Source of the DNA: Candidatus Methylomirabilota bacterium
GTDB lineage: Bacteria; Methylomirabilota; Methylomirabilia; Rokubacteriales; CSP1-6
Direction: 5' to 3'
Assembly (NCBI GenBank): GCA_036002485.1
Contig: DASYTI010000075.1
Span: forward strand, 1 to 41,968
Length of the DNA: 41,968 nt
Shown: piece after piece, positions 1 to 41,968 of the stretch
Numbering within the stretch: the stretch's first letter is position 1
Layout of the letters: each line of letters begins with the position of its first letter
The notes under the pieces: generated by a model
What the model was told of the DNA's origin: nothing
Database searches by the model: none
The model's input: only the letters and a program-made list of their open reading frames with translations
Made by a program: the position numbers and the translations under genes

Positions 1-279
1 GTCCTCACCCTGCTCCCGAGGATCTTTCCGGCACGGGAGCATCTCATCCCGTCTCCCGCCGGCCTGGGTCTCGCCTGGACCTTTCACTGGTACTACGGCC
101 TGCTCTTCTTCATCGGGGCCGCCCTCGGATGGTGGGTGCAGAAGAAGCACCCGAAATTGTCGGAAGAGTTTACCTTCCCCGTGGCTTCAGGCTGGATAGC
201 CGGCGAAAGCCTGATGGGCGTCGGACTCGTCATGTGGGAAAACGGGCCCGCTCTCGCGCGCAAGCTCCTCGGTTATTGA
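1..279 (+). CDS. OPT family oligopeptide transporter, C-terminal fragment
   Basis: The window opens inside this gene, so only the last 92 residues before the TGA are present, read from base 1 without interruption. The fragment has a hydrophobic segment (WTFHWYYGLLFFIGAALGWW), a short basic loop (VQKKHPK) and a final segment containing SGWIAGESLMGVGLVMW. A conserved G-x-IAGE-x-L-x-G stretch close to the C-terminus is typical of the OPT (oligopeptide/metal-chelate) transporter family, whose members are large inner-membrane proton-coupled importers. The substrate cannot be told from this end. A different multi-spanning transporter is possible but less likely. Confidence 0.7.
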   Translation, partial: VLTLLPRIFPAREHLIPSPAGLGLAWTFHWYYGLLFFIGAALGWWVQKKHPKLSEEFTFPVASGWIAGESLMGVGLVMWENGPALARKLLGY

Positions 280-398
280 CCCATCCCTGCTGTTTCATCC
301 GCCTCTCATGGTCCTCTCATCCCGCGCGGTAAACGACTCCCCCTCCGATCCGTCCAAAGAGGTAGGAAGTCGAGAGGTCGAAAGAGGAGGAAGCAGCC

Positions 399-593
399 AT
401 GAGACGGATGATCGGATTCGCCCTCGCAGCGCTCCTGCTGGGCGGTTGTGCCGTGTACGCCGATCCGTATCCATACGCGGGCCCGCCGGTCGGAGGCGTA
501 TACGTGGCGCCGGCTCCCGTGGTGGTCGCCCCCGTCTATCGCCCGTGGTGGGGGTGGCATGGCGGATGGCATGGAGGCTGGCGCCGCGGGTAG
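399..593 (+). CDS. Small Gly/Pro/Trp-rich lipoprotein
   Basis: This 64-residue protein begins with a short basic segment and a hydrophobic stretch ending in the lipobox LLGGC, so Cys17 would be lipidated after signal peptidase II cleavage. The mature part is tiny and low in complexity: Pro/Val/Ala-rich around residues 25-45 (VAPAPVVVAPVYRP), then WWGWHGGWHGGWRRG at the end. An AGGAGG ribosome-binding site lies about eight bases before the ATG. Similar short Gly/Trp/His-rich lipoproteins are common in soil bacteria and have no known function. A strong hairpin follows the gene. It is likely a real, exported, envelope-anchored peptide of unknown role. Confidence 0.65.
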   Translation: MRRMIGFALAALLLGGCAVYADPYPYAGPPVGGVYVAPAPVVVAPVYRPWWGWHGGWHGGWRRG

Positions 594-618
594 CGTCCGG
601 CGAGGCTGAGCCAGGGAC

Positions 619-653
619 GAGGCCCCGAGCGTGCGCATGCGCTTCGGGGCCTC
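619..653. terminator. Hairpin between convergent genes
   Basis: The arms GAGGCCCCGAGCG (619-631) and CGCTTCGGGGCCTC (640-653) pair almost perfectly, with one bulged base and an eight-base loop, followed by TGCTTGT. It lies between the stops of two converging genes, 593 (+) and 668 (-), and would serve as a bidirectional terminator. The T-tract is weak. Confidence 0.6.
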
Positions 654-667
654 TGCTTGTCTGACCA

Positions 668-1246
668 TCAGTGCGGCGCGAGTGTGACCCTCCCGGTTTG
701 GGCGTCGATCGTCACGGTGAACTGATCGAGGAAATCCCGACCGAGCAGACCGTCGGCCTGACGCAGGTTGCCGTCATACGCAACGATGGCGAGCGGCCCG
801 GCTTTGGCCCCGCCAACCTCCAGCGAGGTTATCCAGACGACGTCGGCCGGGCCCGCCCCGGTGACACCGCGCACCTCGGCGCGACCGGATGCCACCACGG
901 GAATGCCAAGCCTGGACAGCGCGCCGGGCGAGACCAGCGTGCGGTCCGCGCCGGTGTCGAGCACGAGCGTGATGGGGCCGAGGCCGTTGAGGCGGGCGCT
1001 CACGATCACGGGCGAGCCTGGGGTGAAGGTGATCGTGGTGAGCGACGAGCGTTCGATCGCCGGCACCGCCGGCTGGGGCGAGGCGTAGAGCGCGCGGGCC
1101 CGCGAGCGGTACGGCGCCGGAACGCTCTCGATGCCGGTGCTGTAGTGGATAACGCCCTCATCATCGACCCAGTGATACACCTGCGCCAACGCTGATCCAG
1201 GCAGGATCAAGAGCATGCAGAGGATCGCAGCAAGCGAGAGCCGCAT
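668..1246 (-). CDS. Secreted retropepsin-like aspartic protease with DUF4124 N-terminus
   Basis: The 192-residue protein starts with a clear signal peptide (residues 1-21, ending ALA). Residues 24-50 resemble DUF4124 (YHWVDDEGVIHYS). From residue about 78 it matches the single-domain clan AA aspartic proteases (TIGR02281-like). The catalytic motif is LVLDTGADRT with Asp97, followed by the flap-side region and a second hydrophobic-Gly motif, DGLLGRDFLDQF. Such enzymes act as dimers, usually in the periplasm, and bacterial members are poorly characterised. The gene stands alone, convergent with the small lipoprotein at 399-593. The family assignment is good; the substrate is unknown. Confidence 0.82.
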   Translation of the reverse strand: MRLSLAAILCMLLILPGSALAQVYHWVDDEGVIHYSTGIESVPAPYRSRARALYASPQPAVPAIERSSLTTITFTPGSPVIVSARLNGLGPITLVLDTGADRTLVSPGALSRLGIPVVASGRAEVRGVTGAGPADVVWITSLEVGGAKAGPLAIVAYDGNLRQADGLLGRDFLDQFTVTIDAQTGRVTLAPH

Positions 1247-1501
1247 AACTGCATTATGGCACCCGTCCGACCGGGGTCAAAACTGGTCGCTGAAGGGTGA
1301 CCTCGCCTTGGTCGTCCCTAAATCCTCCCTCCGCTTGAATGGGTAACCGTGACTTCGGATGTACGACCTCCTGCTCGGTAACCGAAATTTTGATGTGATG
1401 CGGACTATTGCCACCGGCCCTGATCCCCGCTAAGATTCGTCAGCCTCGCGGCCGACTCATGCCTCGCCGCGTTCCACGCGTACCCGTGAAGGAGATGCTC
1501 T

Positions 1502-2863
1502 CTGGCTGAGCAGGCTGATCCCAAAGCGCTCGACTCGCTCATCCGCAAGGGCGAGGTGGACACCGTGCTCACGGTGTTTCCCGACGGCATGGGACGGCTC
1601 ATGGGCAAGCGCGTGGTCGGTCGGTACTTCCTCGACCACGTGCTGGAGGACGGCGTCCACGCCTGCATCTATCTCTTCACCGTCGACATGGAGATGGAGC
1701 CGCTCCCGGGCTTCACCCTGACGTCATGGGAACGTGGCTATGGCGACATGAAGATGGTGCCGGACTTGGGGACGTGGCGGCTCCTGCCGTGGCTGCCCAA
1801 GACGGCCCTCGTCTTCTGCGACGTCTACACCGAGGAAGGGAAGCCCATCGAGGAGGCGCCCCGCTGGGTGCTCAAGCGTCAGCTCGCGCGGGCCGCCCGG
1901 CGGGGCTTCACCGTCAAGACGGCCTCCGAGCTCGAGCTCTATCTGTTCCGCGAGTCCTTCGACGAGGCGCGGGCCAAGCGCTACCAGGGCCTGACGCCCG
2001 TGTCGAGCTACCTCGAGGACTACCACATCCTCCAGACGACCAAGGAAGAGCCGCTCGTGCGCGCCATTCGCAACGGCATGGAGGGGGCACGCGTGCCCGT
2101 GGAGTTCTCCAAGGGCGAGTGGGGGAAGGGCCAGGAAGAGATCAACCTCCGGTACGCCGAGGCGCTCGAGATGGCCGACCGCCACGTCCTCTACAAGCAC
2201 GGCGTCAAAGAGATCGCCTGGCAGCAGGGCAGCTCTATCACCTTCATGGCGAAATACGACATGGGGGCGGCGGGCTCGTCCTGTCATCTCCACTCCTCGG
2301 TGTGGGACAAGACGGGCCGCCGCAATCTCTTCGCGGGCCGCGGCCGGCAGGGCACGGCGCTCTTCCAGGAGTGGCTGGCGGGGCAGATGGCCATGGCGCG
2401 CGAGTTCGCCTACTTCTACGCGCCGACCATCAACGCCTACAAGCGCTATCAGGCGGGCTCCTTCGCGCCCACGCGCATCGTCGCGGGGTGGGACAACCGC
2501 ACCTGCGGCTTCCGGCTCTGTGGCGAGGGCGCCGGCTTCCGGGTGGAAAACCGCATTCCCGGAGCCGACGCCAATCCCTACCTCGCCTTCGCGGCCACCA
2601 TCGCCGCGGGACTCCACGGGATCGACAAGAAGCTCAAGCCGCCCAAGCTCTACGACGGCAATGCCTACGAGGACCCGAAGCTGGCCCAGGTGCCGAAGAC
2701 GCTTCGCGAAGCCCTCGACGCGCTCGAGCGCTCCAAAGTCGCTCGCGAGACCTTCGGCGAGACCGTGGTAAAGCACTACCTCCACCATGGCCGTCTCGAG
2801 CAGCAGGCCTTCGATCAAGCCGTCACCGACTGGGAGCTCACGAGACTGTTCGAGAGAATCTAA
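1502..2863 (+). CDS. Glutamine synthetase family protein (GlnA/PuuA-like ligase)
   Basis: This is an ATP-dependent glutamate-amine ligase of the glutamine synthetase superfamily. Visible signatures are TVFPDGMGRLMGKRVVGRYF near the N-terminus, the metal/glutamate-site Glu residues in ASELELYLF and EFSKGEWGKGQEEINLRY, the ATP-site region GSSCHLHSSVWD, and ENRIPGADANPYLAFAATIA in the C-terminal third. At about 453 residues it has the length of GS-like gamma-glutamyl-polyamine or other amine ligases, so the acceptor may not be ammonia. Start choice: no ATG or GTG lies in frame close to a ribosome-binding site. AAGGAG at 1489-1494 sits seven bases before a CTG at 1502, which gives a natural N-terminus (LAEQADPKALDSLI). 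The first conventional codon is GTG 1556. The upstream ATG 1495 terminates after four codons. An SDR gene follows after a terminator. Confidence 0.85.
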   Translation: MAEQADPKALDSLIRKGEVDTVLTVFPDGMGRLMGKRVVGRYFLDHVLEDGVHACIYLFTVDMEMEPLPGFTLTSWERGYGDMKMVPDLGTWRLLPWLPKTALVFCDVYTEEGKPIEEAPRWVLKRQLARAARRGFTVKTASELELYLFRESFDEARAKRYQGLTPVSSYLEDYHILQTTKEEPLVRAIRNGMEGARVPVEFSKGEWGKGQEEINLRYAEALEMADRHVLYKHGVKEIAWQQGSSITFMAKYDMGAAGSSCHLHSSVWDKTGRRNLFAGRGRQGTALFQEWLAGQMAMAREFAYFYAPTINAYKRYQAGSFAPTRIVAGWDNRTCGFRLCGEGAGFRVENRIPGADANPYLAFAATIAAGLHGIDKKLKPPKLYDGNAYEDPKLAQVPKTLREALDALERSKVARETFGETVVKHYLHHGRLEQQAFDQAVTDWELTRLFERI

Positions 2864-2880
2864 CTTCGCCCCTCACCCTG

Positions 2881-2915
2881 CCCTCTCCCCAGAGGGGAGA
2901 GGGATCCTTTTCTTG
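2881..2915 (+). terminator. Rho-independent terminator after the glutamine synthetase-like gene
   Basis: A perfect ten-base-pair stem, CCCTCTCCCC / GGGGAGAGGG with loop AGA (2881-2903), is followed by ATCCTTTTCTTG. A second, weaker CCTCCCCC-GGAGGGGG palindrome follows at about 2919-2939. This palindrome type recurs widely in bacterial intergenic DNA, so it may double as a repeat element. Confidence 0.7.
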
Positions 2916-2950
2916 AAACCTCCCCCCGGAGGGGGAGAGGGCCGCTGTTA

Positions 2951-2992
2951 GAGCTGAGACGCTCGCCTCGAGCGGCGAGGCGAGGCTGAGTG
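2951..2992 (+). repeat. Modular intergenic repeat, short copy (family A)
   Basis: The left module GAGCTGAGACGCT (2951-2963) and right module GCGGCGAGGCGAGGCTGAG (2972-2990) match the longer copies at 38647-38867 and 39206-39308. As in those copies, the right module ends immediately before a gene (SDR at 3027; a possible earlier ATG at 2994). Here the middle of the element is missing. Confidence 0.65.
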
Positions 2993-3026
2993 AATGAGGG
3001 GGAGAAAAGGAACGGGGAAAGCACAG

Positions 3027-3791
3027 ATGGGATCAAGGCTCAAGGGCAAGGTGGCGCTGATCACGGGCGCCGGGATGGGGATGGGTCGGGAGGCGGCCAT
3101 CCTCTTCGCCGAGGAAGGCGCGCGCGTCGTGGTCTGCGATATCAACAAGCCGGCGGCGGAGGAGACGGTGGCGCTCGTCGAGAAGACGGGTGGGCAGGGT
3201 CTCGCCGCGGTGGGCGATGTTGCCGTCGAGGAGGACGTGAAGCGGATGGTGGAGGAAGGGGCCCGCCGCTTCGGCGCCCTCCACGTCCTCTACAACAACG
3301 CGGGCGTCCTGTGGAAGGACAAGGACCGCTCGGTGCTCGAGACCGACGGCACGCAGTGGGACCGTGTCATGGCCATCAATCTCAAGAGTGTCTTCTGGGT
3401 GACCAAGCACGGCATCCCGCATCTGCAGAAGGCCGGGGGCGGCTCCATCATCCTGGTGGGTTCGGTCTCGGCCCTGGCCGGATTCACCCGCGCCCAGGAC
3501 GCGTACACGGCGGCCAAGGGCGCGCTGATCTCGCTGAACAAGTCGCTGGCCATCCAGTTCGCCAAGGATCAGATCCGCTCCAATATCATCCACCCGGGCA
3601 TCGTCGAGACCCCGCTGCAGGCGCCGTACCTCACGCCCGAGCTCAGAGCCGAGTTCAAGACGGGCATCCCGTTGGGCCGCATCGGCCAGCCTCGCGACAT
3701 CGCCTATGCTGCGCTCTTCCTGGCCTCGGACGAGTCGGCCTTCATGACGGGCGCCGAGATGGTCGTCGACGGCGGCTTCATGGCCCAATGA
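3027..3791 (+). CDS. SDR family NAD(P)-dependent oxidoreductase
   Basis: A classical short-chain dehydrogenase of 254 residues. The cofactor motif is TGAGMGMG near residue 15 (the usual TGxxxGxG), with D-I-N after the second strand suggesting NAD preference. YNNAGV is the structural NNAG motif. The catalytic Ser lies in VGSVSALAG and the catalytic pair is Tyr160/Lys164 (YTAAK). The C-terminus FMTGAEMVVDGGFMAQ is typical of 3-oxoacyl-ACP-reductase-like SDRs. An ATG at 2994 would add 11 residues without family similarity; the ATG at 3027 gives the usual start, MGSRLKGKVALITGAG. The substrate cannot be assigned. It is preceded by a copy of the family A repeat. Confidence 0.9.
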   Translation: MGSRLKGKVALITGAGMGMGREAAILFAEEGARVVVCDINKPAAEETVALVEKTGGQGLAAVGDVAVEEDVKRMVEEGARRFGALHVLYNNAGVLWKDKDRSVLETDGTQWDRVMAINLKSVFWVTKHGIPHLQKAGGGSIILVGSVSALAGFTRAQDAYTAAKGALISLNKSLAIQFAKDQIRSNIIHPGIVETPLQAPYLTPELRAEFKTGIPLGRIGQPRDIAYAALFLASDESAFMTGAEMVVDGGFMAQ

Positions 3792-3807
3792 CCCTGGAGG
3801 CTCTCTC

Positions 3808-3878
3808 ATGCTGACACGGACGCTCGCATAGCATGTCTCGCTCTGATGGCCCTCGCGCTCTGGGCGTCGCCCAAGTAA
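3808..3878 (+). pseudogene. Relic of a signal-peptide-encoding gene start
   Basis: A ribosome-binding-site-like GGAGG (3796-3800) precedes ATG 3808, which reads MLTRTLA and then a stop. One reading-frame step later the sequence continues as ACLALMALALWASPK and a TAA at 3876. Together these look like a secretory signal peptide broken by a small indel and lacking the rest of its gene. This is an inference from a very short stretch. Confidence 0.3.
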
Positions 3879-3890
3879 GGCCCGCGTAAG

Positions 3891-5813
3891 GTGACTGCGC
3901 GCGGCGCGGCCCAGCCGGCGCTCCCGTCGGGGCTCGACCTCGACGCGGGGCTCTCCCGGCTGGGCTACGCCGCCTTCCGCCCCGGCCAGCGCGAAGCCGT
4001 CGAGACGCTGCTCGCCCAGGGCCGCCTCCTTCTCGTCGCGCCCACGGGCGGCGGCAAGAGCCTCATCTACCAGCTTCCCGCCCTCCTCCTCGGCGGGACG
4101 ACCCTGGTCATCTCGCCCCTCATCGCCCTCATGCAGGATCAGGTCGAGGCCCTCAACGCGCGCGGCGTGCCCGCGACGTTTCTCGCCTCCACCGTGGAAA
4201 GCGGGGAGATGCGCGCGCGGATGGCCGCGGCCGCCCGCGGCGCCTATCGCCTCCTGTACGTCGCCCCCGAGCGCCTGACCTTCCCGGGCTTCAAGAGCGT
4301 GATCGCGGATCTCCACTGCCCGCTCGTGGCCGTGGACGAGGCCCACTGCATCAGCGAGTGGGGACACGACTTCAGGCCGGAATACCTCGAGATCGGCGCC
4401 CTCCTCGCCGAGCTCTCCGGGGCCCGGGTGCTCGCGTGCACGGCCACCGCCACCCCCGTAGTCCGCGACGAGATCCTGGCGCGACTCGGGCTGCCCGCCG
4501 ACACGCCGCAGCTCGTCCGGGGCTTCGCCCGGCCCAATCTGTCATTGCGCGCGGTGGAAGTGGAGGGCCGCCGCGACCGCGCCGAGCGCGTGGAGGCGGC
4601 CCTGGCCGAGGCGCTCGGGCGTCCGGGCGAGGGACGCGGCGCCGCCATCGTCTACGCGCCCACCCGACGCTCCGCCGAGGAGGAAGGCGCTCGGCTCGCC
4701 GGGCTGGGCTGGCGCGCGCGCGTGTACCACGCGGGGCTCTCGCCCGGGGAGCGCGATGGGGCGCAGCGCGACTTTCTCGAAGGCCGGGCCGAAGTCATCG
4801 TGGCCACCAATGCCTTCGGCATGGGCATAGACAGGGCAGATGTGCGGGCCGTCCTTCACCTGGGTCCGCCGGGCTCGCTGGAGGCGTACTACCAGGAGGT
4901 CGGGCGCGCCGGACGTGATGGCGCCCCCGCCCTCGGCCTGCTGTGCATCTCGTCGCGCGACCTGCCGTTGCGCCGCGCCCTCATCGAACGCGGGGGCGAC
5001 GGCGTCACCCCCGAGCCGGCCGTGGTCGAGCACAAGTGGGGGCTCTTCCTCGAGCTCATGCGATGGGCCGAGGGCGGCAGCTGCCGGCACGACGCCATCC
5101 TGCGCTATTTCGGCGACGAGGCCGAGACGCTTGACGGCTGCGGCCGCTGCGACGTCTGCCGCGCTCTCGTGGATCCTGGAGACGCGCACGACGCCGACGC
5201 GGTCACCCTCATCGTGCGCAAGGCGCTCTCCGGGGTGGCCCGCGTGCACGACCGCTTCGGCCTTCAGACGGCGGTGGCCCTCATCCACGGGGACGCAGAC
5301 GAGCGGCTCGCCCGAAGCGGTCTCGCGGCCACCCCCACCTTCGGCAATCTCCGCGAGCACTCGCGCGAGTGGCTCATCCGGCTGCTCCGCCGCTGCGTCA
5401 CCGCGGGCTGGGTCAGCTTCACGGGGGCGGAGCGGCCCGTGGTCACCCTCACGGAGGAGGGCCGCGCGGTGATGAAGGGCGCGCGGCCCGCGCGGCTCCT
5501 GCTTCCTGCCGTCGCCGACGCCGCGCGGGTGGCCGCCGCCCCGCGCCCGAAGCGTCGCGCCGCTCAGGACGACGAGCTCGATACCCAGGGCCAGGCCCTC
5601 TTCGAGGCGCTTCGCGCCTGGCGGCTGGCCGTCGCGCGCGAGGAGGCCATGGCGCCCTTCATGGTCGCCTCCGACCGCACGCTGAGAGACATCGCGCGGC
5701 TGCGCCCGCGGACGCTCGATGAGCTGGCCATGGCCTATGGCATAGGGCGGCACAAGGCCGATCGCTACGGCCTGGCCGTGCTGCGCGTGGTCACCGAGGC
5801 GGCCCGGCCATGA
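3891..5813 (+). CDS. recQ: ATP-dependent DNA helicase RecQ
   Basis: A 640-residue superfamily 2 helicase that unwinds DNA 3'-5' in recombination and fork repair. Motif I is APTGGGKS with Lys56; motif II is DEAH at 149-152, followed by CISEWGHDFRPEY. Motif VI is YYQEVGRAGRDG. A zinc-binding region follows with four cysteines (CRHD... GCGRCDVC), then a winged-helix RQC segment. The C-terminus (about 565-635) is an HRDC domain ending YGIGRHKADRYG. The domain order and length match full-length bacterial RecQ. The start is GTG 3891, preceded by GTAAG only, so initiation is probably weak. It overlaps no neighbour; an SDR follows 36 bases downstream, perhaps co-transcribed. Confidence 0.95.
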   Translation: MTARGAAQPALPSGLDLDAGLSRLGYAAFRPGQREAVETLLAQGRLLLVAPTGGGKSLIYQLPALLLGGTTLVISPLIALMQDQVEALNARGVPATFLASTVESGEMRARMAAAARGAYRLLYVAPERLTFPGFKSVIADLHCPLVAVDEAHCISEWGHDFRPEYLEIGALLAELSGARVLACTATATPVVRDEILARLGLPADTPQLVRGFARPNLSLRAVEVEGRRDRAERVEAALAEALGRPGEGRGAAIVYAPTRRSAEEEGARLAGLGWRARVYHAGLSPGERDGAQRDFLEGRAEVIVATNAFGMGIDRADVRAVLHLGPPGSLEAYYQEVGRAGRDGAPALGLLCISSRDLPLRRALIERGGDGVTPEPAVVEHKWGLFLELMRWAEGGSCRHDAILRYFGDEAETLDGCGRCDVCRALVDPGDAHDADAVTLIVRKALSGVARVHDRFGLQTAVALIHGDADERLARSGLAATPTFGNLREHSREWLIRLLRRCVTAGWVSFTGAERPVVTLTEEGRAVMKGARPARLLLPAVADAARVAAAPRPKRRAAQDDELDTQGQALFEALRAWRLAVAREEAMAPFMVASDRTLRDIARLRPRTLDELAMAYGIGRHKADRYGLAVLRVVTEAARP

Positions 5814-5849
5814 GCGCCATGGGCCGTCCCGCGGTCACGGGAGGCTGAG

Positions 5850-6587
5850 ATGTCCCTCGACAAGAAGACCGCGCTCGTCACGGGGGCCGCCCGAGGCATT
5901 GGGCTCAGCATCGCCTCGCGGCTGGCCGCCGACGGCGCGCGCGTGGCCGTCCTGGACCTGGATGCCGAGGCGGGGCGAGCAGCCGCGAGCAAGATCGGGG
6001 CGGGGACAATGGCCATTGCCGCCGACGTGACCAAGACCGCGGAGGTCGAATCCGCCGTGAGCCGGGTCGTCGAGCAGTGGGGCCGGCTGGACATTCTCGT
6101 CAACAACGCCGGCATCACGGGTCGCTCGTTTCCCATCTGGGAGCTGTCCGACGAGGACTGGCGGCGCGTGATCGACGTCGACCTCACGAGCGTCTTCCTG
6201 TGCTGCCGGGCCGCGGTCAAGGTCATGCTCGGCCAGGGCGCCGGCCGCATCATCAATATCGCGTCCATCGCCGGCAAGGAGGGCAACCCGACCCTGGTGC
6301 CCTACTCCACGGCCAAGGCCGGCGTCATCGGCCTGACGAAGGCGCTCGCCAAAGAAGTGTGCACCCGAGGGATCCTCGTGCACGCGGTGGCCCCCGCCGT
6401 GATCGGCACCGAGCTGCTCCAGCAGATGGAGAAGAGCACGGTGGATGTGCTCGTCTCCAAGATTCCCATGGGGCGCGTGGGCCGTCCGGACGAGGTGGCG
6501 GCGCTGGTGGCCTGGCTGGCCTCGGACGAATGCTCGTTCACGACGGGCGCGGTGCACGACCTATCCGGAGGCCGCGCCACCTACTAG
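5850..6587 (+). CDS. SDR family NAD(P)-dependent oxidoreductase
   Basis: A 245-residue classical SDR. TGAARGIG near residue 11 binds the cofactor and a D-L-D after the second strand suggests NAD(H). VNNAGI is the NNAG motif. IASIAGKEG carries the catalytic Ser, and YSTAK gives Tyr152 and Lys156. The C-terminal SFTTGAVHDLSGGRATY is the usual SDR ending (FabG-like). GGGAGGCTGAG precedes ATG 5850, a good ribosome-binding site. It differs clearly from the SDR at 3027 and is not a recent duplicate. The substrate is unknown. It is followed at once by a large palindrome. Confidence 0.9.
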   Translation: MSLDKKTALVTGAARGIGLSIASRLAADGARVAVLDLDAEAGRAAASKIGAGTMAIAADVTKTAEVESAVSRVVEQWGRLDILVNNAGITGRSFPIWELSDEDWRRVIDVDLTSVFLCCRAAVKVMLGQGAGRIINIASIAGKEGNPTLVPYSTAKAGVIGLTKALAKEVCTRGILVHAVAPAVIGTELLQQMEKSTVDVLVSKIPMGRVGRPDEVAALVAWLASDECSFTTGAVHDLSGGRATY

Positions 6588-6588
6588 C

Positions 6589-6715
6589 GCAGGCGGCTGA
6601 AAGAGGCCGATCTGCTTCGTTGGCGAGCGCCGCGGCGCCCCTCAACGTACAGAGAGTACGCCTCGGGGGCCGCGGCGCTCGCCGCCTCGCATCTCGACCT
6701 TTTTGAGCCGCCTGC
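6589..6715. repeat. Long imperfect palindrome (MITE/REP-like) in a convergent intergenic region
   Basis: Outer arms GCAGGCGGCT (6589-6598) and AGCCGCCTGC (6706-6715) pair perfectly. A middle stem pairs GGCGAGCGCCGCGGCG with CGCGGCGCTCGCC. The tip is CGTAC-AGAGA-GTACG. The whole 127 bases fold into one nested hairpin lying between the stops of two converging genes. It may terminate both transcripts, but it is far larger than a simple terminator and looks like a dispersed palindromic repeat. Confidence 0.7.
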
Positions 6716-6731
6716 GGGCTTGGAGCCGAAG

Positions 6732-7655
6732 CTATCTGCGGATGGGAGGGGCAGGTGGACGCGTGATTCTCTTGGTCAGGACCGTGGCGACGAAGTCATC
6801 GGCGACCTTGTCTATAGCCTTCTCCACGAGCGCCTGCTGCCCCTGGTAGACCGTCTTGAAGAACCACTTGCCCGCGTCGGACTCCAGGAACTCGACATAG
6901 GCACGCAGCTCGATATCGGTGGCCTCGCGATACGTGTACAGCATCTCGCGCAGGACGTCGTCGCTGACCATGTCCCGGATCTGCGCGCGAAAGACGTCGA
7001 GGGCGACCTGCGTTTGCGCTACCTCCTGGCGCTCCGGTCCGGAGAGGATCTGCTCGATGCCTCGATTCCAGCCAGTGACGGCCGCTTTCTCGGCGGCAAA
7101 GGTTCCCTCGGAGGCGCGAGAGGCCTCGTCGAGGCTGAAGATGAGCACGAGGCGATAGTCGGACGGCTGCTTGTTCTCGAGGCTGGCCAGGTAGATTTTC
7201 CGCGCCGGCGCTATCCCCGGCTCCGTGGCCGCCTGCTCGAGCCGTGTCATCTTCCGGCCCGTGGCGGAGCGATACCAGATCAGGACGCGCGTGAGGGCAT
7301 CGCCATCATAGCCTTCGAGGAGGGCCTCCCGGATGGGCCTGGCATAGGCTTCGGGTGAGAAGGCGGCGTCCAGGGTGTGGGTGAGCCACCGGCGCGCGTC
7401 ATAGTCGATGCGCCCGTCATCGTCGAGGATCTGCTTCATCCGCGCGCGGACAAGGGCCAGGTGGCTGCGTATGCCGGAGATGCGCAGGGCCTCGTCGACG
7501 CGAGCGCTCCTGTCGTCCGGCAGCACGGGCGGGGTTTTCTGCCGTGCCCGACTCTTGTCTTGAGCCTGGGCCTTGCCCGTGACATCCAGATCGGCCAATC
7601 CAAGGACAAGCAAGGCCGCGATCCAGAGGAGAGCGGAGCGACGGAGCAAGATCAT
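6732..7655 (-). CDS. Secreted DUF2059-type protein
   Basis: The start chosen (ATG complement at 7653-7655) gives a 307-residue protein with a signal peptide (MILLRRSALLWIAALLVLGLADL...AQA) and a mostly helical mature part. Two regions have the DUF2059 flavour, an alpha-helical module with E/LxxxxxFYxSxxG spacing: RVLIWYRSATGRKMTRLE near residue 145 and ELRAYVEFLESDAGKWFFK near residue 265. DUF2059 proteins are periplasmic and of unknown function. It is convergent with the SDR at 5850 and separated from it by the long palindrome. The divergent NUDIX gene upstream is on the same strand, 37 bases away, so the two may be co-transcribed. Confidence 0.7.
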   Translation of the reverse strand: MILLRRSALLWIAALLVLGLADLDVTGKAQAQDKSRARQKTPPVLPDDRSARVDEALRISGIRSHLALVRARMKQILDDDGRIDYDARRWLTHTLDAAFSPEAYARPIREALLEGYDGDALTRVLIWYRSATGRKMTRLEQAATEPGIAPARKIYLASLENKQPSDYRLVLIFSLDEASRASEGTFAAEKAAVTGWNRGIEQILSGPERQEVAQTQVALDVFRAQIRDMVSDDVLREMLYTYREATDIELRAYVEFLESDAGKWFFKTVYQGQQALVEKAIDKVADDFVATVLTKRITRPPAPPIRR

Positions 7656-7692
7656 TCCGGTGAGCCTAGCATCGTGGAGGCCCCCGGGGCAA

Positions 7693-8235
7693 TTACGGCA
7701 AGAGCTCCGGCCGCAGAGCGGCGGCCAGGAGGGCGACCTTGGACACCGACTCCGTGATGCGATCATCCAGGGCCATGGCCACCGCCTCCCGAAACGGGAC
7801 CACCCGGCGCTCGAAGAACTCGTCGTCATCGGCGGCGAGGGGATCGGGGGTGAGGTCCAGGCCCAGGAAGCAATGCGCCGTCTCGTCCAGGTAGGCGTTG
7901 GACGGGTAGAAGCGGGTGAGGAAGGTCAGACGACCGGCGCGATGGCCGCCCTCCTCACGCAGCTCGCGCTGCGCCGCGGCCTCGGGCGATTCACCGAGCT
8001 GTCCGCCGCCGCCCGGCAGCTCCCACGAGGCCTCGCGGGCGAGATGGCGGAACTGACGGATGAGGAGGACGTGATCGCGGTCGACGAAGGGCACTACCCC
8101 CACGGTCAGGCCCACGTGCAGCACCGGGTAGCGCCGCTCCGTGCCGTTGGGCAGCCGCCAGGCGTCCTCACGCAATGTGAGCTTTCCAAGATGCTGCAGC
8201 GTGGAGGAGCCGAGGAAGTGCCAGGTGCGGTCCAT
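7693..8235 (-). CDS. NUDIX hydrolase (ADP-ribose pyrophosphatase-like)
   Basis: The 180-residue protein has the NUDIX box G-x5-E-x7-REL-x-EE-x-G, read from GGQLGESPEAAAQRELREEG. It follows strands typical of the ADP-ribose pyrophosphatase branch: YPVLHVGLTVGVVPFVDRDHVLLIRQFRH, with an RQFR motif before ELPGG. A hydrophobic helix near the end (SKVALLAAALR) also fits. Members hydrolyse nucleoside diphosphates linked to another moiety, with Mg2+ held by the box glutamates. The gene diverges from the small gene at 8280 across only 44 bases. The family call is secure; the substrate is inferred. Confidence 0.88.
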   Translation of the reverse strand: MDRTWHFLGSSTLQHLGKLTLREDAWRLPNGTERRYPVLHVGLTVGVVPFVDRDHVLLIRQFRHLAREASWELPGGGGQLGESPEAAAQRELREEGGHRAGRLTFLTRFYPSNAYLDETAHCFLGLDLTPDPLAADDDEFFERRVVPFREAVAMALDDRITESVSKVALLAAALRPELLP

Positions 8236-8279
8236 GCGAAGCCCTGGCCCGACATTATACTTGTGCTATCCTCCGGGAC
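8236..8279. promoter_or_regulatory. Short divergent intergenic region, possible back-to-back promoters
   Basis: Only 44 bases separate two divergent starts. The stretch ATTATACTTGTGCTATCCT is much more A+T-rich than its surroundings and contains -10-like TATACT and TATCCT. No convincing -35 elements are visible. Confidence 0.3.
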
Positions 8280-8516
8280 ATGTCCTCCGACTCGCATGTG
8301 GAGCGCCTGATGGGCAAGCTGGTACGCGCGGTGGAGGTGTCACTGGAAGCGACCCAGGCCGCGCGCGATGCCGTGGCCGAGATCCTCAAGCGCGGGGCGG
8401 AAACGGGCATCCTTTTCTCGCGTCCCCGGGGCGGCGCGCCGGTCTCGGAGCTCGAGCTGACCGAGCGGGACCGCGACTTCCTCCGCTCACTCGGTATCCG
8501 ACCCGATCGGGGCTAG
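8280..8516 (+). CDS. Small hypothetical helical protein
   Basis: This 78-residue protein has no family I recognise. Residues 5-38 form an amphipathic helix (VERLMGKLVRAVEVSLEATQAARDAVAEILKR). The C-terminal third (SELELTERDRDFLRSLGIRPDRG) is charged. It has no signal peptide or membrane segment. Codon use is like that of its neighbours, and it is followed after three bases by the next gene, so it probably leads a three-gene unit (8280-9586). Confidence 0.6.
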   Translation: MSSDSHVERLMGKLVRAVEVSLEATQAARDAVAEILKRGAETGILFSRPRGGAPVSELELTERDRDFLRSLGIRPDRG

Positions 8517-8519
8517 GCC

Positions 8520-8771
8520 ATGCGCGCGGTGCTCCTGCTGGCTGTCCTGGTCATCGCCTTCGTGTTCATCTCCCCGATGCTGCGTGGATGGCGGCTCCGG
8601 CTGGGCGGGGCCGAGACCGAGCGGCCCGATCCGCTCGTGAAGGATCCGTTCTGCGGCACCTATGTGGTGCGCTCGCGGGCGATTCGCCGGGAGAGCGGCG
8701 GCGAAGCGCTCCACTTCTGCAGCGTCGAGTGCGCCGCGCGCTTCGCGCGAGGCGACCGCCCGGTTTCCTGA
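8520..8771 (+). CDS. Membrane-anchored small protein with YHS/PP0621-like cysteine motif
   Basis: This 83-residue protein has one N-terminal membrane segment (residues 3-21, AVLLLAVLVIAFVFISPML). A soluble part follows with DPFCGTYV near residue 43 and FCSVECAARF near residue 66. The paired Cys motifs D-P-x-C-G and F-C-S-x-x-C resemble PP0621-type and TRASH/YHS metal-binding modules. A metal-sensing or metal-handling role at the membrane is possible but unproven. It sits between the hypothetical gene at 8280 and the HAD phosphatase, with very short spacers. Confidence 0.65.
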   Translation: MRAVLLLAVLVIAFVFISPMLRGWRLRLGGAETERPDPLVKDPFCGTYVVRSRAIRRESGGEALHFCSVECAARFARGDRPVS

Positions 8772-8776
8772 CTCGC

Positions 8777-9586
8777 GTGCCGTACCGCGTGCTCGTCTGC
8801 GACCTCGACGGCACCTTGCTCCTCGACCCGCCCGACCTCGATCCGGATCTCGTCGCGGGCTGCCGCCGGGCCGTCTCGCGCGGGCTCATCTTTTGCGTGG
8901 CCACGGGCCGCATGCCCCCCGGGGCCGAGCGGTACATCGCGGAGCTCGACGCGGCCGGACCCGGGGTCTTCTACAACGGCGCCCTTGTGCGCGATTCCGA
9001 GGACGGGCGCGACCTGATGCGCCTGACCCTTCCGCGCGGGCTCATCTGGCGGGCCCACGAGATCTTCGCTCACGCGCCCGTCAACCCCCTCTTCTATCGA
9101 GACGATCAGCTTTACTGTCTCGACGAGAGCTGGGCGGCCCGCCTCTACTCAGAGGAGCAGGCGGTGCCGCTGGAGGTCATCGACCAGCCGGCCGATTTCC
9201 TCAGCATGGGCGGGTTCGTCAAGTCCCTGTTCATCGGTCATCCCGAGACGCTTCCCATCGTCCGTGACGATCTGACGCGGGCCGTGGGCAAGGAGGCGCG
9301 GCTCGTCATGACCCGGCGAGACTACCTCGAGATGATTCCGCCCACGGCCTCCAAGGGCGCGGCCCTCCGCGTGGTGGCCGATCACCTCGGCATGCCCCTC
9401 GAGGACATCGTCGCGGTGGGCGATCAGGAAAACGATCTGGAGATGATCCTGGCGGCGGGTCTTGGCGTCGCCATGCCGCAGGCGCCCGAGGCCGTGCGGG
9501 CCAAGGCCGGGCGGGTGGCGCCAACGCCGGACAAGGGCGGGCTCCTCGCTCTGTTCCGAGAGATCCTGCCCGAATACTTCAGCTGA
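8777..9586 (+). CDS. HAD superfamily (Cof-type) phosphatase
   Basis: A 269-residue HAD hydrolase of the Cof/YidA type (type IIB cap). Motif I is CDLDGTLL near residue 9 with the two catalytic Asp residues. Motif II is CVATGRMP. The Lys of motif III lies in PTASKGAALR, and motif IV is VAVGDQENDLEM, binding Mg2+. The C-terminus AMPQAPEAVRAKAGRVAPTPDKGG is the typical Cof ending. Such enzymes dephosphorylate sugar phosphates or flavin/pyridoxal phosphates; the substrate is not predictable. GTG 8777 begins just after the previous stop (8771), and no ATG lies nearby. Confidence 0.88.
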   Translation: MPYRVLVCDLDGTLLLDPPDLDPDLVAGCRRAVSRGLIFCVATGRMPPGAERYIAELDAAGPGVFYNGALVRDSEDGRDLMRLTLPRGLIWRAHEIFAHAPVNPLFYRDDQLYCLDESWAARLYSEEQAVPLEVIDQPADFLSMGGFVKSLFIGHPETLPIVRDDLTRAVGKEARLVMTRRDYLEMIPPTASKGAALRVVADHLGMPLEDIVAVGDQENDLEMILAAGLGVAMPQAPEAVRAKAGRVAPTPDKGGLLALFREILPEYFS

Positions 9587-9669
9587 TCTGGCGACCTCCG
9601 GCCGGGTTGGTCCGGGGCGCCTCGGCTCTCGTCAAATCCTTCGCGGAGTTAGCCTCCCGCTGAATCGGG

Positions 9670-9708
9670 GAATCCCTGACGGTCTCCAGGGATTCGTCCG
9701 GTTATACT
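9670..9708 (+). promoter_or_regulatory. Putative operator palindrome and -10 element before the multi-GAF kinase
   Basis: GAATCCCT (9670-9677) and AGGGATTC (9688-9695) form a perfect inverted repeat with a ten-base spacer. TATACT follows at 9703-9708, a good -10 hexamer. The predicted transcript start is about 14 bases before the kinase ATG at 9723, and no ribosome-binding site is visible, so the mRNA would be nearly leaderless. No clear -35 is seen, which would suit an activator or repressor binding at the palindrome. Confidence 0.4.
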
Positions 9709-9722
9709 GACCGAGACTCACG

Positions 9723-12700
9723 ATGAGCGACGAGACCCCCACTCCTATCGCCCGACCGGCGGCGGAGCCGCCCGCGGCGAGCGAAGTCCTCGAGGCCCGG
9801 CGGCGCGAGACCACGGGACTCCTGGCCGTCGCCCGCGTGGTAAGCACCACGACTGATCTGCCCGAGGCTCTCCGGCTCATCTGCCGGGAGCTCGGGCGGC
9901 TCACGGGAGCCGAGACGGTGTCGGCCTATCTCCACGATGGCCGCACGAGCCTGCTCCGGCCCATTGCCGCTCATGGAGTGCCCAAGCAGGCCGTGGAGGC
10001 CCTCAGCACGACGGCGCTCTCGCTCGACGTGCCCGCCGTCGCCGAGGGGCTCTTCAGCCACGGGCACATCGTCTGGTCGGACGATGTCGCGGGCGATCCG
10101 CGCTTCGCCGTGCAGCCCTTCAAGCGCTTCCCCCACCAGGCCGGCCTGGTCATCCCCATCGTCCTCGACGGGAAGATCTCCGGCGCCTTCCATCTGATCT
10201 GGTGGGAGCAGCGCCGGCGCTTCGACGCGGCGGAGCTGGCTCCGCTCCAGGTCATCGGCGAGCAAGCGGGGATCCTCCTGAACCACGCGCGGCTGCGGGA
10301 CGCCCTCGAGGGGCGCGCCATGCGGTTGCGGGCCCTGTCCCGCGTCAACCAGGTCGTCTCGTCCTCGCTCGACGAGCGCGAGGTCCTGGGCACCATCGCC
10401 CGCGCCGCCGCCGAGATGATGGGCGCGCCCTTCGTCTCCTTCTGGGTCGCCGACGAGGTGACGCATACGGTCACGCGACGCGCGGTCTCGGACGAGACAC
10501 TGGCCGTGGGGCTGCCCGACGCGCCCGTCGCCTACGGCGAGGGCGCCCTAGGCTGGGTCGCCGAGCGTCGCCAGAACCTGGACGTGCCCGATGTGACGCG
10601 GGACGAGCGCTTCGTCTTCCGCGACTGGTGGGCCGCGCGCGGGTTCAGGAGCTTCCTCGGCGTGCCCGTCATGCTCGAGGGCTCGCTCCTCGCCGTGCTC
10701 GCGATCTGCGGTCGGGCCCCCCTCCATCTGGGACCCGACGAGCGCGAGCTCCTGGAGAGCTTCGTGGCGCAGGCCGCGGTCGCCGTGCGCAATATGCGCC
10801 TGTACGCGGAGTCTGCTCTCTACGCCAACCGGCTGGAGACCTTGACGGGCCTGAGCCGCACCCTGACCGCCTCGCTCGATCCCGAGACCATCCTGCCCGC
10901 CGTGGTGGACGCGGCCCTCACCCTCTTCCCCGGCGGCGCCTGCCAGCTCTGGACGCTCGAGGGCGAGCGCTTGCGCCTGCGCGCCGAATCCGGAGAGGAG
11001 CCGTCCGGCCCGCGCCGTGGGCCTCTCGAGCTCGCACTCGGCGAGGGCGTGGTCGGCGAGGTGGCGGCCCGCGGCCGCTCGATCTTCGTGGACGATCTGC
11101 CCGCCCGTCTCGCCACGAGGCCGGACCCGTCGCTGGCTCCGGCCTTCGTCAAGGCGGGGATGGTCTCGGCCGCCACCCTGCCCCTCCTCGTCGCGGGGCA
11201 GGCCGTCGGCGTCGTCTGCCTCATGAGCGCCACGCGCCGCACCTTCACCTCGAGCGAGACCAAGGTCATGGAGGCCTTTGCCGAGCACGCCGCGGTGGCC
11301 CTGACCAAGGCCCGGCTCTTCCAGGACATCCAGGACCGCCGGCGGGTGAGCGAGGAGCTCTACACCCTGACCGTGGGCATGATGCGCTCCATGGATGTCC
11401 AGCAGCGCGTCGACACCTTTGTCCACGGCGCGCGCGAGGCGCTGAACTTCGACCGGATCAGCGTGCTCCTCGCCGACCCTGATGAGCACACCTTCGTCGT
11501 CGCCGCGAGCAGCGATCCCGAGGCGGCGGGCCGCCGGGTGCTGCCCATCGCGGGCAGCGGCGCCCTCGAGCGAGCCTGGACCTCGGGCGAGACGGTCATG
11601 GTGCTGACGGATGCCGATCTCGAGGCGCTGCCTCCGCTGCACCTGGACCTGCGGGAGCACCCGCTCCTGAGGCTGCGACGCTTCGCCGCGGTGCCCCTGC
11701 GCTTCCAGGAGCGCTCGATCGGCGTCGTGCTCGTGGACAACAAGGGCAGCCGTCGGCCCATCATGCGGCGAGGCGTCGCCCAGCTCGAGCTCTTCTGCCA
11801 GCAGCTCCAGAGCCTGGTCTCCAACGCCCGCCTCTGGGCGGAGACCCAGCGCCGCGAGCGGGACGCCACCCTGCTCCTCGATGTCACCCGTCGGCTGTCC
11901 TCCACCCTCGATCTCGAGCAGGTGCTCGACATCATCACGGAGAGCACGCTCGGGGTCCTCGAGTGCGACGCCTCGGGCTTCTACCGCTGGGACGCGGCGC
12001 GAAACGGCCTCGTCTTCGTCCGCGGCCGCCATGTGCCCGAGGCCATGACGCGCGCCATCGTGCTGCGCGCCGGGGAAGGGGTGAGTGGCCGCGCCTACGC
12101 GGAGCGCAAGCCCTCCTGGACGGCGGACGCGCACGCCGACCCTTCCCTCGGCTATTCCCAGGCGACCCGCGCGGCCCTGGCCGTCGAGGGCGCCCCGCGC
12201 GCTTTCATCGCGGCGCCCATCGTCATCCGCGACGAGGTGTTCGGCGTGCTCATGGGCGCCTCGCGGGAGCCGCGCCTCTTCTCCGAACAGGACGTGCACG
12301 TGCTCTCGACCATGGCCGCCCAGGCCGCGGTGGCCATCGAGAATGCGCGGCTCTACACGGTGACCCAATACAATCTCGCCGGGGCGGCCCTCCTGAACGA
12401 CGCGGCCCGCACGCTGCATCGCACGCTCGACGCCCGGCGTCTGCTTCCCGACGCGCTGGCCAGCCTCGGGCAGACCTTCAACGCGGTGGGCGCCGCCGTC
12501 ATGCTTTTCGGCGACACGGGCTCCGGGCAGGCCAAGGTCATTCGCTGGGGCACCTTGCCCGAGGACGCCGTGCGCGCGCTCGCCGAGCCGCTGCGACGGC
12601 GGGAGGCGCCGCTCCTCGTACCGGACGTGACGGCACGTCCGGAGCTGCTCCCCGAAGGTCTCCTCGAGCGTGGTCCGCGCGGTCTGGCCGCCTTCCCGGT

Positions 12701-14336
12701 GCGCGGCCGGAGCCGGGTGCTGGGAGGTCTCGTCCTCGTCTTCGCGGGGCCGCGCTCGCTCTACGAGGCGGAGACCCGGCTGCTCGCCGCCTATGCCGAC
12801 CAGCTCGCCATGGCCCTCGACAATGCCGCGCTGTTCGAGGAGGCGGAGAACAAGAAGACGCAGCTCGAACAGGTCTTCGCCTCGACCACCGACGGCTTTC
12901 TCGTGGCCGATCTTTCCGGTCGCATCGTCGCCTTCAACCGCCAGGGCGGTGACCTCCTGGGCATCTCCCCCGAGGAAGTCATCGGGCGCCCCTTCCATCG
13001 CCTCGTGGACGCGCTGGGGCCGGCCGTGGCCTGGGAGGCGGCGGGCGGGCGGGCCCTGGAGACCGTGATCACGGGCGGCCGGCCCGAGGCTGCCCTCGGC
13101 GATCTCGAGGTGCGCATGCCGGAGCCGCGCACGCTGGGATGGCGCGCGGCGCCCATGCGCGATCTGCTCGGCGGAGCCGTGGGCGTCACCATCACGTTCA
13201 ACGACGTCACGCGGCAGCGCGAGATCGACCGGATGAAGACCGAGTTCGTCTCCACCGTGTCGCACGAGCTCCGCACGCCGCTGACGTCCATCAAGGGCTC
13301 GCTCCACCTGCTCCTGTCGGATCCCGCCCTCACCCTCGACCATACCCAGCGCCAGCTGATCGACATCTCCGTCAAGAACACCGACCGCCTCATCCGGCTC
13401 ATCACCAATATCCTCGACATCTCCAAGATCGAGGCGGGCCACATCCAGCTCGACCTGGGGCCCCACCAGGTGGACGAGTTCGTGTCGGTGGCCGTGGACG
13501 GCATCGCGGCCTTCGCGGAGTCGCGCGGCATCACCATCACCGTCGACACGGATGCGGGGCTGCCGCCCCTCAAGGTGGATGTCGATCGCATGGTGCAGGT
13601 CGTCACCAATCTCCTGTCCAACGCCATCAAGTTCTCGCCCCCGGGCGGCAGCGTGAGCGTGACGGTGAAGCCCACGGGCCGAAAGGCCGAGCTGCGCGTG
13701 CGCGACCAGGGCCGTGGCATCGCCGCCGATGACATGGGCAAGCTCTTCAAGAAGTTCCAGCAGCTGGACGGTAGCAATGTCCGCTCGGTCGGGGGCACGG
13801 GGCTGGGCCTGGCCATCTGCCGGGGGATTGTCGAGGAGCACGGAGGCTCGATCGGGGTGGAGAGCCAGCTCGGCCAGGGGGCGACCTTCATCGTCAAGCT
13901 GCCCCTCCCGGTCGTGGAGGCGCCGCGGCCCGTCGACCGGGAATCCAGCGTGCCGAGCGGTCCGCTCATCCTGGTGGTGGACGACGAGCCCGACATCCGG
14001 ATGCTCTTGCGGGACCAGCTCGAGCTGGAGGGATTTCGCGTGCTCGAGGCGGGCCGTGCCCTGGAGGCAGTCGAGATCGCGCGCGAGCGGCTGCCCGACC
14101 TCGTGACCATGGACCTGATGCTCCCGGACCTCGACGGCTTCGAGGCCATCCGCCTCCTGCGCGAGAACGAGCGCACGCGGGAGACGCCCGTGGTCATCCT
14201 GTCCGCCATCGAGCTGGGCGACGACGACACGCGCGCCTTGGGTCCCACCGTCCACCTCGCCAAGCCGTTTTCCTCCGCGGATCTCCTGGCGGCGATCCGC
14301 GCCAACCTTCGTGTGGATCGGAGCGTCGGCCGATGA
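9723..14336 (+). CDS. Giant multi-GAF hybrid sensor histidine kinase
   Basis: At 1,537 residues this is exceptionally long for a kinase. Approximate order: about six GAF-type sensory modules in tandem (residues 30-190, 200-360, 365-540, 550-705, 710-880 and 885-1040), each ending in the usual AAVAIENARLY-like helix. A PAS module follows (about 1045-1150, FASTTDGFLVADLSGRIVAF). HisKA is SHELRTP with phospho-acceptor His1181. The HATPase has N box NLLSNAIKFS, DQGRGI and GTGLGLAICRGIVEEHGG. A C-terminal receiver has VVDDEPD (1419-1425) and phospho-acceptor Asp1464 (MDLMLPD). There is no membrane segment, so it senses cytoplasmic ligands. Its stop overlaps the start of the receiver-phosphatase gene, and the two form one signalling unit. 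The ligands are unknown. Confidence 0.92.
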   Translation: MSDETPTPIARPAAEPPAASEVLEARRRETTGLLAVARVVSTTTDLPEALRLICRELGRLTGAETVSAYLHDGRTSLLRPIAAHGVPKQAVEALSTTALSLDVPAVAEGLFSHGHIVWSDDVAGDPRFAVQPFKRFPHQAGLVIPIVLDGKISGAFHLIWWEQRRRFDAAELAPLQVIGEQAGILLNHARLRDALEGRAMRLRALSRVNQVVSSSLDEREVLGTIARAAAEMMGAPFVSFWVADEVTHTVTRRAVSDETLAVGLPDAPVAYGEGALGWVAERRQNLDVPDVTRDERFVFRDWWAARGFRSFLGVPVMLEGSLLAVLAICGRAPLHLGPDERELLESFVAQAAVAVRNMRLYAESALYANRLETLTGLSRTLTASLDPETILPAVVDAALTLFPGGACQLWTLEGERLRLRAESGEEPSGPRRGPLELALGEGVVGEVAARGRSIFVDDLPARLATRPDPSLAPAFVKAGMVSAATLPLLVAGQAVGVVCLMSATRRTFTSSETKVMEAFAEHAAVALTKARLFQDIQDRRRVSEELYTLTVGMMRSMDVQQRVDTFVHGAREALNFDRISVLLADPDEHTFVVAASSDPEAAGRRVLPIAGSGALERAWTSGETVMVLTDADLEALPPLHLDLREHPLLRLRRFAAVPLRFQERSIGVVLVDNKGSRRPIMRRGVAQLELFCQQLQSLVSNARLWAETQRRERDATLLLDVTRRLSSTLDLEQVLDIITESTLGVLECDASGFYRWDAARNGLVFVRGRHVPEAMTRAIVLRAGEGVSGRAYAERKPSWTADAHADPSLGYSQATRAALAVEGAPRAFIAAPIVIRDEVFGVLMGASREPRLFSEQDVHVLSTMAAQAAVAIENARLYTVTQYNLAGAALLNDAARTLHRTLDARRLLPDALASLGQTFNAVGAAVMLFGDTGSGQAKVIRWGTLPEDAVRALAEPLRRREAPLLVPDVTARPELLPEGLLERGPRGLAAFPVRGRSRVLGGLVLVFAGPRSLYEAETRLLAAYADQLAMALDNAALFEEAENKKTQLEQVFASTTDGFLVADLSGRIVAFNRQGGDLLGISPEEVIGRPFHRLVDALGPAVAWEAAGGRALETVITGGRPEAALGDLEVRMPEPRTLGWRAAPMRDLLGGAVGVTITFNDVTRQREIDRMKTEFVSTVSHELRTPLTSIKGSLHLLLSDPALTLDHTQRQLIDISVKNTDRLIRLITNILDISKIEAGHIQLDLGPHQVDEFVSVAVDGIAAFAESRGITITVDTDAGLPPLKVDVDRMVQVVTNLLSNAIKFSPPGGSVSVTVKPTGRKAELRVRDQGRGIAADDMGKLFKKFQQLDGSNVRSVGGTGLGLAICRGIVEEHGGSIGVESQLGQGATFIVKLPLPVVEAPRPVDRESSVPSGPLILVVDDEPDIRMLLRDQLELEGFRVLEAGRALEAVEIARERLPDLVTMDLMLPDLDGFEAIRLLRENERTRETPVVILSAIELGDDDTRALGPTVHLAKPFSSADLLAAIRANLRVDRSVGR

Positions 14337-15496
14337 CCTCTTCGCGCATCCTCGTGGTGGACGACGAAGCGGACATCAGCACCATCCTCTCGGTGACCCT
14401 GCGCCGCGCCGGCTTCGAGGTCGAGACGGCCGGTGATGGCGTCGAGGCCATCGACCAGATCAGACGCCAGCCGCCCGACCTGGTGATCCTGGACGTGATG
14501 ATGCCGCGCGCCGACGGCCTCGAGACCCTCAAGCGTATCCGCGAGCACGGGCCCACCGCGCAGCTGCCTGTCATCATGCTGACGGCCAAGACCCAGCTCG
14601 CGGACAAGATCCAGGGCTTCGATCGCGGCGCCGACGACTATGTCGCCAAGCCGTTCGAGCCGTCGGAGATGCTGGCGCGCGTGCAGTCGCTGCTGAAGCG
14701 CACGGCTCTGGCGCGCCTGACCGGCCCCCTCATGGGCGTGCTGGGCGACTGGTTCAATCGAGAAGGGGTGGCGCAGCTCACCCGCGATCTCGAGGCCGCG
14801 CGCGACATCCAGCAGCGCCTGCAACCTGCCGTGCCGTCCGCGCTGGCCGGTCTCGAGGTGGGCGCGCTCCTCCGCCCCTCGACCATGGTGGGCGGCGACT
14901 TCTTCGACATCTTCCCCATGGGCGAGCGGATCGGCGTGGCCGTGGGCGACGTCTCCGGCAAGGGCATCCCGGCCGCCCTGCTCATGGTCATGGTCCGCAC
15001 CCTGTTGCGCGAGATCGCGCGGGGGCTCAGCGAGCCCGCGGAGGTCCTGGCCAAGCTCAACGCCTCCCTGTGCCGCGACATGCCGCCGTCCATGTTCGTC
15101 ACCCTCGTCCTCGGCGTGCTCTTCCCGGGTCAGGTGGGACGCGTGGCCTTGGCCTCGGGCGGTCACCCGGAGCCGCTCCTCATGCGCGCCACCGCGAAGC
15201 CGGCCCCCGTGCGCGTGGGCGGCATGATCCTGGGTGTATTCGAGGAGACGGACTTCGAGCAGGTCGAGATCGATCTCGAGTCGGGCGATAGCGTCGTCCT
15301 CCTCACCGACGGTCTCATCGAGGCGCCGGACAAGGAGGGCAAGCGTCCAGGGCTGCCGCGGGCCCTCGAGGTCCTCGCTCGCTCGCGCGATCTCACGGCT
15401 CAGGGCCAGGCCGAGGCCCTGGCCGCCGACGTGCTCGAGCGCGGGGCGGCCCAGGTCCACGACGACATGACGACGTTCATCCTCAGGCGCCCCTAG
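14333..15496 (+). CDS. Response regulator with PP2C (RsbU/SpoIIE-type) phosphatase output
   Basis: The 387-residue protein has a receiver at residues 4-122 (VVDDEAD; phospho-acceptor Asp54 in VILDVMMP; Lys of YVAKPF). A helical linker with RDLEAARDIQQRLQP follows, the typical SpoIIE/RsbU entry motif. The PP2C domain occupies about 175-385, with metal-binding GGDFFDIF, GDVSGKG, LLTDG and DDMTTFIL. In RsbU-type systems the phosphatase dephosphorylates a STAS anti-anti-sigma protein, which then captures an RsbW-like kinase. The start overlaps the hybrid kinase stop by four bases (ATGA), so that kinase is the likely phosphodonor. A candidate STAS substrate lies about 6 kb downstream at 21507. Confidence 0.93.
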   Translation: MTSSRILVVDDEADISTILSVTLRRAGFEVETAGDGVEAIDQIRRQPPDLVILDVMMPRADGLETLKRIREHGPTAQLPVIMLTAKTQLADKIQGFDRGADDYVAKPFEPSEMLARVQSLLKRTALARLTGPLMGVLGDWFNREGVAQLTRDLEAARDIQQRLQPAVPSALAGLEVGALLRPSTMVGGDFFDIFPMGERIGVAVGDVSGKGIPAALLMVMVRTLLREIARGLSEPAEVLAKLNASLCRDMPPSMFVTLVLGVLFPGQVGRVALASGGHPEPLLMRATAKPAPVRVGGMILGVFEETDFEQVEIDLESGDSVVLLTDGLIEAPDKEGKRPGLPRALEVLARSRDLTAQGQAEALAADVLERGAAQVHDDMTTFILRRP

Positions 15497-15499
15497 ACT

Positions 15500-15690
15500 A
15501 GGAGGCTGTTCAAGTAGTTCGCATGCCCTCGCGAGCAAGAACGTTCGGCTTCGAGCGCCGGCTTGGCCGGCGCAGTTGTCAGATTGCTTGCCTCGGACGG
15601 CGGGGCCCCAGCCCCACGACGTCCTGCGGCTCGCACTGCGTCGGGGGGAGGATTCGGAAGGGGGGCGGAGCCCCCCTCCGAGATACTTAG
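15500..15690 (-). repeat. ~190-bp interspersed repeat, copy 1 (family B), inverted relative to copy 2
   Basis: The reverse complement of this stretch matches 21847-22027 along its whole length at well over 80 per cent by eye. Both copies keep a hairpin with arms GCGCCGGC / GCCGGCGC (here 15555-15573) whose loop differs, and a GGGGGC-GGA-GCCCCC-type hairpin at the other end. It fills the gap between the receiver-phosphatase gene and the CMD gene. No transposase or target-site duplication was recognised. Confidence 0.85.
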
Positions 15691-15699
15691 GAGGCGGCC

Positions 15700-16278
15700 G
15701 TGCCCAGAGTGCGCGAGATCGAAGACGACGGCGGCGATCCCATCTTGAAGGAAGTCTTCGCTCGACAGCATGAGCTCTTCGGGGGCCTACTGAATCCGAC
15801 CAAAGTTCTCGCGCACTGCCCGCCTATCCTCAAGGCGGCCGCCCAGCTCTCAGCCTCCATCGAGAAGTCCGGCCGGCTGCCCGCGGAGCTGCTGCCTCTG
15901 CTCTATCTCCGCGTGGCGCTGATCAATGGGTGTCCGTTCTGAATTGACATCAACGCATCCCGGGGGATGCAGGCGGGGGCGGACGAGGACAAGGTGAGAG
16001 AGGTGCCGACCTGGCGCGAGAGCACGCGCTTCTCGACCATGGAGCGCGCGGCCCTCGAATACGCGGAGGCCATGACCATCACGGGCCAGAAGGTGAGCGA
16101 CGAGCTTTTCGCCCGCCTCCGGACCATCTTCGACGAGGGGCAGATCGTCGAGCTCACGGCCGCGGTGGCCCTCGAGAACTTCCGCAGCAAGTTCAACGTG
16201 CCGCTGGGGATCGAGGCGCAGGGGTTCTGCACGATTACACCCCGCGCATCGAGCGACGCGGAGAGTCACCGCTCGTGA
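15700..16278 (+). CDS. CMD/AhpD-like protein with in-frame UGA at the CxxC motif (probable selenoprotein)
   Basis: GTG 15700 follows AGGAGG. The frame reads to NGCPF, meets TGA at 15940-15942, and continues in the same frame as IDINASRGMQAGADEDK to a TGA at 16276-16278. Read through, the product has 192 residues and aligns with carboxymuconolactone decarboxylase/AhpD-family proteins, whose active site here would be C-P-F-C. The UGA therefore replaces the second redox cysteine: Cys78, Pro79, Phe80, Sec81. Downstream sequence shows no decay; it keeps family motifs (MERAALEYAEAMT, VALENFRSKFNVPLGIEAQGFC) and high G+C third positions. A hairpin just after the UGA fits a bacterial SECIS. AhpD-like selenoproteins are known from metagenomes. 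The alternative is a TGC-to-TGA nonsense mutation. The selenocysteine machinery is not in this window. The likely role is thiol/peroxide redox chemistry. Confidence 0.78.
15955..15970 (+). promoter_or_regulatory. Candidate bacterial SECIS hairpin
   Basis: GCATCC-CGGG-GGATGC forms a six-base-pair stem with a four-base loop inside the coding sequence. The loop starts 18 bases after the UGA at 15940-15942. Bacterial SECIS elements as generally described have an apical loop roughly 16-37 bases after the UGA and a G among its first two loop bases; here the second loop base is G. The hairpin is short, so chance is possible, but position and shape both fit. Confidence 0.65.
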
Positions 16279-16713
16279 CCGAGCGACGGCTGCTTGCGGC
16301 ACCCCAGCGGCACCCGGGTTCTTGTCGTGACGCGCAGTGCGCGCGCAGGCAGGTCTGGCTCACATTCCCATTCGTGGGAGAAGCCCGCGCCGCGTAGAGG
16401 TTCGCATCCCTTCAAGTGGAAACATCCAGCCTTTGGGTTTATGAGGGGAATTCGTAGCCCTGCGACAACCAACCTCGCCTAGCTAGCAAATTCGGGCGCC
16501 TGAGGTGGCTCTCACGTGACGGTTCCCGACGCGATTGGCGCGACTATTCTGGACAGAAATCGAAGAGATGCTCTGGTGGCAACACGCAATCCGATGCGAA
16601 TCGCAGACTTACAGGGGGCCTCCGTGTGGCACGGGGACTGCGTGCTCTGGATTGGTATGGCCGATGTAGACCGGCCGAGAGATCGAACCAATCCAAGATT
16701 GTGGGAGGTTCAA
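16279..16713. other. Non-coding stretch of about 435 bases, no gene recognised
   Basis: Base composition is visibly less G+C-rich than the neighbouring genes. It holds a hairpin TCCCA-TTCG-TGGGA (16366-16379), which may end the CMD transcript although no T-tract follows. An open frame through 16516-16713 merges into the next gene but shows no protein-like character before its signal peptide. I could not match the stretch to a known riboswitch. Confidence 0.4.
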
Positions 16714-17112
16714 ATGATGCGCCTGCGGACATTGGCGTTTCTGTTGCTCGCGGGTCTGATTTTCATTCCGGCTGGGCAAAGCAGTGCACAGGTCAAGTAC
16801 GTGGACGAGCAGGGCAACACGCACTACGTGCAGCTGGATTCGATGGTGCCAGAGCAGTACCGGGCGAAAGCTAAGCCCATCGGCCGGCTGCCGACGGTTC
16901 GCGCCGAAGGCGCGCAGGGCGGCAGACCGTACACTGGTCTATACGGCTCATACGGCGGTAATAGCGGCCCGTCGAGGGTGGATCGAGAGGACGAGGCGAA
17001 CGCGCAGCGCATGCGGAGCGCGGCTGAGCAGAACCTCCAGCAGAAGCGTGAGGACAAGGCCAGGCAGGACGAATTCAATCGCTGCGTGGGGACCAAACGA
17101 ACTTGCTTCTAA
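16714..17112 (+). CDS. Secreted DUF4124-type hypothetical protein
   Basis: The 132-residue protein begins at ATG 16714, eight bases after GGGAGG. It has a signal peptide (MMRLRTLAFLLLAGLIFIPAGQSSA). The mature N-terminus VKYVDEQGNTHYVQLDSMVPEQYR is a DUF4124-like motif, also seen in the aspartic protease at 668. The remainder is Gly/Ser-rich, then a charged helix (REDEANAQRMRSAAEQNLQQKREDKARQDEFNRCVGTKRTCF) with two cysteines near the end. A longer frame upstream is unlikely to be translated. The function is unknown and the location is probably periplasmic. Confidence 0.7.
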   Translation: MMRLRTLAFLLLAGLIFIPAGQSSAQVKYVDEQGNTHYVQLDSMVPEQYRAKAKPIGRLPTVRAEGAQGGRPYTGLYGSYGGNSGPSRVDREDEANAQRMRSAAEQNLQQKREDKARQDEFNRCVGTKRTCF

Positions 17113-17153
17113 CAGCAGTCCAACGTCTCCTGCTCCAACACGGAGGGCGAGCG

Positions 17154-17264
17154 ATGAGCGCCCGCCGTCTCAACCCGATGGACGAGTCCGCGATCGTCCA
17201 GTGCGTGCTTGCCTCTTTCATGGTGATAGGCGTGATGGTCTACCTTATCGGTATCTCATGGTGA
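17154..17264 (+). CDS. Very small single-pass membrane protein
   Basis: ATG 17154 has GGAGG seven bases upstream. It encodes 36 residues, MSARRLNPMDES followed by one hydrophobic helix with MVIGVMVYLIG, ending at TGA 17262-17264. The gene follows the DUF4124 gene by 41 bases. A 38-base duplication of its last part follows it directly. It may be a genuine membrane microprotein; the evidence is the ribosome-binding site, the helix and the positive-inside N-terminus. Confidence 0.45.
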   Translation: MSARRLNPMDESAIVQCVLASFMVIGVMVYLIGISW

Positions 17265-17295
17265 TGGGCGCGGTGATTTACCTTATCGGTCAGAC
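17220..17295 (+). repeat. Tandem 38-base duplication encoding a membrane-helix segment
   Basis: Units 17220-17257 and 17258-17295 begin ATGGTGAT and share CTTATCGGT. They translate as MVIGVMVYLIG and MVMGAVIYLIG. The second unit lies one frame step after the stop of the small membrane gene and opens its own reading frame. Confidence 0.6.
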
Positions 17296-17315
17296 CAGGG
17301 ACCGCCCCGGCACGC

Positions 17316-17498
17316 TCAGGCGGGCTCAGCGACCGGGCGCCAGTGCTCCTCGATCCGATCGATCAATCCCTTCTCATCCTTGACGAGCTTCTTGCTGAAG
17401 TCCCAACCCGCACCGGGCGACATATCCTTCTCGGCTCTGGCCTCGTGGGGCTGGGTGGAATCGCATGGAGACAACACCGCCACAAGGCCTAGCAGCAT
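17316..17498 (-). CDS. Possible small lipoprotein
   Basis: Read from the complementary ATG at 17496-17498, this gives 60 residues: a hydrophobic start MLLGLVAVL, a weak lipobox-like LSPC, then a charged tail (KDMSPGAGWDFSKKLVKDEKGLIDRIEEHW). It has no recognised family and only modest support. It sits in a segment full of gene fragments, so it may itself be a remnant. Confidence 0.3.
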   Translation of the reverse strand: MLLGLVAVLSPCDSTQPHEARAEKDMSPGAGWDFSKKLVKDEKGLIDRIEEHWRPVAEPA

Positions 17499-17598
17499 CG
17501 ACAGGACGGTGTCGTCCCCGCGAGCGTCGAGCCCCCTCGCCGCTCGTGGTGTTTTCAGAAGCGCCTTGGGAATCACGCGCAGGGATCAAGCGTTCTTT

Positions 17599-17629
17599 TA
17601 AGGAAGTCTTCGCCCGACCGCATGAGCTC
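17599..17629 (+). pseudogene. Short relic of the 5' part of a CMD/AhpD-like gene
   Basis: About 29 bases nearly identical to 15748-15777 in the CMD gene (encoding KEVFARxHEL) occur here with nothing of the rest of the gene. The fragment abuts the truncated end of the deacetylase-like relic on the other strand, which marks a rearrangement junction. Confidence 0.5.
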
Positions 17630-17630
17630 A

Positions 17631-18090
17631 CCAGCTCGTTCGTGAGGAAACCAGCTCCCGACCGGAAGCGTCGCACGGGCGCGCGCCGGCCCACTGAGCG
17701 TACGCGTCGAGTGAGAAGCGGGTGGAAGAGGCGATCTGCTGGGCATCGTCAAAGTCGTGAACCCAGACGCGCCGCTGCGCGCACAATCGGATCGAGTGTG
17801 CGTGCACGCCGAAATAGTCTCCCCTCCCTTCCAGATGATCCATGCGGTCGGGGTATGTCGCGAGGACGTGATCAGGCCGACCGTATACTTCCGTGATCTG
17901 CGGATCCGTTCGGAAGTATCAGCCGAACCTCGGGATCCGGCCGGACCGTTCGGCCAAGCTCGTCCGCAATTGTTGGGCGAACTCGAACATCGCGGCGTAG
18001 CCTGCCCAGTCGGCGGGATCCGACCGTGAGAGCTGAAACGCGTCGGGTTCTACGTCGAAGCTCAGGAAGGCGGGTATTTGCCCTCGTGGC
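17631..18090 (-). pseudogene. Broken polysaccharide-deacetylase-like gene
   Basis: On the minus strand one frame reads IPAFLSFDVEPDAFQLS... AERSGRIPRFG, then TGA at 17929-17931, then YFRTDPQITEVYGRPDHVLA... YFGVHAHSIRLC... WVHDFDD... FSLDAYAQW. The interrupted residue looks like Trp (TGG to TGA). Near 17690 the sense continues in another frame as RRFRSGAGFLTNELVSS. The D-V-E-P-D start and G-V-H-x-H motif are those of NodB-like deacetylases. One nonsense change, one frameshift and loss of the C-terminal part make it a pseudogene. No start codon with a ribosome-binding site is evident. Confidence 0.6.
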
Positions 18091-18135
18091 CATCCTCGCG
18101 TACCGGCACGGAATGGATCCACGCCTGACCGCCCG

Positions 18136-18420
18136 TCAGCGCGGCCGCGGCGGCGGCTCGGCGGGGAAGCTCGCTCGGCCCCGCACGATGATCTCGAACA
18201 CCTCGTGGCCCCCGGCGGAGCACAGCCCTTCTTCCAGAATCTCGCATTGCCCTTTGCGGAGGACGGCATAGAGGAATCTCGCGAGATGGACGTGCTGCTC
18301 GGGCTTGACCTTGGCCGCCGCGGCCAGATGGGCGACGCAGTAGCCGAGGGGAAGACTTCCCGGCAGCTGACGCTGCAGCACCGCCAGGACTCGTTCCTCC
18401 TGCGACCGTGACAGCACCAT
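18136..18420 (-). CDS. Small hypothetical protein
   Basis: This 94-residue protein has the composition of a folded cytoplasmic domain and third-position G+C like its neighbours: MVLSRSQEERVLAVLQRQ, then CVAHLAAAAKVKPEQHVHLARFLYAVLRKGQCEILEEGLC, ending with FEIIVRGRASFPAEPPPRPR. Helix spacing is reminiscent of a winged-helix or DprA-tail-like fold, but I do not recognise the family. It is isolated between the deacetylase relic and the DUF2127 gene, all on the minus strand. Confidence 0.5.
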   Translation of the reverse strand: MVLSRSQEERVLAVLQRQLPGSLPLGYCVAHLAAAAKVKPEQHVHLARFLYAVLRKGQCEILEEGLCSAGGHEVFEIIVRGRASFPAEPPPRPR

Positions 18421-18587
18421 GGGTCGCGCGCTACCGCGCTGCGGGTGACGGCGTCATGAGCAAGATGGTCCTCCGCTCGGAGAACAGCAAGATCAAGGCC
18501 ACGCGACAAGACCACGCACAATCAGCCGGTTAGACGGCGCGTGGGCGAGGCTCTGACGGAGAAGGTCAGAGGAAGTGACGTGGGGCC

Positions 18588-19073
18588 TCAATGGACGCCG
18601 GCGGGTCTCCCGCGACGCAAGAGGACGATGAGATACCCCACGATGGCGAGATTGATGGCGATGACGATCAGCCGCGTCAAGGTCACGTGTCTCGACAGCT
18701 CGTAGAGCTCGAGCGGGATGAACGAGCCCGTGACGATGACGGTGAAGTATTCGGCCCAGCGCTGTCGAAGCAGGAGCCCGATGCCTTCCGTCAGCAGCAA
18801 CGCGGCATAGCAGAAGGTGCCGAGGCTGATGGCTTTCAGCTTGCGGTCGTCAACAGAGAGGAGCCTCGTCAGCACACGATCGGCATAGCGATTGTCCGGG
18901 TCTACGTGGACGTGCTCGAACCACCCGGCGACCACGTCGGCCACATCCTTGTGCAGCATGTGCAGCGCTCCGACACCGACGGCCACCAGCATGAGGCCCT
19001 TGGCGAGCTTGAAGCCGCCGATGACCCAGAGGGCCCTAGGGCCCGAGCGCATGAAGGTCCTCGACTTTTGCAT
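18588..19073 (-). CDS. DUF2127 family membrane protein
   Basis: The 161-residue protein starts at the ATG complement 19071-19073 (MQKSRTFMRSGPRALWVIGGFKLAKG). It has about four membrane segments (residues 15-40, 80-100, 105-125 and 130-150). The ALWVIGGFKLAKGLMLVAVGVGALHMLHKD start and the WAEYFTVIVTGSFIPLELYEL segment are characteristic of DUF2127. The family has no established function. A longer frame extending to 19214 would overlap glmS and lacks similarity, so it is rejected. It diverges from glmS across 130 bases. Confidence 0.82.
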   Translation of the reverse strand: MQKSRTFMRSGPRALWVIGGFKLAKGLMLVAVGVGALHMLHKDVADVVAGWFEHVHVDPDNRYADRVLTRLLSVDDRKLKAISLGTFCYAALLLTEGIGLLLRQRWAEYFTVIVTGSFIPLELYELSRHVTLTRLIVIAINLAIVGYLIVLLRRGRPAGVH

Positions 19074-19166
19074 GGGTCGAGAGTAGCAGAGGCTCGCCGA
19101 GCGCCTGGCACGCTCTGCCGCGAATCTCGCGGATTTCCCGCGAGAAACTGACCGCGCCAGGAACTC

Positions 19167-19203
19167 CCGGCCGACGGCCGGATGATGATATTCTGACCAG
19201 GCC
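19167..19203 (+). promoter_or_regulatory. Palindrome and -10-like element before glmS
   Basis: CCGGCC-GAC-GGCCGG (19167-19181) is a perfect palindrome directly upstream of GATATTCTGA (TATTCT at 19189-19194), a plausible -10. The glmS ATG is at 19204. It could be a repressor site for the glmS-pel run. No glmS ribozyme-like structure is recognised here. Confidence 0.35.
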
Positions 19204-21032
<1,829 letters not shown>

Positions 21033-21036
<4 letters not shown>

Positions 21037-21494
21037 CGCGTCCGACCGCCGACGGCATCTTTTCCATGACGAGCGAGGCGGGAGAGCTCGTCCGCCTCCG
21101 GAAGTGGCTGCGCGAGGAGCTCGAAGGGCATGGCCTCCCGCGCCCCGACCAGTCGAACCTGCTCCTGGCCGTGGGTGAGCTCTGCAACAACTCGATCCAG
21201 CACGCCTATGAGGGTCAGTCCGGAAAGCCCATCCGTGTCTCCGTGCGGGCCTCCGAGGAGGCGCTGACGATAGAGGTCGAGGACTTCGGCAAGCCCTTCG
21301 ACGCCGAGCAATACGAGGCGCCGAACCTGGAGGCCGTGCCCGACCACGGATACGGTATCTTCCTGGTGAAGACGATTGCCGATAACCTCTCCGTGGACAT
21401 TGCCCGGGAACGCGGCACCCGGTGGACCATCGTCAAATACCGCCCCGGCCGTGGTCCTGCGGCCGGTAAAGAGGGCGGGGCGCCCCGTTCGTGA
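21033..21494 (+). CDS. RsbW-like anti-sigma/serine kinase (HATPase_c_2)
   Basis: This 153-residue protein is a GHKL-fold serine kinase of the anti-sigma type. The N box is LAVGELCNNSIQHAYEG, the G1-like motif VEDFGKPFD, and the G2-like motif HGYGIFLVKTIAD. RsbW/SpoIIAB-type proteins bind either a sigma factor or another target, and phosphorylate a STAS antagonist. The ATG at 21033 overlaps the glmS stop. The likely STAS partner follows 12 bases later. No sigma factor gene is seen next to it, so the output target is open; some partner-switch systems act on non-sigma targets. Confidence 0.88.
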
Positions 21495-21506
21495 GCGGAG
21501 GAGAGC

Positions 21507-21842
21507 ATGGACATTGATGTGACCCAGTCCAGTGAGGTGACCGTGGTCGCGCCGAAAGGCGACCTGGACATGGCGGCCGCGGACCAGGTGAAGCGGACGC
21601 TCGGCGGGCTCATCGGGAAGGGTCAATCCCGGCTCGTCATGGATCTGGGCGGCGTGGGTTATATCGACAGCTCGGGCATGGGCGTGCTCGTCGCGGCCAT
21701 GAAGCAGGCTCGTGCCGCGGGCGGTGACGTCCGGCTCTGCGGGCTGCAGGAGGACGTCCGCGCCATCTTCGAGATGACCCGCCTGATCAAGGCCATGAGC
21801 GTCCACCCGACACGTCAGGAGGCGCTCGCCTCTTGGCGCTAG
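21507..21842 (+). CDS. STAS-domain anti-sigma factor antagonist (RsbV/SpoIIAA-like)
   Basis: The 111-residue single STAS domain has the phosphorylation motif YIDSSGMGVL, in which Ser56 corresponds to the serine phosphorylated by RsbW-type kinases. GGAGGAG precedes the ATG. Unphosphorylated antagonist would bind the RsbW-like kinase encoded just upstream, and the PP2C protein encoded at 14333 is a candidate activating phosphatase. The stop at 21842 is followed at once by the second copy of the ~190-bp repeat and then pelA. Confidence 0.92.
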   Translation: MDIDVTQSSEVTVVAPKGDLDMAAADQVKRTLGGLIGKGQSRLVMDLGGVGYIDSSGMGVLVAAMKQARAAGGDVRLCGLQEDVRAIFEMTRLIKAMSVHPTRQEALASWR

Positions 21843-21846
21843 GTGG

Positions 21847-22027
21847 CTCGGAGGAGGGCTCCGCCCCCCTTCCGGAGCCTCCCCCCGACGCAGTGCGAGC
21901 CGGAGGACGTCGCGGGGCTGGGGCCCTGCCGTCCGAGGCGAGCAATCTGAGAATTGCGCCGGCGAAGCCGGCGCTCGAAGCAGAACATTCCCGGTCGGGA
22001 GGACATGCGAACTACTCGAAGAGACCG
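21847..22027 (+). repeat. ~190-bp interspersed repeat, copy 2 (family B)
   Basis: It matches the reverse complement of 15500-15690. The conserved hairpin is GCGCCGGC-GAA-GCCGGCGC (21956-21974). The copy ends (ATGCGAACTACTCGAAGA) exactly where the signal peptide of the pelA hydrolase gene begins. It contains ATG 22005 with a perfect GGGAGGAC ribosome-binding site, but that frame stops after eight codons at 22029-22031. Confidence 0.85.
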
Positions 22028-22039
22028 CTAGGCCGCCGG

Positions 22040-22885
22040 CTGCTCGCCGTCACCTTGGCGATCATGTCCGGCGGCACCGCATGGGCCGACCCATCGGCCA
22101 CCGGCCCTCTCGGCGGCATCAAGACCTGGGCCGTCTACTATGGGGCAGCGCCCGAGACGGCTGCCGATCTCGCCCGTTTCGACCTCGTCGTCCTCGATCC
22201 CACCCGGCACCCTCCGCTGAACAACGTGAAGAGCCACGGCGCTTTGCTGCTCATGTATGTGAGCTTGGGTGAGGTCAATATCCACTCTCCGGCCTATCCG
22301 TCCATCGCCGCCGAGCCGTGGGTTCTCGCTCCCAATCCGAACTGGCCCGAGACGCGGCGACTCGACCCGCGCGCACCGGCCTATGAGCGCTGGCTGCTCG
22401 AGCAGGTGGTGCCGGCGGCCCTGACGGGCCCGGTCAACGGGCTCTTTCTCGACACCGCGGATACGCCCATCGAGCTCGAGCGCGCCGAGCCGGGACGCTA
22501 CGGTGGGGCGACCGCGGCGCTCGAGCGGGTGCTGGGCGTCCTGCACCGGGCGCATCCACGAGCGCTGCTCGTCCTCAACGGCGGGCTGCCCCTCGTCGAG
22601 CGTGGCCGCCCCATGCTGGCCGGCGTGGCGGTCGAGTCGATCTGGACCGAGTACGATTTCAAGGCCCGGCGGTATCGGGCCCGCGCCCCCGGCGCGGCGC
22701 GCGAGCGCGCGGGAGCCCTCCGACGCGTCACCGCGCTCGGGCTGCCCGTGCTGGCTCTGGAGTACGCTCCGCCCGATGACCCCGCCTGGACGCAGAGCCT
22801 GATCCGCGAAGCCCGAGCCGCGGGCCTCATTCCCTATATTTCTACGATCGGACTGGACAAAGTTTTCACTCAGACGCTACGCTAG
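22040..22885 (+). CDS. pelA: PelA-type glycoside hydrolase half (GH114/GH166-like), exported
   Basis: This is the N-terminal hydrolase module of PelA as a separate protein, about 280 residues. The TIM-barrel segments seen are KTWAVYYGAAPETAADL, FDLVVLDPTRHPP, LLMYVSLGEVNIHS (candidate catalytic Glu), NGLFLDTADTP, LLVLNGGLPLVE, VAVESIWTEYDF and VLALEYAPPDDP. PelA hydrolase cleaves alpha-1,4 N-acetylgalactosamine-containing Pel in the periplasm. RRLLAVTLAIMSGGTAWA is a signal peptide. The start is uncertain: the open frame extends up through the repeat to TTG 21833, overlapping rsbV; CTG 22040 and ATG 22064 are alternatives; the best ribosome-binding site drives ATG 22005, which is out of frame. 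The coordinates use CTG 22040 as a minimal start. The deacetylase half follows after six bases. Confidence 0.82.
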   Translation: MLAVTLAIMSGGTAWADPSATGPLGGIKTWAVYYGAAPETAADLARFDLVVLDPTRHPPLNNVKSHGALLLMYVSLGEVNIHSPAYPSIAAEPWVLAPNPNWPETRRLDPRAPAYERWLLEQVVPAALTGPVNGLFLDTADTPIELERAEPGRYGGATAALERVLGVLHRAHPRALLVLNGGLPLVERGRPMLAGVAVESIWTEYDFKARRYRARAPGAARERAGALRRVTALGLPVLALEYAPPDDPAWTQSLIREARAAGLIPYISTIGLDKVFTQTLR

Positions 22886-22891
22886 GGGCCG

Positions 22892-25099
22892 ATGCCCGAG
22901 GCGGTGCTATCCCGGCGCGCCCTGCTGAAGGGGACATTGGCGACGGGAGCACTGACCCTGGGTCCGCGCCCCGCCGCCGGGGGACGCCGCGCCGAAGTGA
23001 CGCCGGCCGATGGCGAGCTGCCTCGACGGGTCCTCGCCCTCTACAAGTCCGCTGAGCTCTACAATGCCGTCGAGGGCGCCCGCCCCAAGACGGCCTGGCT
23101 CAACGAGGTCCACGCCTGGGCCCAGATGCCGCTCAACTGGCTCGGGCTCGTCGTCGACTACCACGACGTCACGCGTGGCCTCCCCGATGAAGCCCAGATG
23201 GACCGCTACCGTGGCGTGCTGACCTGGTACCAGACCGAGGAGATCGACGACCCCCTCGGCTATCTCCAATGGCTGGCCGCACAGATCCGCGCGGGCCGCC
23301 GCGTCGTGATCCTCGGCAACCTCGGGGCGTATCGAGATCGCAACACCCTCAAGACCCCCGGATTGGACGAGATCTCCCTGGCCCTCATGCCCACCGGTCT
23401 CGAGTTTCGTGGCCGCTGGACGGGCAACTCGCGAGTCATCGAGCTTCGCCAGAAGAATGCCGCCATGGTGGAGTTCGAGCGAGCGTTGCCGCCCGCCCTG
23501 CCGAACTACTATCAGGTCGTCTCGCGCCGAGCCGACAACCGTATTCACCTCACGATTGGCCGCAAGGACGCGCCCGACTCGGACAGCCACCTGGTCGTGA
23601 CGGGCCCGTGGGGGGGCTTCGCGGGGGACGATTATGTCCGCTACCAGCAGGCCGTGCCCTATGCCGCGCCGAGGGCCGGGGGCAGCGCGCGCGTGGACGC
23701 CTCCTACCAGCAGCTCGAGGCCTTTCGCACGCGCTGGTGGATCAACCCCTTCGCCTTCTTCGAGGCGGCCCTGGGCCTCGAGGACTGGCCCCGGCCCGAT
23801 GTCACCACGCTCAATGGCCGGCGCCTCTTCTACAGCCACATCGACGGCGACGGCATGCGCAATGTCTCGGAGGTGCGGCCCCAGGCCCTGTCCGGCGAGA
23901 TCATTCACGACGAGATCCTCGCCAAGGTGCCGCTGCCCGTCTCCGTCTCGGTCGTGGTGGCCGAGGTCGATCCCGAGCTCCTGGGCTCGGCACGAACCCA
24001 GGCCCTGGCGCGCGCCATGTTCGCCCTGCCCAATGTCGAGGCGGCCAGCCATTCCTTCACGCACCCTCTCGACTGGGAGCGGCGCACGCGAAGCTTCGAT
24101 CTGCCGCGCCTGCCGTACTCCGTGGAGACGGAGATCGCGGGCTCCGTCCGCTACATCGACGAGCGGCTCCTGCCCCGCGGCAAGCGCGTCCGGCTCTTCC
24201 AGTGGTCGGGGTCGACACGGGTGACCGAGGAGGCTCTGGCTCTCGTGGAGCGACTGGGGCTGCCGAACATCAATGGCGGCGATTCCATGTTCGATCGCGA
24301 GTGGCCCTCCTATACGAAGGTGGCCCCGCTCGGGCGCCAGGTCGGGAAGTACTGGCAAAGCTACACGTCAGCGGCCAACGAGAACCTGTACACGAATCTC
24401 TGGGCCGGGCCCTTCTACGGCTTCCGTCACGTCCTCGAGACCTTCAAGAGCACCGAAACCCCGCGCCGGGTCAGCCCCGTCAATGTCTACTATCACTTCT
24501 ACTCGGGCGAGCGCGTGGCCTCGCTGGCCGCCCTGCGTGTCGTTTACGAGTGGGCGAGGCGACAACCGGTAGCTCCGGTCTTCACCAGCGAGTATCTCGC
24601 CATGGTGGAGGGCTTCCGCACGGCCCGCGTCGCTCGCGCGGGCGCGGGGTTTCGTGTCTGGGATCATGGCGCGCTCCGGACTATTCGGTTCGACGCGGGT
24701 CGGTTCGACGCTGGTCGATTCCACGGCGGCCCCGCGGCCGTGGACATGGCGAGGTCACGCGGGGTGCTGGGCTTCACCCGCCATCAGGGCTCGCTCTACG
24801 TCCACCTCGAAGGATCGGGTGAGGCGCTCATCGTGCTCGCCGCCACGCCCGGCCCCGGTCCCTATCTGGCGAACGCCAGCCACCGCGTGTCCCGGTGGCA
24901 GCCGAAAGACCTCAGCTTCAAGATCGACGGAGTCGGCGCCAAGTCCGCGGAGATCGGAGGCCTGCGGGCGGGGGAGGAGCGGCAGGTCGAGATCATCGGA
25001 CGCGAAGCCACGCGCCGCGTGCGTGCCCGCGTCTCGAGCGACGGCCTCCTCGCGCTCTCCCTCGGCGACAGCCCGGAAATCCAGGTCCGCGTCCAGTGA
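22892..25099 (+). CDS. pelA: PelA-type polysaccharide deacetylase half, Tat-exported
   Basis: The 735-residue protein carries the C-terminal functions of PelA. The N-terminus SRRALLKGTLATGALTLG is a twin-arginine-like signal. Residues about 45-300 include a flavodoxin/Rossmann-like region (RRVLALYKSAE, YRGVLTWYQTEEID, RRVVILGNLGA). The deacetylase metal site is HIDGDGM with Asp318 and Asp320, plus HSFTH with His387 and His391, the NodB-like D-D-H-H set known for PelA (CE18). A beta-rich C-terminus contains a short RFDAG-RFDAG-RFHGG repeat at about 600-615. It would deacetylate nascent Pel in the periplasm, giving the cationic polymer. The stop overlaps the GTG of the TPR gene. Confidence 0.9.
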   Translation: MPEAVLSRRALLKGTLATGALTLGPRPAAGGRRAEVTPADGELPRRVLALYKSAELYNAVEGARPKTAWLNEVHAWAQMPLNWLGLVVDYHDVTRGLPDEAQMDRYRGVLTWYQTEEIDDPLGYLQWLAAQIRAGRRVVILGNLGAYRDRNTLKTPGLDEISLALMPTGLEFRGRWTGNSRVIELRQKNAAMVEFERALPPALPNYYQVVSRRADNRIHLTIGRKDAPDSDSHLVVTGPWGGFAGDDYVRYQQAVPYAAPRAGGSARVDASYQQLEAFRTRWWINPFAFFEAALGLEDWPRPDVTTLNGRRLFYSHIDGDGMRNVSEVRPQALSGEIIHDEILAKVPLPVSVSVVVAEVDPELLGSARTQALARAMFALPNVEAASHSFTHPLDWERRTRSFDLPRLPYSVETEIAGSVRYIDERLLPRGKRVRLFQWSGSTRVTEEALALVERLGLPNINGGDSMFDREWPSYTKVAPLGRQVGKYWQSYTSAANENLYTNLWAGPFYGFRHVLETFKSTETPRRVSPVNVYYHFYSGERVASLAALRVVYEWARRQPVAPVFTSEYLAMVEGFRTARVARAGAGFRVWDHGALRTIRFDAGRFDAGRFHGGPAAVDMARSRGVLGFTRHQGSLYVHLEGSGEALIVLAATPGPGPYLANASHRVSRWQPKDLSFKIDGVGAKSAEIGGLRAGEERQVEIIGREATRRVRARVSSDGLLALSLGDSPEIQVRVQ

Positions 25100-27339
25100 G
25101 CCTCAACAGGTGGAAGGTATGGGGATCCGTGATCGGGGTTCTGCTGCTTCTGGCTCTCGTCACGCCGTCCCCGACCGACCTCGGGTGGGCCTATCTCTCG
25201 CGGCGCGAGTACGTGCTCGCGCGCGAGACCTTCGTGGAGCAGCTCCGCCGCGACCCCTCCGACCCGCAGACGTGGGTCGGCCTCGCCGCGGTCTACGAGG
25301 CGCTCGGGGACCCGGAGCGACAGATCGCGGCGCTCGAGACGGTGGTCCGCCGCTTCCCGGGCCGCCGCGACGCCCGCGTGCTTCTCGCCGATGTCCACGA
25401 GTGGAACCGCGAGCCCGAGAAGGCCGTCCGCGTGCTGGCCCAGATGCCGCCCACGGGGGAGGCGGCGGACCAGCCGCGGCTCATGCGACTTCTCGGTCTC
25501 TCGCAATGGCTGGGTCAGTACGATCTCATGCTCACCTCGCTCCACGAGATCCTCCGGCTGGGGCCGACGGTGCGCGACACCCTCGAGGATCTCGTGGTCT
25601 CGGCGCGTGTCCTCGGCCAGCAGGGCGAGGTGCTGCCGGCCCTCGTCGCCTATGCGGAGCGCCGGCCCGCGGACGCGGATGGCCAGCGGCTCCTCGCCGA
25701 GGTCTACGATTCGCTCGGCGACGAGAAGCAGGCGCTCGATCGCTGGCGCATCGTGGCCCGTCTCCATCCTCAAGACGCGGCGGCGCGCGCGCGCCTCCTG
25801 CCCGAGCCGGGCACCTCCGCGCCCGTCGAGGAGCTGGCCCTCCTCGAGCGCGCTCGGGAAAGCGATCCGCGGAACGAAGCCGCGCGGCGCCGCCTCGTCG
25901 AGATCTACCGCGCGGCCGGCGATGTCCCGCGCGCCATCCAGATCCAGCGCGAGCTCGTGGCGCTCCGGCCCCGGGACGCCGAGGCTCTGGTCGCCCTCGG
26001 GGCGCTCCTGGTCGCGCAGGACCGCGGGCGCGAGGCCATCGGCGTCTACGAGCGGGCCCTCGAGCTCGAGCCGGGTCTCGCGAGCCTGGAGACGACGCTC
26101 GCCCAGCTCTACGAGTGGACCAACCAGCCGGCCCGGGCCGCCGCGCTGCTCGAGCGAGCCTCGGCGGCGCGTCCCGGCGACCGGGCATTGGCCGAGCGCG
26201 TGATCGCGGCCGCCAGCGCGGCGGGAGACACCGACAAAGCGGTGGCGGTCCTGGATCGGCTCGCCCGGCTCTTCCCCGATGACCCTCGCTATGCCCGCCG
26301 CGCCGCGGATGCTCTGGTGGCCGCCAATCGCGTGCCCGAGGCCATTCCGCGCCAGCGCGCCATGGTCGAGCGCGAGCCCGGCGCGCTGGAGCCCGCCCTG
26401 AGACTCGCCCAGCTCTACGAATGGACAGGCCGGGAACCCGACGCCATAGGCGTGTACGAGAGACTGGACCGCGCAGGCACGCTTCCCGATGCCGCCGCGG
26501 TCAGGCTCGCCGAGCTCTACCGTTTTCAGAACCGCCCGGCGGACTTCGTGCGGCTGGCGGAGCGGCTCCTGTCGCGACGCCCGGACGATGCGGCGCTGCG
26601 GAAGGAGGCTATCGACACGGCGGTGGGACTCGGCCGCGCCGACCTGGCGCTTCGGCTGCTCCGTCCTCTGGTCGACCGGCAGCCGGCCGACGAAACACTC
26701 GCCCTTCGCTATCTCGGTCTCGCGACCGAGGCGAAGCGCACGGAGGACGGGCTCGGGGTATGGCGACGATACCTGGCCGCGACCCCCGGGCCGAAGATCG
26801 AAGCCCGGCTCAAGGCCGGGCGCCTCCTCTCCGATCTCGGACGGCCGAACGACGCGATCGCCGAATACGAGGCGGTGCTCGCGGCGGGTGGCGACAAGCC
26901 GGACGCGGCCGCGAACGTGAGCGCCCGGCTGGCCCTGGCCGAGCTCTACGAGGCGACGGGCGCTCCCGCCAAGTCTCTGGCCCAGCTCGAAGCTCTCCAG
27001 CGGCTGCGGCCGCGCGATCCGGCCATTCTGCGAGAGATAGGCCGGAGAAGCCTCGCCCTGTCCCGCCAGGATGCCGCCTTGCGCGCCTATCAGGCGCTGC
27101 TCGAGCGGGAGCCCGATGACCTCGAGGCCCTCAAGAGGGTCGGCCAGCTCCTGTCCTGGAGCGGCGACCGACCGCGCGCGAGACAGGCGCTCGAGCGGTT
27201 CAATCGTCTCAAGGGCGGCGACTACGAAGTGCACTACCTGCTGGGCGAGATCTACACGGCCGAGCACGATGAGGGACGTGCCCGGGCCGAGTACGAGAAG
27301 GCCTTGCGGCTTCTCCCACCACGGTCAGCCACGAGATAG
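25096..27339 (+). CDS. pelB: PelB-type TPR scaffold half
   Basis: GTG 25096 overlaps the pelA stop (GTGA). It encodes 747 residues: one N-terminal membrane anchor (VWGSVIGVLLLLALV) and then tetratricopeptide repeats almost to the end, with recurrent A-x-x-L-x-x-x-Y-E-x-x-G/W patterns such as LAQLYEWTNQPARAAALLERA and LAQLYEWTGREPDAIGVYERL. In Pseudomonas, PelB is one polypeptide of about 1,190 residues whose periplasmic TPRs contact PelA and whose C-terminus is the outer-membrane pore. Here the two halves sum to about 1,226 residues, so the gene is split between the TPRs and the barrel. It was probably always two proteins in this lineage, since both halves have their own export signals. Confidence 0.85.
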   Translation: MSLNRWKVWGSVIGVLLLLALVTPSPTDLGWAYLSRREYVLARETFVEQLRRDPSDPQTWVGLAAVYEALGDPERQIAALETVVRRFPGRRDARVLLADVHEWNREPEKAVRVLAQMPPTGEAADQPRLMRLLGLSQWLGQYDLMLTSLHEILRLGPTVRDTLEDLVVSARVLGQQGEVLPALVAYAERRPADADGQRLLAEVYDSLGDEKQALDRWRIVARLHPQDAAARARLLPEPGTSAPVEELALLERARESDPRNEAARRRLVEIYRAAGDVPRAIQIQRELVALRPRDAEALVALGALLVAQDRGREAIGVYERALELEPGLASLETTLAQLYEWTNQPARAAALLERASAARPGDRALAERVIAAASAAGDTDKAVAVLDRLARLFPDDPRYARRAADALVAANRVPEAIPRQRAMVEREPGALEPALRLAQLYEWTGREPDAIGVYERLDRAGTLPDAAAVRLAELYRFQNRPADFVRLAERLLSRRPDDAALRKEAIDTAVGLGRADLALRLLRPLVDRQPADETLALRYLGLATEAKRTEDGLGVWRRYLAATPGPKIEARLKAGRLLSDLGRPNDAIAEYEAVLAAGGDKPDAAANVSARLALAELYEATGAPAKSLAQLEALQRLRPRDPAILREIGRRSLALSRQDAALRAYQALLEREPDDLEALKRVGQLLSWSGDRPRARQALERFNRLKGGDYEVHYLLGEIYTAEHDEGRARAEYEKALRLLPPRSATR

Positions 27340-27349
27340 GCCGACCACC

Positions 27350-28789
27350 TTGGTCCGGCTCCTGGTCGCCCTGGCAATCGCGGCGGCCGGAGTCGCCCCT
27401 GCCGCCGCTCAGGCGCCGTCGGCCCAACCAGCGCCGCCGGCCCGAGAAGAAACTCGTGAGGCCGAGATCATCCGCGCCCGCCTTCTCTCGCGCCTCGGCC
27501 GAACGGAAGAAGCTCTGGCCGCTTTCGGCATCCTTCTCGCCAAGTACCCGGACGACCAGGCCCTGCGGGCGGACCATGTCGAGTTCCTCCTCGATTCGGG
27601 CTTCACGGACCGGGCGGAAGGCGAGCTCGGCCGGCTCCTGCTGTCGGACCCGCGCTCGGCCAGGGTCCGACGGCTGCAGGCGCGCCTCGAGCTCGAACGC
27701 GGCGCGCCCAGTCGAGCGGCGGACATCCTGGCCGCGCTCGTGGAGGAGTCTCCGGACGACCTCGGTCTCCGCGCCGATCTGGCCTCGGCCCGGGTCGCCG
27801 CCGGGCGCTGGGCGCAGGCGCTGTCCATCTACTCGGACCTGCTGGAGCGGAGTCCCGACCATGACGACTGGCGAGCGGCTCATCGAGATCTCCTCGCCGG
27901 GTACTCGCCGCGTCTGCAGTACAGTCATCTCAGCCTCTATCAGCAGCAGGCCTCGCATCACGTCGACGAGTTCACCTGGAAGGCCTGGGTCGCCCAGCAG
28001 TGGTGGGTGCGGGCAGGAACCCGCTACGGCCACTATCACCAGCAGGCGAGCTCCGGGGAGCCAGCCTTCAACGAGTACATCGTCACTCCGCTCGTCGAAG
28101 TCGGCTTCCAGGCCACCAGACGTCTCCTCCTCCGCGCCGGGCTGGAGGAGCCCATCCGGCACGAGACGGCCCAGACGACGTTGAGGCTGGGCGGAGCCTT
28201 CGATGATGGCCGCCTGCTGACGCTGACTCTCGACGCGGCCGTCCACGAGATCGTGACCAATCCCGTGGTGGCCATCCCGCTTCGCGGCACCCGGGACCGC
28301 GCGACGCTCGATCTCAGCCGGCGTCTGACCGACCGCGCGGTCGTCTTCGCCCACTACGAGTACCGGAACTACCGCGCCTCGGGCGAGGAGCTCGGGCACA
28401 CGTGGGAAGGCGGGGGCCGGGCCGAGGTCGCGCTCTGGCACGAGCATCCGTTGCAGGTCACCCTCGCCCCGCAGCTCTTCTTCGAGGAGTACACGCCGGT
28501 GGCGGGAAGCCCGCTCCGCGAGCAGATCGGCTTCATACGCCGTCGCGACATGCTGGGCATGGGACTGCTCATCGGCTGGGAGGTGCTCCAGGGTCTGCGG
28601 GTACAGGTCGGCTCCACCGGGCACCGAGATCTCCACCGGCAGGTCAGCTCCTGGGAGGCGCTCGGCGAGGTGCGGTGGCGAATTCGGCGCTGGGTCGAGA
28701 TGCGCGTGCTCTATAATCGGAACACGGACGGAGGCCTGCTCGGGGGGACAGAACAGCTCTTCACCGCCAATCTGGAGATCCTCTACTGA
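27350..28789 (+). CDS. pelB: PelB-type outer-membrane barrel half
   Basis: The 479-residue product from TTG 27350 begins with a signal peptide (LVRLLVALAIAAAGVAPAAAQA). A few more TPR-like helices follow (residues about 30-190), then a C-terminal run of alternating aromatic beta-strands from about 195 (PRLQYSHLSLYQQQ, WVRAGTRYGHYHQQ, RVQVGSTGHRDLH), ending in LEILY with a C-terminal aromatic residue as outer-membrane barrels require. It is the expected Pel export pore. No better start than TTG was found; no strong ribosome-binding site precedes it, and coupling to the TPR gene 10 bases upstream is likely. Its stop overlaps the putative CTG start of pelC. Confidence 0.85.
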   Translation: MVRLLVALAIAAAGVAPAAAQAPSAQPAPPAREETREAEIIRARLLSRLGRTEEALAAFGILLAKYPDDQALRADHVEFLLDSGFTDRAEGELGRLLLSDPRSARVRRLQARLELERGAPSRAADILAALVEESPDDLGLRADLASARVAAGRWAQALSIYSDLLERSPDHDDWRAAHRDLLAGYSPRLQYSHLSLYQQQASHHVDEFTWKAWVAQQWWVRAGTRYGHYHQQASSGEPAFNEYIVTPLVEVGFQATRRLLLRAGLEEPIRHETAQTTLRLGGAFDDGRLLTLTLDAAVHEIVTNPVVAIPLRGTRDRATLDLSRRLTDRAVVFAHYEYRNYRASGEELGHTWEGGGRAEVALWHEHPLQVTLAPQLFFEEYTPVAGSPLREQIGFIRRRDMLGMGLLIGWEVLQGLRVQVGSTGHRDLHRQVSSWEALGEVRWRIRRWVEMRVLYNRNTDGGLLGGTEQLFTANLEILY

Positions 28790-29379
28790 CGTCCAGGGAG
28801 AGTGGGACGGAGACGGCGCAGCGCGGGGCGCGCACGGCACTGGCGCTGCTGGCGACGCTCCTCCTGCTCTCCTGCGCGGGCCCCAGCCAGGAATGGACCC
28901 GCCCCGGCGCCGCGCGGATAGGCAAGCTCGCCGTGCTCCCCTTCGAGAACCAGACCAGCGCCGTCCGGCCCGGCGCCTCCGTCTCCGAGCTGCTCGTGTC
29001 CGAGCTCCTGGCCTCGGGGCCGGTGGCCGTGATGGACCCGAGTGAAGTCGCCGATCTCCTCCGCCGCGAGAACCTCGATCCCGCCGATGCCGGGCGCTTG
29101 CCCTCGGCCCAGCGTATGGGTCGTCTCCTGCAGGTGTCTCACGTCCTCCAGGGCGCCGTGACCGAGTTCCGCTACCGGCCGGGTCTCTCCGAGACGCCCG
29201 TCGTCGGCGTGACCGCACGGGTCGTCGATGTCGCCACGGGCGAGCTGGTGTGGACCGCGAGCTACGCGCGGTCCGGATCGTCCTGGCGGCAGGAGGGTCT
29301 GTCGAGCGTGGCCCAGTCCATTGCCCGGGACATGGCCGCGCATCTCTCCGGCGCGCTGGGCGACGCCCGGGCGCGGTAA
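28786..29379 (+). CDS. pelC: PelC-like outer-membrane lipoprotein
   Basis: The frame has no ATG, GTG or TTG before its signal sequence. A CTG at 28786 overlaps the pelB stop (CTGA) and has GGAG eight bases upstream, giving a 197-residue protein. The lipobox is LLLLSCAG. The mature part has GKLAVLPFENQTS, then LQVSHVLQGAVTEFRYRPGLSETP and VVDVATGELVWTASY, the PelC/CsgG-like alpha-beta fold. PelC forms a multimeric ring at the inner face of the outer membrane that guides Pel to the PelB pore. Identity rests on fold motifs and position between pelB and pelD. Confidence 0.8.
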   Translation: MTSRESGTETAQRGARTALALLATLLLLSCAGPSQEWTRPGAARIGKLAVLPFENQTSAVRPGASVSELLVSELLASGPVAVMDPSEVADLLRRENLDPADAGRLPSAQRMGRLLQVSHVLQGAVTEFRYRPGLSETPVVGVTARVVDVATGELVWTASYARSGSSWRQEGLSSVAQSIARDMAAHLSGALGDARAR

Positions 29380-29386
29380 GCGCCGG

Positions 29387-30739
29387 GTGAGCGGCGCCCT
29401 CCCCCGCGTCGAAGCGTATCTTCTCGAGCTCGCCGCGGGGATCATCGTGCTCGCCATCGCCAATGTCCTCTTCCTGCCGCACGATATCGGCTATCTGGGC
29501 TGGCAGCCCAATCCCGCGCTCGCCCTGGTGGCCGTCATCGCGGCACGCCACGGGCTTCGCGAGGGGATCATGGCGGCGCTCGTGATGTCCGGTCTCGAGC
29601 TCGCGTGCCGGCTGGGCCGCGCCGAGGACCTGTCCTGGAGCATGATGCGGAGCCTGCAGACCTACGTCACCCCCCTCCTGCTGCTGAGCACGGGCTTCCT
29701 CCTGGGCGCGATCCGGCAGGAGCGCCGGCGAGACACGGAGAGCCTGGGACGGCGCGTGCGCGAGCTCGAGGACGAGCTCGCCGACCAGGCCGTCCGCTTC
29801 ATGGCCGCCTCCGAGGCCAAGCACGAGCTCGAGAGGCGCGTGGCCGACGAGGGCGCCTCGCTCTCGAATCTCTATGCCGCCGCCCAGGCCCTCGAGACCC
29901 TCGACATCGATCGGCTCTACCCGGCCATTCCCCAGACGGCGCGGCGTTTCCTGCAGGCCGACGCCTGCCAGCTCTATCTGCTCGACGGCGACGTCTTGCG
30001 GCTGCGCGCCGCGGAAGGCGCGCCGCCGCCCCTCACGGAGCTCAACCCGGGCGAAGGGCTCGCGGGGCTGGCCATCCGTCAGGGTAAGGCGCAGAGCCTG
30101 CGCGATCTCATGACGGTCTCCACGGCCGAGGAGCTTCAGCGCGCGCCCTTTGTCATGGCGGCGCCGCTCACCGGCCGCGAGGGCGCCCTCCTGGGCTGCC
30201 TCACCGTGACCCGCCTGCCCTTCCTGCGTCTCAATCCCGTCGCCCTGGACCGGCTCGGACTCGTGGCCAACTGGGCGGCCCTCGCCGTGGACAATGCCAG
30301 GACACACGAGCGCACGCGCGCCCGCACCATCCAGGACGATCTCATTCGCGCCTATACGTATGCCTACTACCAGCAACGGCTCGAGGAGGAGGAGGCGCGC
30401 GCCGCGCGCTACGATCGGCCTCTCTCCGTGGTGATCTTCCGCATCCAGCGGCTCGAGCTCGTGGCGCAGGCGCGCCGGGCCGAGCTGGGGCGCGTGCTCT
30501 CGCTCGTCTTCAATCACGCGCTCCGGGACGTGGACATCGTCTGCCGCTACGCGACCGACGATGCCTTCGCCGTCATCCTGCCCGAGACGGGAGCCGAGGG
30601 CGCCGCGGTCGTGGCCGCCCGCATCGACCGCGAGATCACCGCCTTTCAGTTCGCGCCCTATGCCGACGAGGACCGCGACCTCGAGTTCTCGGTCCGCGTG
30701 CTGCCCGTGCGGGAGCCGGGGCAGAGTCCGCGGGCATGA
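29387..30739 (+). CDS. pelD: PelD-like c-di-GMP receptor (TM-GAF-degenerate GGDEF)
   Basis: From GTG 29387 the product has 450 residues, close to known PelD. It has about four membrane segments in residues 10-120, a coiled coil (about 120-160, RRVRELEDELADQAVRF), a GAF domain (about 165-310) and a degenerate GGDEF domain. The active-site loop is RYATDDAF (GGDEF replaced by ATDDA, 389-393), so cyclase activity is not expected. The inhibitory-site motif is intact at R380-D-V-D383, five residues upstream of that loop, exactly where PelD binds c-di-GMP in Pseudomonas. It would switch on Pel synthesis post-translationally. The stop overlaps pelE (ATGA). Confidence 0.9.
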   Translation: MSGALPRVEAYLLELAAGIIVLAIANVLFLPHDIGYLGWQPNPALALVAVIAARHGLREGIMAALVMSGLELACRLGRAEDLSWSMMRSLQTYVTPLLLLSTGFLLGAIRQERRRDTESLGRRVRELEDELADQAVRFMAASEAKHELERRVADEGASLSNLYAAAQALETLDIDRLYPAIPQTARRFLQADACQLYLLDGDVLRLRAAEGAPPPLTELNPGEGLAGLAIRQGKAQSLRDLMTVSTAEELQRAPFVMAAPLTGREGALLGCLTVTRLPFLRLNPVALDRLGLVANWAALAVDNARTHERTRARTIQDDLIRAYTYAYYQQRLEEEEARAARYDRPLSVVIFRIQRLELVAQARRAELGRVLSLVFNHALRDVDIVCRYATDDAFAVILPETGAEGAAVVAARIDREITAFQFAPYADEDRDLEFSVRVLPVREPGQSPRA

Positions 30740-31731
30740 CCCGCGGCCTCCTGGCTGTCCTGGCCGCGCTGATGGAGGCGGGGGCCGGTCTCGCGCTCTG
30801 GGCCGCCGGCATGGGCATGCTTCCCCTGGCCGCCGCCCTCCATGGCCTGGCCACTCTGTCCGCCGCCTGGGCGCTGGCCGAGCGCACCCGGCCCGACGAG
30901 AGGCTCTATGTCTTCGGCACCGTGCTCGCTCTGCCTGGCCTGGGGCTGCTCGGCGTCGCCGGCGTTCGACTCTGGGCCGTGCTGGTCCCGCCCACGGGAA
31001 TCTACGAAGACATGCACTCGGAGATGGGCGACCTGCCCGCGCCCGCCCTGCCGCCCGAGTCCGTGGACCGCGTCTCCGAGTGGGTACAGCAGCAGGTGTC
31101 CGTGCAGCCGCTCGCCGATCTCATTCGCGCGGGTGACCCTCGCACCCAGCGCTGGGCCATCGACCTGCTCGGCCGGCGAGGCGACGGCGCGGCCGTGGAT
31201 CTGCTGCGCGAGGCGCTGGGGGCCGCCGACCGCGACGTGCAAATGGCGGCCTCCGCGGCCCTCCAGCGCGTCGAGGAACGACTGACGCGGGAGATCGCCC
31301 GCGGCCAGGAGCGCCTTCGAGAAGAGCCCGATTCGGCCACGGCATGGCACGCCTTCGGGGAAGCCTGCCGGGCCTACTGGGGCTCGCATCTCCTGGATCC
31401 GACCATGGGCCAGCACTGGCTCGGCGAGGCTGAAGCCGCGTACCGCCGGGCACGGGCGCGGCGGCCGGGCTGGCTGCCGCCCACCGTGGGACTGGTGCAG
31501 ACGCTGATGGGGCTGGGCAAGCTGCACGAGGCCGAGGCCTTGGCGCGCGAGGCCGAGGAGGCGACGCCGTCGGGCACCCTCGATCTTCTGCTTGCCGAGG
31601 TGCTCTTCCGCGAGCGTCGATGGGCCGAGCTCGGCCGGCTGGCCCGCGGCGCCGTGGCGGCCGGCCGGCAGGACGAGCGTCTCGCCTGGTGGGCGGGCGC
31701 CGAGCCGCCGCGGGGGGCTCAACATGGCTGA
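30736..31731 (+). CDS. pelE: PelE-like inner-membrane TPR protein
   Basis: The 331-residue protein matches PelE in length and layout. It has two membrane hairpins at the N-terminus (residues 4-46 and 55-85, LAVLAALMEAGAGLALW and LYVFGTVLALPGLGLLG). A cytoplasmic helical part follows with HEAT/TPR-like repeats (DPRTQRWAIDLLGRRGDGAAVDLLREAL; AYRRARARRPGWLPPTVGL). PelE bridges PelD, PelF and PelG in the synthase complex. The ATG overlaps the pelD stop by four bases and the end overlaps pelF by eight. Confidence 0.85.
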   Translation: MTRGLLAVLAALMEAGAGLALWAAGMGMLPLAAALHGLATLSAAWALAERTRPDERLYVFGTVLALPGLGLLGVAGVRLWAVLVPPTGIYEDMHSEMGDLPAPALPPESVDRVSEWVQQQVSVQPLADLIRAGDPRTQRWAIDLLGRRGDGAAVDLLREALGAADRDVQMAASAALQRVEERLTREIARGQERLREEPDSATAWHAFGEACRAYWGSHLLDPTMGQHWLGEAEAAYRRARARRPGWLPPTVGLVQTLMGLGKLHEAEALAREAEEATPSGTLDLLLAEVLFRERRWAELGRLARGAVAAGRQDERLAWWAGAEPPRGAQHG

Positions 31732-33241
31732 GAGGGCGGATGTCTGCCTGATTCTCGAAGGTACGTATCCGTATGTCACGGGAGGCGTGTCGGCCTGGAT
31801 ACACCAGCTGCTCCGTGCCCTGCCGGAGATCCGCTTCGCCCTCTTCCACATCGGCGCCACCGCGGGCACCACGCCCACCGCCCAGTATCCGCTGCCATCG
31901 AATGTGGTCAGCTTGTCGAATCTCGGCTTGCATGGCGGCGACGAGCCTGATGCGCATGGCCAGCCGCTCGAGCCCGAGGACTGGGAGGTGGTGCGGACTT
32001 TCCACGATCAGCTCCAGGACGAGCGGACGGCGGGATTCGCCGAGCTCATGGAGCGCATCGCTCCCGCCCCGGGTCGCGGGCCCTCGGGCCACGACTATCT
32101 CTATGGCAAGCCCTCCTGGGAAGTCGTCCGGCAGATCTATGAAGCGCGCGCCGCCGATGTCTCGTTCGTGGACTACTACTGGACCTGGCGCTTCACCCAC
32201 TTGCCGATGTTCCGGCTCATGCACGCCGCGTTTCCCGAAGCCGCCGTCTATCACACGGTCTCCACGGGCTGGGCGGGGCTCGCCGCCACCCTGGCTGGCG
32301 TCCGGACGGGGCGCCCCATGTTGCTGACGGAGCACGGCATCTATGCGCGCGAGCGCCGGAGCGAGATCGACCAGGCCGAGTGGATCTACGTCAAGCGACA
32401 GGGCCCCATGAGCCTCGCCGTCGGGCCGGGGTTCTTCAAAGACCTCTGGACGCGGCTCTTCGTGCGGCTCTCCCAGCTCACCTACGAACACGCCGACCTG
32501 ATCGTGACGATCTTCGAGGGCAATCGCCAGGCTCAGATCCGTGACGGCGCCGATCCGGCCAAGACCCTCGTCATTCCCAATGGCGTGGACATGGAGCCGC
32601 TGGCCACGCTCGAGCCGGTGGGCGCCGCGCCCGGCGAGTTCCGTGTCGGCTTCGTGGGGCGTATCGTGCCGATCAAGGACGTCAAGACCTTCATCCGCGC
32701 GTTCAAGATCCTCGTCGAGCACCTGCCGGGAGCGCGCGCGGTGCTGGCCGGGCCCATCGACGAGGATCTGGACTATGTCGCGGAGTGCCGGACCCTCGCC
32801 GCCACCCTCGGCATCCAGGATCGGATCGAGATCACGGGCACCGTGGATGTGCGGGAGATCTATGCGCGCCTCGACGCGGTCGCCCTCACCAGCGTGTCAG
32901 AGGGCCTGCCCCTCGTCGTGCTGGAAGCGGGGGCAGCCGGGCTTCCCATGGTCGCCACCGACGTGGGCGCCTGCCGGGAATTGCTGCACGGGCGGGATCG
33001 CCTCGACCGGGCGCGCGGGCCGAGCGGGCTGGTGACGGGGGTGGCCGACCCCGGCGCCACGGCCGAGGCCTTGCTTTCCCTCGCGCGCGATCCGGGCCTC
33101 CGTCAGGAGATGGGTCGCGTCGCTCGCGAGCGGATCCGCGCCCTCTACCAGGAGCGTGATCTCGTCGCGAGCTATCGCGACATCTACCGCCGCTTGATGG
33201 CGGCCGCTCCCGATCTCCCGGCCGCGAGAAGGACTCCCTGA
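31724..33241 (+). CDS. pelF: PelF glycosyltransferase (GT4)
   Basis: The 505-residue cytosolic GT-B enzyme starts MAERADVCLILEGTYPYVTGGVSAWIHQL, the hallmark PelF N-terminus. Its C-terminal donor-binding half contains GFVGRIVPIKDVKTFIRAF and the EX7E motif with Glu393 and Glu401 (SEGLPLVVLEA). PelF polymerises Pel from UDP-activated N-acetylhexosamine. The length and motifs match the family closely. The start at ATG 31724 overlaps the pelE stop, and PelG follows after three bases. Confidence 0.95.
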   Translation: MAERADVCLILEGTYPYVTGGVSAWIHQLLRALPEIRFALFHIGATAGTTPTAQYPLPSNVVSLSNLGLHGGDEPDAHGQPLEPEDWEVVRTFHDQLQDERTAGFAELMERIAPAPGRGPSGHDYLYGKPSWEVVRQIYEARAADVSFVDYYWTWRFTHLPMFRLMHAAFPEAAVYHTVSTGWAGLAATLAGVRTGRPMLLTEHGIYARERRSEIDQAEWIYVKRQGPMSLAVGPGFFKDLWTRLFVRLSQLTYEHADLIVTIFEGNRQAQIRDGADPAKTLVIPNGVDMEPLATLEPVGAAPGEFRVGFVGRIVPIKDVKTFIRAFKILVEHLPGARAVLAGPIDEDLDYVAECRTLAATLGIQDRIEITGTVDVREIYARLDAVALTSVSEGLPLVVLEAGAAGLPMVATDVGACRELLHGRDRLDRARGPSGLVTGVADPGATAEALLSLARDPGLRQEMGRVARERIRALYQERDLVASYRDIYRRLMAAAPDLPAARRTP

Positions 33242-33244
33242 GCC

Positions 33245-34645
33245 ATGGCGGGAATAGGCTTCCGGCTGAAGCGGCTCATCGCCGAGGAGAGCTATGGGGG
33301 CTGGCTGCGCGCGCACCTCTACGGCGCCGTCCTGTCATCAGGCCCCTGGCTGCTCAGCATCTTCACGCTGGCCTCCCTGAGCCTGCTCTCCCGCCACATC
33401 GTCGACGATCCCGCCCGCGATGTCTTTCGCACCATCGTGGCGTGGACGTATTCGTTTTCCCTGGTCACCACGGGGGCGTTCCAGATGCTTGTCACGCGCC
33501 AGCTCGCCGACGCCCTCTATCTGGGGCGGCTCGGCCTCGTGGTGACGGCCTTTCGCTGGACCATGGGCTGGACGGCCCTCGCTCATCTGCTCGTGGGCGC
33601 GATCTTCTACGGTCTGGCCCCCGGCCTCCAGCCCGGCACGCGTCTCTTCGGCGTCATGCTGCTGGTCGTCGTGTCGTCGACGTGGATCGCCATGATCTTC
33701 GTGGGCGCCGCGCAGGACTACGCGAGCGTGGTCGCGGCCTTCTTCATGGGCAATGCCGTCTCGGCGGCCGCGGCCCTCGGCGGCGGCTATCTCTGGGGCG
33801 TCGAAGGATACCTGGGGGGCTTTCTGCTTGGCCAGACGGCCATCGTCTTCGTGCTCGCCGCCCGCATCGAGCGGGAGTTTCCCGCCCGCGGGGCGGCCGA
33901 GCGGCTCCGCTTCAGACGCGTCCTTTCGAAGTACGGGGCCCTCGCCGTGGCGGGCATCTGCTACAACGCGGCGATCGTGGCCGACCGCGCGGTATTCTGG
34001 CTCTCCGCCGAGGGCCGCCGCGTGGCGAGCTGGTTCTGGAGCTCGCCCTACGATACCGCGGTGTTCTTGGCCTATCTCTCCGTGGTGCCGTCGCTCACCA
34101 TCTTCCTCGTCCGCGTCGAGACCGACTTCTACGACCGCTTCCGTGAGTACTACGGAGCCGTGAGCAAGCACGGCACCCTGGGCCAGGTGCTGCAGGCCAA
34201 GGAGCGGATGGCCCAATGCCTGCGCGAAAGCCTGCGTCGGGTCTTCCTCGCCCAGGGGCCGCTCTCGCTCGGGCTCGTTGCCCTCGCCCCCTGGATCGCC
34301 TCCGGTCTGGGCCTGGATCGTTTGCAGGCCGCCATGCTGCGGCCGCTCCTGGTGGGCGCGGCCCTGCACGTCCTGGCCCTCTTCGGCACCATCATCCTGC
34401 TCTACTTCGATCGGCGCCGCGACGCCGCCGAGGTGTCGGCCATCTTCCTCGCCGCCAATCTCACTCTGACCGCCGCCACGCTGTGGGCGGGCCCTCGCTT
34501 CTATGGACAGGGATATCCCCTGGCGGCTCTCCTGGCCGCGGGCTGGGCCTATCATCGGCTCGAGCAGACGCTGCGCGATCTCGAATACCTGACCTTCGCC
34601 TCCCAACCCATGGTCCCCGAGGACCAGCCGGCCGCCGCCTCGTGA
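33245..34645 (+). CDS. pelG: PelG inner-membrane Pel transporter component
   Basis: The 466-residue protein has about twelve membrane helices and the PelG N-terminus MAGIGFRLKRLIAEESYGGWLRAHLYGAVLSSGPWLLS. Inner segments such as GAFQMLVTRQLADALY and RVETDFYDRFREYYGAV are also typical. PelG belongs to the MOP flippase-like superfamily and is thought to work with PelD and PelE in moving the growing chain across the inner membrane. Its TGA overlaps the GTG of the following ABC permease gene, so that transporter is translationally linked to the pel genes. Confidence 0.93.
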   Translation: MAGIGFRLKRLIAEESYGGWLRAHLYGAVLSSGPWLLSIFTLASLSLLSRHIVDDPARDVFRTIVAWTYSFSLVTTGAFQMLVTRQLADALYLGRLGLVVTAFRWTMGWTALAHLLVGAIFYGLAPGLQPGTRLFGVMLLVVVSSTWIAMIFVGAAQDYASVVAAFFMGNAVSAAAALGGGYLWGVEGYLGGFLLGQTAIVFVLAARIEREFPARGAAERLRFRRVLSKYGALAVAGICYNAAIVADRAVFWLSAEGRRVASWFWSSPYDTAVFLAYLSVVPSLTIFLVRVETDFYDRFREYYGAVSKHGTLGQVLQAKERMAQCLRESLRRVFLAQGPLSLGLVALAPWIASGLGLDRLQAAMLRPLLVGAALHVLALFGTIILLYFDRRRDAAEVSAIFLAANLTLTAATLWAGPRFYGQGYPLAALLAAGWAYHRLEQTLRDLEYLTFASQPMVPEDQPAAAS

Positions 34646-36324
34646 CGCGGAGGTCCGCTCCCCAGGGGTCGCGGGCGGAGATAGTGGTGGTCGCCATGCT
34701 GCTCCTGCTCCTGGGAGCGGCCGTGGTCCTCCCGCTCGTCGACACCGTGATCGGCGCAGTGGCCGTCGACCACCGGCCGACGCTGGCCATCCTCGGGACC
34801 GTCTTGGCCAGGCCGCTCTTCTTGCAGGCCCTCGCGAACACCTTGGTTTCCGGCGTGCTCGTCGTGGCGCTCGGGAGTCTGATCGCCATCCCGCTGGCCT
34901 TGCTCACGGTCCGCTACGACTTTCCGGGACGACGGCTGCTGACCACCCTCGGGCTTCTGCCCCTCGTCATTCCCCCATTCGTCGGGGCCATCGCCTTCCA
35001 GCAGGTCCTGGGCCGGGAGGGCATGGTCAATCTCTTCCTGCTCCAGCGCTTCGGCCTGAGCGTTCCCTTCATGGAGGGGCTCCGCGGCGTCGTCCTGGTG
35101 CAGACCCTCCACTATTTCCCCGTCATCATGGTCAGCACGGCCGCGGCCTTGTCCGCTATCGATCGCTCGCTGGAGGAGGCCGCGCAGATGCTCGGCGCCT
35201 CGGGGGTGCGCCTCCACCGGCGCATCCTCTTGCCTCTGTCCCTGAGAGGCTACGCTGCCGGCGCCCTTTTGATTTTCATCCGCGTGATCGATGACCTGGG
35301 CACGCCGCTCATGCTCGACTACACGAGGCTCCTCGCCCCCCAGGCCTATGTGCGCGTGACCACCGCCGGCCTCGCCGACGAGGAGGCATCTGTCATCTGT
35401 GTCGTCCTGCTCGCGCTCTCGCTCGGGGCGCTCGGGCTCTTCCAGCGCGCCCTGGGGCGGGAGGAGTTGACGGCATGGGGCCAGAGCGGCAAGAGGCCTT
35501 CCATCATCCTGGCCGCCGGGGGCGCCGCGGGGGTATGGGCGATCGCGGCGTTGCTGTTGTGTCCAGTGCTCCTTCCCCACCTGGGCGTCTTTCTTCTTTC
35601 CCTTTCCAAGGTGTGGGACCACACGGCGCTTCCGAGCGCCTACACCACGGCCCACTACGCGGAAATTTTCTGGCGGGCGCCCCCCGTCATCTGGAACACG
35701 CTCCGCTACGCCGTGCTGGCCGCTTGCATCGACATGGGGCTGGGGACGGTGATCGCCTGGCTCCTGCTCAGAGGTCAAACCCGGGGACGCGCGTGGCTTC
35801 ATGCCCTCGCGACCATGCCCCTGGCCGTGCCCGGGGTGGTGCTGGCCATCGGCTATCTGCGCATCTTCCACGGCTGGAGTGTTCCGGGCCTGGACGCGCC
35901 GCTGACCTCGACCTGGCTCGTACTCGTGGCCGCCTATGCCGTCGGGCGTCTGCCCTACACGGTGCGCAGCAGCTACGCGGCGCTCCAGGCGCTCCCGCCC
36001 GCGCTCGAAGAAGCGGCCCAGGGCCTTGGGGCCAGCCGCGCCCGGGCCTTTCGCAAGATCACGGCGCCCCTCATGACGCGAGGTCTCCTCGTGGGCGGCC
36101 TCCTCGCCTTCGTGAGCTCGGCATCGGATCTCTCGTCGACCCTCCTGCTCGTGCCGCGCCCGGAGCTGGGGCCGCTCTCCTACGGCATTTTCGTCGCCAT
36201 GCACTCGCCCGGTGGCCGTGGCCCCGGCGCCGCGCTCGGCGTGATCGCCATCGCCATCGTGGCCGCGGGCACCGGGGTGGCCGCGCGGCTCGCCTTCCGC
36301 GCCGGCGGATCGGCGCGGACCTGA
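34642..36324 (+). CDS. Fused two-domain ABC importer permease (Fe3+/polyamine type)
   Basis: GTG 34642 overlaps the pelG stop. The 560-residue protein contains two binding-protein-dependent permease domains, each with an EAA loop contacting the ATPase: EEAAQMLGASGVRLHRRILLPL near residue 180 and EEAAQGLGASRARAFRKITAPL near residue 460. About twelve membrane helices are visible. A fused layout is typical of FbpB/ThiP/phosphonate-type importers. No periplasmic binding protein gene is seen in this window, so the substrate is open. The cognate ATPase is encoded two genes downstream, with an MFS gene between. Confidence 0.88.
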   Translation: MTRRSAPQGSRAEIVVVAMLLLLLGAAVVLPLVDTVIGAVAVDHRPTLAILGTVLARPLFLQALANTLVSGVLVVALGSLIAIPLALLTVRYDFPGRRLLTTLGLLPLVIPPFVGAIAFQQVLGREGMVNLFLLQRFGLSVPFMEGLRGVVLVQTLHYFPVIMVSTAAALSAIDRSLEEAAQMLGASGVRLHRRILLPLSLRGYAAGALLIFIRVIDDLGTPLMLDYTRLLAPQAYVRVTTAGLADEEASVICVVLLALSLGALGLFQRALGREELTAWGQSGKRPSIILAAGGAAGVWAIAALLLCPVLLPHLGVFLLSLSKVWDHTALPSAYTTAHYAEIFWRAPPVIWNTLRYAVLAACIDMGLGTVIAWLLLRGQTRGRAWLHALATMPLAVPGVVLAIGYLRIFHGWSVPGLDAPLTSTWLVLVAAYAVGRLPYTVRSSYAALQALPPALEEAAQGLGASRARAFRKITAPLMTRGLLVGGLLAFVSSASDLSSTLLLVPRPELGPLSYGIFVAMHSPGGRGPGAALGVIAIAIVAAGTGVAARLAFRAGGSART

Positions 36325-36328
36325 GACG

Positions 36329-37498
36329 ATGACGGCGGGCCGGGGGCGGGGACTCTGGGCCTTGCCGCTGTCCATGTTCATCGGGACCTTTGCCTGGTCA
36401 TTCATCCAGGTGAGCCTGCCCTTCTACATCGAGAAGATGTCGACCCTGGACGCGGCGGGGACTCTGCGCTGGACGGGGTTGATCCTGGGCATCAGCTCGC
36501 TCGTCACCATGGTCATGGCGCCGTTCTCGGCGCGCATCTTCGGGGAGCGCAATCCCAAGCGCTCCTATGTCGCCACCCAGATGCTCCAGGGCGGCGGTTT
36601 TTTTCTCATGGCGGTTTCCCGGACGCTGACGCATCTCTTCTTCTCGCGAATGCTCCTGGGCTTCATGGGCGCCGTCTCCACGTTCGCCTTCATCATGGTG
36701 GGGCGGCGCGGCGGCGATGTCCGGCGCGGCATATCGGCCATCCAGTCGGGCATGACCCTGGGGCAGGTGATGGGACCGGCCGCGGGCGCCCTGGTGGCGG
36801 CGCGCCTGGGCTTTCGCCTGTCCTTCGTGATGGCGGGTTGCATGCTCTGGGCGTGCTCGGCGCTGGTGGGCTGGGGTGTCCCTTCACAAGAGCATCGGGG
36901 GTCGGGGCATGATCGGGCCCAGACGGCATCCGTCCGCGAGATCACCACGGTGTGTCTGCTCGTGCTGGCCGCGTCGACCCAGATCTTCTTCCTCACGGCC
37001 ATCTTGCCGACGATCCTCCCGCCGCTCGGCGTGCCCCCGGCCAGGACCCTGGAGGTGGGCGGGCTCCTCATCATGGCGACCGGCCTGGCCGCGGCCCTCG
37101 GCTCGATGGCCGCGCCGCGCCTCGGCGAGATCGTGGGCGATCGGACGACCATCGTCTGGTTTCTCGCGGCCTCGTCGCTCGGGCTGGGCGGGCTCGCCCT
37201 GGCTCCCGGCGTGTGGAGCTTCGGCATCGTGCGATTCTTCCAGGTGCTGTGCATCGCGCCGGTCTTTCCCCTGTCCGTGGCCGCCATCGCGCAGCGGGCG
37301 TCGGGAATGACCATCGGGATCGTGAACTCATCGCGGATCGCGGGCGGCTTCATCGGTCCCGTGCTCGCCACGACGCTTCTCGCGTGGCTGCCCCCGGCCG
37401 CCGTCTATTTGACCGTGGCCGCGCTGGGACTCCTGGTCGTGCCCCTGGTGGCCGGGCTCGGCATGCGGGGACGCGGGGGGAAGGAGGCAGGGTCGTGA
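36329..37498 (+). CDS. MFS transporter
   Basis: A 389-residue protein with about twelve membrane helices. Typical MFS features are a first helix after MTAGRGRGLWALPLSMFIGTFAWSF, the loop 2-3 basic motif region ARIFGERNPKRSY, and a G-rich fifth helix (GMTLGQVMGPAAGALVAARLGFRLSF). The central cytoplasmic loop is short. The substrate is unknown. It lies between the ABC permease and ABC ATPase genes, five bases after the former and overlapping the latter (GTGA), which suggests a shared transport task, either substrate efflux or an alternative uptake route. Confidence 0.85.
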   Translation: MTAGRGRGLWALPLSMFIGTFAWSFIQVSLPFYIEKMSTLDAAGTLRWTGLILGISSLVTMVMAPFSARIFGERNPKRSYVATQMLQGGGFFLMAVSRTLTHLFFSRMLLGFMGAVSTFAFIMVGRRGGDVRRGISAIQSGMTLGQVMGPAAGALVAARLGFRLSFVMAGCMLWACSALVGWGVPSQEHRGSGHDRAQTASVREITTVCLLVLAASTQIFFLTAILPTILPPLGVPPARTLEVGGLLIMATGLAAALGSMAAPRLGEIVGDRTTIVWFLAASSLGLGGLALAPGVWSFGIVRFFQVLCIAPVFPLSVAAIAQRASGMTIGIVNSSRIAGGFIGPVLATTLLAWLPPAAVYLTVAALGLLVVPLVAGLGMRGRGGKEAGS

Positions 37499-38610
37499 GT
37501 CAGGACGAGACGGTGGTCAGGGTGTCGGAGGTTCGGATGGAGGGCGTGGGCAAGCGCTTCGGCGGCTCGTGGGCCGTGCGCGACATCTCGCTCTCCATTC
37601 GTCCCGGCGAGTTCTACACGCTCCTCGGGCCCTCGGGGAGCGGCAAGACCACGCTCCTCCGGATGCTCGCGGGCTTCATCACGCCGGACGAGGGGCGCAT
37701 CGTGGTGGACGACGAGCCCATCGATGACGTGCCGCCCTGGAAGCGGAACCTGGGCATGGTCTTCCGCGACTACGCCCTCTGGCCCCACCTGAGCGTGTTC
37801 GAGAACGTGGCCTTCGGGCTCCGCGAGCGCGGCGCGCGGGGGGCCGAGCTCGAGGGCAAGGTCAAAGCGGCCCTCCAGCAGGTCGGCCTCGCCGGCATCG
37901 AGACGCGCCGGCCCCGCGAGCTCTCGGGAGATGAGCGGCAGCGCGTGGCGGTGGCGCGCGCCCTCGTCGTCCAGCCGCGGCTCCTGCTTCTCGACGAGCC
38001 CCTCTCGGAGCTGGACGCGCAGCCCCGCGCCCGCATGCGCCTCGAGCTCGCGCGGCTGCATCGCGAGGTCGGCATCACCACCCTCTTCGTCACCCATGAC
38101 CAGGCCGAGGCGCTCTCCCTGTCCACCCGCATCGGAGTGGTCTCGGGCGGCTCCCTCATCCAGGAGGGGAAGCCCGAGGAGATCTACTGGAAGCCCCGCA
38201 ACGCATTCGTGGCCGAGTTCGTTGGCGCGGCCAATCTCGTGCCCGTTCGTGTGACCGAGCTGCGTGAGATGGGCGTGGTGGTGGAGACGGCGGGCGGCGC
38301 GCGCCTGCCCGTCTCCTCCGGCGCGCACACGTGGACGGCGGGCGCGCGCGCCCTTCTCTGTCTGCGGCCCGAGGCGCTGCGGGTGGAGGAAGCGGCCCTC
38401 GCGCCCGGAGGCATTCCCGGCACGGTGGCCGGCCACATCTTCGAGGGGTCGCGCCAGCTCTACGACGTCAGCATTCCCGGGGCCACCGTCAAGGTCGAGA
38501 TGATCACCTCCGCCCTCGTGGGCCGGAGCTTTCGCCTCGGCGACGAGGTCAAGATCGAGGTGTCTCCCGAGACCTCCGTCCTCCTCCCCGACGAGCGGCC
38601 CGGGCCATGA
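37495..38610 (+). CDS. ABC transporter ATP-binding protein (PotA/FbpC-like) with atypical Q-loop and signature
   Basis: From GTG 37495 (overlapping the MFS stop) the protein has 371 residues. Walker A is GPSGSGKTT, Walker B LLLLDEPLSELD and the H-loop VTHDQAEAL. A C-terminal TOBE-type regulatory domain spans about 245-365. Two usually conserved spots differ: the Q-loop reads MVFRDYALWPH, with Arg for Gln, and the signature reads LSGDERQR instead of LSGGQ/EQQR. ATP hydrolysis may still occur, because related importers tolerate signature variation, but the paired change is notable. It should energise the fused permease at 34642. Confidence 0.9.
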   Translation: MSQDETVVRVSEVRMEGVGKRFGGSWAVRDISLSIRPGEFYTLLGPSGSGKTTLLRMLAGFITPDEGRIVVDDEPIDDVPPWKRNLGMVFRDYALWPHLSVFENVAFGLRERGARGAELEGKVKAALQQVGLAGIETRRPRELSGDERQRVAVARALVVQPRLLLLDEPLSELDAQPRARMRLELARLHREVGITTLFVTHDQAEALSLSTRIGVVSGGSLIQEGKPEEIYWKPRNAFVAEFVGAANLVPVRVTELREMGVVVETAGGARLPVSSGAHTWTAGARALLCLRPEALRVEEAALAPGGIPGTVAGHIFEGSRQLYDVSIPGATVKVEMITSALVGRSFRLGDEVKIEVSPETSVLLPDERPGP

Positions 38611-38646
38611 TATCTTCTGGGCCGGAGGGTCTGATGATGGGCTTGC

Positions 38647-38867
38647 GAGCTGAGACGCTGCCCGCTGTTCGAGTTACGCTCTGGCCTGGGGCCGGCGCGA
38701 GACGAGAGCTGGGTTGGTTCCGTAGGCGTGGCAGTTCGAGCTGAAGGGCGAAGCCCTGAGGGGAGAGCTGAATGGATCAGCGGCGAGGCGAGGGCTGAGA
38801 AGATTTTCGAGCTGAGACGCTGCCGACGAGCCGCAGGCGAGAAGAGCGGCGAGGCGAGGGCTGAGAA
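38647..38867 (+). repeat. Modular intergenic repeat, long copy (family A)
   Basis: Left modules GAGCTGAGACGCTG occur at 38647-38660 and 38809-38822. The right module GGCGAGGCGAGGGCTGAGA occurs at 38782-38800 and again at 38848-38866. A middle module GTTCGAGCTGAAGGGCGAAG (from about 38734) contains an AGGGC-GAA-GCCCT hairpin. The element fills the whole 257-base gap between the ABC ATPase and rhodanese genes and runs to the base before the rhodanese ATG. The purine-rich right module probably acts as its ribosome-binding region. Confidence 0.8.
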
Positions 38868-39188
38868 ATGACCAACGAGCTGACGCCGGCCGAACTCAAG
38901 GCGCGCCTGGACGAGCGCGCCCCTGTAGTGCTCCTCGACGTGCGCCAGGACTGGGAGACCAAGCTGTGCCGGCTGGAGAACGCCGTCCACATCCCCATCG
39001 AGGAGATCGAGCTCAGGACCGACGAGCTCAATGCCGCCGATGAGATCGTGGTGTACTGCCACCAGGGGGTCCGCAGCGCCGCCGTGGCCGAGTACCTGCG
39101 CAGCCTCGGCTTCGGCAACGTGAAGAACCTGGCCGGCGGCCTCGACGCCTGGGCGCGAAGCATCGATCCCTCGATGCGTCGCTACTAA
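38868..39188 (+). CDS. Rhodanese-like domain protein
   Basis: This 106-residue single rhodanese domain has LLDVRQDWETKLCRLENAVHIPIEEI (CH2A-like) and an active-site loop VYCHQGVRS with catalytic Cys64. Single-domain rhodaneses move sulfane sulfur or act as sulfur carriers; the six-residue loop fits thiosulfate:acceptor sulfurtransferases. ATG 38868 directly follows a family A repeat. No adjacent partner gene reveals the acceptor. Confidence 0.92.
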   Translation: MTNELTPAELKARLDERAPVVLLDVRQDWETKLCRLENAVHIPIEEIELRTDELNAADEIVVYCHQGVRSAAVAEYLRSLGFGNVKNLAGGLDAWARSIDPSMRRY

Positions 39189-39205
39189 AGGCTGAGTTGA
39201 TTTTC

Positions 39206-39308
39206 GAGCTGAGACGCTGCCGACGAGCTGCAGGCGTGGTAGTTCGAGCTGAGGGGCGAAGCCCTGAGGCGAGGGCTGAGTGGATCGGCGGCGAGGCGAG
39301 GGCTGAAT
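39206..39308 (+). repeat. Modular intergenic repeat, copy before the enoyl-CoA hydratase gene (family A)
   Basis: GAGCTGAGACGCTGCCGACG opens the copy (39206) and GGCGGCGAGGCGAGGGCTGA closes it (39287-39306), three bases before the TTG start at 39311. The middle module AGTTCGAGCTGAGGGGCGAA matches 38733-38752. It fills the gap between rhodanese and enoyl-CoA hydratase. Confidence 0.8.
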
Positions 39309-39310
39309 AA

Positions 39311-40072
39311 TTGGATCTGGTTCGGGTCGAGCGAAAAGGCCGCTGCGCGTGGGTGACCCTGGACCGGCCTCCGCTCAATCTCTTCACGCCCGACCTCATC
39401 GCGGCCGTGCGCGAGACGTTCGACGCCCTCGCGCGTGATGCCGGGGTGGGCGCGGCGGTGCTGACGGGGGCCGGCCGCGCCTTCACGGCGGGCATGCAGG
39501 TGCAGGTGCTGCGGGATCTCACGCCTGCCTCCGCCAAGTCTCTGATCACCTCGCTGCACGAGACCATCCACGCCGTCCACGAGGCGCCCTTCCCGACCAT
39601 CGCGATGGTCAACGGCCCATGTCTGGGCGCCGGCTTCGAGCTTGCCATGGCCTGCGACATCCGCACGGCTGCCGATGGCGCGCTTCTAGGATTGCCGGAG
39701 GTCAAGGTCGGCGTGCCCTCGGTGATCGAGGCAGCCCTCCTGCCCGCCCTCGTCGGACCCGGGCGCGCGGCCGAGATCCTGCTGACGGGCGAGCCGGTGG
39801 GCGCCGCCCAGGCTTTAGACTGGGGGCTCGTCAACCGCGTGGCGCCGCTGGACCAGCTCGAGGCGGTGACTGTCGAGATCGTGGAGCGCATCCTCACCTG
39901 CGCCCCCCGCGCCATTCGCCTGCAGAAAGAGTTGATCGTCCGGTGGCGAAACGCGGATCTGTCCTCGGCCATCCGCTTCGGCATCAATGCTTTCGCTCAG
40001 AGCTACGCCACCGACGAGCCCCGCGAGGCGACCCTCGCCTTCCTCGAGAAGCGCAAGCCCCGGTTCGAGTAA
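39311..40072 (+). CDS. Enoyl-CoA hydratase/isomerase family protein
   Basis: A 253-residue crotonase-fold protein. RCAWVTLDRPPLNLFTPDL is the N-terminal beta hairpin. The oxyanion-hole segments are AFTAGMQVQVLRD and NGPCLGAGFELAMACDIRTA. LGLPEVKVGVPSVIEAALLP carries a Glu at the position of the second catalytic acid. These enzymes hydrate or isomerise CoA thioesters in beta-oxidation or related degradation. TTG 39311 is the only start near the preceding repeat, whose purine-rich end serves as ribosome-binding site. A HAD hydrolase gene follows after three bases. Confidence 0.88.
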   Translation: MDLVRVERKGRCAWVTLDRPPLNLFTPDLIAAVRETFDALARDAGVGAAVLTGAGRAFTAGMQVQVLRDLTPASAKSLITSLHETIHAVHEAPFPTIAMVNGPCLGAGFELAMACDIRTAADGALLGLPEVKVGVPSVIEAALLPALVGPGRAAEILLTGEPVGAAQALDWGLVNRVAPLDQLEAVTVEIVERILTCAPRAIRLQKELIVRWRNADLSSAIRFGINAFAQSYATDEPREATLAFLEKRKPRFE

Positions 40073-40075
40073 GCC

Positions 40076-40807
40076 ATGATCAAGGCGGTGACCTTCGACT
40101 TCTGGGAGACGCTCGTTCAGGACTCGGCGGAGAACCTGCGCGGCCAGCGGAGGCTCCGCATCGAGGCCCTCCACCGGGCCGTCCGTCGAGCCGGCTGCGA
40201 GCTCGAGGAGTCGCTCGTCGTGGAGGCCTACGATCGCTCGGAGCGCGCGCTCACCGAGAGCTTCTGGAGCCAGGATCGCGATCCGCGCATCGAGGAGCAG
40301 GTGCGGCTCGTGCTCGAGATCATCTCCCCGAGCGTCTGCGAGACGATGCCCTCCGCGCACTTCGAGGAGGCGCTCGCCGGCTACATCGAGCCCGTGCTGC
40401 GCCTCCCGCCCGCCCTGTGCGCGGGGGCGGACGAAGCCGTGCGGGCGCTCGCCGCGCGCGGGATCGCCCTCGGGATCGTGTCGAACACGGGCCGCACTCC
40501 CGGCATCATCCTGAGGAAGGTCCTCGAACGCTACGATCTCCTGCGTCACTTCTCGGTCATCTCGTATTCCGACGAAGTCGGCTACCGCAAGCCCGATGCG
40601 GAAATATTCCGCCGCACCCTCGCCGGTCTCGGCGCCGAGCCGCATCACGTGGCCCATGTCGGCGACAACCCGGTCGCTGATGTCCGGGGAGCCCAAGGTG
40701 TCGGCATGCGCGGCATCCACTTCGCGGCCGCGGGCACGCCGGGGGCCGCGCATGCCGATCTCGTGGTCACCGATCTGCGTCAGCTCGCCGATCGCCTCGA
40801 TACCTGA
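40076..40807 (+). CDS. HAD family hydrolase
   Basis: The 243-residue protein begins IKAVTFDFWETLVQ. The nucleophile Asp is present, but the second Asp of the usual DxD is replaced by Trp, as in many FDFWGTL-type HAD proteins. Motif II is GIVSNTGRTPG, the motif III Lys is in GYRKPDAEIF, and motif IV is VAHVGDNPVADVRGAQGVGM. The helical cap lies between motifs I and II. The substrate is unknown. It is closely linked to the enoyl-CoA hydratase gene. Confidence 0.86.
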   Translation: MIKAVTFDFWETLVQDSAENLRGQRRLRIEALHRAVRRAGCELEESLVVEAYDRSERALTESFWSQDRDPRIEEQVRLVLEIISPSVCETMPSAHFEEALAGYIEPVLRLPPALCAGADEAVRALAARGIALGIVSNTGRTPGIILRKVLERYDLLRHFSVISYSDEVGYRKPDAEIFRRTLAGLGAEPHHVAHVGDNPVADVRGAQGVGMRGIHFAAAGTPGAAHADLVVTDLRQLADRLDT

Positions 40808-40854
40808 GCGCCTTCCCTCCCTACACGAGGACTCAGTCCCCGGGTCTTTTCGTA

Positions 40855-40883
40855 TTGCGTCATGGAACTGTCACGCGTAAGAT
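40855..40883 (+). promoter_or_regulatory. Possible promoter for apt
   Basis: TTGCGT (40855-40860), a 17-base spacer and TAAGAT (40878-40883) give a weak match to a primary-sigma promoter. Transcription would begin near 40890, five bases before ATG 40895, which favours that start over ATG 40862 and suggests a nearly leaderless message. Confidence 0.35.
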
Positions 40884-40894
40884 CGACGCCCGTT

Positions 40895-41419
40895 ATGGAT
40901 GTGGCCGCGCTCAGATCGAAAATCCGCGATATCAAGGATTTCCCAACTGAAGGCATCCTCTTCAAGGACATCACCACGCTCCTCAAGGATGGCCCGGCCT
41001 GGACCGCGGTGATCGAGCATCTGGCCGCCAAGCATGGCAAGGGAACGGTGGACGTGGTGGTGGGAGTCGAGTCGCGTGGCTTCATCTTCGGCGGGGCCTT
41101 GGCCCAGCAGCTGGGGGCCGGCTTCGTGCCGGTGCGCAAGAAAGGCAAGCTGCCCTCGCGGGTGATAGAGGAAGAGTACGAGCTCGAGTATGGCCGTGAT
41201 GTCCTCGCCATTCACGAAGACGCGATCCGCCCGGGCCAGAAGGTCGTGGTGGTGGATGACCTCCTCGCCACGGGCGGCACCATGGCCGCCACCCTCCGTC
41301 TCGTCGAGCGCCTCGGGGGTGTCGTGGTGGCGGCGGAGTTCCTCATCGAGCTGAGATTCCTCAAAGGGCGCGAGCGGCTGAAGGGCTACCGCATCGAGTC
41401 CCTCATCCAATACGACTAG
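40895..41419 (+). CDS. apt: Adenine phosphoribosyltransferase
   Basis: Apt salvages adenine to AMP using PRPP. The 174-residue product has IRDIKDFPTEGILFKDITTLLKDG near the N-terminus, VVVGVESRGFIFGGALAQQLG in the middle and the PRPP-binding motif VVVVDDLLATGGT near residue 125. Length and motifs are standard for the cytosolic dimeric enzyme. An ATG at 40862 would add 11 residues (MELSRVRSTPV); the chosen start fits the family length and a possible promoter just upstream. Confidence 0.95.
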   Translation: MDVAALRSKIRDIKDFPTEGILFKDITTLLKDGPAWTAVIEHLAAKHGKGTVDVVVGVESRGFIFGGALAQQLGAGFVPVRKKGKLPSRVIEEEYELEYGRDVLAIHEDAIRPGQKVVVVDDLLATGGTMAATLRLVERLGGVVVAAEFLIELRFLKGRERLKGYRIESLIQYD

Positions 41420-41515
41420 GGAGCCTGAATGGACCATGGCGTGAGGGAGAGCACCATCGCCGGCCTCCAGGGGGCGGGCCATGGTATCGTATGGCCATGG
41501 TGGTGGAGGGGATTC

Positions 41516-41866
41516 ATGACTAGTTCGATGCGTATTGCCACGGCGGCGCTCCTGATCCTGCTGCTCGCGGCGGCCGCGCCGGCCGCGGGGGAAGAGCTTC
41601 GCCAGGGCCTCAATGCCCCGCTGATCCTCCAAATGCTGTCGCGGCCCGCGGACAAGCCCGAGACCATCATGAAGGAGGGCCTTCGCCGGGACACCGAGCT
41701 CTCCAAGTCACCCCGCCCCACGGATGGGCAGGTCATGCCGGATGGCTCGGTTCGCTATGGCACGGATTCGGCCTCCGTCAGCGTGATGATCAAGAACCCG
41801 TGCCCGCCCGGGGATATCGCCCACGAGATGGCGGCCGTTCCGCTGCCCGGCCGCGGCCGCAGGTAG
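41516..41866 (+). CDS. Small secreted hypothetical protein
   Basis: ATG 41516 follows GGAGG at six bases. It encodes 116 residues with a signal peptide (MTSSMRIATAALLILLLAAAAPAAG). The mature part begins EELRQGLNAPLILQMLSRPADKPETIMKEGLRRD and ends with NPCPPGDIAHEMAAVPLPGRGRR. I do not recognise a family. A longer frame from 41429 would bury the signal peptide internally and is unlikely. It probably acts in the periplasm. Confidence 0.6.
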   Translation: MTSSMRIATAALLILLLAAAAPAAGEELRQGLNAPLILQMLSRPADKPETIMKEGLRRDTELSKSPRPTDGQVMPDGSVRYGTDSASVSVMIKNPCPPGDIAHEMAAVPLPGRGRR

Positions 41867-41933
41867 CCGTACCGCCGCTCCTCGCTCTCCGCCTCACGTT
41901 CCAGGGAGCACGTCCCGGGGAGGTTGTTCAAGC

Positions 41934-41968
41934 ATGGCCATCAAGCAAGTTGGCGTCATCGGCTGCGG
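41934..41968 (+). CDS. 3-hydroxyacyl-CoA dehydrogenase-like protein, N-terminal fragment
   Basis: Only MAIKQVGVIGCG is present before the window ends. The start of a Rossmann NAD-binding fold (V-G-V-I-G-x-G) with this exact style is typical of 3-hydroxybutyryl-CoA dehydrogenases. GGGGAGG lies about ten bases upstream of the ATG. Other NAD-dependent dehydrogenases remain possible. Confidence 0.5.
   Translation, partial: MAIKQVGVIGC

Follow-up and report, generated by a model that had tools for sequence, protein, structure and literature searches.

Selenoproteins with a CxxU motif in the AhpD/CMD fold are known from environmental sequence data. Both CMD-domain and AhpD-like proteins of this kind were described in 2005 from the Sargasso Sea (PMC1088965) and again in 2008 from Global Ocean Sampling data (PMC2398784), in agreement with a preliminary description of the present locus, which had named AhpD-like selenoproteins from metagenomes. 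Both are also listed in a 2026 review, which refers in addition to one Methylomirabilota genome with 63 predicted selenoprotein genes (PMC13188914).

Here we compare with these systems a gene at positions 15700-16278 (+ strand) of a 41,968-nucleotide contig from a Candidatus Methylomirabilota bacterium; this whole stretch is referred to as the window. The contig (C75) belongs to a 4.45-Mb genome of 253 contigs, rated 95.7% complete. On comparative evidence, the gene almost certainly encodes a selenoprotein of the CMD/AhpD fold whose internal UGA is read as selenocysteine (Sec).

The gene and its protein family

A strong Shine-Dalgarno sequence, AGGAGG, can be read directly at 15689-15694 (+ strand), 5 nt 5' of the GTG start. 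From this start, 80 open codons lead to the in-frame TGA at 15940-15942, and 111 more follow it up to the terminal TGA at 16276-16278, giving a product of 192 residues when the UGA is counted as Sec. The active-site motif C78-P-F-U81 is encoded at 15931-15942, its UGA aligning with the second Cys of the CxxC in the solved structures PA0269 and Atu0492. Both the sequence and this alignment confirm what had first been noticed, namely a single frame broken only by a TGA where the motif would have its second Cys, and intact for 111 codons afterwards. C78 and residue 81 are invariant among 33 orthologues, as are D83 and N85. Since the window genes at 9723-14336 and 19204-21036 terminate with TGA, this codon is an ordinary stop in the genome.

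The gene was assigned from its PF02627 match, its orthologues, and the constraint on either side of the TGA. The read-through product scores 52.9 bits against PF02627 (carboxymuconolactone decarboxylase fold, CMD), for which the gathering cut-off is 23. It falls below the cut-offs of the ahpD_dom model (26.0 bits vs 27.8) and of TIGR01926, the peroxidase-related enzyme (42.3 bits vs a curated 81.8). Against NF053654 it reaches 142.8 bits, under the curated cut-off of 310, and other members with the CPFU motif are also under it, at 133-176 bits. No full-length NCBIfam model was over its cut-off for the window protein and the six other members tried. A strict AhpD has a CxxC with a His four residues past the second Cys; here the CxxU is followed by Asn85. 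By its sequence, the protein is related to AhpD through the CMD fold, and the strict label is unsupported; of the AhpD/CMD-family name first given to it, the CMD part is upheld by PF02627 and the strict AhpD part is not, as Asn replaces His.

Repeated sequence occurs around the gene. Two copies of a dispersed repeat about 193 nt long, which has 47 matches in the genome, lie at 15498-15690 and 21839-22031; they are inverted and 87% alike, and the end of the former abuts the Shine-Dalgarno sequence. Separately, the 33 nt at 17597-17629 are 91% identical to 15745-15777 within the gene, with no wider homology around them; they are perhaps the scrap of a copy, or a chance match.

Conservation of the UGA and of the hairpin behind it

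A six-frame search for orthologues in 148 genomes showed that, for the majority of the family's genomes, the best-matching gene is one with an internal TGA. In the 41 CPFU loci that were read directly, including the window's own, the TGA occupies the identical codon, as it does in all aligned orthologues of the clade. Besides the family, TGA orthologues span about ten other phyla; in a collection of named genomes, the CPFU clade with TGA is found in Alpha-, Beta- and Gammaproteobacteria (Pseudomonadota), Nitrospinota, Chloroflexota, Acidobacteriota, Myxococcota, Binatota, Tectomicrobia and others, and in two cultured strains, Reyranella soli NBRC 108950 and Vineibacter terrae CC-CFT640. Many Candidatus Rokuibacteriota genomes are among the closest named matches, and the window gene is placed among them in the tree, which makes a genome of Rokubacteria type (Methylomirabilota) probable.

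In a tree of 92 rows, the window protein stands in a set of 58 rows made up of Sec forms throughout, with support of 94/85 for the set and 98/85 for an inner group of 38; the nearest large Cys group, of 24 rows (support 100/100), lies outside this set. No Cys member of the CPFU-DxN clade was found in the 58 tree rows, in a sample limited to 80 loci, and this does not reflect a bias against such members, because one of the patterns searched, L[IL]NGCPFC, gave preference to Cys codons. The nearest non-Sec homologues carry Cys in the column of residue 81.

Some copies depart from this pattern. Two Rokubacteria copies carry internal deletions, one of which (L205) removes the Sec region with a frameshift, while the other (L196) removes the middle of the gene and leaves the Sec region in place; these are either real decay or assembly faults. 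In a CMD paralogue (L101, G047:C518), the Sec codon is TCG (Ser), the preceding residue is Cys (CPCS), and one pair of the former stem is broken, an arrangement suggesting that Sec was given up in favour of a shifted Cys.

Differences from close relatives were counted by codon position. Relative to the genus-mate G001, over 81 codons on each side of the TGA and with the hairpin left out, they number 14/4/38 upstream of it and 11/6/26 downstream; relative to G004, they number 6/6/18 and 3/4/17. The excess at third positions after the TGA indicates that the frame is translated, as an untranslated frame would not show it. Comparison thus establishes coding through the UGA, and, judged from these sequences, the region past it is under protein-level constraint equal to that of the region before it.

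The hairpin GCATCC[CGGG]GGATGC lies at 15955-15970 (+ strand). It begins 12 nt after the TGA, its loop begins 18 nt after, and the second loop base is G, exactly the geometry first described. For bSECIS elements, a stem of 4-16 bp, a loop of 3-9 nt with G in the first two positions, and a loop 16-37 nt after the UGA have been given (PMC13188914); the window hairpin, with 6 bp, the loop CGGG and 18 nt, lies within these ranges. A 6-bp Watson-Crick stem with a loop of 3-5 nt, an early G and a loop start 18-21 nt on occurs by chance at 0.4% of window positions. The hairpin scores -7.7 kcal/mol, where the criterion is <= -7.5, but single-sequence folding of the 46 nt at 15940-15985 favours another structure (-11.8 kcal/mol, z -0.56), so that the element is established by comparison and not by its own stability. 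An Rfam match in the region was a chance match only.

At a fixed offset, all six pairs form in 40 out of 53 distinct CPFU sequences and five in another 10, and several pair types occur at four of the six stem positions. The stems vary accordingly, from GCATCA[CGTG]TGATGC in Vineibacter and TTCCGCC[CGTGC]GGCGGAA in Reyranella soli to TTCCAGC[CGTGT]GCTGGAA and TTCCTTC[CGTGT]GAAGGAA; a few sequences (L169, L190, L192 and L194, for example) have mismatched or shifted stems. Paralogues carry hairpins with other stems, such as GCTGCC[GTG]GGCAGC, CACGCC[GTC]GGCGTG, CCGCTTC[GTC]GAAGCGG and TTGCATC[GGC]GATGCAA. Covariation was counted on families with a 3-nt loop, plus by script in a fixed register: in a set of 14 paralogous sequences, pairing holds for 98.8% of cells, and the score of 0.564 compares with 0.160 in shuffles, none of 500 reaching the observed value, and with at most 0.125 when the register is slid. 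Of 39 Cys homologues, only 4 have at least five of the six pairs here.

Codon bias is overridden in the stem. Among orthologues, the stem Ala is encoded by GCA in 37 of 38 cases, against a background of 2.3% elsewhere in the same genes; the Ser codon is TCC in 41 of 41 (background 19%) and the Gly codon GGG in 39 of 41 (background 31%), although the sequences are related and binomial P-values overstate the effect. On this sequence evidence the hairpin is a real element, kept against codon bias and covarying within the clade and across paralogues. The check proposed in the preliminary description, an alignment of homologues, accordingly found the UGA kept in its column and the hairpin kept with compensatory changes. 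The insertion of Sec that it had proposed gains support from both, and we likewise infer that Sec is inserted at UGA 15940.

Selenocysteine machinery and readings without Sec

Profile and tRNA searches of the contigs revealed no selA, selB or tRNA-Sec in the assembly. Those low-scoring tRNA-Sec hits that were checked are ordinary tRNAs, and the SelB-profile hits are all below the cut-off and cover the N-terminal (GTPase) part only. In contrast, selD is over the cut-off twice, as a TGA-free copy on C54 and a TGA-bearing copy on C51 (L111, G000:C51; motif AACAGU-ASK), whose TGA lies at 1805-1803 on the minus strand and is followed by an 8-bp hairpin, GTCCCGGA[GATC]TCCGGGAC, with its loop starting 21 nt after the UGA. 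A search for the sel genes, suggested at the outset, was therefore only partly successful, and a genome without Sec machinery, which would have spoken against Sec, is on paper what the assembly presents for selA, selB and tRNA-Sec, incomplete as it is. The missing genes are present in most of the family: a SelA match was found in 52 of 57 genomes (two of these being pieces at contig edges) and tRNA-Sec over the cut-off in 51 of the 60 genomes searched; among distant TGA-bearing genomes, SelA is over the cut-off in 11 of 12. One genome of 240 contigs rated 100% complete (G035) resembles the window's genome in having the TGA orthologue and, in the assembly, neither SelA nor tRNA-Sec over the cut-off.

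In the genus-mates G001 and G002, where gene names were assigned by reading translations, the order is selB-selA-(two genes)-selC-(cytochrome-like gene)-transglycosylase-PiT-DUF47. The window's genome has the transglycosylase-PiT-DUF47 block on C193 (6.9 kb), whose start matches the G001 stretch near position 14,100, leaving roughly 2 kb to selC; past this start, the 12.6 kb of that stretch holding the sel cluster has no match of more than 140 bases in the genome. Because the cluster of the relatives adjoins the block where C193 ends, an assembly gap appears likelier than true loss, and selA, selB and selC would lie in an unassembled part of the genome. The genome holds four more CMD-type genes with TGA at the second motif Cys (L086 on C149, L087 on C253, L088 on C15 and L154 on C59), each with a hairpin at the right distance from the TGA. 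The intact frames of the five TGA-bearing CMD genes and of selD also speak against true loss.

UGA readthrough is possible without Sec. With the sel genes absent from the assembly, the codon could be taken to specify tryptophan or another ordinary residue, through a changed code or selenium-free leaky readthrough; this is extremely improbable, given that TGA terminates other genes of the window, that the nearest non-Sec homologues have Cys in the column, and that a covarying hairpin stands at bSECIS spacing while relatives possess sel genes. Even less credence, practically none, can be given to an ordinary pseudogene or to a sequencing error in which TGC was read as TGA, which would account for the stop codon interrupting the frame and for nothing else; orthologues refute it, as the identical TGA recurs with the conserved hairpin in dozens of independent genomes. 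Somewhat less remote, although still very unlikely, is a recent loss of Sec insertion in this lineage, with the gene left as a relic that makes an 80-residue fragment. Such a loss would agree with the absence of selA, selB and tRNA-Sec and with the TGA gene of G035, which lacks selA in an assembly rated complete, but it is opposed by the syntenic block that breaks off just before selC, by the intact frames, and by the few first- and second-position differences from G004 after the TGA, which point to recent constraint. We thus retain translation of the UGA as Sec as the preferred reading.

Function and comparison with described proteins

The AlphaFold2 model predicts an all-helical fold (mean pLDDT 91), and its best PDB matches are PA0269 and Bmp8, with Atu0492 and other AhpD-like proteins also among them. 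Sec81 and Cys78 would form a CxxU redox pair. In AhpD-type proteins, the second CxxC position attacks and the first resolves. SelB would bind the hairpin at 15955-15970 and deliver Sec-tRNA to the UGA, placing Sec at position 81; by analogy, Sec81 would be the attacking group, form a selenenylsulfide with Cys78, and return to its reduced state through a cellular thiol system. A thiol/selenol oxidoreductase is thus the most likely identity of the protein. For peroxidase-like chemistry, we consider the chances to be about even, peroxide being the default guess for the substrate of Sec81.

The debrominase Bmp8 shows that the CMD fold is capable of other chemistry, and Sec81 might catalyse a reaction other than that of a peroxidase, such as reductive dehalogenation. 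Bmp8 aligns over residues 14-174 (E 9e-7) and Asn stands in place of the AhpD histidine; nevertheless, PA0269 and Atu0492, putative antioxidant proteins, are better sequence matches, and there is no conserved operon adjoining the gene across the clade, so we regard this as rather unlikely for a selenoprotein of this kind. A methyltransferase-like gene occurs nearby in 22 Rokubacteria loci, but is absent there in the window. The use of Sec in every sampled member of the CPFU-DxN clade, across about ten phyla, together with Asn for the AhpD His, tentatively suggests a selenium-dependent reaction other than that of classical alkylhydroperoxidase, a possibility to which we give somewhat more weight. 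Asn instead of His was also considered as a Sec-specific change and dropped, since Asn occurs in 26 of 41 Cys homologues.

Standard gene calling splits the gene, as the preliminary description had expected. Given that the cut-offs of full-length NCBIfam models are not reached, the gene has probably been overlooked or annotated as broken in many genomes, the cultured Reyranella soli and Vineibacter terrae probably included. Five CMD selenoprotein genes and a SelD in one incomplete genome add support to the view of Rokubacteria as selenoprotein-rich.

The window protein shares the Pfam domain (PF02627), the CxxU and the downstream SECIS with the CMD-like selenoprotein of the Sargasso Sea; that set of four sequences was compared by description, and the members of the window's clade sampled here are mostly not marine. 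With the AhpD-like selenoproteins (COG2128 AhpD-like 1 and PF02627 AhpD-like 2; PMC1088965, PMC2398784), likened by description, it has in common a CxxU in the AhpD/CMD fold, and differs in having Asn, not His, four residues after the Sec. Homology with NF053654, the YciW-related (seleno)protein (GroundWater_YciW), is full-length (3-175 of 179), and the C149 paralogue clears the cut-off for membership and has its TGA in the corresponding column, whereas its stem sequence is unlike that of the window gene, which falls short of the cut-off. PA0269 and Atu0492 (PDB 2IJC, 2O4D, 7XW1, 2GMY) share the predicted fold (TM about 0.9 on the target) and the CxxC position, Sec81 corresponding to their second Cys, but have Cys where the window protein has Sec, His where it has Asn85, and a shorter N-terminus. 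The gene thus belongs to an already known kind of CMD/AhpD-like CxxU selenoprotein, in a clade unnamed by current models.
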